From: Phycisphaera mikurensis
Lineage (GTDB): Bacteria > Planctomycetota > B15-G4 > JADJEK01
Assembly: GCA_020723465.1 (NCBI GenBank)
Contig: DYIW01000002.1
Coordinates: forward strand, 7,048-52,180
DNA length: 45,133 nt
Reading direction: 5' to 3'
This document shows, in pieces, positions 1-45,133 of the stretch (the stretch's first letter is position 1; each line of letters starts with the position of its first letter). Under the pieces are notes generated by a model that was not told the origin of the DNA, searched no databases, and saw only the letters and a list, made by a program, of their open reading frames with translations. The position numbers were made by a program, and so were the translations under genes.

Positions 1-564
1 GATGATGACCATGCCCACCTGGCTCATGTTGAGGAGGAAGCCCTCGGCCTTGACGATGAGGCGGTGGTTGCCGGCCGGCAGCAGGGGCAGCGAGAAGGTG
101 CCGCGCTCGCTCGTGGTCTCCGTGCGCCTCTCGTCGATCACGACCAGAGCGTGCGCGACGGGCCGGCCCTCCAGATCAAGCACGCGACCGGAACCGACGT
201 CGCCCCGGGCCAGGAGCACGGTGCCCACGTCGATGGTCCGTCCCGGCCAGAGCATGGGCACGTCGACCCGGCCCAGCCAGCCGTCCGCCATCACCAGAGC
301 GACGTGCGCCGCGGCCGCCTCCTCGGGGGCCGCCACGCTCCAGGCGCCGTCCGGCGCGAGGCTCGCGCGGCCGGCGATGCTCCAGCCTGCCGCGCCCCCC
401 TCCGTGCACCAGAGGGTCGCGCTGCCGCGTATGCGGCCGGCCGCGGCCGGGTGGTGCACGCTGCCGCGCACGAGCGTCGCCCGCGCGCCGGCTTCCTCCC
501 GCGTCGGTTCGGCGGCGGCTTCCGAGCCGGGGCCCGCCGCGCGTCCATCCGTGAACTCCGTCAT
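1..564 (-). CDS. Partial carboxypeptidase-regulatory-like protein (runs off left edge)
   Basis: An open frame runs from an ATG at 564 to the left edge without a stop (188 codons seen). The strong ribosome site GGAGG lies 8 nt before this ATG. The frame also stays open upstream to a TTG at 696, and that stretch encodes a hydrophobic Ala/Leu segment ending near GLAQPA, so a longer form with a signal anchor is possible. The visible C-terminal part (DLEGRPVAHALVVIDERR, then TTSERGTFSLPLLPAGNHRL) resembles the carboxypeptidase regulatory-like beta-sandwich found on surface proteins. It is the same kind of domain as the exterior of the sigma-factor fusion nearby. It follows the secreted protein at 704-1693 on the same strand, so the two may be co-transcribed. 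Substrate and role are unknown. Confidence 0.6.
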   Translation of the reverse strand, partial: MTEFTDGRAAGPGSEAAAEPTREEAGARATLVRGSVHHPAAAGRIRGSATLWCTEGGAAGWSIAGRASLAPDGAWSVAAPEEAAAAHVALVMADGWLGRVDVPMLWPGRTIDVGTVLLARGDVGSGRVLDLEGRPVAHALVVIDERRTETTSERGTFSLPLLPAGNHRLIVKAEGFLLNMSQVGMVII

Positions 565-703
565 GCGAACTTCCTCCGTTTGCGGTCGGTGCGCCGGCTG
601 CGCCAGCCCGCTCCCCGGCGCGACGAGCGTCCAGGCGGCGGCGGAGCAGGCCGCGAGCGCCGTCAACGCCGCCGCGATGTCGAAAGCGCGCCGCAACGCC
701 GGA

Positions 704-1693
704 TCACTCGCCGCCGCCGGTGATCGTGGTGGTGAAGGCGCTTGCTTCGCGTCCGTCGCTGAAGCGCACCTGCAGGTGCAGCACCGTGTCGACCAGGGAC
801 GCGTCATCGGGAACGGACAGGGTGAACACGTTCCTCTGGTTCGTCATGTACGTGGCGCGTACCTCGCCCTCGCCGAGCACGGTCGTGCCCGCGATCGAGT
901 TGGTCGAGCAGCCGAGGTTCCAGGACTGCTCGATGAAGTCGTTGTCGTTCACGCGGTTCCCAAGCGCCGCCCCGCCAATGAGCCGGGACTTCTTCACCAG
1001 GACCGTGTACGTCAGTCCCGCGGGCGACGCGCCGCCGTAGTTGACGGTGAAGCAGTTCACCGAGTCGATCTCGACCTCGACCGGGCCGGTGAACGCCCTG
1101 ACGGCGGGCAGGCGATTCGTGCTCGCCGGCGGGTCGTTGCTCGCCCCGCCCGCGTGGACGTTCCCGCCGGCGCCGGTCACCACGCAGTCGCCGCCATCGT
1201 TGGTGCAGCGCCACTCGAAGTCGAGCAGACTGCTCGACAGGGACTGCGCTGTACCGTTGCACGTGAGCGTGAACTCGACGGACACCTCGCCCTGGCTGCT
1301 GTCCACTCCCTCGGAAGCGTCTTCGGGGAGCGCGCCGGTGGTGCAGAACAGGCTGTTCTGGGAGGAGCTGCCCGAAGTCTCACCCGAGGTCCAGTCCTGG
1401 ACGGGGGAGTCGGCGAATCCTCCGCCCGGGATTCGGACCTCCGGCACGGGCGCAAGGGTGCTGCCGGGCGGCCACATGGTGCCCTCGCCCAGGGGCATGA
1501 TGTGAACGTCGCGGAACAGCTCGATCCAGTCGTCCACCGTCACGGTCAGGGTGACGGACGCGGTCCCATCGGGGTTGCCGCTTCCGTCCACGTTGTCGGT
1601 GACGGAGCCCGCCGTGACCGAGGTGGAGTCCGCGAGACAGGTCGCCGCGGAAGCAAGGAGGAACAGCAGGAGGGGAGGAGCGCTCTTGAACAT
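704..1693 (-). CDS. Secreted protein of unknown function
   Basis: 329 residues. I chose the ATG at 1693 because it begins a clear signal peptide ([21 protein letters not shown]) with a GAGG site about 8 nt upstream; the frame is open further upstream but that part is low-complexity. The mature part is acidic, Ser/Gly/Thr-rich and beta-type, with five or more cysteines (FCTTG, TLTCNG, WRCTNDGGDC, VNCF, LGCST) that could form disulfides. Segments such as ASVTLTVTVDDW and VSVEFTLTCNG look like Ig-like or fibronectin-like strands. I recognise no catalytic motif and no named family. It probably acts outside the cytoplasm. The partial gene ending at 564 follows on the same strand. Confidence 0.65.
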   Translation of the reverse strand: MFKSAPPLLLFLLASAATCLADSTSVTAGSVTDNVDGSGNPDGTASVTLTVTVDDWIELFRDVHIMPLGEGTMWPPGSTLAPVPEVRIPGGGFADSPVQDWTSGETSGSSSQNSLFCTTGALPEDASEGVDSSQGEVSVEFTLTCNGTAQSLSSSLLDFEWRCTNDGGDCVVTGAGGNVHAGGASNDPPASTNRLPAVRAFTGPVEVEIDSVNCFTVNYGGASPAGLTYTVLVKKSRLIGGAALGNRVNDNDFIEQSWNLGCSTNSIAGTTVLGEGEVRATYMTNQRNVFTLSVPDDASLVDTVLHLQVRFSDGREASAFTTTITGGGE

Positions 1694-2110
1694 TCTTGGC
1701 CTCACACCGGTGCGGTCGAGTGACGTCGCGTTGGCGAAACCGAGCGGACGGAGGATCCCAGCGCCGCCGCCGAGCTCCCTCCGTCCACTCGCCCAGCACA
1801 CCAGGCGCTCACCCGCCGCGGTCCGGCACACGCCAGCCGCCGCTCCCTCCCTGCGCAGTGCCCCAACCCCTGAGTCGAAGCCCAGCCTGCTAGTGGGTTG
1901 TTGCCTCTTGTCTCTGGCGGGGCGGATCATTTCGCGGATTCTCGGAAAAAGTCGTGCCGGCCCTGGCGCGGCGCTCTTGTTGGACACCGCGCCCGGGTGG
2001 ACGATGGGGGGAGTGGCGCGGCGACGAGAAAGTGTCCCGCGCGGGCCCGCTGGACGAAGAGAATCGGAAATCGTGAACGGTTTCGCGGCTCCTGTGTCAA
2101 GGAAAGGGTG
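1694..2110. other. Divergent intergenic region
   Basis: About 417 bases separate two divergently transcribed genes. It should hold promoters for both. I see no clear -35/-10 pair, operator palindrome or RNA gene. The only confident signal is the purine-rich ribosome site AAGGAAAGGGTG just before the sigma-fusion ATG at 2111. Confidence 0.4.
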
Positions 2111-5100
2111 ATGGATCGCCAGGAGCTGAACGCACTGTACTTGCGCTTCCGCGAGCACGGCGAGCCCGGGGCACTGGCCAGGCTGTTCGACGCCACGGCG
2201 CCGGAGCTGTTGCGCGTGGCGCGCCATCTTGCGCGCGATGAGGCCGAGGCCGAGGACGTCCTCCAGGCGACGTTCCTGGCCGCCATCGAGGGGGCCGCGC
2301 GCTTCGACGCGGAGCAGAACGTGCTTCCCTGGCTGGTCGGCATCCTCGCCATCCAGGTCAAGGTCGCGCGGCGGCGGGCGCGCCGCTGTCCCGACCCGGC
2401 CCGGCTGCGCCAGGAGACGCCCCGGGATCCCGCGGAGCAGGCTGAGGAGCGCGAGCTACGCCGCGAGCTGGATGGCGCGCTGGCGCGGATGCCGCCTCAT
2501 TACCGGGAGGTCCTCGTCCCTCACCTGAATGGCCGGCGCGGGACGGAGATCGCCAGCGACCTGAACCGCTCGGTGGACACGGTCCGCACCCAGATCGACC
2601 GCGGCCTGCGGCTCCTGCGCCGCTCCCTGCCGCCCGGCTTCCTCGCCGGCAGCCTGCTCGTGGCCATCGAGCCGAGAGGCCTGGGAGCCGTGCGCGGGGC
2701 GGTGCTGCGGCGCGCCGCGGAGCTCGCGGCTCCCGCGGCGGCGGGAGGGGCGTCGCTGGCCGGCGGGCTCTTGCTCCTCAAGAAGTTCGTCTGGGTGGCC
2801 GCGCTCGTGGCGCTCGTGCCGCTGCTCTGGCTGCTGCCGCCCGGGGCCGATCCGGACACGGCACGAGACGTGGCCGGGGCGGGCGCGGCCGCGCCAGCGG
2901 GCGCCGATCCTGTCGGGTTCGAGGAACGCGCCGAGGTGGAGCTGGGTGCGACGGACGGTGCGGCGGAAGGGCGCGGCGCCGGCCAGGGCGGCGTGGTTCG
3001 CGACCACAAGGGAATGCCCGTTTCGGGTGCGCGAGTCGCCGTGGTCGCGACCGACGCCCAGGTGGGCGACCCGTTGCTCTTCGAGACCCTCTCCGGCGCG
3101 GGCGGGGGCTTCACCGTGCCGAATGATCTGGCGGGCGTCGTCTTCGCCGATAAGGAGGGCCTGGGACGCAAGGACGGCCACCGCCTGGAGATCCGCTTCG
3201 ACCCGCCGGCCCTGCTCGAGGGCGTGGTGCGCTGGCGGGACGGCGGCGCCGTGCCCGGCGCGCGCGTGGAGTGCCTCGACCTGCTGTCCCACTACCTCGA
3301 GCCCCCGGCAGCCGTGACCGGGGTGGACGGCCGCTTCTCCTTCACGGAGACGCTGCCCGCGGAGTGCCTGCTGCGCGTGAAGCGGCCCGACTCGAGCGTC
3401 GCCGGCCTGTGGCCCTTGCGCCTGGCCGAGGGCACGCCGAACCACCGTGAATTCGAGATCGGCGGGGGCGTGGACCTGGAAGTGACGGTCCGCGACGCGT
3501 TCTCACGCGCGCCGCTGGCCGGCGCCCTGGTGCTGTGCGTTGCTCCGGCGGGGACGCGCAACGGCCGGCCGGCGCTGGACCGCTTTCCGCTGTACGCGCT
3601 GGCGCGTGGCGACGAGCGCGGCGTGGCCCTGGTCCGGGGGCTGCCGGTCTCGCGCTACCGCCTGTTCGTCGCGAAGGAGGGCATGGCGCCGCACGCCGGG
3701 GAGTTCCACGTCACGCAGCGCGCCGGCCCGCTGGCACGTTCGGTCGCGTTGACGAGGGGTTGCCGCCTCGAGGGAGCGGTATTCGATGCGGGGGGACTCC
3801 CCGCGCCAGGGGCGGAGGTCTGGCTGGAGACGCCGCTCTCCCGGCACGAGGCCAAGGACCGCGAGCACGTCTTCGCCTCCGCCGCTCGCATCCGCGATCT
3901 ACCCGGAGGTGTCAACCCGTTCTCTCTTGGGACGAAGAGCGACGGCCTGGGGCGCTACTCGTTCACGGACGCGGCGCCTGCCGGCGGTCTCGTGGTCCGG
4001 GCGCGGGACGCGGCGGGGCGGAGCGGCCTCTCCGCCGCCCTGGTTCTCGCCCCCGGCGCCGAAGTGCGCGGCGTCGATCTCCGCCTGCGGCGCAGGGTGC
4101 ACGTGGAGGGCACCATCCGGACCGAGGATGGCGATCCTCTGCCGGCGGCGCTCCTCCTGGCGGTCGCGGGCGGCGCGCGGCCCAGGTGGCTTCCGGTGGC
4201 CGGCGGCGCCACGGCCGTTGAGTTCGGCCTCGAGGCGGACGAGGCGGACCCGCTGCGCATCGGCGTGAAGGCCGAGGGCTACGCCCTGGCGACGCTCGAC
4301 CTCGCACCCCTGCCCGCCGGCTCCACCGGGGTGGAAGTCCTGCTCGGGCGCGGCGAAACGCTCGCGTTGCGCGTCCTCGACGAGCACTCGCTGCCCGCTG
4401 CCGGGGCGGAGGTGAAGGCCTACCTCCTGGACGAGCGCGAGCACGAGCGCCTTTCCGTGTTCTTTGGATCAGCGGGCACGCGGCGGGGCGACGACGAGCT
4501 GTGGTTCGAGCGGGGCCGGACCGGCGAGGACGGGCGGCTCAGCTTGCGCGGCCTGCCCGCTGCTCCCTTCCTGGTGACCGTGGCGGCGCGCCGCGGCGGT
4601 GCCAGGGCGTGCGAGCGGCTGCGGCCTGGCGCCCCCGAGAGCACCGTGGTCCTTGCCTCCTCGCCGGCGGAAGCGGCCGGGATCGTGCCGGGCGGCAGCG
4701 TGCGCGGCCGGGTGGTGTCGGTCTTGACTGGGGATCCAGTCACCGACTTCCGGGCCGTCCTCCTCGTCCTGAACGGCGACGGATCGCTCGCCGGCGAGAT
4801 CGCGGGCAACGTCCTCGCGGACGCATTCGAGTTTGGCCTGGCGCCAGCGGGTCGCGTGCTGCGCGTGCTGGTCGCGGCGCAAGGCCGCGCTCCCGGCGCG
4901 AGCGGCGCCTTCGTTCGTAGTGGGCGAACGACCTCGATCGACGCGGTCAGCCTGGGTGAGGGGGTGAGCGCTGAGCTCACCTTCGCTTCCACCCTGAGCC
5001 AGCCCCTGGCTGGGCTGCCCGCGCGACTGATCCCGCTGGCGCCTCTTTCCTGGCGCGACGGCCCGATCGCGGCGGCGGCGAACGGCCTCACGGATGGCGC

Positions 5101-5482
5101 GGGCGCGGTTCGCTTCGAGCACCTGGCGCCCGGTCGCTACCGGGCCGAGGTGGAGTTCCCCGGCCTGGCGCCCGCGAACGGCGAGTTCGTCGAGGTCGGC
5201 CAGCAGGACCTCTCGGGGTCCGTCCAGCTCCTCCCGGGCGGCGCGGTCGCGTTCGTCTTCCTGGGCGCCGGCGTGTCGTTCGTGCCGTACGAGGTGAGCA
5301 GCGCGGACGGGCGCCTGGTATTCCGCCACGTGTTCCGCTCCACCAATGACGTGCTGCGCCTCGCCCTGCCCGCGGGGAACTACCTGGGCCAGGCGCTCGG
5401 CCGGGGATCGGCCGAGGCGCCGCTGCGCTTCGCCGCGACGGCGGGGAGCGCGCAGCGCATCATCGTGCTCTCGTCGCCCTGA
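2111..5482 (+). CDS. ECF-type sigma-70 factor fused to a membrane helix and a large carboxypeptidase-regulatory-like exterior
   Basis: 1123 residues. The frame is open upstream but the ATG at 2111 has a ribosome site (AGGAAAGGG) and begins the sigma domain directly. Residues about 1-90 match sigma region 2 (acidic DEAEAEDVLQATF), and residues about 125-180 match region 4 with a helix-turn-helix (GTEIASDLNRSVDTVRTQIDRG). A hydrophobic helix follows at about residues 226-246 (VWVAALVALVPLLWLLPPGA). The remaining roughly 870 residues are repeated beta-sandwich modules with carboxypeptidase-regulatory signatures (GVVRDHKGMPVSGARVAVV, EGTIRTEDGDPLP, GRVVSVLTGDPVTDF). Ordinary ECF factors are about 180-200 residues. 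The topology implies a membrane-tethered sigma factor that senses something outside the membrane. Release by proteolysis is an inference. Targets are unknown. Confidence 0.88.
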   Translation: MDRQELNALYLRFREHGEPGALARLFDATAPELLRVARHLARDEAEAEDVLQATFLAAIEGAARFDAEQNVLPWLVGILAIQVKVARRRARRCPDPARLRQETPRDPAEQAEERELRRELDGALARMPPHYREVLVPHLNGRRGTEIASDLNRSVDTVRTQIDRGLRLLRRSLPPGFLAGSLLVAIEPRGLGAVRGAVLRRAAELAAPAAAGGASLAGGLLLLKKFVWVAALVALVPLLWLLPPGADPDTARDVAGAGAAAPAGADPVGFEERAEVELGATDGAAEGRGAGQGGVVRDHKGMPVSGARVAVVATDAQVGDPLLFETLSGAGGGFTVPNDLAGVVFADKEGLGRKDGHRLEIRFDPPALLEGVVRWRDGGAVPGARVECLDLLSHYLEPPAAVTGVDGRFSFTETLPAECLLRVKRPDSSVAGLWPLRLAEGTPNHREFEIGGGVDLEVTVRDAFSRAPLAGALVLCVAPAGTRNGRPALDRFPLYALARGDERGVALVRGLPVSRYRLFVAKEGMAPHAGEFHVTQRAGPLARSVALTRGCRLEGAVFDAGGLPAPGAEVWLETPLSRHEAKDREHVFASAARIRDLPGGVNPFSLGTKSDGLGRYSFTDAAPAGGLVVRARDAAGRSGLSAALVLAPGAEVRGVDLRLRRRVHVEGTIRTEDGDPLPAALLLAVAGGARPRWLPVAGGATAVEFGLEADEADPLRIGVKAEGYALATLDLAPLPAGSTGVEVLLGRGETLALRVLDEHSLPAAGAEVKAYLLDEREHERLSVFFGSAGTRRGDDELWFERGRTGEDGRLSLRGLPAAPFLVTVAARRGGARACERLRPGAPESTVVLASSPAEAAGIVPGGSVRGRVVSVLTGDPVTDFRAVLLVLNGDGSLAGEIAGNVLADAFEFGLAPAGRVLRVLVAAQGRAPGASGAFVRSGRTTSIDAVSLGEGVSAELTFASTLSQPLAGLPARLIPLAPLSWRDGPIAAAANGLTDGAGAVRFEHLAPGRYRAEVEFPGLAPANGEFVEVGQQDLSGSVQLLPGGAVAFVFLGAGVSFVPYEVSSADGRLVFRHVFRSTNDVLRLALPAGNYLGQALGRGSAEAPLRFAATAGSAQRIIVLSSP

Positions 5483-5608
5483 GGCGCGAGGCAGCGCGGT
5501 TTCCGGGACGCGCTCGCCGGTTCTCTCCATTTCCCGCGAGACGCCGGCGAGGCGATGCGGATTGAGGGCTCGTACCTCGACACTCCACCTCAGAGAAGGA
5601 GCCTTCCG

Positions 5609-6541
5609 ATGCACGACGCGTCGCATGCCACCAGTTCATCGCCTTCGAGCGCTCGTTTCCGCTGCCTGGGGAGAGCCGCCGCCGGCGTGTCGCGGCTGCC
5701 GGCGGCCTTGCTGCTGGCCGTGGGCCTTCTGGCCGCGGCGGCGGCGCCGCTCTTCGCCGCCAACCCGGAGCGTCTGTCCGCAAAGGACCTGGTCCAGCAG
5801 GCGGACCTCATCATCGAAGGGGTCGTCACCGACGTCGCCTACCGCAACTCGGACGTGGCGGGACCGGACGACGTCAGCCTGCCGCACACCTTCGTCACCC
5901 TGGCAATCGAGCACACGTACAAGGGCACCTCGGCCGCCGGCCAGCAGATCACGCTGCGCATGGAAGGCGGGCCGAACGGCGCCGGGCGCGTGCTCGTGGT
6001 CTCGGACGTGCCCCGGTTCCGCGTGGGCGATCGGGACGTCCTCTTCATCCGCGAGAACGGCAGCTCCATCTGCCCGCTGGTGGGCTGGGAGCGGGGCCGC
6101 TTCCGCGTGGTGCGCGGCCAGGTGTACAACGACCTGGGCCAGGAGGTGTGGATCACGCCCGAGGGCGGGTTCGCCTGCGGCGCGCGCCGCATCGATGTGA
6201 GCGCCTTCCCCTATCCCGAGGTTCCCGAGCAGCAGGACGGGGCAGAGCCGGCCGCAGCGCTTGCGCCGCCGCCCGGGTCGGTGCTGCCGGACGCGGCTGG
6301 CCTGGGAGTGGTCATCAACCGGATCGCCCTCGACCTGGCGGCGCGCGGCGAGCTGGCGCAGGCGGCGCCGGTGCCGAGCCTGAGCCCGGCCATGACGTTC
6401 TTCCGCAAGAAGCTCGAGCCCGGTGCGCCTCCCGCGGATCTCGCGGCCGGCAAGGCGGCGTTCTTCACGGGCGCGTTCGACCCGCGCGAGGCCGAGCTGA
6501 TCCAGAGAGAGCGGACCGAGCACGAGGCAGCAGGGAAGTGA
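5609..6541 (+). CDS. Secreted protein of unknown function, upstream partner of a matrixin protease
   Basis: 310 residues. The ATG at 5609 is preceded by GAAGGAG with 7 nt spacing, which decides this start over an upstream in-frame ATG at 5555. The N-terminus is a long signal sequence (basic region, then LLLAVGLLAAAAAPLFAA). The mature part begins ERLSAKDLVQQADLIIEGVV and reads as a compact beta domain (FVTLAIEHTYKG, ITLRMEGGPNG, VLFIRENG, VVRGQVYNDLGQEVW), followed by a Pro/Ala linker and a helical tail. I do not recognise a named family. The stop is 26 nt before the matrixin start, so the two are almost certainly one operon. It could be an inhibitor, chaperone or substrate of that protease, but nothing in the sequence decides this. 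Confidence 0.75.
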   Translation: MHDASHATSSSPSSARFRCLGRAAAGVSRLPAALLLAVGLLAAAAAPLFAANPERLSAKDLVQQADLIIEGVVTDVAYRNSDVAGPDDVSLPHTFVTLAIEHTYKGTSAAGQQITLRMEGGPNGAGRVLVVSDVPRFRVGDRDVLFIRENGSSICPLVGWERGRFRVVRGQVYNDLGQEVWITPEGGFACGARRIDVSAFPYPEVPEQQDGAEPAAALAPPPGSVLPDAAGLGVVINRIALDLAARGELAQAAPVPSLSPAMTFFRKKLEPGAPPADLAAGKAAFFTGAFDPREAELIQRERTEHEAAGK

Positions 6542-6567
6542 GCAGGAAAGAACAAGGAGAGACAACC

Positions 6568-8322
6568 ATGAAAGCGCATATGACAGCCAGCATTCTCAGC
6601 GTCTTGTTCGCCGGCGCGCTCGCTCACGAGGCGACCGCCTGGACGTGGCTGACCTGCACCGGCGGCGAGAAGGGCCACTGGGACTCGCACAATGTGCCCT
6701 TCCGCGCCTCGCAGATCGGCTTTCCCGAAGGATCAGCGTGGAGGACCGCGCTGCAGTCGGTCGTCCACGCCTGGAACAACACACCCGCCGGCGTGTCCTA
6801 CTCGATGAGCTGGAACGAGCCGGGTATCGGCGAGGACAACGGCGAGAGCGAGGTGTGGTGGAGCGGCGCCATCAGTCCTCCGGCGGTCACCTACACCTGG
6901 TACTACGATTCGTCCTGCGAGATCGTCGAGACCGACGTGGTCTTCAAGAACACGGTCAGCTACACGACCTCTACGGACAAGGCCGACTTGACGCCGTACG
7001 GCGGCGCGTATCGTCCGTTCCGCACCACGGCCATCCACGAGTTCGGCCATGCCCAGGGACTCGGACACACGACGGATACGTACAGCGTCATGGGACAGGA
7101 CTGGGACCACGTCCACGCCAATGGGTCGTCGGCCAGCGCGTATCCGGGCGAGGACGCCTTCGCCGGTTCCGTCGACGTGTACGGCTTCAAGGCGGGCGTG
7201 CACGAGGACCTGGCCGTGGCGCATTGGCGCCACACGGGCGCGAGCGGCGGGTACAGCACGCACGACCGCACCCGCGTCCTGGACTCAGGCGGCGGGCTGC
7301 TCTCGGACGTTGGCGGCGATGAGCCGGTCTACCTGGTGAAGAAGGGACAGCAGGTCAAGCTGCAGATGTCCTACGAGAACATGGGCAAGTCGATCCATGA
7401 CGCCAAGGTCGGCTTCTACCTGTCCGAGAACGACTACATCTCGGGGCTCGACACGTTCCTCGGCTGGATGCAGGTCAACGACCTGGGTCTGAATACGGTC
7501 TACACGCACGACGGCTCGCTCATCACCATTCCGGAGTCGGTGGCCGAGGAAACGATCTACTGGCTGGGCGCCATCATCGACTACGACGGCACCGTGGCCG
7601 AGGTGGACGAGCAGAACAACGCGACCTACACGGCCATCAAGATCGAGAGGTTCCCCGACCTGGAGGCGGCGGCGATCAGCGGGCCCGGCGCGCCGGGAGG
7701 CTCGCTGCCCGGCGAGGTCGTGGCGGTATCGCGCAACGTCCAATCCGTGGGCGGGCCCTTCTCCGGGTCGTTCAGCTACGAGGTGCGTCTCAGCCTGAAC
7801 ACCATGATCACGACCTTCGATCCGCTCGTAGCCAGCTTGTCGTCGAGCACGCTGGGAGCAGTCGGCCTTTCCCTGACGCTCCCGTCCGATCTGGCGCCGG
7901 GCACCTACCACTGGGGCCTGATGGTGGACGCGGTCGCGGGCGAGACGGCGACCGGCAACAACACGGTTGCGGGCGGCACCATCGTGGTGAAGGACAAGCC
8001 CGACGTGGAAGTGGTCTCCGTCAAGGGGCCGAAGAAGGCGCTGGCGGGCAAGAAGGCCAAGGTCATCTTCAACGTGCTCTCGAGCCACTACAGCGGCGCG
8101 TTCACGTACGAGATCCGCCTGAGCGAGAATGCGGTCATCTCCTCGTTCGACACGCTCGTGGACAGCGGCACGGCGTCGGGTTCGGGCAAGCACAAGGCCA
8201 AGTTCACCATGCCCTCGCTGCCGCACGGCAAGTACTACTGGGGCGTGATCATCCAGCCGGTTCCCTATGAAACGGAGACCGGCAACAACTCCCTGGCGGG
8301 CAACCGCGCCAAGGTGAAGTGA
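6568..8322 (+). CDS. Secreted matrixin-type zinc metalloprotease with CARDB-like repeats
   Basis: 584 residues with a signal peptide (cleavage near HEATA-WTW). The catalytic domain carries the metzincin zinc motif HEFGHAQGLGH at residues 157-167 (three His ligands, catalytic Glu) and a Met-turn a few residues later (YSVMG), as in the M10/matrixin group. Before it, VVHAWNNTPAGV and IVETDVVFK are typical of bacterial matrixins. After about residue 260 come three adhesion-type beta repeats of CARDB character (VKLQMSYENMG, FPDLEAAAISGPG, KPDVEVVSVKGPKKA), each ending near (A/T)GNN-type turns. There is no obvious prodomain cysteine switch. Ribosome site AAGGAGA lies before the ATG. It is likely an exported protease acting on extracellular protein. 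Transcription probably ends at the hairpin at 8353-8397. Confidence 0.88.
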   Translation: MKAHMTASILSVLFAGALAHEATAWTWLTCTGGEKGHWDSHNVPFRASQIGFPEGSAWRTALQSVVHAWNNTPAGVSYSMSWNEPGIGEDNGESEVWWSGAISPPAVTYTWYYDSSCEIVETDVVFKNTVSYTTSTDKADLTPYGGAYRPFRTTAIHEFGHAQGLGHTTDTYSVMGQDWDHVHANGSSASAYPGEDAFAGSVDVYGFKAGVHEDLAVAHWRHTGASGGYSTHDRTRVLDSGGGLLSDVGGDEPVYLVKKGQQVKLQMSYENMGKSIHDAKVGFYLSENDYISGLDTFLGWMQVNDLGLNTVYTHDGSLITIPESVAEETIYWLGAIIDYDGTVAEVDEQNNATYTAIKIERFPDLEAAAISGPGAPGGSLPGEVVAVSRNVQSVGGPFSGSFSYEVRLSLNTMITTFDPLVASLSSSTLGAVGLSLTLPSDLAPGTYHWGLMVDAVAGETATGNNTVAGGTIVVKDKPDVEVVSVKGPKKALAGKKAKVIFNVLSSHYSGAFTYEIRLSENAVISSFDTLVDSGTASGSGKHKAKFTMPSLPHGKYYWGVIIQPVPYETETGNNSLAGNRAKVK

Positions 8323-8352
8323 CTCCCCGCGGCGGACGCCCCGGCCGCGAAC

Positions 8353-8397
8353 AGACCACGGGCTCCTCCGGGACTCGATCCCGGGGGAGCCCGGTCT
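8353..8397. terminator. Bidirectional hairpin terminator between convergent genes
   Basis: A long, nearly perfect stem (AGAC, two unpaired bases, then CGGGCTCC and CCGGGA on the left arm against TCCCGG, GGAGCCCG and GTCT on the right) closes on CTCGA. It is followed by TTC on the plus strand and GTTCG on the minus strand. It lies 30 nt after the matrixin stop. On the minus strand it lies 12 nt after the extended end (8410) of the selenoprotein candidate, but over 130 nt after its UGA. This placement supports translation through the UGA. Confidence 0.75.
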
Positions 8398-8409
8398 TTC
8401 TGACGTGCG

Positions 8410-9858
8410 TCAGTAGCGGAAGGTGCGCTTCTCGATCTTCGTCTCGAACGGTCCCACCTGGTACTGGCACGCGATGACGTACTCGACGCCCTTCTTGGGG
8501 CCGCTCCATGCGGCCGAGCAGCTAAAGCCTCACCCGTACTTGAAGGTGCCCTGGGCGACATTCTCACCCGCGGCCGTGACGATGGTGTAGCTCGGTTCCG
8601 CCGGGCGGGCCCTGCTGCTCTGCGAGAGGACGACCGAGCTCTTCTTGCCCGAGACGAGCTGGAGGTCGGTCAGGAGCTCCTGAGCCCGTCCCTGGACGTT
8701 GAACCCGAGGTCGGCCTCAGTCGCGCCGGTCTCCTGCATGTTGCGCAGGGACCATTCAGACACCTGCGCCACGGGCAGGTAGGGCTCGCCGAACTCGAGC
8801 AGGGCCTCGGCGCCGGGCGCGACGCTCAGGAAGGGCGTGGCGCCGCTGCCTGCGGCCTCGAGCCGCCAGAGGTCGCCCTCCTTGCCGCTCTGCAGCAGCG
8901 CGTAGCGGAGCAGCCGCCAGTCGCCGGCCGGGATCCTGGGATTGACCGGCCGGTGCATCATGACGCAATGCGCGAAGTTCCGCTCGAGCAGGGTCAGGCG
9001 CTCCGGCGCCTGGGAGAGCTTGAGCGGCACGATCTCGTCCTCTACCGGCGCGAGCGCCAGCTTCCTGGCGGCCGTGTCGACCTTCACCGTGAACGCCTTC
9101 TCGCCGAGGATCAGGAGATCGCCCAGCAGAAACTCGTCCGCTCGCGACATCTTCTGCTCGGCCGTGAGGTACAGGCTGTCCCCCTGCGCGTAGATCGGCT
9201 GATCCGCGGACACGTACAAGTTCTCGGGGATGCGCGCCGTGTCGGAGAAGACTCCGTTGCAGTCGCCGTCCCCGAGCATGACCTGGTAGGTGGCGCCGTC
9301 CAGCGTGAACGAGCCGGCGTAGTGGCAGGCGGTGTCGACGCCGAAGTAGATGAAGCGCGCGGCGTCGCCGCCGTCCTCCTGGTTCTGCCCCTGCAGGCGG
9401 AAGCCCAGCCGGTAGGGCAGGACTGCGCCGCCGAGGCGGTATTCGACCGAGACCTCGTCGTCGAAGGAGACGTAGTACTGCTCGATGTCGCCGAAGCGGG
9501 CCAGATCTCCCACGAGGACCGGGTCGTCCGTGAGGTCGCCGTTGTCGTTCCGGTCGAAGCGGATGCGGTTGTAGAAGCCGTCGTCCGCCGCGACGCGATC
9601 AAGCACGGCCAGGAAGTCGGTCTCGCCGAGGGTCACGGTTGCGAAGAGCGGCCGCGCGCCGGTCAAGTCCGGCAGGTTCCAGTCGCCGCCGGGACAGTCG
9701 GGTGAAGGCTGCGCGTGGGCGCTCCCCCAGGGATGGACAGCGTCCTTGTCGTCGAGGTTCTGCCGGTACTCGAGCGCCACCTCCAGCGTCTGCGCGGGCG
9801 CGAGGCCGCACAGCAGCAAAAGCAGCGCGAGGGACCGGACCGGGAATCCACAGATCAT
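8410..9858 (-). CDS. Putative exported selenoprotein, new family, member A (Sec encoded by UGA at 8530-8532)
   Basis: 482 residues if UGA is read as selenocysteine at residue 443; 442 if not. The start at 9858 has AGGAGG upstream and a signal peptide (ALLLLLCGLAPAQ). Two Ca-binding-like acidic loops are visible (DRNDNGDLTDD at about 102-112, and DGDCNGVFSD). The frame continues past UGA for 39 residues, GFSCSAAWSGPKKG..., to a real stop. This tail matches the tail after UGA in the paralogue at 15729-17198 in 17 of 28 positions. The proposed motif is YG-U-GFSC, a UxxxC pair, with another Cys 17 residues on. A SECIS-like hairpin follows the UGA. The start is divergent from the lipoprotein at 10027; selB is nearby. 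The chemistry is unknown, presumably thiol/selenol redox in the envelope. It matches no family I know. Confidence 0.88.
8499..8515 (-). promoter_or_regulatory. SECIS-like hairpin of selenoprotein A
   Basis: Starting 15 nt after the UGA, a perfect 6-bp stem GGCCGC/GCGGCC encloses the loop ATGGA. The loop starts 21 nt after the UGA, inside the known range for bacterial SECIS elements, and carries the required G residues. A weaker lower pairing CTT/AAG lies outside it. The geometry (14 nt, 6 bp, 5-nt loop A-N-G-G-R) is the same as in the other two selenoprotein candidates in this window. It is likely bound by the C-terminal winged helices of SelB. Confidence 0.75.
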
Positions 9859-10026
9859 CTTCCAGCCTCCTTTCTGGGTGAACGATCCAGCATATCAGGT
9901 TGTGCACGGGCTGCCAGCCGCCAGGGGGCGGGCGGCGCGTCCCCTGGCCCGGTGGTCGCTACCCGGCGAGGCTCTCGACGCCTACGATCGACGGGGCAGC
10001 GTGGCCGTGTACGGAGGGTGGCAAGC

Positions 10027-10719
10027 ATGGACCGAATCGCCGTGACCGTTGCCGCTGGCGTCGTGTTGCTGTTCGTGACCGGAGGCTGCGCGCGGAAGGA
10101 AGAACGTCCACCGGCCGCCGAGGGAACCTTCGCGATTTCCGGCTTGCCGGCCGAGATGACGGTGACGCAGCGATCCACGACGGCGGTCCCGGGATCGGAC
10201 GGGCGCGTGCGCGTGACCGTCGATGACGTCACGCGCGGCCAGGTGACGGTCACGGTGCTCGCCGAGGATGGGAGCGCGCTTGCCGGTCCGACGTCTCTTT
10301 GCCCGGCAGACCGCGTGCGATTCGCGGCGGGCGGGGGCGCCTACGTGCTGCAGCTCGAGGCGCTGGACAACGCGCTGGTGGGCGAGGACCACGCCACCCT
10401 TGTGATCGCCGCCGCGGAGGCCGGCCCGCCGGAGCGCGAGAAGATCGAGCGGCTGCTCGCGTTCGTGGCGTCGATGCAGGACGCGGTCTTCATCCGCAAC
10501 GGCGCCGAGTATCCGGCCGCGGAGGCCGCCGACCATCTGCGCTGGAAATGGGAGGCGGCCGGCGCCCGCATCCGCACGGCCGAGCAGTTTATCGAGGAGA
10601 TCGCGACGCGGTCCTCGGCCAGCGGAGAGGCCTACCAGATCCGGCTCAAGGACGGCGTGCTCGTGCCCGCGGGCGAGTACCTGAAAGAGCGGCTGGCCGA
10701 GATCAATGAGAACGGCTAG
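10027..10719 (+). CDS. DUF5329-like lipoprotein
   Basis: 230 residues. The N-terminus has a lipoprotein signal (GVVLLFVTGGC, lipidated Cys at about residue 21), so it should be anchored in the envelope. The first half is a small beta domain (FAISGLPAEMTVTQRST, RVRVTVDDVTRGQVTV). The second half, from about residue 140 (EREKIERLLAFVASMQDAVFIRNG, then EAADHLRWKWEAA and TAEQFIEEIATRSS), closely resembles the DUF5329 domain, whose function is unknown. It is transcribed divergently from selenoprotein A and ends convergently with the 4Fe-4S membrane gene; the two 3' ends overlap by 17 bp. No role in selenium metabolism can be read from the sequence. Confidence 0.75.
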   Translation: MDRIAVTVAAGVVLLFVTGGCARKEERPPAAEGTFAISGLPAEMTVTQRSTTAVPGSDGRVRVTVDDVTRGQVTVTVLAEDGSALAGPTSLCPADRVRFAAGGGAYVLQLEALDNALVGEDHATLVIAAAEAGPPEREKIERLLAFVASMQDAVFIRNGAEYPAAEAADHLRWKWEAAGARIRTAEQFIEEIATRSSASGEAYQIRLKDGVLVPAGEYLKERLAEINENG

Positions 10720-11536
10720 CGGGCGGCGCCTGCGGCCGCGAGCGCGGCGTGCGCGGCTTGGGCCCGCGCTGCACGCACACGGTCTGGCACTCGTGGCAGA
10801 CCACGCAGTCGAGGGCGCGGCTGGCGGGAACGCCCGCGCGGAAGCGCTCGGAGGGCTTGCCTTCCATGGGACAGACCTTGTTGCACTTCTCGCACTTGAG
10901 GCATTCGAACTTGGCCGGGCTGACGCTCCACAGGCTGACGTGATTGAAGGGCGCGAGCATGGCGCCGAGCGGGCACAGGACGCGGCAGAAGCCGCGCTCG
11001 AAGAAGAGCACGAGCAGCAGCACGAGGACGAGCACGCCTAGCTTGATCGCCGTGGCCAGGCTGATCGCGGCGCCGCCGATCAGGTTGGGGATCGTGACCT
11101 GGAGCGCGGAGGCGGGGCAGACGCGGCAGAAGGACCAGAGGGTCTCGGCGCCGAAGAACCAGGGCAGAGTGAAGATGGTGAGCAGGAGCACCAGGTACTT
11201 GATGTACGTGGTCCAGGCCGGCAAGGAGAGCTTGGGCGTGGGGATCTTGTGCAGCAGGTCCTGCAGGAAGCCGAAGGGGCACACCCAGCCGCACAGCAGG
11301 CGGCCGAGCAGCGCGGCCAGCAGCAGGAAGAGGCCGAGCGTCAGATAGGGGAGGACGTGCCAGCCCGAGTAATGCACGAAGATGCCCATCGGGCAGGCGA
11401 ACCAGGCGAGCGCGCATGAGTGACAGCTCAATACCGGCGCGCAGAACCACTTGAGCTGGAGGGCGGGGCTCCAGGAGCTATGCAGCAGCAGGAGGGAGAA
11501 GGTCTGCACCCACCTCCTGGTCTTCTGGATCATCAT
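10703..11536 (-). CDS. NapH-like 4Fe-4S membrane protein
   Basis: 277 residues. Several membrane helices carry cysteine clusters typical of NapH/NosR/YccM-type proteins: CHSCALAWFACP near the N-terminus, then CGWVCPFGFLQD, CRVCPASAL and CRVLCPLGAMLA. A C-terminal ferredoxin-like part has CLKCEKCNKVCPM and CVVCHECQTVC. Such proteins move electrons from quinol or cytoplasmic donors toward periplasmic partners. The gene starts 43 nt after selB on the same strand, so it is probably the last gene of a tRNA-Sec/selA/selB operon, an unusual partner. Its 3' end overlaps the convergent lipoprotein gene by 17 bp. A link to the exported selenoproteins as a source of reducing power is an inference from position only. 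The ribosome site is weak. Confidence 0.85.
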   Translation of the reverse strand: MMIQKTRRWVQTFSLLLLHSSWSPALQLKWFCAPVLSCHSCALAWFACPMGIFVHYSGWHVLPYLTLGLFLLLAALLGRLLCGWVCPFGFLQDLLHKIPTPKLSLPAWTTYIKYLVLLLTIFTLPWFFGAETLWSFCRVCPASALQVTIPNLIGGAAISLATAIKLGVLVLVLLLVLFFERGFCRVLCPLGAMLAPFNHVSLWSVSPAKFECLKCEKCNKVCPMEGKPSERFRAGVPASRALDCVVCHECQTVCVQRGPKPRTPRSRPQAPPASRSH

Positions 11537-11579
11537 GGGAATGGAGTCGTGACAGCGGCGGCCGGGTTGTGAGCTGGTC

Positions 11580-13571
<1,992 letters not shown>

Positions 13572-13613
13572 GCGCTGTCCCTCATCGCCGCCGGAGCTGC
13601 GCTAGCTCCTGCC

Positions 13614-15029
13614 TCATGCGTCTGCGCGCGCCGCGCGCCGCAGGGCTGCATGCACCAGCGCGTCCTCGCCGGCGAGGAGCGTGCGCATGTCGAGGATCAC
13701 CTCCTCCTCGCTGATGCGCGCGATGACGGGCGGCTCGTTCTGGCGCAGGAGCTGGCTCAGCCGGTCGGGGGAATGCCGCGCGCTCCGCACGGCCAGCACG
13801 TAGGTCTTGAGCGGCGTCGCCGGCATGGAGCCGCCGCCCGCGGCGCTCTCGTCCTCCTTGACGCGCGCCTCCAGGGGCAGGCGGTCGGCGTCGATGCGCT
13901 TCTTCAGGCGCTGCGCCCTCCGGCGCAAGTCGGCCGGGTCGGCCGCCAGCATGCGCAGGGTCGGGTGGTTCTCCAGCAGCGTCTCCTCGTCCAGGAACAG
14001 GCGCAGCGTCTGCTCGAGGGCGAGGTCGGTGAGCTTGCACACGCGCATCATGCGGGCGAAGGGGTGCTTCTTGATGCGCGCGACCAGCTCGGCGCGGCCG
14101 ACCACGATGCCGGCCTGCGGCCCGCCGATGAGCTTGTCGCCGCTGAAGCAGACGACGTCCGCGCCGGCGGCGATGCTCTCCTGCACGGTCAGCTCTTTCG
14201 GCAGGCCGAAGCGCGTGGTGTCCACCAGGGCGCCGCAGCCGACGTCGTCGATGACGATCACCGGCCGCTTCTGCTTCAGCGCGACCAGCTCGGCGATGGA
14301 CACTTCCTTGGCGAAGCCGACCACGCGGTAGTTGCTCGGGTTGGCGCGCAGGATGGCGCCGGTGCGCTCGTTGAGCGCCTCCTCGTAGTCGCGCAGGTGC
14401 GTGCGGTTGGTGGTGCCGACCGGCACGGCGATGGCGCCGCTCTGGCGGATGCAGTCCGGCAGGCGGAAGGAGCCGCCGATCTCGATGAGCTGGCCGTGCG
14501 AGACGATGACTTCCTTGCCGGCGCAGAGGGCGGAGAGGATGAGCAGCGTGGCGGCGGCGTTGTTGTTGGTGATCATCGCCGCCTCGGCGCCGGTCAGGCG
14601 CGTGAGCAGGCGCTCGCTCATGTAGCAGCGCTTGCCGCGCTTCCCGGTGTCGAGGTCGATTTGCATGCTGCAGCAACGGTCGAGCGAGGCGAGCGCGGCA
14701 GCGGCGCGCGGCGGCAGCACGGCGCGGCCGAGGCCGGTGTGCAGGATCACGCCCGTGGCGTTCACCACCGGCCGCAGGCGGTCCTTCTCCTCCTCGAGGA
14801 CGATGTGGCGCACGCGCTCCACGACCTCGCCCATGGCCGGCAGCTCATCCCCGGGGCGGAAGGCGCGGCGGAACTCGCCGAGCGCGGCCTTGATGGCGTC
14901 CAGGACCAGGGGGCGCGAGAACTCGGCGATCAGCTCGTGGATGCGCGGTTCCTCGAGCACGGCGTAGACCGGGATGAGCCCGCGTCGCGTGTCGTCGCCG
15001 CCGTCTGGGGGGGAGGAGTCTCGTGTCAT
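13614..15029 (-). CDS. selA: L-seryl-tRNA(Sec) selenium transferase SelA
   Basis: 471 residues. SelA is a PLP enzyme that converts seryl-tRNA(Sec) to selenocysteinyl-tRNA(Sec) with selenophosphate. The family motif VVCFSGDKLIGGPQAGI is present with the PLP lysine at about residue 299; other signatures are VVNATGVILHTGLGRA, NNNAAATLLIL and ILRANPSNYRVVGF. I chose the ATG at 15029 (MTRDSSPPDGG). A TTG at 15041 is in frame but only 3 nt from the tRNA-Sec 3' end. Order on the minus strand is tRNA-Sec, selA, selB, membrane 4Fe-4S protein, a compact selC-selA-selB arrangement. No selD (selenophosphate synthetase) is seen in the window. Confidence 0.97.
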   Translation of the reverse strand: MTRDSSPPDGGDDTRRGLIPVYAVLEEPRIHELIAEFSRPLVLDAIKAALGEFRRAFRPGDELPAMGEVVERVRHIVLEEEKDRLRPVVNATGVILHTGLGRAVLPPRAAAALASLDRCCSMQIDLDTGKRGKRCYMSERLLTRLTGAEAAMITNNNAAATLLILSALCAGKEVIVSHGQLIEIGGSFRLPDCIRQSGAIAVPVGTTNRTHLRDYEEALNERTGAILRANPSNYRVVGFAKEVSIAELVALKQKRPVIVIDDVGCGALVDTTRFGLPKELTVQESIAAGADVVCFSGDKLIGGPQAGIVVGRAELVARIKKHPFARMMRVCKLTDLALEQTLRLFLDEETLLENHPTLRMLAADPADLRRRAQRLKKRIDADRLPLEARVKEDESAAGGGSMPATPLKTYVLAVRSARHSPDRLSQLLRQNEPPVIARISEEEVILDMRTLLAGEDALVHAALRRAARADA

Positions 15030-15044
15030 GGGCCTATGCAAAAG

Positions 15045-15139
15045 TGGCGGAGGTGAATGGGAGTCGAACCCACCTAGCGTCTAAGCGACGATACGACGGC
15101 TTTGAAGGCCGCGGGAGCCACCGGGCCCCGCTCACCTCC
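15045..15139 (-). tRNA. selC: tRNA-Sec (anticodon UCA)
   Basis: 95 nt including an encoded CCA. The acceptor is 8 bp (GGAGGTGA/TCACCTCC), as in bacterial tRNA-Sec. The anticodon loop is CTTCAAA with UCA at 15103-15105. There is a long variable arm and a standard T arm (GGGTTCGACTCCC). It lies just upstream of selA on the same strand. It reads UGA and so makes the in-frame UGA codons of neighbouring genes decodable as selenocysteine. Confidence 0.97.
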
Positions 15140-15349
15140 GCATGTTGTCTGCGCGGCGGCCGCCGATCCCTTCTACTTGCGCCCGCTCCTGCCGTCAAGG
15201 CAGCCCGGCCGCCCGGCCGGAGCGGGAGGTTGCCGCGTCGTCGCTCGTGCGGTAGCATCCTGGACGCAGGCAGCCGCCGTTCCGGCCGCGCGGGTCGTTC
15301 CTCCGCGCCGGGGGGCGCTTGCCAGGACCGTCCGGAGGTGCGGCGTTTC

Positions 15350-15625
15350 ATGGCGGCAGGACCCTGGGTCAGGAAGTCGGCGGCTGCCGTCATTCTCGCC
15401 GGGAGCGTGGTGCTGATCGCGGCCGCGCGCGAGCGCTCGTACGACGTGCGCGTGCTGGACGCCGACGAGCTGGCCGAGGTGCTGGGCGTCGCGCCCTTCG
15501 ATCAGATCAGCGAGACGCAGCTCGCCATCGACGCCACCTTCACCGGCGTCATCCGCAAGGAGGGTGGGCTCTACTCCACCTACGACCGGTCGCAGCCGCG
15601 CAGCAAGCGAGCCTGCCCGACGTGA
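15350..15625 (+). CDS. Small exported protein; possible C-terminal selenoprotein (CPT-U-Q)
   Basis: 91 residues to a UGA at 15623-15625. If this UGA is Sec the product gains Sec-Gln and ends at TAG (15629-15631). The ATG at 15350 follows GGAGGTG at about 10 nt. The N-terminus is one hydrophobic signal or anchor segment (SAAAVILAGSVVLIAAA). The rest is short and polar (RVLDADELAEVLGVAPFDQISETQLAIDATFTGVIRKEGG). It ends ...RSKRACPT-UGA, which would give CxxU, a typical redox pair. Fifteen nt after the UGA a perfect 7-bp stem GCCGGTC/GACCGGC encloses ACGGC, like the SECIS loops nearby but shifted 2 nt. The gene lies between tRNA-Sec and selenoprotein B. Function is unknown; the selenoprotein reading is uncertain. 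Confidence 0.65.
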   Translation: MAAGPWVRKSAAAVILAGSVVLIAAARERSYDVRVLDADELAEVLGVAPFDQISETQLAIDATFTGVIRKEGGLYSTYDRSQPRSKRACPT

Positions 15626-15640
15626 CAGTAGTCCTTCCTT

Positions 15641-15659
15641 GCCGGTCACGGCGACCGGC
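15641..15659 (+). promoter_or_regulatory. Candidate SECIS-like hairpin downstream of the small exported gene
   Basis: A perfect 7-bp stem GCCGGTC/GACCGGC with loop ACGGC begins 16 nt after the UGA at 15623. The loop fits the A-N-G-G-N pattern of the other SECIS candidates but starts at +23 instead of +21. There is no T run, so a simple terminator is less likely, though a plain 3' hairpin cannot be excluded. Confidence 0.4.
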
Positions 15660-15728
15660 TGACCAACTATTGATGCAGCAGAAGCGGCGCGGAGGCGGTG
15701 CGCTCGCACCCCGCGCCGAGGAGCCGAG

Positions 15729-17198
15729 ATGACAGGAGCGTGGAAACGACTCGCGCGGGCGGGCCTGTTCGCGGGCGCGCTCGCCGCGCCGGCCCTGGCC
15801 GAGGAGGTGGCGCTGGAGTACGTGCGCTACCCGGAAGGCGAGCAGGAGGACGAGGCGTTCCTGCCGCGCTTCACCCGCGCCATCGAGGAGATCGCGACCA
15901 GCGCGCCGCGCGGGGACTTCAAGCTGCCGCCGCTCCAGAGCAAGGAGCCCCTGTTCGCGCTCCTCGAGCTGGGCGGGGAGCCGCGGCTGCTCGTCTTCGA
16001 CCGCGCGGACGCCGGCGATCCTTTCTTCAACGTCCTTTACTGCGACGCCGATGGGGACGGCGACCTGACGAACGACCCGGCCCTGAAGAGCGTCGATGCC
16101 GAGGCCTTGCCGGGCTACCTCGAGCTGCCGCCGCTCGATCTGAAGGTGCGCGCGGGCTCCGGCCGCGCGGACTACAGCCTGCGCGTCACACTCACCTCGA
16201 GCGCGCTGCTCGAGGGCGGGGAGCTGAGCGACCCGCTCGACCTCGAGGACCTTTCCCTGCAGATCACCCCCAACTGCTGCTACGCGGGCGAAGCGGCCTG
16301 CGCCGGCGGCGCCTGCCGCCTGCTGCTCGCCGACGCGAACGTCAACGGGCGCTTCGACGACGTGGTTCGGCTCGACTCTGACGGCTACGAACCGTTCCAG
16401 GCCATCGAGCCCGCGGGCGACCTGCTCTACCTGACCACCGCGGGCACAGTCGAGGCAAGCGACTTCTGCGCGCTCGGGAACGTGCTCGCGCTCGGCCAAG
16501 ACGTGTTCCAGGTGAAGGTCGACGCGGCCGCGCGGAAGCTCGTGCTCGAGCTTTGCGCCGACGCCAGCGCGACCCTCGACCTGCCGCAGGACTGCGAGCG
16601 CCTCTGCCTCGCCTCCGAGGACGGCGGAACGTACGTGGTTCTGTTCCAGCCGGGCCGGAGCGCCTCCGTCCCTGCCGGGAAGTACCGGGTCGCCGCCTAC
16701 CGGCTGCGGCGCGCCGACGCCGAGGGCGACGTGAGGAGCCTGGCCGCGGCCGCCACGCCGCGCACGCCTTTCTTCATGGCGGCAGCGGGCGCGTCCACGG
16801 CCGTGGCCTTCGGCGAGCCCTTCGCGCCGGCGGCGCGCGTGCCGCCGAGCGCCTACGAGGAGGCCGCGGGCGCGACACCGGAATCCGTGCCGGTCGAGTT
16901 CCGCATCGACGGCAGCGCCCAGGAGGTCGTCACCGACCTCAGGCGCGTCTCGGGCAGCGCGACCAAGATCGAGATGGACGGGGTGAAGACGCACCTGCCG
17001 AAGGCGCCGGCCTACGTGATCCTGTCCGCGGCCGGGAAGATCGCTGCGCGCGGCGCCTTCGAGTATGGCTGAGGCTTCACCTGCTCGGCCACATGGGCTG
17101 GCCCAGAAGCGCAGACCAAGTACGTCGTCGTGTGCACCTACCAGGTGGGGCCCTTCGCCAGCGCGAAGGTGAAGGAGGAGATCGCGCCCTTCCCGTAG
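15729..17198 (+). CDS. Putative exported selenoprotein, new family, member B (Sec encoded by UGA at 17070-17072)
   Basis: 489 residues with Sec at residue 448; 447 if UGA stops it. The ATG at 15729 follows GAGGAG, then a signal peptide (AGLFAGALAAPALAE). It is a diverged paralogue of the protein at 8410-9858. Shared features are an N-terminal VALEY strand, an acidic loop (DADGDGDLTND, about 106-116), a second loop (DANVNGRFDD), a FQVKVDAAARKL segment and the end GAFEYG. After the UGA the frame continues GFTCSATWAGP... with YVVVC and YQVGPF to TAG at 17196, a tail conserved between the two copies. The proposed active motif is U-GFT-C. A SECIS-like hairpin follows. The signal peptide implies envelope location. 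Its enzymatic role is unknown. Confidence 0.88.
17087..17103 (+). promoter_or_regulatory. SECIS-like hairpin of selenoprotein B
   Basis: Fifteen nt after the UGA, GGCCA/TGGCC (5 bp, with an adjacent C/C mismatch) encloses CATGGGC, so the loop core ATGGG sits at +21 to +25 exactly as in copy A. A lower helix GCTTC/GAAGC (+2 to +6 with +34 to +38) closes the element. Confidence 0.75.
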
Positions 17199-17565
17199 TC
17201 CTGCAGGCGCGTCCGAGCGCAACCTGATCGACGGGGTGTGCTCCTAACATTGAGCGGCTACCGGGGTCTCGTGCCCGTGCCCGTGCCCGACGGTAGCGAA
17301 CGCCATGACCCGCTTCGATCGGGCACGGGCACGGGCACGAAACAGCCAGCCCGCCTGCTCAGGGTCGCACGCAGACCCGCGCAATCGACTTCCTCTATCA
17401 GCGCGATTCGCCGTTTCTCTTTCGCGGCGCCGAGATGGGGGAGGCGGTGCCGCCGCGCACCGGGAACGGCCCGAAAGCGGCGCTCGGCCCGCAAATTGCA
17501 TATGGGTTTTGGAGTCGGTACGCTCGCTCGTTCGCTTCCGGCGCCAGCCAGGTGGAGTTGGACCA
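17199..17565 (+). other. Intergenic region before pta
   Basis: About 367 bases without a supported gene. It holds the large GTGCCC inverted repeat (17269-17340). Nearer the gene is the only AT-richer patch (GCAAATTGCATATGGGTTTT, about 17493-17512), which could be part of the pta promoter, though I cannot assign -35 and -10 boxes with confidence. AGGTGGAG before 17566 is the pta ribosome site. Confidence 0.4.
17269..17340. repeat. 22-bp perfect inverted repeat built of GTGCCC hexamers
   Basis: The left arm (17269-17290) is about three copies of GTGCCC and the right arm (17319-17340) is its exact reverse complement. They are separated by a 28-nt spacer. It would fold into a very stable hairpin or cruciform. 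It lies between the end of selenoprotein B and pta. No T run follows, so it is not a standard terminator. It may be a dispersed intergenic repeat. Confidence 0.8.
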
Positions 17566-19671
17566 ATGACCAGGAACCTGTACGTCACGATCAACGAGAC
17601 CCGCAGCGGCAAGAGCGCCATCTCCCTGGGGCTGATGGAGTTCATGGAAGGGACGATCCAGCGCGTCGGCTTCTTCCGGCCGATCGCGCGCATGCATGAG
17701 CGCGGCGCGGCCCTCGACGCGAACATCGACCTGATCCGCAGCCACTTCCGGCTCGAGGATCCGCCCGAGCTGATGTACGGCGTGTCGGCCAAGACCGCCG
17801 AGGAGATGGTCGCGCGCGGCCGCTTCGACGACCTGATCGAGACGATCATCGAGCGCTACAAGGCGTACGAGGAGCAGTGCGACTTCGTCCTCATCGAGGG
17901 CACGAACTACGAGGGCGTGACCTCGTGGTTCGAGTTCGACACCAATGCCATCATCGCCCGCAACCTGGGTGCGCCGGTGCTGATGATCTTCAAGGCCAAG
18001 GATCGCACGATCGACGAGATCGTCTCGTCGGCGGTCATGAGCAAGGAGCAGTTCGAACTGCGCGGCTGCGAGCTGAAGGCGGCCATGGTCAACATGGTCG
18101 ATCCCGACCGCCTGCGCGAGATCCGCACCACCCTGCAGGAGCGCATGTCCCGCGAGGGAATCGACCTCGTGGGCGTCTTCCCCGAGGAGAAGCTGCTCGC
18201 CTGCCCCACGGCCGCCGAGGTCATCACCGAACTCGGCGGCACGGTCGTCTACGGCGAGAAGTACCTGGACAACCTGGCCTCGGGCTTCGTCGTGGCGGCG
18301 ATGAAGCTGGACAACTGCCTGGAGCGCATCCCCGCGGGAGCGCTGGTGATCACACCCGGCGACCGCCAAGACATCATCGCAGGCCTGATGGCGGCGCAGA
18401 TCTCGACCACCATGCCGAACATCGCCGGCATCGTGCTCACCGGCGGCTTCCTGCCCACGCCGCCCATCGACCGGCTCATCAAGGGGCTGCGGTCGGTGCG
18501 CGTGCCCATCATCTCGGTGCAGGAGAACACCTTCGAGACGGCGATGGCTCTGAACCAGATCAACGCGGTGATCCGGCCGGCGAACCACCGCAAGATCGAC
18601 ACCGCACTGTCGCTGTTCGCGGCCAACGTCGACGCCGCGCGTTTGACGGCGGTGCTTGCGGTCGAGGCGCCGCAGGTGCTCACGCCCAAGCTCTTCCTGC
18701 ACAAGGTGGTGCACATGGCCGCCGCGAACAAGAAGCGCATCGTCCTGCCCGAGGCGCTGGAGGAGCGCATCCTGCGCGCCGTGGAGGTCCTGGAGCGCCG
18801 CGACGTGGTGGACGTGATCCTCCTGGGCGAGGAGGAGAAGATCCGCGCGCGCGCCGACGAGCTCAAGCTGCAGCTCGGCGACGCGCGCATCGTCAACCCG
18901 GCGGAGCAGCCGGACTTCGAGGACTACGTCGAGACCTACTTCGAGCTGCGCAAGCACAAGCAGATCACCAGGGACATCGCGCGCGACACCATGGTCGATC
19001 CGGTCTTCTACGGCACGATGATGGTCTACAAGGGCCACGCCGACGGCATGGTCTCCGGGTCGATCACGACCACGCGCGAGACGCTCCGGCCGGCCTTCGA
19101 GTTCATCAAGACCCGGCCGGGTATCTCGCTGGTCTCGAGCGTCTTCTTCATGTGCCTGGATGACCGTGTGCTCGTCTACGGCGACTGCGCGGTGAACCCC
19201 AATCCCACGGCCCAGGAGCTGGCCGAGATCGCCGTGTCCTCGGCCGACACCGCGCGCGCCTTCGGCATCGAGCCGGCGGTGGCCATGCTCTCCTATTCCA
19301 CCGGCAAGTCGGGCACGGGCAGCGACGTGGAGAAGGTGGCCGAGGCCACGCGCCTGGCGCAGAAGCTGCGCCCCGACCTGGCCATCGAGGGGCCGCTGCA
19401 GTACGACGCCGCCATCGACGCCGGCGTGGCCAAGACCAAGCTGCCGGGCAGCAAGGTGGCGGGCCACGCCACCGTGTTCATCTTCCCCGACCTCAACACC
19501 GGCAACAACACCTACAAGGCGGTGCAGCGCTCGGCGCACGCCATCGCCGTGGGGCCGGTGCTGCAGGGCCTGAAGAAGCCGGTGAACGACCTGAGCCGCG
19601 GCTGCACCGTGCCGGACATCGTCAACACGGTCGCGATCACCGCCATCCAGGCGCAGAGCGTCGGCGACTGA
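17566..19671 (+). CDS. pta: Phosphate acetyltransferase
   Basis: 701 residues, close to the long (E. coli-type) Pta. It interconverts acetyl-CoA and acetyl phosphate. The N-terminal third is a P-loop-like dethiobiotin-synthetase-type domain (LYVTINETRSGKSAISLGL, DFVLIEGTNYEG). A DRTGG-type middle domain follows (ITPGDRQDIIAGLM). The C-terminal PTA catalytic domain starts near residue 375 (KKRIVLPEALEERILRAVEVL) and includes DGMVSGSITTTRETLRPAF, LSYSTGKSGTGSDVEKV and VFIFPDLNTGNNTYKAVQR. The ATG at 17566 has AGGTGGAG at the right distance. ackA starts 21 nt after the stop, so the two form one operon for acetate production with ATP yield, or acetate activation in reverse. Confidence 0.97.
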   Translation: MTRNLYVTINETRSGKSAISLGLMEFMEGTIQRVGFFRPIARMHERGAALDANIDLIRSHFRLEDPPELMYGVSAKTAEEMVARGRFDDLIETIIERYKAYEEQCDFVLIEGTNYEGVTSWFEFDTNAIIARNLGAPVLMIFKAKDRTIDEIVSSAVMSKEQFELRGCELKAAMVNMVDPDRLREIRTTLQERMSREGIDLVGVFPEEKLLACPTAAEVITELGGTVVYGEKYLDNLASGFVVAAMKLDNCLERIPAGALVITPGDRQDIIAGLMAAQISTTMPNIAGIVLTGGFLPTPPIDRLIKGLRSVRVPIISVQENTFETAMALNQINAVIRPANHRKIDTALSLFAANVDAARLTAVLAVEAPQVLTPKLFLHKVVHMAAANKKRIVLPEALEERILRAVEVLERRDVVDVILLGEEEKIRARADELKLQLGDARIVNPAEQPDFEDYVETYFELRKHKQITRDIARDTMVDPVFYGTMMVYKGHADGMVSGSITTTRETLRPAFEFIKTRPGISLVSSVFFMCLDDRVLVYGDCAVNPNPTAQELAEIAVSSADTARAFGIEPAVAMLSYSTGKSGTGSDVEKVAEATRLAQKLRPDLAIEGPLQYDAAIDAGVAKTKLPGSKVAGHATVFIFPDLNTGNNTYKAVQRSAHAIAVGPVLQGLKKPVNDLSRGCTVPDIVNTVAITAIQAQSVGD

Positions 19672-19691
19672 GGCGCCGCAAGGAGAGAGCC

Positions 19692-20885
19692 GTGAAGATC
19701 CTCGTGCTCAACTCGGGCAGCTCTTCCATCAAGTACAAGTGCTGCGAGATGCCGGCGCACCGCGTCCTCGCCTCGGGCCTGTGCGAGAAGATCGGCGAGC
19801 CCGCGGGGCGCGTCACGCACCACGCCGGCGGCCGCGAGGAGGTGGTGGAGCAGGCCTTCCCGGACCACGCCGCGGCGCTGGAGAAGGTGCTCGCGCTCCT
19901 CACCGGCGCGGGCGGCGTGCTGCAGCGCAAGGAAGAGATCGACGGCGTCGGGCACCGGCTGGTGCACGGCGGCGAGCAGTTCTCCGGCTCGGTGATCGTG
20001 GATGACGCGGTGGTGGACGCGGTGCGGGCGAACATCCCGCTCGCCCCGCTGCACAACCCGCCCAACCTGCTCGGCCTGGAGGTGGCGCGCCGCCTCCTGC
20101 CCGGCGTGCCGCAGGTCGGCGTGTTCGACACCGCCTTCCACCAGGGCATGGAGCCGCGCGCCTACCTCTATGCGCTGCCTTACGAGCTGTATCGCGAGGA
20201 CCGCATCCGCCGCTACGGCTTCCACGGCACCTCCCACGCCTACGTGTCGCGGCGCGCCGCGCGCCTGCTCGGCCGGCGCGCCGAGGACGTGAACGTCATC
20301 ACCTGCCATCTCGGCAACGGCGCGAGCATGGCCGCGGTGCGGGGCGGCCGCTCGGTGGACACGAGCATGGGCTTCACGCCGCTCGAGGGGCTGGTCATGG
20401 GCACGCGGCCCGGCGACTTCGACCCGGCGGTCATCCTCTACCTGCTGAAGGACCGCGCCATGAGCGCGGACGACGTCAACCGCCTGCTCAACAAGCAGAG
20501 CGGGCTGCTCGGCCTCTCGGGCCGGACCAACGACATGCGCGAGATCGAGGCGGGCGCGCGCAACGGGGACGAGCGGGCGGCGCTGGCGCTGGAGGTGTAC
20601 TGCTACCGGGTGAAGAAGTACATCGGTGCGATGACGGCCGTGCTCGGGCGCGCCCACGCCCTGGTGTTCACCGCGGGCGTGGGGGAGAACTCGCCAACCG
20701 TGCGCAGCAAGAGCCTCGCGGGGCTCGAGGACATGGGCTACGCGCTCGACGCCGCCAAGAACGCCGCGGCGCGCGGGACGGAGGCCGACATCTCCGCGGC
20801 CGCGTCGCGGGCGCGCATCCTGGTGATCCCCACGGACGAGGAGATCGCGATCGCCGAGGAGACCTACGCCCTCATCTCCGGCTGA
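19692..20885 (+). CDS. ackA: Acetate kinase
   Basis: 397 residues, normal for the family. It converts acetyl phosphate and ADP to acetate and ATP. It carries the expected signatures: MKILVLNSGSSSIKYK at the N-terminus, GHRLVHGGEQF, VFDTAFHQGM, YGFHGTSHAYVSRRAA, CHLGNGASMAAVRGGRSVDTS, TRPGDFDP and FTAGVGENSP. The ribosome site AAGGAGAG precedes the ATG. It follows pta by 21 nt. The rest of the route (acetyl-CoA source) is outside the window. Confidence 0.97.
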   Translation: MKILVLNSGSSSIKYKCCEMPAHRVLASGLCEKIGEPAGRVTHHAGGREEVVEQAFPDHAAALEKVLALLTGAGGVLQRKEEIDGVGHRLVHGGEQFSGSVIVDDAVVDAVRANIPLAPLHNPPNLLGLEVARRLLPGVPQVGVFDTAFHQGMEPRAYLYALPYELYREDRIRRYGFHGTSHAYVSRRAARLLGRRAEDVNVITCHLGNGASMAAVRGGRSVDTSMGFTPLEGLVMGTRPGDFDPAVILYLLKDRAMSADDVNRLLNKQSGLLGLSGRTNDMREIEAGARNGDERAALALEVYCYRVKKYIGAMTAVLGRAHALVFTAGVGENSPTVRSKSLAGLEDMGYALDAAKNAAARGTEADISAAASRARILVIPTDEEIAIAEETYALISG

Positions 20886-20979
20886 GCGCGGTGATGCGTG
20901 CCCTGGCCCGGCCTCCCCGGGTACGATCTCGCCGGCGGGAACTCCCCCGTCGCAGGCGAGATTGGCGAGGTGCACGAAC

Positions 20980-21876
20980 ATGACGGTCGATCGACGAGAC
21001 TTCCTGCACGCGGCGGGCCTGGTGGGCGCGGCGGCCGCGCTCGGCAGCGCCGCTCTCGGCGCGCGCGAGGCGAACGCCGCCGAAGAGGAGGAGCCGGCCG
21101 TGCTCAACCTCTCCAGCCAGGAGGGGCGCATCCCGGGCGAGGCGCTGGCCGAGAGGGTCGAGCGCATGGCTGAGTGGGGCTTCAACGGGCTCGAACCGCA
21201 CGGCGGCGGTCTGCCCGGCCGCGTGGCCGAGATCCAGCAGGCCCTGCAAGGCAGCGGCGTGAGCGTGAGCGCCGTGTGCGCGGGCTACAGCGGCTGCCTC
21301 ATCTCGCACGAGGAGACCGAGCGCCGGCTGGCCGTGGACACCTTGAAGGAGCTGCTCGCGGCCGCGGGGGAGCTTCGTTCCACCGGCGTCATCGTCGTTC
21401 CCGCCTTCCACGGGCAGACCGAGCTGGACTGCCAGGAGGCGCGGACGATCCTGGTGGACCTGCTGCAGGAGCTGGGCGCGCACGCGCTCCAGGTGAAATC
21501 GCGCGTCCTGCTCGAGCCGCTCAACCGCGGCGAGTGCTACTTCCTGCGGCTCGTGGCCGACGCGGCCGCCATCGCGCGCGACGCGGGCTCGGAGGGCGTG
21601 GCGGTGATGGGCGACTTCTATCACATGAACATCGAGGAGACGAGCGACCGCGGCGCCTTCCTCTCCGCCGGCCCGCGCCTGCACCACGTGCATCTCGCTT
21701 CGCGGCGGCGCGTGCTGCCGGGGCAGGACGAGCGCAGCTTCGTGGACGGCTTCCGCGGCCTGAAGGAGGTCGGCTATCGCGACTTCCTCAGCCTGGAGTG
21801 CGGCTGCGACGGCGATCCGCTGGTCGAGATTCCCAAGTCGGTCGCGTTCCTGCGCGCGCAGTGGGCAGAGGCGTAG
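20980..21876 (+). CDS. TAT-exported TIM-barrel protein (xylose isomerase-like sugar phosphate isomerase/epimerase fold)
   Basis: 298 residues. The ATG at 20980 begins a twin-arginine signal (VDRRDFLHAAGLVGAAAALGSAALG), so the folded, possibly metal-loaded protein is exported. The mature part has the AP-endonuclease-2/xylose-isomerase TIM-barrel pattern: MAEWGFNGLEPHG, VVPAFHG, VLLEPLNRGECYFL with the metal-binding Glu, VMGDFYHMNIEE, LHHVHLAS and DFLSLECGC. Planctomycetes carry many such exported sugar isomerase/epimerase-like proteins of unknown substrate. The M24 peptidase gene follows after 4 nt, so the two are translationally close and probably co-expressed. Confidence 0.85.
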   Translation: MTVDRRDFLHAAGLVGAAAALGSAALGAREANAAEEEEPAVLNLSSQEGRIPGEALAERVERMAEWGFNGLEPHGGGLPGRVAEIQQALQGSGVSVSAVCAGYSGCLISHEETERRLAVDTLKELLAAAGELRSTGVIVVPAFHGQTELDCQEARTILVDLLQELGAHALQVKSRVLLEPLNRGECYFLRLVADAAAIARDAGSEGVAVMGDFYHMNIEETSDRGAFLSAGPRLHHVHLASRRRVLPGQDERSFVDGFRGLKEVGYRDFLSLECGCDGDPLVEIPKSVAFLRAQWAEA

Positions 21877-21880
21877 CGCG

Positions 21881-23059
21881 ATGCTGGTCAAGGAGAAGGT
21901 CGAGCAGGCGGTCGCGTTGCTCCAGGAGCAGGGCGTCGACTGCTGGCTCACGTTCACGCGCGAGAGCCAGATCAACGGCGATCCCACCCTGCCCTTCCTG
22001 CTCGACGGGGACGTGACCTGGCACACCGCGCTCATCGTCACGGCGTCGGGCGACACGCGCGCCATTGCCGGCCGCTACGACGTGAAGGCGATCGAGGACA
22101 CGGGCGCCTACCGGCAGGTGGTGGGCTACGTGCAGGGCATTCGCGAGCCGCTGCTCGCGGCGCTGCGCGAGATCGACCCGAAGACCATCGCGGTCAACTT
22201 CTCGCAGGACAGCGAGGTGTGCGACGGCCTGACGCACGGCATGTACCTGATTCTGTGGGACATGCTCGCCGAGATCGGCTGCGCCGAGCGCATGGTCTCG
22301 GCGGAGCGGATCGTGGCGGCGCTCAGGCAGCGGAAGACCGCGGCCGAGATCGAGGCGATCCGCGGCGCGGTGCGCGCCGCCGAGACCATCTTCGACGAGG
22401 CCGCGGCCTTCATCCAGCCGGGCCGGACCGAACGCGAGATCGCTCGCTTCATGCAGGACCAGGCCAGGAAGGCGGGCCTCGCTCTCGCCTGGGAGGAGCG
22501 CACCTGCCCCTCGGTGTTCACCGGGCCGGACACGGCCGGCGCGCACTACCTGCCCACGGAGCGCGCCGTGGCGCGCGGCCACATCGTCAACATGGACTTC
22601 GGGGTCAAGGCCGGCGGCTACTGCTCGGACCTGCAGCGCACCTACTACGTGCTCGAGGAGGGGGCAAGCTCCGCGCCCGATGAGGTGTGGCGGGGTTTCG
22701 ACGCCGTGGTCGAGGCCATCGACCGGGCGCGCCGCGTTCTCAAGCCGGGCGCGCTGGGGCACGAAGTGGACGCAGTCGCTCGGCGGCACGTGGTGGAGTG
22801 CGGCTTCGAGGAGTTCCCGCACGCGCTCGGCCATCAGGTCGGCCGCTTCTCGCACGACGGCTTCGCGCTGCTCGGGCCGCAGTGGGAGAAGTACGGGCGG
22901 AAGCCCTTCGCGCCGGTCGAGCCGGGCATGGTCTTCACGCTCGAGCCGCGCGTCACCGTGCCGGGCCGCGGCATCGCCACCATTGAGGAGATGGTGCTCG
23001 TCGGGCAGGGAGGAAGCCAGTATCTCTCGACGCCCCAGATGGAGCTGGTGCTGATCTGA
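21881..23059 (+). CDS. M24-family Xaa-Pro aminopeptidase-like protein
   Basis: 392 residues. The N-terminal creatinase-like domain (about 1-150; VDCWLTFTRESQINGDP) is followed by a pita-bread M24 domain. The dimetal residues are recognisable: VNMDFGVKAGGYCSDLQRTYYV (two Asp), FPHALGHQVGRFSHDG (His), GMVFTLEPRV (Glu) and IATIEEMVLV (Glu). Enzymes of this family cut X-Pro bonds or act on creatine-like C-N bonds; which one applies here is not clear. There is no signal peptide, so it is cytoplasmic. It follows the TIM-barrel gene by 4 nt. A long G-run tract comes directly after the stop. Confidence 0.9.
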   Translation: MLVKEKVEQAVALLQEQGVDCWLTFTRESQINGDPTLPFLLDGDVTWHTALIVTASGDTRAIAGRYDVKAIEDTGAYRQVVGYVQGIREPLLAALREIDPKTIAVNFSQDSEVCDGLTHGMYLILWDMLAEIGCAERMVSAERIVAALRQRKTAAEIEAIRGAVRAAETIFDEAAAFIQPGRTEREIARFMQDQARKAGLALAWEERTCPSVFTGPDTAGAHYLPTERAVARGHIVNMDFGVKAGGYCSDLQRTYYVLEEGASSAPDEVWRGFDAVVEAIDRARRVLKPGALGHEVDAVARRHVVECGFEEFPHALGHQVGRFSHDGFALLGPQWEKYGRKPFAPVEPGMVFTLEPRVTVPGRGIATIEEMVLVGQGGSQYLSTPQMELVLI

Positions 23060-23065
23060 GAGGAA

Positions 23066-23087
23066 GGGAGGGGAGGGAGGGGAGGGG
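23066..23087 (+). other. G-quadruplex-type tract after the M24 gene
   Basis: Five runs of three or four G separated by single A (GGG, GGGG, GGG, GGGG, GGGG) begin 6 nt after the stop codon, on the coding strand. A four-run version with 1-nt loops is the most stable class of G-quadruplex motif. In RNA it could pause polymerase or protect the 3' end; this is an inference. Confidence 0.6.
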
Positions 23088-23716
23088 ATGTGAGCGGAGC
23101 GATCGGGGCCGTTTCCCATGGCCTCCGGGGCCAGATCGCGACTCCCGGTGCACGGCGTCCGCGACGAACGAGCAGGGCCTCGTCGCAGCGAAGGCGGTGC
23201 TGGAGGTTCAGCGGCATGAGGTACGCCGGGCGTGAAACAGCAACGTCGTCGCTGCTGGCTCCTTCGCCAGGGAAACGCCCCTCCGCTCCCCCCGGGCCCC
23301 GTCTCCGTGCTCGCGGTCGAGGCTGGGCCGTCTCGTCTGCAACACACGTGCGGTTGGCGGTCGCGGGCAAGAGCCCGCTCCCGGCCCAGAATGAATGCGC
23401 GGCGGCGCGGCCGTTTCCAAGCAGACCGTCGAAGAAGTGCTCCGTCGCCGAGGCGCCGCCGCAGGCAGGATGACTTGTTCGACGGGCTGCGAAACCACGC
23501 AATCGCCGCTCCGCTAGTGCACCGCGCCGTCCCGATACTCGCAGTCAAGGCGGGCCGCTTCGGTACCACTGGCTGGCGGAAGGCGGTCGCGGGCGGCAGG
23601 AGAGCCCGCCCCGGTCCGAGAATGGTGCACCGTGCGAAGCCGCGCAGGGCGGAGCGGGCGCGGCCGCCTTTTCCCACCAGGGAAAGGCCACTTCGGTCCG
23701 CGGACCGGACGCGCGT
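23088..23716. repeat. Non-coding region with degenerate direct repeats
   Basis: About 630 bases with no supported gene. Two related segments, roughly 23299-23420 and 23527-23680, share an order of blocks: CCGTC.CCG..CTCGC, a GGGCCG block, then GGCGGTCGCGGGC...AGCCCGC, then GAATG, and finally GCGCGGCCG plus a TTTCC block. Each copy contains a hairpin GCGGGC/GCCCGC, and the second ends with CTTTTCCC-ACCA-GGGAAAG. They look like decayed copies of a REP-like or palindromic intergenic element. Open frames across it have no homology-like features. Confidence 0.5.
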
Positions 23717-24226
23717 TCAGTGGCGATCAAGGACGGGAAGGGATGGACTGCGCCTGCGAGTCCTCTCGGGATACGGACGATGGAGGGCGCGCCAACTTGC
23801 CCATCCGAGACCGACAAATGCGCCTGCGACCGCCTGAGCGGCAGAGTAGATCTCGACATCGAATCCGGAGAGAGCATATAGCGTACCGCCCGAGAGAAGA
23901 CACCCTGCTCCCGGAAACACGGCCCACGCGGCTCTTGACGAACGGAGTCTTCTGTGGAGGCGTTCGAGAGCCAGAGCAGAGAGAATGGTCAAGGGCGCGG
24001 TAATGGTCACGAGGTTTGCACACATCACCTGTGCGGATCCGCCAAGCGCTTGGCTGGCCCGGATATTGGTTGTCAATCGGATCAGCCCGAACGATGTGAG
24101 CACCGACATCGCCCACCCGAGCGGGAGCGAGAGAACCGTCAGACAGCCGAAGAGGTACTCGATGTCGTATCGACGTCTTCTGCGCCGCCTCGGAGGCCAG
24201 GCAGGTGTGCCGTTCGTTGCTGCCAT
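23717..24226 (-). CDS. Small membrane protein of unknown function
   Basis: 169 residues with four probable membrane helices: YLFGCLTVLSLPLGWAMSVL, VTITAPLTILSALAL, VFPGAGCLLSGGTLYAL and AVAGAFVGLGWASW. The N-terminus is Arg-rich (PPRRRRRRRYD) and the C-terminus is basic, so both ends are probably cytoplasmic. No family is recognised. Its ATG overlaps the stop codon of the damaged toxin gene (TAATG), which suggests translational coupling or is a by-product of the deletion that truncated that gene. Base composition is slightly lower in GC than the neighbours, so this small region may be transferred DNA. The hydrophobic pattern makes it likely real, but only moderately so. Confidence 0.5.
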   Translation of the reverse strand: MAATNGTPAWPPRRRRRRRYDIEYLFGCLTVLSLPLGWAMSVLTSFGLIRLTTNIRASQALGGSAQVMCANLVTITAPLTILSALALERLHRRLRSSRAAWAVFPGAGCLLSGGTLYALSGFDVEIYSAAQAVAGAFVGLGWASWRALHRPYPERTRRRSPSLPVLDRH

Positions 24227-24732
24227 TACGGTATGGCTACTTGAGGCTCAAGTCGTGACGGGAGGTGAGGACTTACCGCAGTACACCAGGCGGGCCTGGG
24301 ATAGTTGATAGGCGAGGGCCACCGCGCGAAGACACGCGGTGTGACCAGGATCTCGTGAACCGTGTCCACCTGGATGGCGCCAGCGGCCAGCGTCATCGTC
24401 ACGGGCGGCTCGACCGTACCCAGCGGATCGGCAACCAGGTCGACGATCACCGCTTCCCGAGCGTCGGACACTCGGATCCGCTGAAAGGAGGCCGCACCGT
24501 GCAACATCTCGACCTCGAGGCGCTCGCCCTCGAGCTGATCGACGACGAGCTGCCGAAGCTGATCCAGCCGCTCGCGCCCGTGCCAGAAGAGATCGAGGTC
24601 GCGAGTGGTGCGGTGCATGAGATGGAAGCCGCAGAGCGCGCCGCCGCCGCTCAGCGTCCAGGCGGGCTCGATGCCGGACAGAACGGCGAGGATCCGGCGC
24701 TGCAGCGGAGAGAGTCCTCCCTCAGGCGGCAC
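24226..24732 (-). pseudogene. Truncated AbiEii/AbiGii-type nucleotidyltransferase toxin
   Basis: 168 codons from a GTG at 24732 that overlaps the upstream gene by 11 nt. Residues about 1-127 match the nucleotidyltransferase domain of AbiEii-like toxins (LSGGGALCGFHLMHRTTRDLDLFW, then EAVIVDLVADP and IQVDTVHEILV). Full-length members continue with a helical segment that usually begins NKLCALL. Here the homology stops at about 24352 and is replaced by about 40 unrelated residues (TPRVFARWPSPINYPRP...). The C-terminal half is therefore missing, probably through deletion or recombination, and the toxin is likely inactive. Type IV toxin-antitoxin systems block phage or plasmids by modifying tRNA or other targets. 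Confidence 0.6.
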
Positions 24733-25024
24733 GATCGTCTTTCCAGACTTCCAGGAGCCAGCTCCAGAAGGCGCGCGTGTTGCCGAGGTACCGCTGCACG
24801 TCGGTCCAGAGATCGCGGATCTCTTCGAGCGAGACGAACTCGAACACGTCGTCGGGCTTGGCCTGACGCATGAGCTTGCCGACCAAGTACGCGCGCTTGA
24901 CCTGATCGCCCTCCCTGAGCAGCGCCCGGAACTGGTCCAGCGTCAGGTCGACGTCCCAGAGAAAGTAGGGCCGACCACGGGAGTCGGTCAGTTTCTCGGG
25001 AGGAGTCGGATTCCGGATGCTCAT
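24722..25024 (-). CDS. Small partner protein of the AbiEii-type toxin
   Basis: 100 residues from an ATG at 25024. It begins MSIRNPTPPEKLTDSRGRP and has the recognisable stretch FLWDVDLTLDQFRALLREGD, RAYLVGKLMRQAKPDDVFEF and VQRYLGNTRAFWSWLLEVW. To my knowledge such roughly 100-residue proteins often lie directly upstream of AbiEii/AbiGii-like nucleotidyltransferases, which fits here: its stop overlaps the toxin start by 11 nt. It may be the antitoxin or an accessory factor; biochemical function is not established from sequence. No DNA-binding motif is obvious. The gene appears intact although its partner is truncated. Confidence 0.75.
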   Translation of the reverse strand: MSIRNPTPPEKLTDSRGRPYFLWDVDLTLDQFRALLREGDQVKRAYLVGKLMRQAKPDDVFEFVSLEEIRDLWTDVQRYLGNTRAFWSWLLEVWKDDRAA

Positions 25025-25092
25025 GCACGGATCGTACCTCCCCAGTGAACGAGCAGCAATTCGGGGTCTTCGCGAGCGGGCGCGGCGCGCGG

Positions 25093-27390
<2,298 letters not shown>

Positions 27391-27494
27391 GGTCCTGTGA
27401 TAGCCGCCGTGCGCACGAGGGAAGAGAGGACGCGCCGCTCCGTACAATGCTGTGGCGGCAACACACGCCGCGACTGCATTCGAGGAGGAAGTAA

Positions 27495-29033
27495 GTGAGT
27501 CTCCGTCAACCGCTGCTCCTGTTCCTCTTGGCCGTTGCCTTGACGCCCGTGGCGGCCGCGGCCGGCGGCGAGATCGCGCGGGCCGACGACCCGAAGGCCG
27601 AAGTGTTCATCTCCGACCTCTGCGGCGGGCAGGACGACGGCGCTCCTCCCGCGCGGTGCCTCGGCAAGCTCGTGCTCCTCACCGACCTCGACTCCCGCGA
27701 CCCCTATCGCGCGATCGTCGACCTGCTCGAACAGGAGAAGGAGGTCGCCGCCACCATCCCCTACCCCGAGGGGCGGATCGGCGAGGCGCGGCCGGCGCTC
27801 CTCGAGCACCTGCCCGAGTTCGTCATCGTGGCGACACGGCCGGAGCGAATCGACGTGAACCTGCACCTCGACCTGCTGGAGATGGCGGCTGGGCTGGATC
27901 GCGACCCGTTCGTCGACTTCGCCTTCGGCTACGTCACCGGGGCCACGCCCCAGGAGGCGGTCGCCTTCGTCGAGCGGTTCCTCGAGGCCGGCAAAGGAAG
28001 GAAGCTGCCCGCGACCGAGCTGGAGTTCGGGCCGGCCAACGACGGCAAGGGCAGCTACGGCGGCCCGGCGGGACACGCGGTGGCGAAGGGGTGGAAGCGC
28101 TCGTTCGCCTACCACGTGCCGGTGGAGGACATGCTCGAGCGCCGCGCGCAGCTCCACGGGATGGGGATGCTCCGGGCCAGCGGGCACGGCCTGCCGGACG
28201 GCGTCGTGGACGGGATCAAGGGCGCCGACCTGCGGCGCCTCAAGATCGACCTCTCCCCGGCGATCTACTTCAGCGGTCCGTGCTACTGCGGCGTCACGAG
28301 CGCCTTCTACCAGTGGCAGGACGGCGCCTTCCGCCGGCGGCAGGTCGACCCGATGGAGTCGTTCTGCCTGGCGGCGATCGCGTCCGGAGTCACGGCGCTG
28401 TTCGCCGGCCTCGATCCGGACCGCGGCGAGACCACGTCGCAGGAGCTGGAGCACCTCTGGATCCACGGCGACGCGCTCGGGCACGCGGCGAAGGAGACGT
28501 ATGACGGCGTCATCGTGGCGCTGCGCCTGCCGAAGCTCGAGCTCTACCGCTACCAGGACGGGCAGGGACGCCCGTACCGGAACCTTTCGGTGCAGATGAT
28601 CGGGGCGGGAGCGGCCCGGGCGCTGTTCGGCGACCCGACGTTCGTGCCGTGGCCGCCCGCGGCGCCGCCGGCGTTCCCCGTGAGGATGAAGGACAAGAAG
28701 TCCTCACTGGAGCTGACGTGGGCCTCCCGCGCCGGGCCCACGGACTACTGGTCCGCGAACGACGTGTATCACTGCGACGGCGGCTGGACCCATCGGATCC
28801 AGTTCCGGGAGGAGATCCCGCCCGACACGGCGGCGGCCCTGAAGTCGTTCGCCGTCGCCGCGCTCACGGCGGAGGACGAGCCGCTCGAGGGCCTTTTCCC
28901 CACTGCTATGATCGAGCGCTGGGGCGGCAGGGCGTTTCTGCACGTCTACCTGGTGTTCCCGCCGGCCGGCCAGCAGAACGTCTTCTTCGTTCACCGCGAC
29001 TTCGAGGCGCGCTTCTCCTTCGGGAAGAGTTGA
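27495..29033 (+). CDS. Secreted caspase-fold-like protein (possible clan CD peptidase)
   Basis: 512 residues from a GTG at 27495 that has GAGGAGG 7 nt upstream and starts a signal peptide ([19 protein letters not shown]). No family is named with certainty. Two blocks resemble the clan CD (caspase/gingipain) catalytic pair: a His block [16 protein letters not shown] and, about 30 residues later, a hydrophobic strand ending in Cys ([14 protein letters not shown]). A further block [20 protein letters not shown] looks like the helix-strand that follows in gingipain-like enzymes. The N-terminal half (about 60-200) fits an alpha/beta domain. The C-terminal part ([13 protein letters not shown] onward) is of unknown type. 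If active it would be an exported cysteine peptidase. It is divergent from copA. Confidence 0.65.
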
Positions 29034-29063
29034 CGCGCGGGCCGCCGGAGACGACGAGAGCCC

Positions 29064-30044
29064 TCAGGGCGCGCGCGGCGCGCCTTCCCACCCCTGGGAA
29101 GCGGCGCAGTCCCTGAGGTCGTCCACGACCTGCTGCACGCTGTCATAGTGAGCGGTCGGTCGCAGCGAGAAGCGCTCCAGGATCCGGCAGAGGGCGCCCG
29201 GCAGGTACGGGAAGATCTTGCCGAGGTTCATGACGCGGTGCGGGAAGAACATCGAGCCGTCCTCGTCGGAGAGGCGCGCGGCCAGGTCGGGCCGGGCGGC
29301 GAACAGCTCGCGGAAGACGAGGAAGCGCCCGGCCACCACGAGGTGCAGGATGTTGCCGAGCGCCCAGACGTCGAACGCGGGACCGTCCTGAAGCAGGTCG
29401 AAGTCGATCCAGCGGAAGCGACCGCTCTCGCCGTCCACGATGATGTGGTCGTTTCGGATGTCGCCGTGGCAGAGCCCGGCTTGATGCAGGCCGGCTATGG
29501 CGGCGAAGCAGTCGATGGTCTGCGCCAGGATCGCGGGGAAGCGCACCTGGAAGTAGTCCTCATGCGCCTGCGCGCGGCCCGACACGTGCTCGATCAGGGT
29601 CTGCCCGGGGATGAAGTCGATGACGCGCACCAGGTTGCCGCGGCTGTCGCGGATGGCGCGGCCCTGCATGAAGCGCGTGTCGCCGCGCGCGAACTCGAGC
29701 ACGCGGCTTTCCTTGTCGCCGCTGCGCACGCACAGGATCTCCTGGCCGGCGATGCTCACGATGAAGCGCTCCTCGCAACGCAGCTTCAGGATGAACTTCT
29801 TGCCGCTGCCAAGGGCCACGGCGCGCTTGACCCAGAACTTCGGCTGCTCGTCGATGCCGAAGCGGCCTTCCTTCTCCACGCAGCGCACCAGGTACAGCTC
29901 GTCATCGAGCGCGATGAGGTCGTCGCGGTCGATGTACATGTAGCTCGTCGTGTCCGTGAACACGCGCGGCGGGCCCAGGATCTTCCTGCCGAGGATCTCC
30001 TCGATCCTCTCCTGGATCCAACCCGATCGATCCGGCGCCGGCAT
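29064..30044 (-). CDS. Protein kinase-like (aminoglycoside/lipopolysaccharide kinase fold) protein
   Basis: 326 residues from an ATG at 30044. The central part carries a kinase catalytic loop, GLCHGDIRNDHIIVD, with Asp and Asn at the usual spacing. It is followed by the metal-binding FRWIDFDLL (DFD in place of DFG) and an alpha-helical lobe (AFDVWALGNILHLVVAG). The N-lobe has a plausible ATP-binding Lys in FILKLRCEERF. The HGD-type loop is seen in small-molecule kinases and in RIO/Kdo-like kinases as well as protein kinases, so the substrate is unclear. No membrane helix is present. It ends convergently with the caspase-like gene, 30 nt apart. Confidence 0.75.
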   Translation of the reverse strand: MPAPDRSGWIQERIEEILGRKILGPPRVFTDTTSYMYIDRDDLIALDDELYLVRCVEKEGRFGIDEQPKFWVKRAVALGSGKKFILKLRCEERFIVSIAGQEILCVRSGDKESRVLEFARGDTRFMQGRAIRDSRGNLVRVIDFIPGQTLIEHVSGRAQAHEDYFQVRFPAILAQTIDCFAAIAGLHQAGLCHGDIRNDHIIVDGESGRFRWIDFDLLQDGPAFDVWALGNILHLVVAGRFLVFRELFAARPDLAARLSDEDGSMFFPHRVMNLGKIFPYLPGALCRILERFSLRPTAHYDSVQQVVDDLRDCAASQGWEGAPRAP

Positions 30045-30180
30045 GTGCGCTTGCCTCCAGCCGCTCGCGCGGCGTTCGCGGAATCGCGGATTCTAGCAGC
30101 CCGGCGCGGGCCCGGGCGTCGACCGTTCCGTTGCCTGCTGGTAGACTCCCCGTCAGGAGGCCAACCGCAGGTCAAGCGCC

Positions 30181-30471
30181 ATGAGACTGCAAGACGCCCT
30201 TCGCCTGCTGAGGGAGCACCGCGAGGAGCTGCGGCGTCTGGGCGTGAAATCTCTGGCCATCTTTGGATCGGTCGCGCGCGGCGAAGCCGATGCCGCGAGC
30301 GATGTCGATGTCCTCGTCGAGTTCATCCATCCCGTCGGGTTCTTCCGCTTCCTTGACGTGAGGGACCGTCTCGAGGCCATCCTCGGCAGGCGCGTGGACC
30401 TGGCTCAACGCGATGCACTGAAGCCCGCCTTGCGCGAGCGCATCCTGAGTGAGGCCGTGGATGCCGCGTAG
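30181..30471 (+). CDS. mntA: MntA-like nucleotidyltransferase antitoxin
   Basis: 96 residues. A minimal nucleotidyltransferase with the signature LAIFGSVARGEADAASDVDVLVEF (GSxxRGE...SDxDxLV, catalytic aspartates present). In type VII toxin-antitoxin systems such proteins inactivate the HEPN toxin by adding AMP residues. The gene overlaps the HEPN partner by 11 nt, the classic pair arrangement. It is in the opposite orientation to the kinase gene. Confidence 0.9.
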   Translation: MRLQDALRLLREHREELRRLGVKSLAIFGSVARGEADAASDVDVLVEFIHPVGFFRFLDVRDRLEAILGRRVDLAQRDALKPALRERILSEAVDAA

Positions 30472-30811
30472 GGAGTGGTTCTTTCGCGTCCAGGACATGC
30501 TCGACGCGCTGGCGCGGATCCGCGAGTACACGGCGTCACTCGACGAGGTGTCGTTTCGTTCCAATCGTCTGGTGGTCGACGCCGTCATTCGCAACATCGC
30601 GACGCTGGGGGAGGCGGCCAGCGCCGTACCGTTTGACGTTCGCGAGAGGCACCCCGCAATACCCTGGCAGAAGCTCGTGTCCATGCGAAACGTCCTCGTC
30701 CACGAGTACTTCGGCATCAGCCTGGAAGTCGTCTGGCGAACGATCCAGGACGATCTCCCTCCACTGAGTACCTTGCTGGCCGATCTCGATAAGGCCGAAG
30801 GCGGACCGTAG
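30461..30811 (+). CDS. hepT: HepT-like HEPN ribonuclease toxin
   Basis: 116 residues. I chose the ATG at 30461, which overlaps the end of the mntA-like gene; a GTG at 30449 is also in frame. HEPN fold: the N-terminal helix begins EWFFRVQDMLDALARIREY, the middle helix contains VVDAVIRNIATLGEAA, and the catalytic motif Rx4-6H is seen as SMRNVLVHEYF (Arg and His present). HepT-type toxins cleave RNA, often tRNA, and are neutralised by AMPylation by the adjacent partner. Both active-site residues are intact, so the pair is probably functional. Confidence 0.9.
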   Translation: MPRREWFFRVQDMLDALARIREYTASLDEVSFRSNRLVVDAVIRNIATLGEAASAVPFDVRERHPAIPWQKLVSMRNVLVHEYFGISLEVVWRTIQDDLPPLSTLLADLDKAEGGP

Positions 30812-31140
30812 GGTTCCGGCGACTCCTTGGTGCTTACTTCGGTGCGCCATTGTTGCCTGTCGCGCGCGACGGACCATGGTGCAGCGGTCGACCCCTTCCC
30901 GCAGACTTGTCGGCGTACGTCGCACGAGTGCATCCGCGACACAAACTGCCATGCGCGATGGATTTACGCCGACGCAGGTGCTCCGCTCGGGCGCTGGCGG
31001 TGCTCCCCGGCGGGTTCTCTTCGCGACCCCGCGCCACGCGGCGAGATCCGAGCTATTCCTTCGCGGGCATGCGCTCCGCGACCGACATCCGGCACGCGGC
31101 ACGGCAGCCACGGCAAGACCAACACGGAGTCCACAAGGCC
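30812..31140 (+). other. Intergenic region before the A-type Fe-S carrier
   Basis: About 330 bases. Overlapping open frames exist on both strands but none has a ribosome site plus a credible protein. The downstream A-type carrier begins at the ATG at 31141, preceded by a weak AAGG. I see no RNA gene or clear promoter. Confidence 0.35.
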
Positions 31141-31467
31141 ATGATCAAGCTCACAAACACGGCCAGCGAAGAGGTGAAGAGACTGATCCAGTCCCAGAGC
31201 GGCGCACAGCCGAAGTTCCTGCGCGTCGCCGTGGCCGCGGGAGGCTGCTCGGGCTGGTCGTACCGGCTCGCCTTCGACTCGAAGCAGGAGAAGGAGGACG
31301 TGGTGAGCGAGCAGGAGGGCGTCAAGATCGTGTGCGACCCCCGCTCCTATCGCCTCCTGAAAGACGCCGAGATCCGCTTCGAGGGCGGCCTGCAGGGCCG
31401 CGGCTTCGTGTTTCACAATCCGAACGCCGCCAGCACCTGCGGCTGCGGCGACTCGTTCTGCTCCTGA
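31141..31467 (+). CDS. A-type iron-sulfur carrier protein (HesB/IscA/ErpA family)
   Basis: 108 residues. The ATG at 31141 begins the conserved domain directly (IKLTNTASEEVKRLIQSQ); the frame is open upstream but without homology. The three cysteine ligands are present: GGCSGWSYRLAF, then near the C-terminus NPNAASTCGCGDSFCS. It assembles or transfers [Fe-S] clusters, fitting the Fe-S-rich hydrogenase genes that follow 88 nt later. In some bacteria a HesB-like selenoprotein has Sec in the CGxGxSF motif. Here that position is encoded by TGC (Cys), so this is a Cys form of a family with Sec members. Confidence 0.9.
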   Translation: MIKLTNTASEEVKRLIQSQSGAQPKFLRVAVAAGGCSGWSYRLAFDSKQEKEDVVSEQEGVKIVCDPRSYRLLKDAEIRFEGGLQGRGFVFHNPNAASTCGCGDSFCS

Positions 31468-31554
31468 TCCCGCGCGCCGCGCGTTCGCGCTTGCCGCCAC
31501 GGCTGCTTTCGGCTCTGCTCTGCAGTTCCGACCGCATGTCTCCGGAGGAGCGCC

Positions 31555-33951
31555 GTGGCAGGACGCATCGGGGTCTTCGTCTGCGAGTGCAAGGGGCAGG
31601 TAACGGGGACGATCGACGTGGTGCGCGTGGCGGCGGCCGCGCGCGCCTTGCCCGACGTGGAGTTCGCCGAGCAGGTCGACATGCTCTGCGGCGAGGCCGA
31701 CCTCGGCGTCGCGGTGCGCCGCCTGCGCGACCGCGGCTGCGACCGCATGCTGTTCGCCGGCTGCTCGCCGCGTTCCTCGCTGAAGTTTCCGGAAGAGCGC
31801 ATCGCGCGCGTGATGGGGGGCCTGGGGCAGCCTGACGCGCTGTTCGAGGTGGCGAACATCCGCGAGCAGTGCGCCTGGCAGCACGCGGACCGCGATCTCG
31901 CCACGCGCAAGGCCGTGGATCTGGTGCGCATGGCGCACGCGCGCCTCCTGACCCTCGAGCCGCCGCCCGAGCCCGTGCCCCTGCCCGGCCGCGCGCTGGT
32001 GGTGGGAGGCGGGCCCGCGGGCCTGCAGGCGGCGAAGGACCTGGACGCGGTCGGCGTCGACGTGACGCTGGTGGAGCGCCGGCCCTGGCTCGGCGGCCGG
32101 CTCTGCCAGCTCCTGCGCGTCTACCAGTCCGAGGGGTGGCCGTCGGTGTGCGACAGCTCCTGCGTCGGGCCGGTGCAGTGTAAGGGCGTGCTGCTCTCCG
32201 AGCGCATCCAGGCCTACACGCGCGCCCGCGTGACCGCCGTGGAGCGCGTCGACGGCCGCTTCCGCGTGACCATCGCCGCGGCGCCCGAGCACGTGGATCC
32301 CGCGCGGTGCATCTCCTGCGGCGAGTGCGCGCGCGTCTGCCCGGAGGAGACGCCGCGCCTGGCAGACGAGGGGTTGTCGCGGCGCAAGGCGATCGACAAG
32401 GAGTTCGAGCGGGCGCTGCCCGATTCCTACTCGATCGTGGAGGAGGCGTGCACGCGCTGCGGCGCGTGCGTGCCGGCCTGTCCCACGCAGGCAATCGACC
32501 TCGAGCGCGCGCCGCGGCGCTTCACCGTGGATTACGGTGCCGTGTTCCTGGCTGCGGGCGTCGACGCCCTCGACCTCGCGGCCTACCCGCAGTACCTGCG
32601 TTCGCACCCGAACGTGGTCAGCGGCATCGAGTTCGAGCAGATCATGGCGCGCGGCTTCAAGCGCCCCTCGGACGGCGGCGTCCCCGAGCAGGTCGTCTTC
32701 GTGCAGTGCGCCGGCTCACGCGCCGGCCCGGACAAGGAAGTGGGCGGCGTGCCCTACTGTTCCAAGACGTGCTGCGCGGTGACGGTCAAGCAGGTGGACC
32801 GCATGGCCGCGGCCAACCCGGCCATCGAGGCCACGGTGGTCTACTACCGCGACATGCGCACCTACGAGCGCGCGCTCGAGTCCCTGTACCAGAACCTGCG
32901 GAACGTCGGCATCGAGTTCGTGAACGGCGAGGTGACGGGTATCGAGGGCGCGGGCGACGGCCGCCTGGCGCTGCAGGTCGCTCCTTATGTGCCGGGCGAG
33001 GCCGGCGAGGAACCCGAGCCGCTTCGCCTCGAAGCCGACCTGGTGGTCTTGGCCGCGGCGCAGGAGCCGGCGCGCGGCTCGGCCGAGCTGTTCCGCATGT
33101 TCGGCGCCGGCACCGATCGCCACGGCTTCCCCATCGAGAACCAGCCGCGCCTGTTCCGGCCGACCGAGTCGCTGGTGAACCGCGTGTTCGTGGTGGGCGA
33201 GTCGACCGGGCCGAAGGCGGTGCAGCAGTGCGCGGAGCAGGGCAGCGCCGCGGCCATGCGCGCGCTGCCGGAGCTGCTCGCCGGCCGAACGCTGCCGCCG
33301 CGCTTCGCCAGCCGCATCGACCCGCGTCGCTGCATCACGTGCCGCGTCTGCGAAACGGTCTGCCCGCACGGCGCCATCCGCATCACGGAAGAGGGCGCCT
33401 GCAGCGATCCGGCCTTCTGCCAGGCCTGCGGCCTGTGCGCCGCGGCCTGCCCGGTGCACGCGGCCGAGCTCAGGAACTTCAGCGACCGGCAGATCCTGGC
33501 CCAGGCGGAAGTCGCGTTCCGCGAGCTGCCGGCGGGGGAGCCGCGCATCCTGGCGATGCTCTGCTACTGGTGCTCGTACAGCGCCGCCGACTTCGCCGGC
33601 GTGGAGCGCGTCAAGGCGCCCGCGAACTACCGCGTCATCCGCATGCGCTGCTCCAGCTCGGTGAACACCGGCCTGGTGCTGGAGATGTTCAGGATGGGCG
33701 CCGACGGCATCCTGGTGGCCGGCTGCCCGGAGAAGAGCTGCCATCACCTGTGGGGCAACTTCCTGGCGGACAAGCGCACCGACCTGGCGCGCGCGCTCCT
33801 CTCGCAGCTCGGCGTCGAGCCCGGCCGCCTGCGCTTCGAGTACATCGGCGCGCCCATGCAAGCGAAGCTCATGACGGCCTTGCGCGACATGGACAAGAAG
33901 CTGCGCCAGCTCGGCCCGAACCCGGCGGCGCGGGCGGCGGGAGGCGCGTGA
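31555..33951 (+). CDS. HdrA-MvhD fusion: flavin-containing heterodisulfide reductase subunit A with hydrogenase delta domain
   Basis: 798 residues from a GTG at 31555 with GGAGGAG 5 nt upstream. The N-terminus is HdrA-like (RIGVFVCECKG). An FAD-binding Rossmann motif follows (ALVVGGGPAGLQAAKDL, VERRPWLGGRL), then two ferredoxin clusters (CISCGECARVCPEE, CTRCGACVPACPTQAID), a second flavin-site region and two more clusters (CITCRVCETVCPHGAI, CQACGLCAAACPVHA). The last 130 residues are MvhD-like (MLCYWCSYSAADFAG, RMRCSSSVNTGLV, GCPEKSCHHLWGN). In methanogens HdrA carries out flavin-based electron bifurcation and MvhD links it to the hydrogenase. The order HdrA-MvhD, MvhG, MvhA matches an MvhADG-HdrA complex, but no HdrB or HdrC is present here. 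Confidence 0.93.
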   Translation: MAGRIGVFVCECKGQVTGTIDVVRVAAAARALPDVEFAEQVDMLCGEADLGVAVRRLRDRGCDRMLFAGCSPRSSLKFPEERIARVMGGLGQPDALFEVANIREQCAWQHADRDLATRKAVDLVRMAHARLLTLEPPPEPVPLPGRALVVGGGPAGLQAAKDLDAVGVDVTLVERRPWLGGRLCQLLRVYQSEGWPSVCDSSCVGPVQCKGVLLSERIQAYTRARVTAVERVDGRFRVTIAAAPEHVDPARCISCGECARVCPEETPRLADEGLSRRKAIDKEFERALPDSYSIVEEACTRCGACVPACPTQAIDLERAPRRFTVDYGAVFLAAGVDALDLAAYPQYLRSHPNVVSGIEFEQIMARGFKRPSDGGVPEQVVFVQCAGSRAGPDKEVGGVPYCSKTCCAVTVKQVDRMAAANPAIEATVVYYRDMRTYERALESLYQNLRNVGIEFVNGEVTGIEGAGDGRLALQVAPYVPGEAGEEPEPLRLEADLVVLAAAQEPARGSAELFRMFGAGTDRHGFPIENQPRLFRPTESLVNRVFVVGESTGPKAVQQCAEQGSAAAMRALPELLAGRTLPPRFASRIDPRRCITCRVCETVCPHGAIRITEEGACSDPAFCQACGLCAAACPVHAAELRNFSDRQILAQAEVAFRELPAGEPRILAMLCYWCSYSAADFAGVERVKAPANYRVIRMRCSSSVNTGLVLEMFRMGADGILVAGCPEKSCHHLWGNFLADKRTDLARALLSQLGVEPGRLRFEYIGAPMQAKLMTALRDMDKKLRQLGPNPAARAAGGA

Positions 33952-33952
33952 C

Positions 33953-34966
33953 ATGGCGGCGAAGGTGAAGATCGCGATGACCTGGGCCGCGGCCTGCGGC
34001 GGCTGCGACGTGGCGCTGCTCGACCTCGAGGCCAAGCTGCTCGAGCTGACGCGCATCGCGGACTTGGTCTACTGGCCGGTGGCGCTCGACTTCAAGCGCC
34101 GCAACCTCGCGGCCCTGCCGGACGGAGGCCTGGACATCGGCCTGTATAACGGCGCGGTGCGCACCAGCGAGCAGGAGGAGGACGCGCTCCTTTTGCGGCG
34201 GAAGGCGCGACTGCTCGTGGCCTGCGGCTCCTGCGCTTGCTTCGGCGGCGTGCCCGGGCTCGCCAACCTCTCCGACCGGGAGGGGATCTTCGCGGTCGCC
34301 TACGGCAGCACGCCCTCGACCGAGAACCCGGAGGGCGTGGCGCCCGAGCCGCGCTGCTCCGTGAACGGGAACGAGCGCACCCTTCCCGAGTTCCACGACA
34401 CGGTGAAGAGCCTGGCGCAGGTCGTGCCGGTGGACGCCTTCCTGCCCGGCTGCCCGCCGCCGGGCGAAAGGCTCGAGGACCTGGCCGGCATCGTGGCGCG
34501 CTTCGCCGCCACGGGCGAGGCGCCGCCGCGCGGCGCGGTGCTCGCGAGCGACAAGGCCCTGTGCGACGAGTGCCCGCGGAACGGCTCGCGGAAGGGCGGG
34601 CGCGTCTCCGAGTTCAAGCGGCCGCACCAGCTCCTCGCCGATCCCGAGGTCTGCTTCCTCGAGCAGGGCCTGATCTGCATGGGTATCGCCACGCGCGGCG
34701 GCTGCGGGCTCTCGTGCATTCGGGCGAACATGCCGTGCCGCGGCTGCTTCGGCCCGACCGCGCAGGCCCTCGACCCGGCCGCCGAGGCGCTCTCCGCCCT
34801 CGGCTCTATCGCCGGCGACGCCAACGAGAACGACGTGCCCGCGCACGTGATGAAGCGCGCGGTGCAGAGCATCCGCGACCTGGCCGGCACCTGTTACCGC
34901 TTCACGCTGCCCGTCGCTCTGCTGAACCGCGCCGTGCGGGACGTTCCCGCGGAGAAGTCGCCGTGA
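33953..34966 (+). CDS. mvhG: [NiFe] hydrogenase small subunit (MvhG/F420-nonreducing type)
   Basis: 337 residues. The start is 1 nt after the previous stop. The Fe-S ligand pattern of group 3 small subunits is visible: CGGCDVALLDLEAKLL at the proximal cluster, LLVACGSCACFGGVPG, FLPGCPPPGERL, and ferredoxin-like clusters near the C-terminus (CDECPRNG, EQGLICMGIATRGGCG, CIRANMPCRGCFGP). It transfers electrons from the Ni-Fe site of the large subunit (next gene) to MvhD. It is cytoplasmic, without a TAT signal, which agrees with group 3. It overlaps mvhA by 4 nt. Confidence 0.93.
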   Translation: MAAKVKIAMTWAAACGGCDVALLDLEAKLLELTRIADLVYWPVALDFKRRNLAALPDGGLDIGLYNGAVRTSEQEEDALLLRRKARLLVACGSCACFGGVPGLANLSDREGIFAVAYGSTPSTENPEGVAPEPRCSVNGNERTLPEFHDTVKSLAQVVPVDAFLPGCPPPGERLEDLAGIVARFAATGEAPPRGAVLASDKALCDECPRNGSRKGGRVSEFKRPHQLLADPEVCFLEQGLICMGIATRGGCGLSCIRANMPCRGCFGPTAQALDPAAEALSALGSIAGDANENDVPAHVMKRAVQSIRDLAGTCYRFTLPVALLNRAVRDVPAEKSP

Positions 34967-36435
34967 AGGAGACGATCACCATCGACCCCATCACGCGGCT
35001 CGAGGGCCACGGCCGCATCGACATCCTGCTCGACGACGCCGGGAACGTCCTCGACGCCTACCTGCAGGTGGTCGAGCTGCGCGGCTTCGAGAAGTTCTGC
35101 CAGGGGCGGCCAGTGGAGGAGCTGCCGCGCATCACGCCGAAGATCTGCGGCGTCTGCCCGGGCGCGCACCACATCGCCTCGGCCAAGGCGTGCGACGCGG
35201 TCTATGGTGTGGAGCCGCCGCCCGCGGGCCGGAAGCTGCGCGAGCTGTTCCTGAACGCGCACATCGCGCACAGCCACCTGCTGCACTTCTTCGCGCTGGC
35301 CGCGCCGGACTTCCTGCTCGGCGCGGAGGCGCCCGCGGCGCGGCGCAACCTGCTCGGCCTGATCGACGCGCTCGGCGAGGAGACCGGCCGGGCGGTGCTG
35401 CGCGCGCGCGGCCTGGCGCAGAAGATCCAGGCCATCATCGCCGGCCACGCCATCCACCCGGTCGCCGCCCTGCCGGGCGGCATGGCCAAGCCGCTGTGCG
35501 CGGACGAACGCGCCGCCATCGAGGAGATGGCCGCGGAGCTGGCCGCGTTCTGCGAGCAGGCGCTCGCGCTCTTCGAGACGCGCGTGCTCGGCGACCGCAC
35601 CTGCGCCGCGGCGATCGAGAGCGACACGTACTGCCATGAGACCCACTACGCGGGCCTGGTCGATCCGGCCGGGCGGGTGAACTTCTACGACGGCAAGGTG
35701 CGCGTGGTCGCTCCGGACGGGAACGAGATCGCGCTGTTCGCGGCGCAGGACTACCTCGAACACATCGCCGAGCGCGTGGTGCCCTGGTCGTACCTGAAGA
35801 TCCCGTACTTGAAGAAGGTCGGTTGGCAAGGGCTCACGGACGGGGCGCGAAGCGGCGTCTATCGCGTGAACTCCCTGGCGCGGCTGAACGTGGCCTCGGG
35901 CATGGCCACGCCGCGGGCGCAGGAGGGGTACGAGCGCCTGTTTGCGCGTTTCGGCAAGAAGCCGGTGCACCACACGCTCGCCTACCACTGGGCGCGGCTC
36001 ATCGAGTGCCTGTTTGCCGGCGAGGAGACGCTGCGCCTGGCGCGTGATCCGGAGATCGCGGACGCGCGCGTGCGCGTGGTGCCGAGCGGCACGCCCAAGG
36101 AGGGCGTGGGCGTGGTCGAGGCGGCGCGCGGCACGCTCTACCACCACTACCGCACCAACTCGCAGGGCATGGTCGAGGCGGTGAACCTCATCGTCGCCAC
36201 GGCGCAGAACAACGCGGCCATGAACATGTCGGTGAAGAAGGCGGCCGCGGAGCTGATCCGCGGCGGCGAGGTGGACGAGCGGCTCCTGAACCGCGTGGAG
36301 ATGGCGTTTCGCGCCTACGACCCGTGCCTCGCCTGCGCAACGCACGCCTTGCCGGGGCGGATGCCGTTCGAGGTCCGCCTCTACCGGGGCGGAGGGCTGG
36401 TGCGGACGCTCAGCCGCGGCTTCTCGTGTCCTTGA
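34963..36435 (+). CDS. mvhA: [NiFe] hydrogenase large subunit (MvhA/group 3c type)
   Basis: 490 residues from a GTG at 34963 (GTGA overlaps the mvhG stop). It carries the Ni-Fe active site: N-terminal ligand motif KICGVCPGAHHIASAKAC and C-terminal DPCLACATH followed by a short extension that is normally removed by a maturation protease. The start ITIDPITRLEGHGRIDI is typical. Together with MvhG and the HdrA-MvhD fusion it forms a cytoplasmic H2-oxidising complex. The C-terminal motif uses Cys at the position where some archaeal and bacterial homologues have Sec. A maturation protease gene lies about 225 nt downstream. Confidence 0.95.
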   Translation: MKETITIDPITRLEGHGRIDILLDDAGNVLDAYLQVVELRGFEKFCQGRPVEELPRITPKICGVCPGAHHIASAKACDAVYGVEPPPAGRKLRELFLNAHIAHSHLLHFFALAAPDFLLGAEAPAARRNLLGLIDALGEETGRAVLRARGLAQKIQAIIAGHAIHPVAALPGGMAKPLCADERAAIEEMAAELAAFCEQALALFETRVLGDRTCAAAIESDTYCHETHYAGLVDPAGRVNFYDGKVRVVAPDGNEIALFAAQDYLEHIAERVVPWSYLKIPYLKKVGWQGLTDGARSGVYRVNSLARLNVASGMATPRAQEGYERLFARFGKKPVHHTLAYHWARLIECLFAGEETLRLARDPEIADARVRVVPSGTPKEGVGVVEAARGTLYHHYRTNSQGMVEAVNLIVATAQNNAAMNMSVKKAAAELIRGGEVDERLLNRVEMAFRAYDPCLACATHALPGRMPFEVRLYRGGGLVRTLSRGFSCP

Positions 36436-36660
36436 CCGCCAGGGTCTTCGCGCCGTGCGAGAACCCCATACAGGATCGACGAGCGAGGCGGTCTTCAAAC
36501 GCGGTGGCAAGAAAGACGGCAGGAGTGGTTCGAAGGGCCCTACTGACTACCGACTACCAACTTCCCACTCGCGGCGGCGCGCACGCCCCCGCGGCTGGGC
36601 GCGAACCTCGTGCCTGAGATGGACGCTGGCCGCCAAGTCTGGTCGAGGGGCCGCCGCAGT

Positions 36661-37128
36661 GTGAGGACTCTCGTCGTCGGCATCGGCAGCACCATTCTCG
36701 GTGACGACGGCGTCGGTGTGCACGCCGCCCGCCGCCTGCGCGAGCGTGACCTGCCGGAGGGAGTGGACGTCGAGGAGGCCGGCATCGCCGGACTGGGGCT
36801 GCTCGATCTCGCTTTGGGATACGACCGCCTGATCGTCATCGACGCGATCCTCACCGGCGCGGCCCCAGGCACGATCCACGTGCTCGAGGGAAACGATGTC
36901 GCCCGCGCCGCTCACCTCGGCCCCGCGCACGAGGCGGACCTGCCCGGAAGCCTCGACATCGGGAGGAAGCTGCTGGGGGCCGCCATGCCGAGGGAGGTCC
37001 TGGTCGTGGCGATCGAGGCAGCGGACGTCACGACGTTTTCCGAGTCGATGAATGACGACGTCGAGGCCGCGATCCCGAGGGCGCTGGCGCAGGTGGAGGA
37101 GCGGCTGCGGGGCGCGCGAGATCCTTGA
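36661..37128 (+). CDS. Hydrogenase maturation protease (HyaD/HycI family)
   Basis: 155 residues. I chose the GTG at 36661 because it begins the conserved N-terminus RTLVVGIGSTILGDDGVGVHAA; an upstream in-frame start at 36610 only adds a non-conserved leader. The family cleaves the C-terminal extension of the large subunit after nickel insertion. Metal-binding acidic residues are seen (GDD, VIDAI) and a His-containing loop (AHLGPAHEADLPG). It is located after mvhA, fitting that substrate. At its 3' end it abuts an unrelated, 5'-truncated ATPase, suggesting a recombination joint just beyond this gene. Confidence 0.88.
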   Translation: MRTLVVGIGSTILGDDGVGVHAARRLRERDLPEGVDVEEAGIAGLGLLDLALGYDRLIVIDAILTGAAPGTIHVLEGNDVARAAHLGPAHEADLPGSLDIGRKLLGAAMPREVLVVAIEAADVTTFSESMNDDVEAAIPRALAQVEERLRGARDP

Positions 37129-37132
37129 AAAA

Positions 37133-38176
37133 CGAGCCGGCTTCGCTCGTTCTTCGCGGTTCGACCTGCAGGATCCAGACGATCTGGCCCGTCTCCGAGA
37201 ACCGAAGCTCGCGCTGGGAGGTCTCGATGGGCTGGTCGTTCTCGACGAGGTCCAGCGGCGCCCAGATCTCTTCCCGCTCCTGCGCGTGCTGGTCGATCGT
37301 CCCGGGGCGAAGGCCCGCTTCCTGATCCTGGGAAGTGCCTCGCCGGAGCTGCTGCGGCAGAGCTCCGAGAGCCTGACGGGACGTGTCGCCTACCACGATC
37401 TCGAGGGCCTCGCCCTCGATGAGGTGGGGCTCGCCGAGCGGGACGTTCTGTGGGAACGCGGCGGGTTTCCCCGGTCCTTCCTCGCTGTCTCGGACGAGGC
37501 CAGCGCCGAGTGGCGTCGCGGCTTCGTCCGGACATTCCTCGAGCGGGACATCCCTCAACTCGGCGTCCAGATTCCCTCGGCGACGCTCTCGCGCTTCTGG
37601 CGGATGCTGGCCCACTATCACGGACAGCTCTGGAACGGCGCCGAGCTGGCGCGGGCATTCGGTGTCGCCGCGTCGACGGTTCGCCGCTACCTCGACGTGC
37701 TGAGCGGTGCGCTCGTGGTTCGCCAGTTGCCGCCCTGGCACGAGAACCTCGCCAAGCGGCAGGTCAAATCCCCCAAGGTCTACGTCGCCGACTCGGGCCT
37801 CCTCCACACGCTGCTCGGCCTCGAGACGCGCGCGGACCTCGATTCCCATCCGAAGATCGGCGCGTCGTGGGAGGGTTTCGTCCTCCACGAGGTGGCGACC
37901 CGGCTCGGCGCAAGGCCCGGGGAGAGCTTCTTCTGGGCGACGCATGCCGGCGCCGAGCTCGATCTCCTGGTCGTCCGCGGCCGGCGGCGCCTCGGCTTCG
38001 AGGTCAAGCGAACGACGGCGCCGTCCACGACGCGCTCCATGCACTCCGCCATCGAGTCGCTTGGTCTGGAGCGGCTGGACGTCGTTCACGCGGGAGACCA
38101 CACGTTCGCGCTGACCGAGCGCATCCGCGCCGTGAGCTTCGCGAGGTTGTTCGAGGACGTCGAGCCGCTGGCCTGA
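37133..38176 (+). pseudogene. 5'-truncated AAA+ ATPase of the DUF4143 family
   Basis: The frame carries about 345 codons matching the middle and C-terminal parts of the AAA/DUF4143 family: RFDLQDPDDLARL, LVVLDEVQRRPDLFPLL (Walker B-like), FLILGSASPELLRQSSESLTGR, WRRGFVRTFLERDIPQL and the C-terminal nuclease-like DUF4143 part (ADSGLLHTLLGL, GAELDLLVVRGRRRLGFEVK). Family members begin with about 40 residues that include the Walker A P-loop (GPRQxGKTT). Here that part is absent: homology starts directly after the hydrogenase maturation gene. The gene is therefore broken at its 5' end. It ends at a strong hairpin shared with the convergent selenoprotein gene. Confidence 0.7.
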
Positions 38177-38198
38177 CCGGCCGTCGCGGGACGGCCGG
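38177..38198. terminator. Bidirectional terminator-like hairpin between convergent genes
   Basis: A perfect 8-bp stem CCGGCCGT/ACGGCCGG with loop CGCGGG lies immediately after the TGA of the ATPase remnant. On the minus strand it lies 2 nt after the TAG of the selenocysteine-containing gene. Its position supports 38201 as the true end of that gene. No long T run follows. Confidence 0.6.
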
Positions 38199-38200
38199 GC

Positions 38201-40036
38201 CTACTCCTCCTTCTCCTCCTCGAGCAAGCCGAGCTTCTTCAGGGCCTCGTCGATGCGGTTCTCGCCGAAGCCGTACCACGCGTCCACGACCTTGCCCTCG
38301 CGGTCGATGACGTAGGTCATGGGAACGGCGCTCATGCCGAGGGTCTCGTACTTGCTGGTCACTTCCCAGGCCTTCTGCGAGGGGTCGAGCACGTTCGGGA
38401 AGGTGACCTTGTTCTCCTTCATGTAGTCGATGGCGATCTGGCGGTCATCGGCCTCGTTCAGGCCGAGGACGACCAGGCCCTTGTCGCGGTACTTCTCGTA
38501 GATTGCTTGGAGACTCCCTGTCTCCTCTCGGCAAGCGGGTCAGCCACAGCGCCACTTGTTCAGCCAGACCACGTTGCCGCGATAGTCCGAGAGGCGGATC
38601 GTGCTGCCGTCCACGGCCGGAAGCTCGAAGTCGGGCGCCTCGGCGCCCGGCGGCAGCAGGCCTTCCTCGATGGGCGGGAAGTCCCACTCCTTCCAGCCCT
38701 CGGGCGGCTTCCACTGGAACTGCTCGGGCGCGATCTCCGGGTTGAGCGTCACCTCGGACCAGTCCTCGTACACGAGCAGGTTGAAGCTGACGCGCACCAC
38801 CTCCTCGAGCTTGCGCGGCAGGTGGTCCTTCTTCGACAGCCACAGGTACCAGCTCCGCTGATGGTCCATGATGCTGACTTCGATCTTGTCGCACTCCTCA
38901 TCCGCGACCGCGTCGCTGCCCAGGCTCCGCACCCCGTCCACGTAGGGCTGCAGCGAGTCGGAGTAGCCGTGGAAGGTGCTCGGGTCGAGGATGGTCATCG
39001 ACATGCCGGCGCCCAGGCTGCCGACCTCGTGGCCGATGGAGTGGCGCCCGACCGGCGTGCGCTTCGTCATGTAGTACGAGTCCTTGTACTGCTCGTACTC
39101 CGCGGCGTACTTGCCGCCGTTCTCCTCCCACGGGTAGCGCGGCTTGCCGGGCGGCCAGTAGATCCAGAAGTGGTCGCCGTCGCCCACGAGCACGCCGGTC
39201 AGCTCGCCTTGCTCGTTGCAGACTTCCACGCGCGCGTAGTTCGGCTTCTTCAGCCAGATGCGGTACGTGGCCTTGGAGGGATGCTCGTCCCCCTCCCTGC
39301 CGAACTGGTAGCTGCTGACCCAGGAGAGCGACTCGGCTTCCCACATGGCGTCGATCATCGCGTCATAGAGGGCGCGGCCGGCTGCATCGCCCTCGAACTT
39401 GGGGGAGGGGCTCTCTTCCCCGGCGAACTGCGCGCCCGCGAACTGCGCGCCCGCGACCTGCGCCGGCTCCTCCGCGTCGAGCAGAGCCTGGACATCTTCG
39501 GTCACGTCACAGTTGCAGAAGAACTGCTCCCCGGCGCGCAGAACGTACGCGGCGCCGGATTCCTGGATGCCGGGATCGAGGATGCGGACCGCGCCCTTCT
39601 CGCGATCGACCTCGAAGCCTTTGCCCTCGAGGAGCCGCGCGCCGTTCAGGATCACGCGCACGCTGCCCGCGGCGAGGGGCCGGTGGAAGAGGAACAGCCC
39701 CGGATCGCGCACCCTGCCATGCACGAACAGCATGTCCACCGCGCAGTCGAAGGCGATCTCGCGCAGCAGGAAGATCTTCCCGCACAGGGGATCGTAGGCG
39801 AAGTCCACGCCGTGTTCGAGGGGCTGCATCTTGCTGGTGCGCCCGCCGGCGCAGATCGACACGTTCAGTCCCTCGGCCTCCAGGGGATTCATGAGCGTGA
39901 ACACGCGCGCGTCGTCGGTCGGCTGTGCGTTCGTGCCAACGACCCCCCCCGCCGCGCGCGCGGTTCCAGCGAACGCGGCGAGCAGCAGGAAGAGGGCGGT
40001 CAACGATCTCGCGGGAAGGGCGTGCGGCGCGGACAT
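38201..40036 (-). CDS. Exported DUF2092-like/TlpA-like thioredoxin fusion, selenoprotein (Sec in UPAC; UGA at 38540-38542)
   Basis: 611 residues with Sec at residue 499. It starts at 40036 with a signal peptide (ALFLLLAAFAGTARAAGG). Residues about 210-440 resemble a DUF2092/lipoprotein-carrier-like domain (ATYRIWLKKPNYARVEV, VLVGDGDHFWIYWPPG). From about 470 a TlpA/AhpC-like thioredoxin domain begins (GAEAPDFELPAVDGSTIRLS, NVVWLNKWRCG). Here UGA replaces the first Cys of the usual W-C-x-P-C-R active site: WRCG-U-PAC-REETGSL. It then runs on as a normal thioredoxin fold (YEKYRDKGLVVLGL, VPMTYVIDREGKVV) to TAG at 38201-38203. A 6-bp SECIS-like hairpin follows the UGA. Read as a stop, the thioredoxin domain would be cut at its catalytic residue. 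It likely acts as an envelope thiol-disulfide oxidoreductase. Confidence 0.9.
38509..38525 (-). promoter_or_regulatory. SECIS-like hairpin of the TlpA-like selenoprotein
   Basis: Fifteen nt after the UGA, a perfect stem GGAGAC/GTCTCC encloses AGGGA (loop at +21 to +25). A lower helix GCTT/AAGC (+4 to +7 with +32 to +35) closes the element. Spacing and loop are the same as in the two other selenoprotein genes here, although the coding sequence is unrelated, which argues that the geometry is selected. Confidence 0.8.
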
Positions 40037-40122
40037 GGCGGCGGCCTCCTGGCGCGGGCAAGGCGCGGCCGGCGCCTCGCGCCTGCGCTTTCCCCCAGCT
40101 TACGGATCGATCGTGCCCCGTG

Positions 40123-41799
40123 TTAGTTGCGGATGTCGATGTTCAGCCCGTTCGTGGTCGAGAAGCCCTGGGCGCCCGCGCCCGGGTCGGGCAGAAACGC
40201 CTGGGCGCGCACCAGCACGTTCGCCATGCCGGAGGGGATCTGGGCCGGGACGCTGATTGCGCCTGCTCCCGGGCCGCTGCCGCCGAGAGGAAGCGGCAGG
40301 ATGAGCGCGATCGGGTCGACGAGCAGGGTGCAGCCTCCGCCCGCGGGAATGGAGACCGCGTTCAGGCCGACGAAGAGGAAGGCGAGAACACCGCCCAGAC
40401 CGCCTTCGATCTCGAGCGTCACGACGCTCCCCGGCGAGGCGCAGCCCGAGAGCGCGAGCAGCGGCGTGAAGCCTGCGGATCCGGGGCAGCCCGCGCCATA
40501 GGCGGAAACGCTGCCGGGGCAGGGCACGCCGCTGTAGGCGAATGCCGCGCCGGCGTTCCAGCCGTTCGTGTCCTCGGCGAGCGCTCCCACCACGAAGTCG
40601 TCGCGCCCGTCGGCGTCGACGTCGCCCGTGTCGCGCACGGCGTGGCCGAGCTGGTCGCCCGTGGTCCCGTCCATCGTGAAGAGCACGGCGCCGCTCGCAC
40701 CCGAGAAGACGCGTACCCGGCCGGCCTGGTTCCCGCCGGCGCTGGCCTTGGGAGCGCCGACCAGGAAGTCGGCGTAGCCGTCGCCGTTGACGTCGCCCGC
40801 GCCGTCCACGCTGTGGCCGAACCAGTTCCCGGCCGCGTCGCCGTTGACGTGGTAGAGGATCGTGCCGTCCTTGCCGGAGAAGACGCGCGCGCTGCCCGCG
40901 TCCGCGCCGGTGTTGTCGTCGTAGAAGGCGCCGGCGATGACGTCATCGAAGCCGTCCTGGTTGACGTCGCCGGCGTCGCCCACGCAGTAGCCCAGGCGAT
41001 CATCCGCGGAGTCGCCGTAGAACGAATGGAGCTTTGCGCCGGTCTTCCCCGAGAAGACCCAGGCGGCGCCGGAGTAAATGCCGTGCAGGTTGTAGGAGTG
41101 ATCCCCCACGACCAGGTCCGGGTAGGAGTCGGCGTTCACATCGCCCGCGGCACTCACCCAGATGCCGAAGAAGAAGCCGTTCGCGTCGCCCTGGAACGTG
41201 TGGAGGATCGAGCCGTCCTGGCCGGAATAGACCAGCGCAGCTCCATAGGTGTTCTTGTGCACCGCGCCGACGATGACGTCGTCGAAGCCGTCCTTGTTCA
41301 CGTCGCCCGCGGCGCTGACCGAGCGGCCCAGCATGTCGTTCGCGGCCGCGCCGTGAAAGGCGTGCAGCAGCGATCCATTCAGGCCGGAATACACGAAGGC
41401 GCTGCCCGAGTAGTTGCCAGCAGTGCTGTCGCCCAGGGCGCCGGCGATGACGTCGTCGTGGCCGTCCTGGTTGACGTCCCCCGCGCCGCTCACCGCCCAG
41501 CCGAGCTGATCGGAGGTGGAGTCGCCGTGGAAGGTGTAGAGGAGCGCGCCGTTCGCGCCAGAGTAGACGCGCGCGCTGCCGGACTGGATGCCGTTGACGC
41601 TGGAGTAGGGGGCGCCCACGATGATGTCCGCGAAGCCGTCCCGATCCACGTCGCCCGCGCCGCTGACCGCGGCACCCTGCAGATCGCCCGCGTTGCCGTA
41701 GAAGGAATGCAGGATGCCCTGGGCGCCTGCGCCTCTCGCGAGCAGGACCAGCAGCCCGGCTGTAACCAGGTTCATGAAAACGCGTTGCGAGCTGTGCAT
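40123..41799 (-). CDS. Secreted FG-GAP seven-bladed propeller protein
   Basis: 558 residues from an ATG at 41799 with AGGAGA 8-9 nt upstream and a signal peptide (VTAGLLVLLARGAGA). Seven integrin-alpha-like FG-GAP repeats follow, each with a Ca-binding loop such as GDVDRDGFADIIVGAP, GDVNQDGHDDVIAGAL, GDVNKDGFDDVIVGAV and GDVNGDGYADFLVGAP. This is the number expected for one closed beta-propeller. After about residue 445 comes a C-terminal domain rich in Gly and Cys (CPGSVSAYGAGCPG, LSGCASPGSVVTLEIEGGLGG, LPLPLGGSGPGAGA). I associate that domain with secreted proteins of planctomycetes. Likely surface attached and structural or adhesive; no enzyme motif is present. Confidence 0.88.
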   Translation of the reverse strand: MHSSQRVFMNLVTAGLLVLLARGAGAQGILHSFYGNAGDLQGAAVSGAGDVDRDGFADIIVGAPYSSVNGIQSGSARVYSGANGALLYTFHGDSTSDQLGWAVSGAGDVNQDGHDDVIAGALGDSTAGNYSGSAFVYSGLNGSLLHAFHGAAANDMLGRSVSAAGDVNKDGFDDVIVGAVHKNTYGAALVYSGQDGSILHTFQGDANGFFFGIWVSAAGDVNADSYPDLVVGDHSYNLHGIYSGAAWVFSGKTGAKLHSFYGDSADDRLGYCVGDAGDVNQDGFDDVIAGAFYDDNTGADAGSARVFSGKDGTILYHVNGDAAGNWFGHSVDGAGDVNGDGYADFLVGAPKASAGGNQAGRVRVFSGASGAVLFTMDGTTGDQLGHAVRDTGDVDADGRDDFVVGALAEDTNGWNAGAAFAYSGVPCPGSVSAYGAGCPGSAGFTPLLALSGCASPGSVVTLEIEGGLGGVLAFLFVGLNAVSIPAGGGCTLLVDPIALILPLPLGGSGPGAGAISVPAQIPSGMANVLVRAQAFLPDPGAGAQGFSTTNGLNIDIRN

Positions 41800-41998
41800 G
41801 GGCTGGTCTCCTGATCGTGAGGTGCGTGGCTTGGGGCGATGTCCATCCTCTCGGCTGATGCCGGACGATTCCCAAGCGCACTCCCGCGCGCTCTGCTTCG
41901 CGGAAAACCGCTGGCGCGAGCGGAGCGCGACCGAGGGTGCGCCGGCGCGGTACGATGCGCGGGAAACGCGCCCTGCCCTGGCGGGGCGGAGGATGGCG

Positions 41999-42655
41999 AT
42001 GAACGCGGACCTGGAGGCGATGCACCGCGGCATCCTCGCGGGCGACCAGAAGGTCGTGGGCGAGGAGGTCGAGAGGGCGCTCGGCGCTGGCATCGAGCCC
42101 GAGCGGATCCTGCGCGAGGGGCTGATCCCGGCCATGCGCGAGACCGGCCGCCTCTTCGAGGAGGGGCAGTACTTCCTGCCTGAAATGCTCGTGGCCGCGC
42201 GCGCCATGAAGGCGGCGCTCAAGGTGCTCGAGCCGCTTCTCTCCGCGGCCCGGGTCGAGCCGATCGGCACGGTGGTGATCGGCACGGTCGAGGGTGACCT
42301 GCACGACATCGGCAAGAACATCGTGTCGATGATGTTGAACGGCGTGGGCTTCGCCGTGCGGGACCTGGGCGCGGACGTGAAGGCCGAGCGCTTCGTCGCG
42401 GCCGTGCGCGAGGGCGGCGCGGACATCGTGGCCATGTCGGCGCTGCTCTCCACCACGATGCCCAACATGAAGAAGACGATCGACGCCCTGCGCGCGGCCG
42501 GGCTCAGGGAGCGGGTGAAGGTGCTCGTCGGCGGGGCGCCGCTCAGCGCCGCGCGCGCAGAGGAGATCGGCGCCGACGGCTACTCCGAGGACGCAAGCAA
42601 GGCCGCGCGCCTGGCCAGCACCTGGCTGGCCGCGCGAGGAGCCGACGATGCATGA
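41999..42655 (+). CDS. Corrinoid (B12-binding) methyltransferase protein, MtaC/MttC-like
   Basis: 218 residues. The ATG at 41999 (GGAGG 6 nt upstream) is preferred over the in-frame ATG at 41993, which touches the ribosome site. The N-terminal half is a helical cap domain (MRETGRLFEEGQYFLPEMLVAARAMKAAL). The C-terminal half is a Rossmann B12-binding domain with the signature GDLHDIGKNIV (DxHxxG, the His that ligands cobalt), LGADVKAERFV, MSALLSTTMPNMKKTI and VLVGGAPLS. Such proteins shuttle methyl groups from methanol, methylamines or methoxy compounds to a methyl acceptor. The substrate-specific methyltransferase partner is not in the window. It overlaps hypA by 8 nt. Confidence 0.92.
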   Translation: MNADLEAMHRGILAGDQKVVGEEVERALGAGIEPERILREGLIPAMRETGRLFEEGQYFLPEMLVAARAMKAALKVLEPLLSAARVEPIGTVVIGTVEGDLHDIGKNIVSMMLNGVGFAVRDLGADVKAERFVAAVREGGADIVAMSALLSTTMPNMKKTIDALRAAGLRERVKVLVGGAPLSAARAEEIGADGYSEDASKAARLASTWLAARGADDA

Positions 42656-43058
42656 GTTCGCACTGGCCGACGCCGTGATCCGCTCGGCCCTGGAGTTCGC
42701 CGAGCAGGGGGGAATCGCGCGCATCACCAAGCTCGTGGTCCGGATCGGCGAGCTGCAGACCATCGCGCGCGAGGTCTTCGACTACGCGCTCAAGGAGATC
42801 ATGCCCGCGGCCGAGCCGCGCCTGGCAGAGGCGGTGATCGTGCTCGAGACCGAGCCGGCGCGCTTCCGCTGCCGGCCCTGCGCGCACGAGTTCACGCTGG
42901 CCGAGAGCGGCGGCCCCAAGGAAGCCGAGGACGCCGAGGCCATGCACTTCATCCCGGAGCTGGCGCACGCCTGCCTGCGCTGCCCGCGCTGCCAGAGCCC
43001 GGACTTCGAGCTGCTCGAAGGCCGCGGCGTGAGCATCGCCTCGATCGAGGGAGAGTGA
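42648..43058 (+). CDS. hypA: Hydrogenase nickel-insertion protein HypA
   Basis: 136 residues. It begins with the nickel-binding MHE motif and has a zinc site of two CxxC pairs (FRCRPCAHEF and CLRCPRCQSP). It delivers Ni to the hydrogenase large subunit, here presumably MvhA. The insert between the two zinc pairs is somewhat longer than usual (ESGGPKEAEDAEAMHFIPEL), a variation also seen in some family members. It overlaps the corrinoid gene (8 nt) and the ATPase gene that follows (4 nt), so the three genes look translationally coupled. Confidence 0.93.
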   Translation: MHEFALADAVIRSALEFAEQGGIARITKLVVRIGELQTIAREVFDYALKEIMPAAEPRLAEAVIVLETEPARFRCRPCAHEFTLAESGGPKEAEDAEAMHFIPELAHACLRCPRCQSPDFELLEGRGVSIASIEGE

Positions 43059-43789
43059 CGCAGATGGATCCGCGGCTTTCCGTGGTCGGCGCGCGCCTCG
43101 CGGGAGCGGCGCGCATCCTCGGCGTGACCGGCGGCAAGGGCGGCATCGGCAAGAGCTGCGTGGCGTCCGCCCTGGCCCTGGCTCTCGCCCGCGCCGGCCG
43201 CAGATGCGGCCTGCTCGACCTCGACCTCACCGGCCCGACGGACCACGTCATCCTGGGCGCGCCCGCCGGCTTTCCCGAGGAAGCGCACGGCGTGGAGCCG
43301 CCGCTCTGCTCCGGCGTGCGCTTCATGTCGCTGACCTGCTTCGCCGGCGAGCGGCCGGCGCCCCTGCGCGGCGCGGACGTGACCAACGCCCTGCTGGAGA
43401 TCCTGGCCATCACGCGCTGGGGCGAGCTGGACGCGCTGATCATCGACCTGCCGCCCGGCCTGGGGGACGCAGCCATGGACTGCGTGCGCCTGATCCCGCG
43501 TGCCGAGTACCTCGTGGTGGCGAACGCCTCGCGCGTGGTGCAGGAGACCGTGCGCAGGAATCTGCGCCTGCTCACCGAGATGAAGGCGCCGGTCCGTGGC
43601 GTGGTGGAGAACATGGCCAGGAGCGGTTCGGACGAAGTTCGCCGCCTGGCCGCGGAGCACGGCGCGCCCTTCCTGGGGAGCCTGCCCTTCGACGAGACCC
43701 TGGAACCGGCGATCGGCAGCGCCGAGCGGCTGGCGCGCACGCCCTTCTTCGCGGCCGTGAGCGCTCTGCGCAAGACTCTGTTCCCCTGA
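43055..43789 (+). CDS. Mrp/NBP35-family P-loop ATPase
   Basis: 244 residues from a GTG at 43055 that overlaps hypA; an ATG at 43064 is a possible alternative. The deviant Walker A motif is GGKGGIGKSCVASALAL, followed by LLDLDLTGPTDHVILG and Walker B-like ALIIDLPPGLGDAAMD. This places it in the MinD/Mrp/NBP35 SIMIBI ATPases, which act as Fe-S cluster carriers or metal chaperones. I see no C-terminal CxxC cluster site. Its tight coupling to hypA suggests that it may stand in for the GTPase HypB in Ni or Fe-S delivery; no hypB is visible in the window. That is inference. Confidence 0.8.
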   Translation: MTQMDPRLSVVGARLAGAARILGVTGGKGGIGKSCVASALALALARAGRRCGLLDLDLTGPTDHVILGAPAGFPEEAHGVEPPLCSGVRFMSLTCFAGERPAPLRGADVTNALLEILAITRWGELDALIIDLPPGLGDAAMDCVRLIPRAEYLVVANASRVVQETVRRNLRLLTEMKAPVRGVVENMARSGSDEVRRLAAEHGAPFLGSLPFDETLEPAIGSAERLARTPFFAAVSALRKTLFP

Positions 43790-43805
43790 GTCCGGGAACG
43801 CGCGT

Positions 43806-44516
43806 TCAGCGCAGCCACGAGCTCCAGGGCTTGACCGCGTTCTCCCAGAGGTCCTCCGCGTCCCAGGCGCCGGGCGTGCGCGGCGGAACCACGTCGAAGA
43901 GCAGGCCGGCCATGAACGTGATCCACGTCCAGTCGGCGTCCGGGAGCTTCGCCAGCTTGTCCCCCAGGGCGCGCAGGCTGTCCCCTTCGGCCAGGCCGAG
44001 CAGGCCCGCGCCGCTGCCATCGGGCTCGACGCGCAGCTTCCTGGCGTCGTAATGGACGCGGACCACCTCGCTTTTCTCGGCGACCAGGCGCCGCGAGAGC
44101 GCTTCGGCACGCGCCTGGACGAAGACCGGGTGCTTCGCGCGGGAGCGCAGGCGCTCCAGGTCGGCGCGGAACGCGCCCGTCTGCAGGCTGCGCAGGAAGG
44201 CGTGCCAGGTCCAGTCCTCCTGCATGAGGTAGCCGGCCTTGACCGAGCGCGCGAGCGTGGCGATCGCGGTGCCGTGCAGCCCCTTCTCGACGCAGAACCC
44301 GACGAAGGCGCGCGCCGGCACACCCTCGGAGACAAAGGCGACCTTGCCGTAGCGGTAGTGCGGAGGCTTGCGCGACGGCACCAGCCACCAGGTGGTGTCG
44401 CTGCGGTCGAAGCGCTCGAAGGGCACGGCGGCCAGGAAGTCCTCTCCCTGGTCCCGGCTGTAGGCCACGACCGCCTCGATGGCGTCTTCCGTGGTTTCGA
44501 AGGAAGTCTGGAGCAT
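43806..44516 (-). CDS. Conserved-type protein of unknown function
   Basis: 236 residues from an ATG at 44516. No signal peptide or membrane helix, so probably cytoplasmic. It reads as an alpha/beta protein (FETTEDAIEAVVAYSRDQGEDF at the N-terminus, RYGKVAFVSEGV, FVGFCVEKGL, WTWHAFLRSLQTG, FVQARAEALSRRLVAEKSEVVRVHYDARKL, TWITFMAGLLFDVVPP). No catalytic motif or family was recognised. It ends convergently with the ATPase gene (16 nt apart, around a short palindrome) and begins toward hypE on the same strand, about 133 nt away. A role near the hydrogenase maturation genes is possible only by position. Confidence 0.65.
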   Translation of the reverse strand: MLQTSFETTEDAIEAVVAYSRDQGEDFLAAVPFERFDRSDTTWWLVPSRKPPHYRYGKVAFVSEGVPARAFVGFCVEKGLHGTAIATLARSVKAGYLMQEDWTWHAFLRSLQTGAFRADLERLRSRAKHPVFVQARAEALSRRLVAEKSEVVRVHYDARKLRVEPDGSGAGLLGLAEGDSLRALGDKLAKLPDADWTWITFMAGLLFDVVPPRTPGAWDAEDLWENAVKPWSSWLR

Positions 44517-44649
44517 GGACGAACCCTGAGTCGTGTCGGACGGGGCCGCCCCGCTCGTGGGCTTTCCTTCGGAGCCGACGAGGTTCGAATCTAGGAGCGT
44601 CGCGCCCGCTGCGCCATGCCGAGGAAACAGGAATTGCGTCTCGGCGCGC

Positions 44650-45133
44650 TCAGCAGATGCGCGGGAGCTGCTCGCCGCTCAGCATGTCCACGATGCGCGT
44701 GCCGCCGATGGTGCTCTGCAGCACGACCTTGCCGGGGTGGCTCTCGACCACCTCGCCGATCCGCGCCGCGTCGCGGCCGAGGGGATGCGCGCGCATGACC
44801 GCGAGAACCTGGGCGGCGACCTGTGGTGCGACGATGACCAGGCACTTGCCCTCGTTGGCCACGTAGAGGGGGTCGAGCCCGAGGAACTCGCAGGCGCCCT
44901 TGACCTCTTCCCGCACCGGGATGGCGCGCTCGTCGAGGCGCACGCCCAGGCGCGCCTGCGCGGCGATCTCGTTCAGCGCGCTGGCCACGCCCCCGCGCGT
45001 GGGATCGCGCAGCACGTGCACCTGCATCTCTCCGGCTTCGAGCACGCGTTCGACCAGGCCGGCGAGCGGCGCCGAGTCGCTCTGCAGCGGCGTCGCGAAC
45101 TCCAGGCCTTCGCGCACCGAGAGGATCGCGACG
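44650..45133 (-). CDS. hypE: Hydrogenase maturation protein HypE (C-terminal part, runs off right edge)
   Basis: 161 codons are visible, open to the right edge; the N-terminal half lies outside. HypE belongs to the PurM/ThiL/SelD superfamily. With HypF it turns the C-terminal carbamoylated Cys into thiocyanate, the source of the CN ligand of the Ni-Fe site. The visible part matches the family well (AILSVREGLEF, VLRDPTRGGVASALNEIAAQA, GACEFLGLDPLYVANEGKC, MRAHPLG, GGTRIVDMLSGEQLPRIC) and ends with the catalytic Cys of the terminal PRIC. The superfamily also contains SelD, but the PRIC end identifies HypE. Other hyp genes probably continue to the right. Confidence 0.93.
   Translation of the reverse strand, partial: VAILSVREGLEFATPLQSDSAPLAGLVERVLEAGEMQVHVLRDPTRGGVASALNEIAAQARLGVRLDERAIPVREEVKGACEFLGLDPLYVANEGKCLVIVAPQVAAQVLAVMRAHPLGRDAARIGEVVESHPGKVVLQSTIGGTRIVDMLSGEQLPRIC

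Follow-up and report, generated by a model that had tools for sequence, protein, structure and literature searches.

Planctomycetota contain a large family of predicted exported proteins, unnamed in the libraries that we searched, in which an internal UGA codon very likely encodes selenocysteine (Sec). Two of its members are encoded in the 45,133-nucleotide stretch of DNA analyzed here (the window), which comes from an assembly assigned to Phycisphaera mikurensis. We propose that the internal UGA of both genes would be read as Sec by SelB and tRNA-Sec with the aid of a hairpin about 15-31 nt downstream, and that the Sec residue may lie within a loop of the C-terminal domain, a predicted beta-sandwich, where it would form one half of a redox pair. 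Proteins of the window type (class A) would pair it with the Cys at the fourth position after it (U-x3-C), giving a reversible Se-S bond. Class C proteins lack this Cys and would instead draw the partner, either Cys or a second Sec, from an N-terminal CxxCH (haem c-like) domain; the role of the pair would probably be extracytoplasmic selenol/thiol redox chemistry. We assign a probability of about 0.78 to this explanation as a whole. An initial annotation had read the UGA of gene 1 as Sec, and this reading is supported by a covarying hairpin, by co-occurrence with selB, and by Sec/Cys exchange at a second site. It understated the case, however, in that both the phylum-wide family and a class of genes with two UGA codons went unnoticed.

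The two genes lie on either side of a set of selenium genes, and the relevant features of the window are as follows.

8410..9858, minus strand: gene 1, predicted selenoprotein of 482 aa with Sec443, ending in TGA at 8412-8410
8530..8532, minus strand: in-frame UGA of gene 1, predicted Sec codon in YG-U-GFSC, from frame reading and family alignment
8413..8529, minus strand: conserved 39-residue tail of gene 1 after the UGA, from paralogue comparison and dN
8499..8515, minus strand: SECIS-like hairpin of gene 1, register i+j=52, 6 pairs
10703..11536, minus strand: NapH-like 4Fe-4S membrane protein, downstream of selB
11580..13571, minus strand: selB (TIGR00475, 292.5 bits against a cut-off of 242.25)
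13614..15041, minus strand: selA (PF03841, E 9.9e-130)
15045..15139, minus strand: tRNA-Sec gene (selC)
15729..17198, plus strand: gene 2, paralogue of gene 1, predicted selenoprotein of 489 aa with Sec448, ending in TAG
17070..17072, plus strand: in-frame UGA of gene 2, from frame reading
17087..17103, plus strand: SECIS-like hairpin of gene 2, register i+j=52 as in gene 1, 5 pairs

Gene 1 reads as 442 codons, TGA at 8532-8530, 39 further codons and a TGA stop, which bears out the earlier statement that its frame runs 39 residues past the UGA to a normal stop, and gene 2 reads as 447 codons, TGA at 17070-17072, 41 codons and TAG. The two products are 35% identical over 460 aa with their UGA columns aligned, and share the motif YG-U-GF[ST]CSAxWxGP...Y.V.C.YQVGPF, which extends across the UGA, so that the proposed conservation of the codon and the tail in the paralogue also holds. 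Gene 1 combines a predicted signal peptide, EF-hand-like beta modules and a C-terminal Sec domain. Between the two genes lie tRNA-Sec, selA and selB, all three as originally described, together with the NapH-like iron-sulphur membrane protein, which is a possible electron donor. The claim that the gene 1 stop lies 12 nt from a bidirectional terminator is correct as to the presence of a terminator-like stem (8359-8393); the distance is 16 nt, however, and the terminator scan scored the stem on the plus strand only. The name selenoprotein A, under which gene 1 was first described, is unsuitable because it is the established name of GrdA (glycine reductase). Neither window protein has any Pfam or NCBIfam match, and the database copy of one of them, like those of relatives, ends at the internal UGA. 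Elsewhere in the window, a single long frame (1898-5482, plus strand) encodes both CarboxypepD_reg repeats and an ECF-type sigma factor with Sigma70 regions 2 and 4, and an inverted repeat of GGGCAC-like units, recognized by eye at about 17270-17345, lies upstream of a phosphate acetyltransferase gene.

We searched 392 genomes, a sample of Planctomycetota, and the family range given here covers that phylum only. A first profile had matches in 13 of 199 Planctomycetota genomes, the window genome being counted, and a profile of the C-terminal domain in which UGA was read as Cys matched 83 of the 392 genomes, in many cases over only the first half of the domain. By hand tally, UGA-bearing matches at E<=1e-10 occur in 50 of the 392 genomes and under 30 of 100 family labels. 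The fetched loci contain 96 distinct domain hits, and the residue at the site could be read from fetched DNA in 87 of them: UGA in 83, including a few doubtful or fragmentary members (L064, L105, L109), Cys in two, Arg in one and Tyr in one. The recurrence of UGA in the same column of 83 of 87 members exceeds chance, and the search for homologues with Sec or Cys at this site, suggested in the initial annotation, has thus yielded both. A sequencing error was considered and rejected, as independent genomes share the UGA. Cys occupies the site in L062, from a genome (G387) that is 99% complete and lacks a strong selB or tRNA-Sec, and in L111. The Arg and Tyr forms (L060:2340-3824 and L061:3536-3892) are neighboring second copies in two genomes that have lost the UGA, and L060 has lost the Cys at +4 as well. 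Neither TAA nor TAG is seen at the site in the 87 members or in the nine hits that stop short of it, so homologues ending there in TAA or TAG, which would have counted against readthrough, are absent from this set. Of the nine short hits, L108 carries a TGA near the site, within a separate loop, and L105 is a fragment of a frame next to a hit that was already counted. The other seven (L075, L078, L115-L119) are mostly long proteins of hundreds of residues, most of them with a GPF-like end, and have no Sec/Cys loop; they were fetched from 26 weak hits of this type, by hand count, in the domain search. These proteins are a more distant, Sec-less outer branch that shares the front of the domain, which implies that the fold does not need Sec.

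If the UGA were a true stop, and the tail a decaying or chance open frame, database proteins should terminate at this position, and 36 of the 37 database homologues listed do end exactly at the Sec site (6 of class A, 29 of class C, and P0010); the exception, P0011, is a fragment of 146 aa encoded on a contig of 693 bases, and the DNA behind these 37 proteins was seen only where it coincides with fetched loci. We nevertheless regard this explanation as extremely improbable because the tail is kept between paralogues of 35% identity and in 83 members, and in the four members that lack UGA the frame continues past the site, which encodes Cys, Arg or Tyr. Selection on the tail points the same way. 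Comparison with the sister genome yields three orthologue pairs, in which tail dN is 0.058, 0.045 and 0.030 compared to body dN of 0.103, 0.122 and 0.262, and tail dN is lower than body dN in seven of nine pairs, the two exceptions being L076/L102 and L051/L082; the prospect of an unconstrained tail, raised at the outset as an argument against readthrough, is therefore not what these values show. Tail dN/dS is below 1 in seven of the nine pairs and at least 1 in two pairs other than these exceptions, both with a very low dS in the tail, for which an RNA hairpin overlapping the coding sequence could be responsible. On the Sec reading, the 36 proteins that end at the site mean that the databases probably hold many truncated planctomycete proteins. 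Searches of the protein collection scored about 8,000 word-sharing candidates each, so that rare Cys forms may be missed, and a pattern scan of the collection reached a single relative because its patterns read UGA as Cys. A hydrophobic N-terminus is present in 82 of the 87 members, with starts partly chosen by hydropathy, and on the basis of these N-termini it is very likely that the protein acts outside the cytoplasm.

Numbering the U of UGA as 1, nucleotides downstream of the codon pair as i with 52-i in class A and as i with 50-i in class C, and the class A stem comprises columns 18-24 with 28-34. At least six pairs form in register in 25 of 43 sequences in class A and in 27 of 39 in class C, whereas in the other registers tried (38 to 67) at least six pairs are found in at most four sequences. 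The covariation score on the full alignment is 0.571 for class A, compared to 0.090-0.250 for slid controls, and 0.477 for class C, compared to 0.075-0.201, and in both classes none of 500 shuffles attained this score or as high a percentage of paired cells; on the cruder tallies of pairs and of pair types, 36 to 264 of 500 shuffles did as well as the real alignments. Between genes 1 and 2 a compensatory change replaces G-C (gene 1) with A-U (gene 2) at columns 22:30. Class C genes have a further site (site 1) that holds either TGA or a Cys codon, and here, in register 54, at least six pairs form in 19 of the 27 TGA genes and in none of the 13 Cys genes (Fisher p 1.9e-5), two of the latter having five pairs in register; the covariation score is 0.328, compared to 0.061-0.177 for slid controls. 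Fewer than six pairs in register are present in 18 of 43 class A sequences, 12 of 39 class C sequences and 8 of 27 at site 1. The 45 nt after the UGA are more stable than control windows from the same genes (n=81, p 7e-10), but this excess becomes small after codon resampling (mean z -0.45 compared to -0.13 for control windows, p 0.008), and the window hairpins taken alone are not unusual relative to shuffles (folding z -0.01 to -1.2). Support for a SECIS-like element therefore comes from where the hairpin lies, from its covariation and from the contrast between Sec and Cys genes rather than from its stability.

These data also bear on a reading without selenium, in which the UGA would specify tryptophan or be passed by unspecific readthrough. 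Conservation by itself does not tell which residue is inserted, and this leaves such a reading some room, but we consider it highly improbable. Gene 1 itself ends in TGA, making a general reassignment of the code unlikely, the usual alternative residue is Cys rather than Trp, and a hairpin follows the UGA at both sites, with none of at least six pairs in the 13 genes whose site 1 holds a Cys codon. Moreover, the family co-occurs with selB. With strong selB defined by a threshold from the curated cut-off and counts read by hand, and taking the 217 good-quality genomes (completeness of 90% or more, contamination of 5% or less), strong selB is present in all 27 genomes that have a UGA-bearing member at E<=1e-10, compared to 124 of 217 overall (p 8e-8, relatedness being ignored). 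Without the quality filter, 45 of the 50 genomes with a UGA-bearing member at this threshold have strong selB; of the remaining five (G304, G131, G280, G211, G008), three have a strong tRNA-Sec and two, which are 82% and 77% complete, have neither. Seven further genomes have UGA-bearing hits weaker than E<=1e-10 (G149, G139, G322, G270, G018, G094, G124); G149 and G270 are without strong selB, and of these G149 has a strong tRNA-Sec. The window genome contains selA, selB, selC and selD, the last of these outside the window. The selD gene (G000:C171:2054-2980, L140) has one in-frame TGA and is therefore probably itself a selenoprotein gene.

The 83 UGA members fall into two classes that differ in what precedes the Sec domain. 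In class A (43 members) it follows D-x-N-x-N-G-D-L-T-D-D modules or other N-termini, and in class C (40 members) it follows a CxxCH domain, in which the CxxCH is invariant in the 35 members aligned. Site 1 of class C lies 26 residues past the first Cys of CxxCH in all 40 members, and its codon is TGA in 27 and Cys in 13, so that the genes with TGA at site 1 carry two in-frame TGA codons, and L096 three; L051, L055 and L088 are among these 27 genes. A Cys at +4 from Sec is present in 34 of 43 class A members, being missing in the other nine, and in none of 40 class C members; for any Cys within +1..+8 the counts are 40 of 43 and 3 of 40, and when the sequences are clustered at 50% identity those for +4 become 27 of 35 and 0 of 25. 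The presence of the +4 Cys only where site 1 is absent suggests that the two are interchangeable redox partners, although shared ancestry within each class could also produce this pattern. The loss of both Sec and this Cys in L060, and the thioredoxin-like ends of five relatives described below, point towards redox chemistry as well. On these grounds we lean towards the view that Sec would work as one half of a redox pair in the manner described above.

It is unlikely that Sec, rather than forming a redox pair, serves to bind metals or metalloids (mercury, copper, arsenic) or ligates the haem-like CxxCH centre of class C. Class C Sec has no nearby Cys (+4, 0 of 40), the strict spacing of Sec or Cys at site 1 from CxxCH could suit an axial ligand, and several selenoproteins in the available part of Table 1 in PMC13188914 handle metals. 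The exchange of a local Cys for a distant Sec or Cys, however, fits a resolving partner better than a ligand, and no recurring metal gene is present among the neighbor clusters listed. Within the redox-pair reading, formation of a diselenide by class C is improbable. It is doubtful, too, that the family as a whole would constitute a new beta-sandwich selenoprotein superfamily with an exchangeable Sec partner, in which the class C two-Sec proteins would be haem-wired electron carriers with an interdomain diselenide; we know of no precedent for an extracytoplasmic diselenide electron carrier. With two predicted Sec residues per protein in a haem-like context, class C would make natural Se-Se chemistry directly testable.

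The Sec domain is predicted to be mostly beta (mean pLDDT 91), and alpha-2-macroglobulin MG and fibronectin-III-like beta sandwiches are among the closest systems to this predicted beta-sandwich. Foldseek alone gave no strong fold match, and absence from the structural match lists carries no weight. Sequence matches to DARPin entries in the PDB (best E 3.8e-05) were set aside, as they cover residues 45-107 only and look low-complexity. Profile scans at E 0.01 took 67 of the 87 members. In these 67 members Pfam gave weak hits only, to four families, with neither thioredoxin nor PF04723 among them, and NCBIfam gave weak hits only, to six families, among which were neither NF041046 nor hypothetical protein DG (NF049953). 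For class C, the curated cytochrome c profiles of Pfam gave one weak match (E 0.0044), and those of NCBIfam a few weak matches (best E 0.00056). The statement that the motif matches no named family therefore stands for these libraries, and none of the 119 families and subfamilies in Table 1 of the 2026 inventory of prokaryotic selenoproteins has this motif or architecture, as far as the accessible portion of that source extends (PMC13188914). The family was also not found in the open-access literature searched, a scope that leaves subscription papers mostly outside.

Most characterized prokaryotic selenoproteins have a thioredoxin-like fold, according to the portion of PMC13188914 consulted, and the presence of a UGA-bearing domain that is predicted to be mostly beta and exported in 50 of 392 genomes contrasts with this prevailing pattern. 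Like the thioredoxin-fold selenoproteins (UxxC or CxxU; PF00085, PF13098 and others), class A places Sec near a Cys, and a redox role is likewise presumed, but the spacing here is U-x3-C, the Sec domain is predicted to be mostly beta, and no thioredoxin profile matches the 67 members; among relatives that have a similar N-terminal module, the five that were scanned all carry a thioredoxin-like domain at their end, a sixth (L014) lying outside the scan. The UGSC-containing selenoprotein (NF041046) shares a motif opening with U-G and a close Cys, whereas the motif here is G-U-G-x-x-C and its model matches none of the 67 members. GrdA (PF04723), judging from the sections of the literature at hand, was long thought to be without Cys homologues, a bias that recalls the Sec to Cys ratio of 83 to 2 in the close family, but GrdA has a CxxU motif and its profile matches none of the 67 members. 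Cys homologues of GrdA have been reported, at least in the text available to us (PMC12013277), whereas the more distant branch here lacks both Sec and Cys. ExtKL, the GSU2204 family and octaheme tetrathionate reductase resemble class C in joining CxxCH to Sec, as given in the accessible part of Table 1 (PMC13188914); class C differs from them in having one CxxCH, two Sec positions and a beta domain, and none of their models is among the NCBIfam hits of the 67 members. According to the excerpted text of PMC12013277, no known selenoprotein now seems to be without Cys homologues, and its authors state that deep-Sep can miss selenoproteins without them. With Sec in 83 of 87 close members, pipelines that require Cys homologues would tend to miss the present family. 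Other selenoproteins of planctomycetes are described in the part of PMC4807772 that we consulted.

Members lie near sel genes on the same contig in six genomes, namely the window genome, its sister G019, G286, G283, G031 and G008. Of these, G286 is 99% complete on a single contig and contains four hits, one of which is weak; a relative in culture may therefore exist. The neighbor clusters listed, many of which are spurious antisense frames, contain no conserved partner beyond selA, selB and, in three genomes, an AIRS-type gene. Those members with selA, selB and an AIRS-type gene nearby are at L063, L064, L065 and L066 (G286, G283, G031). In addition, the member at L022 (G093) has a corrinoid-binding gene beside it, and the one at L018 (G031) a URO-D gene.
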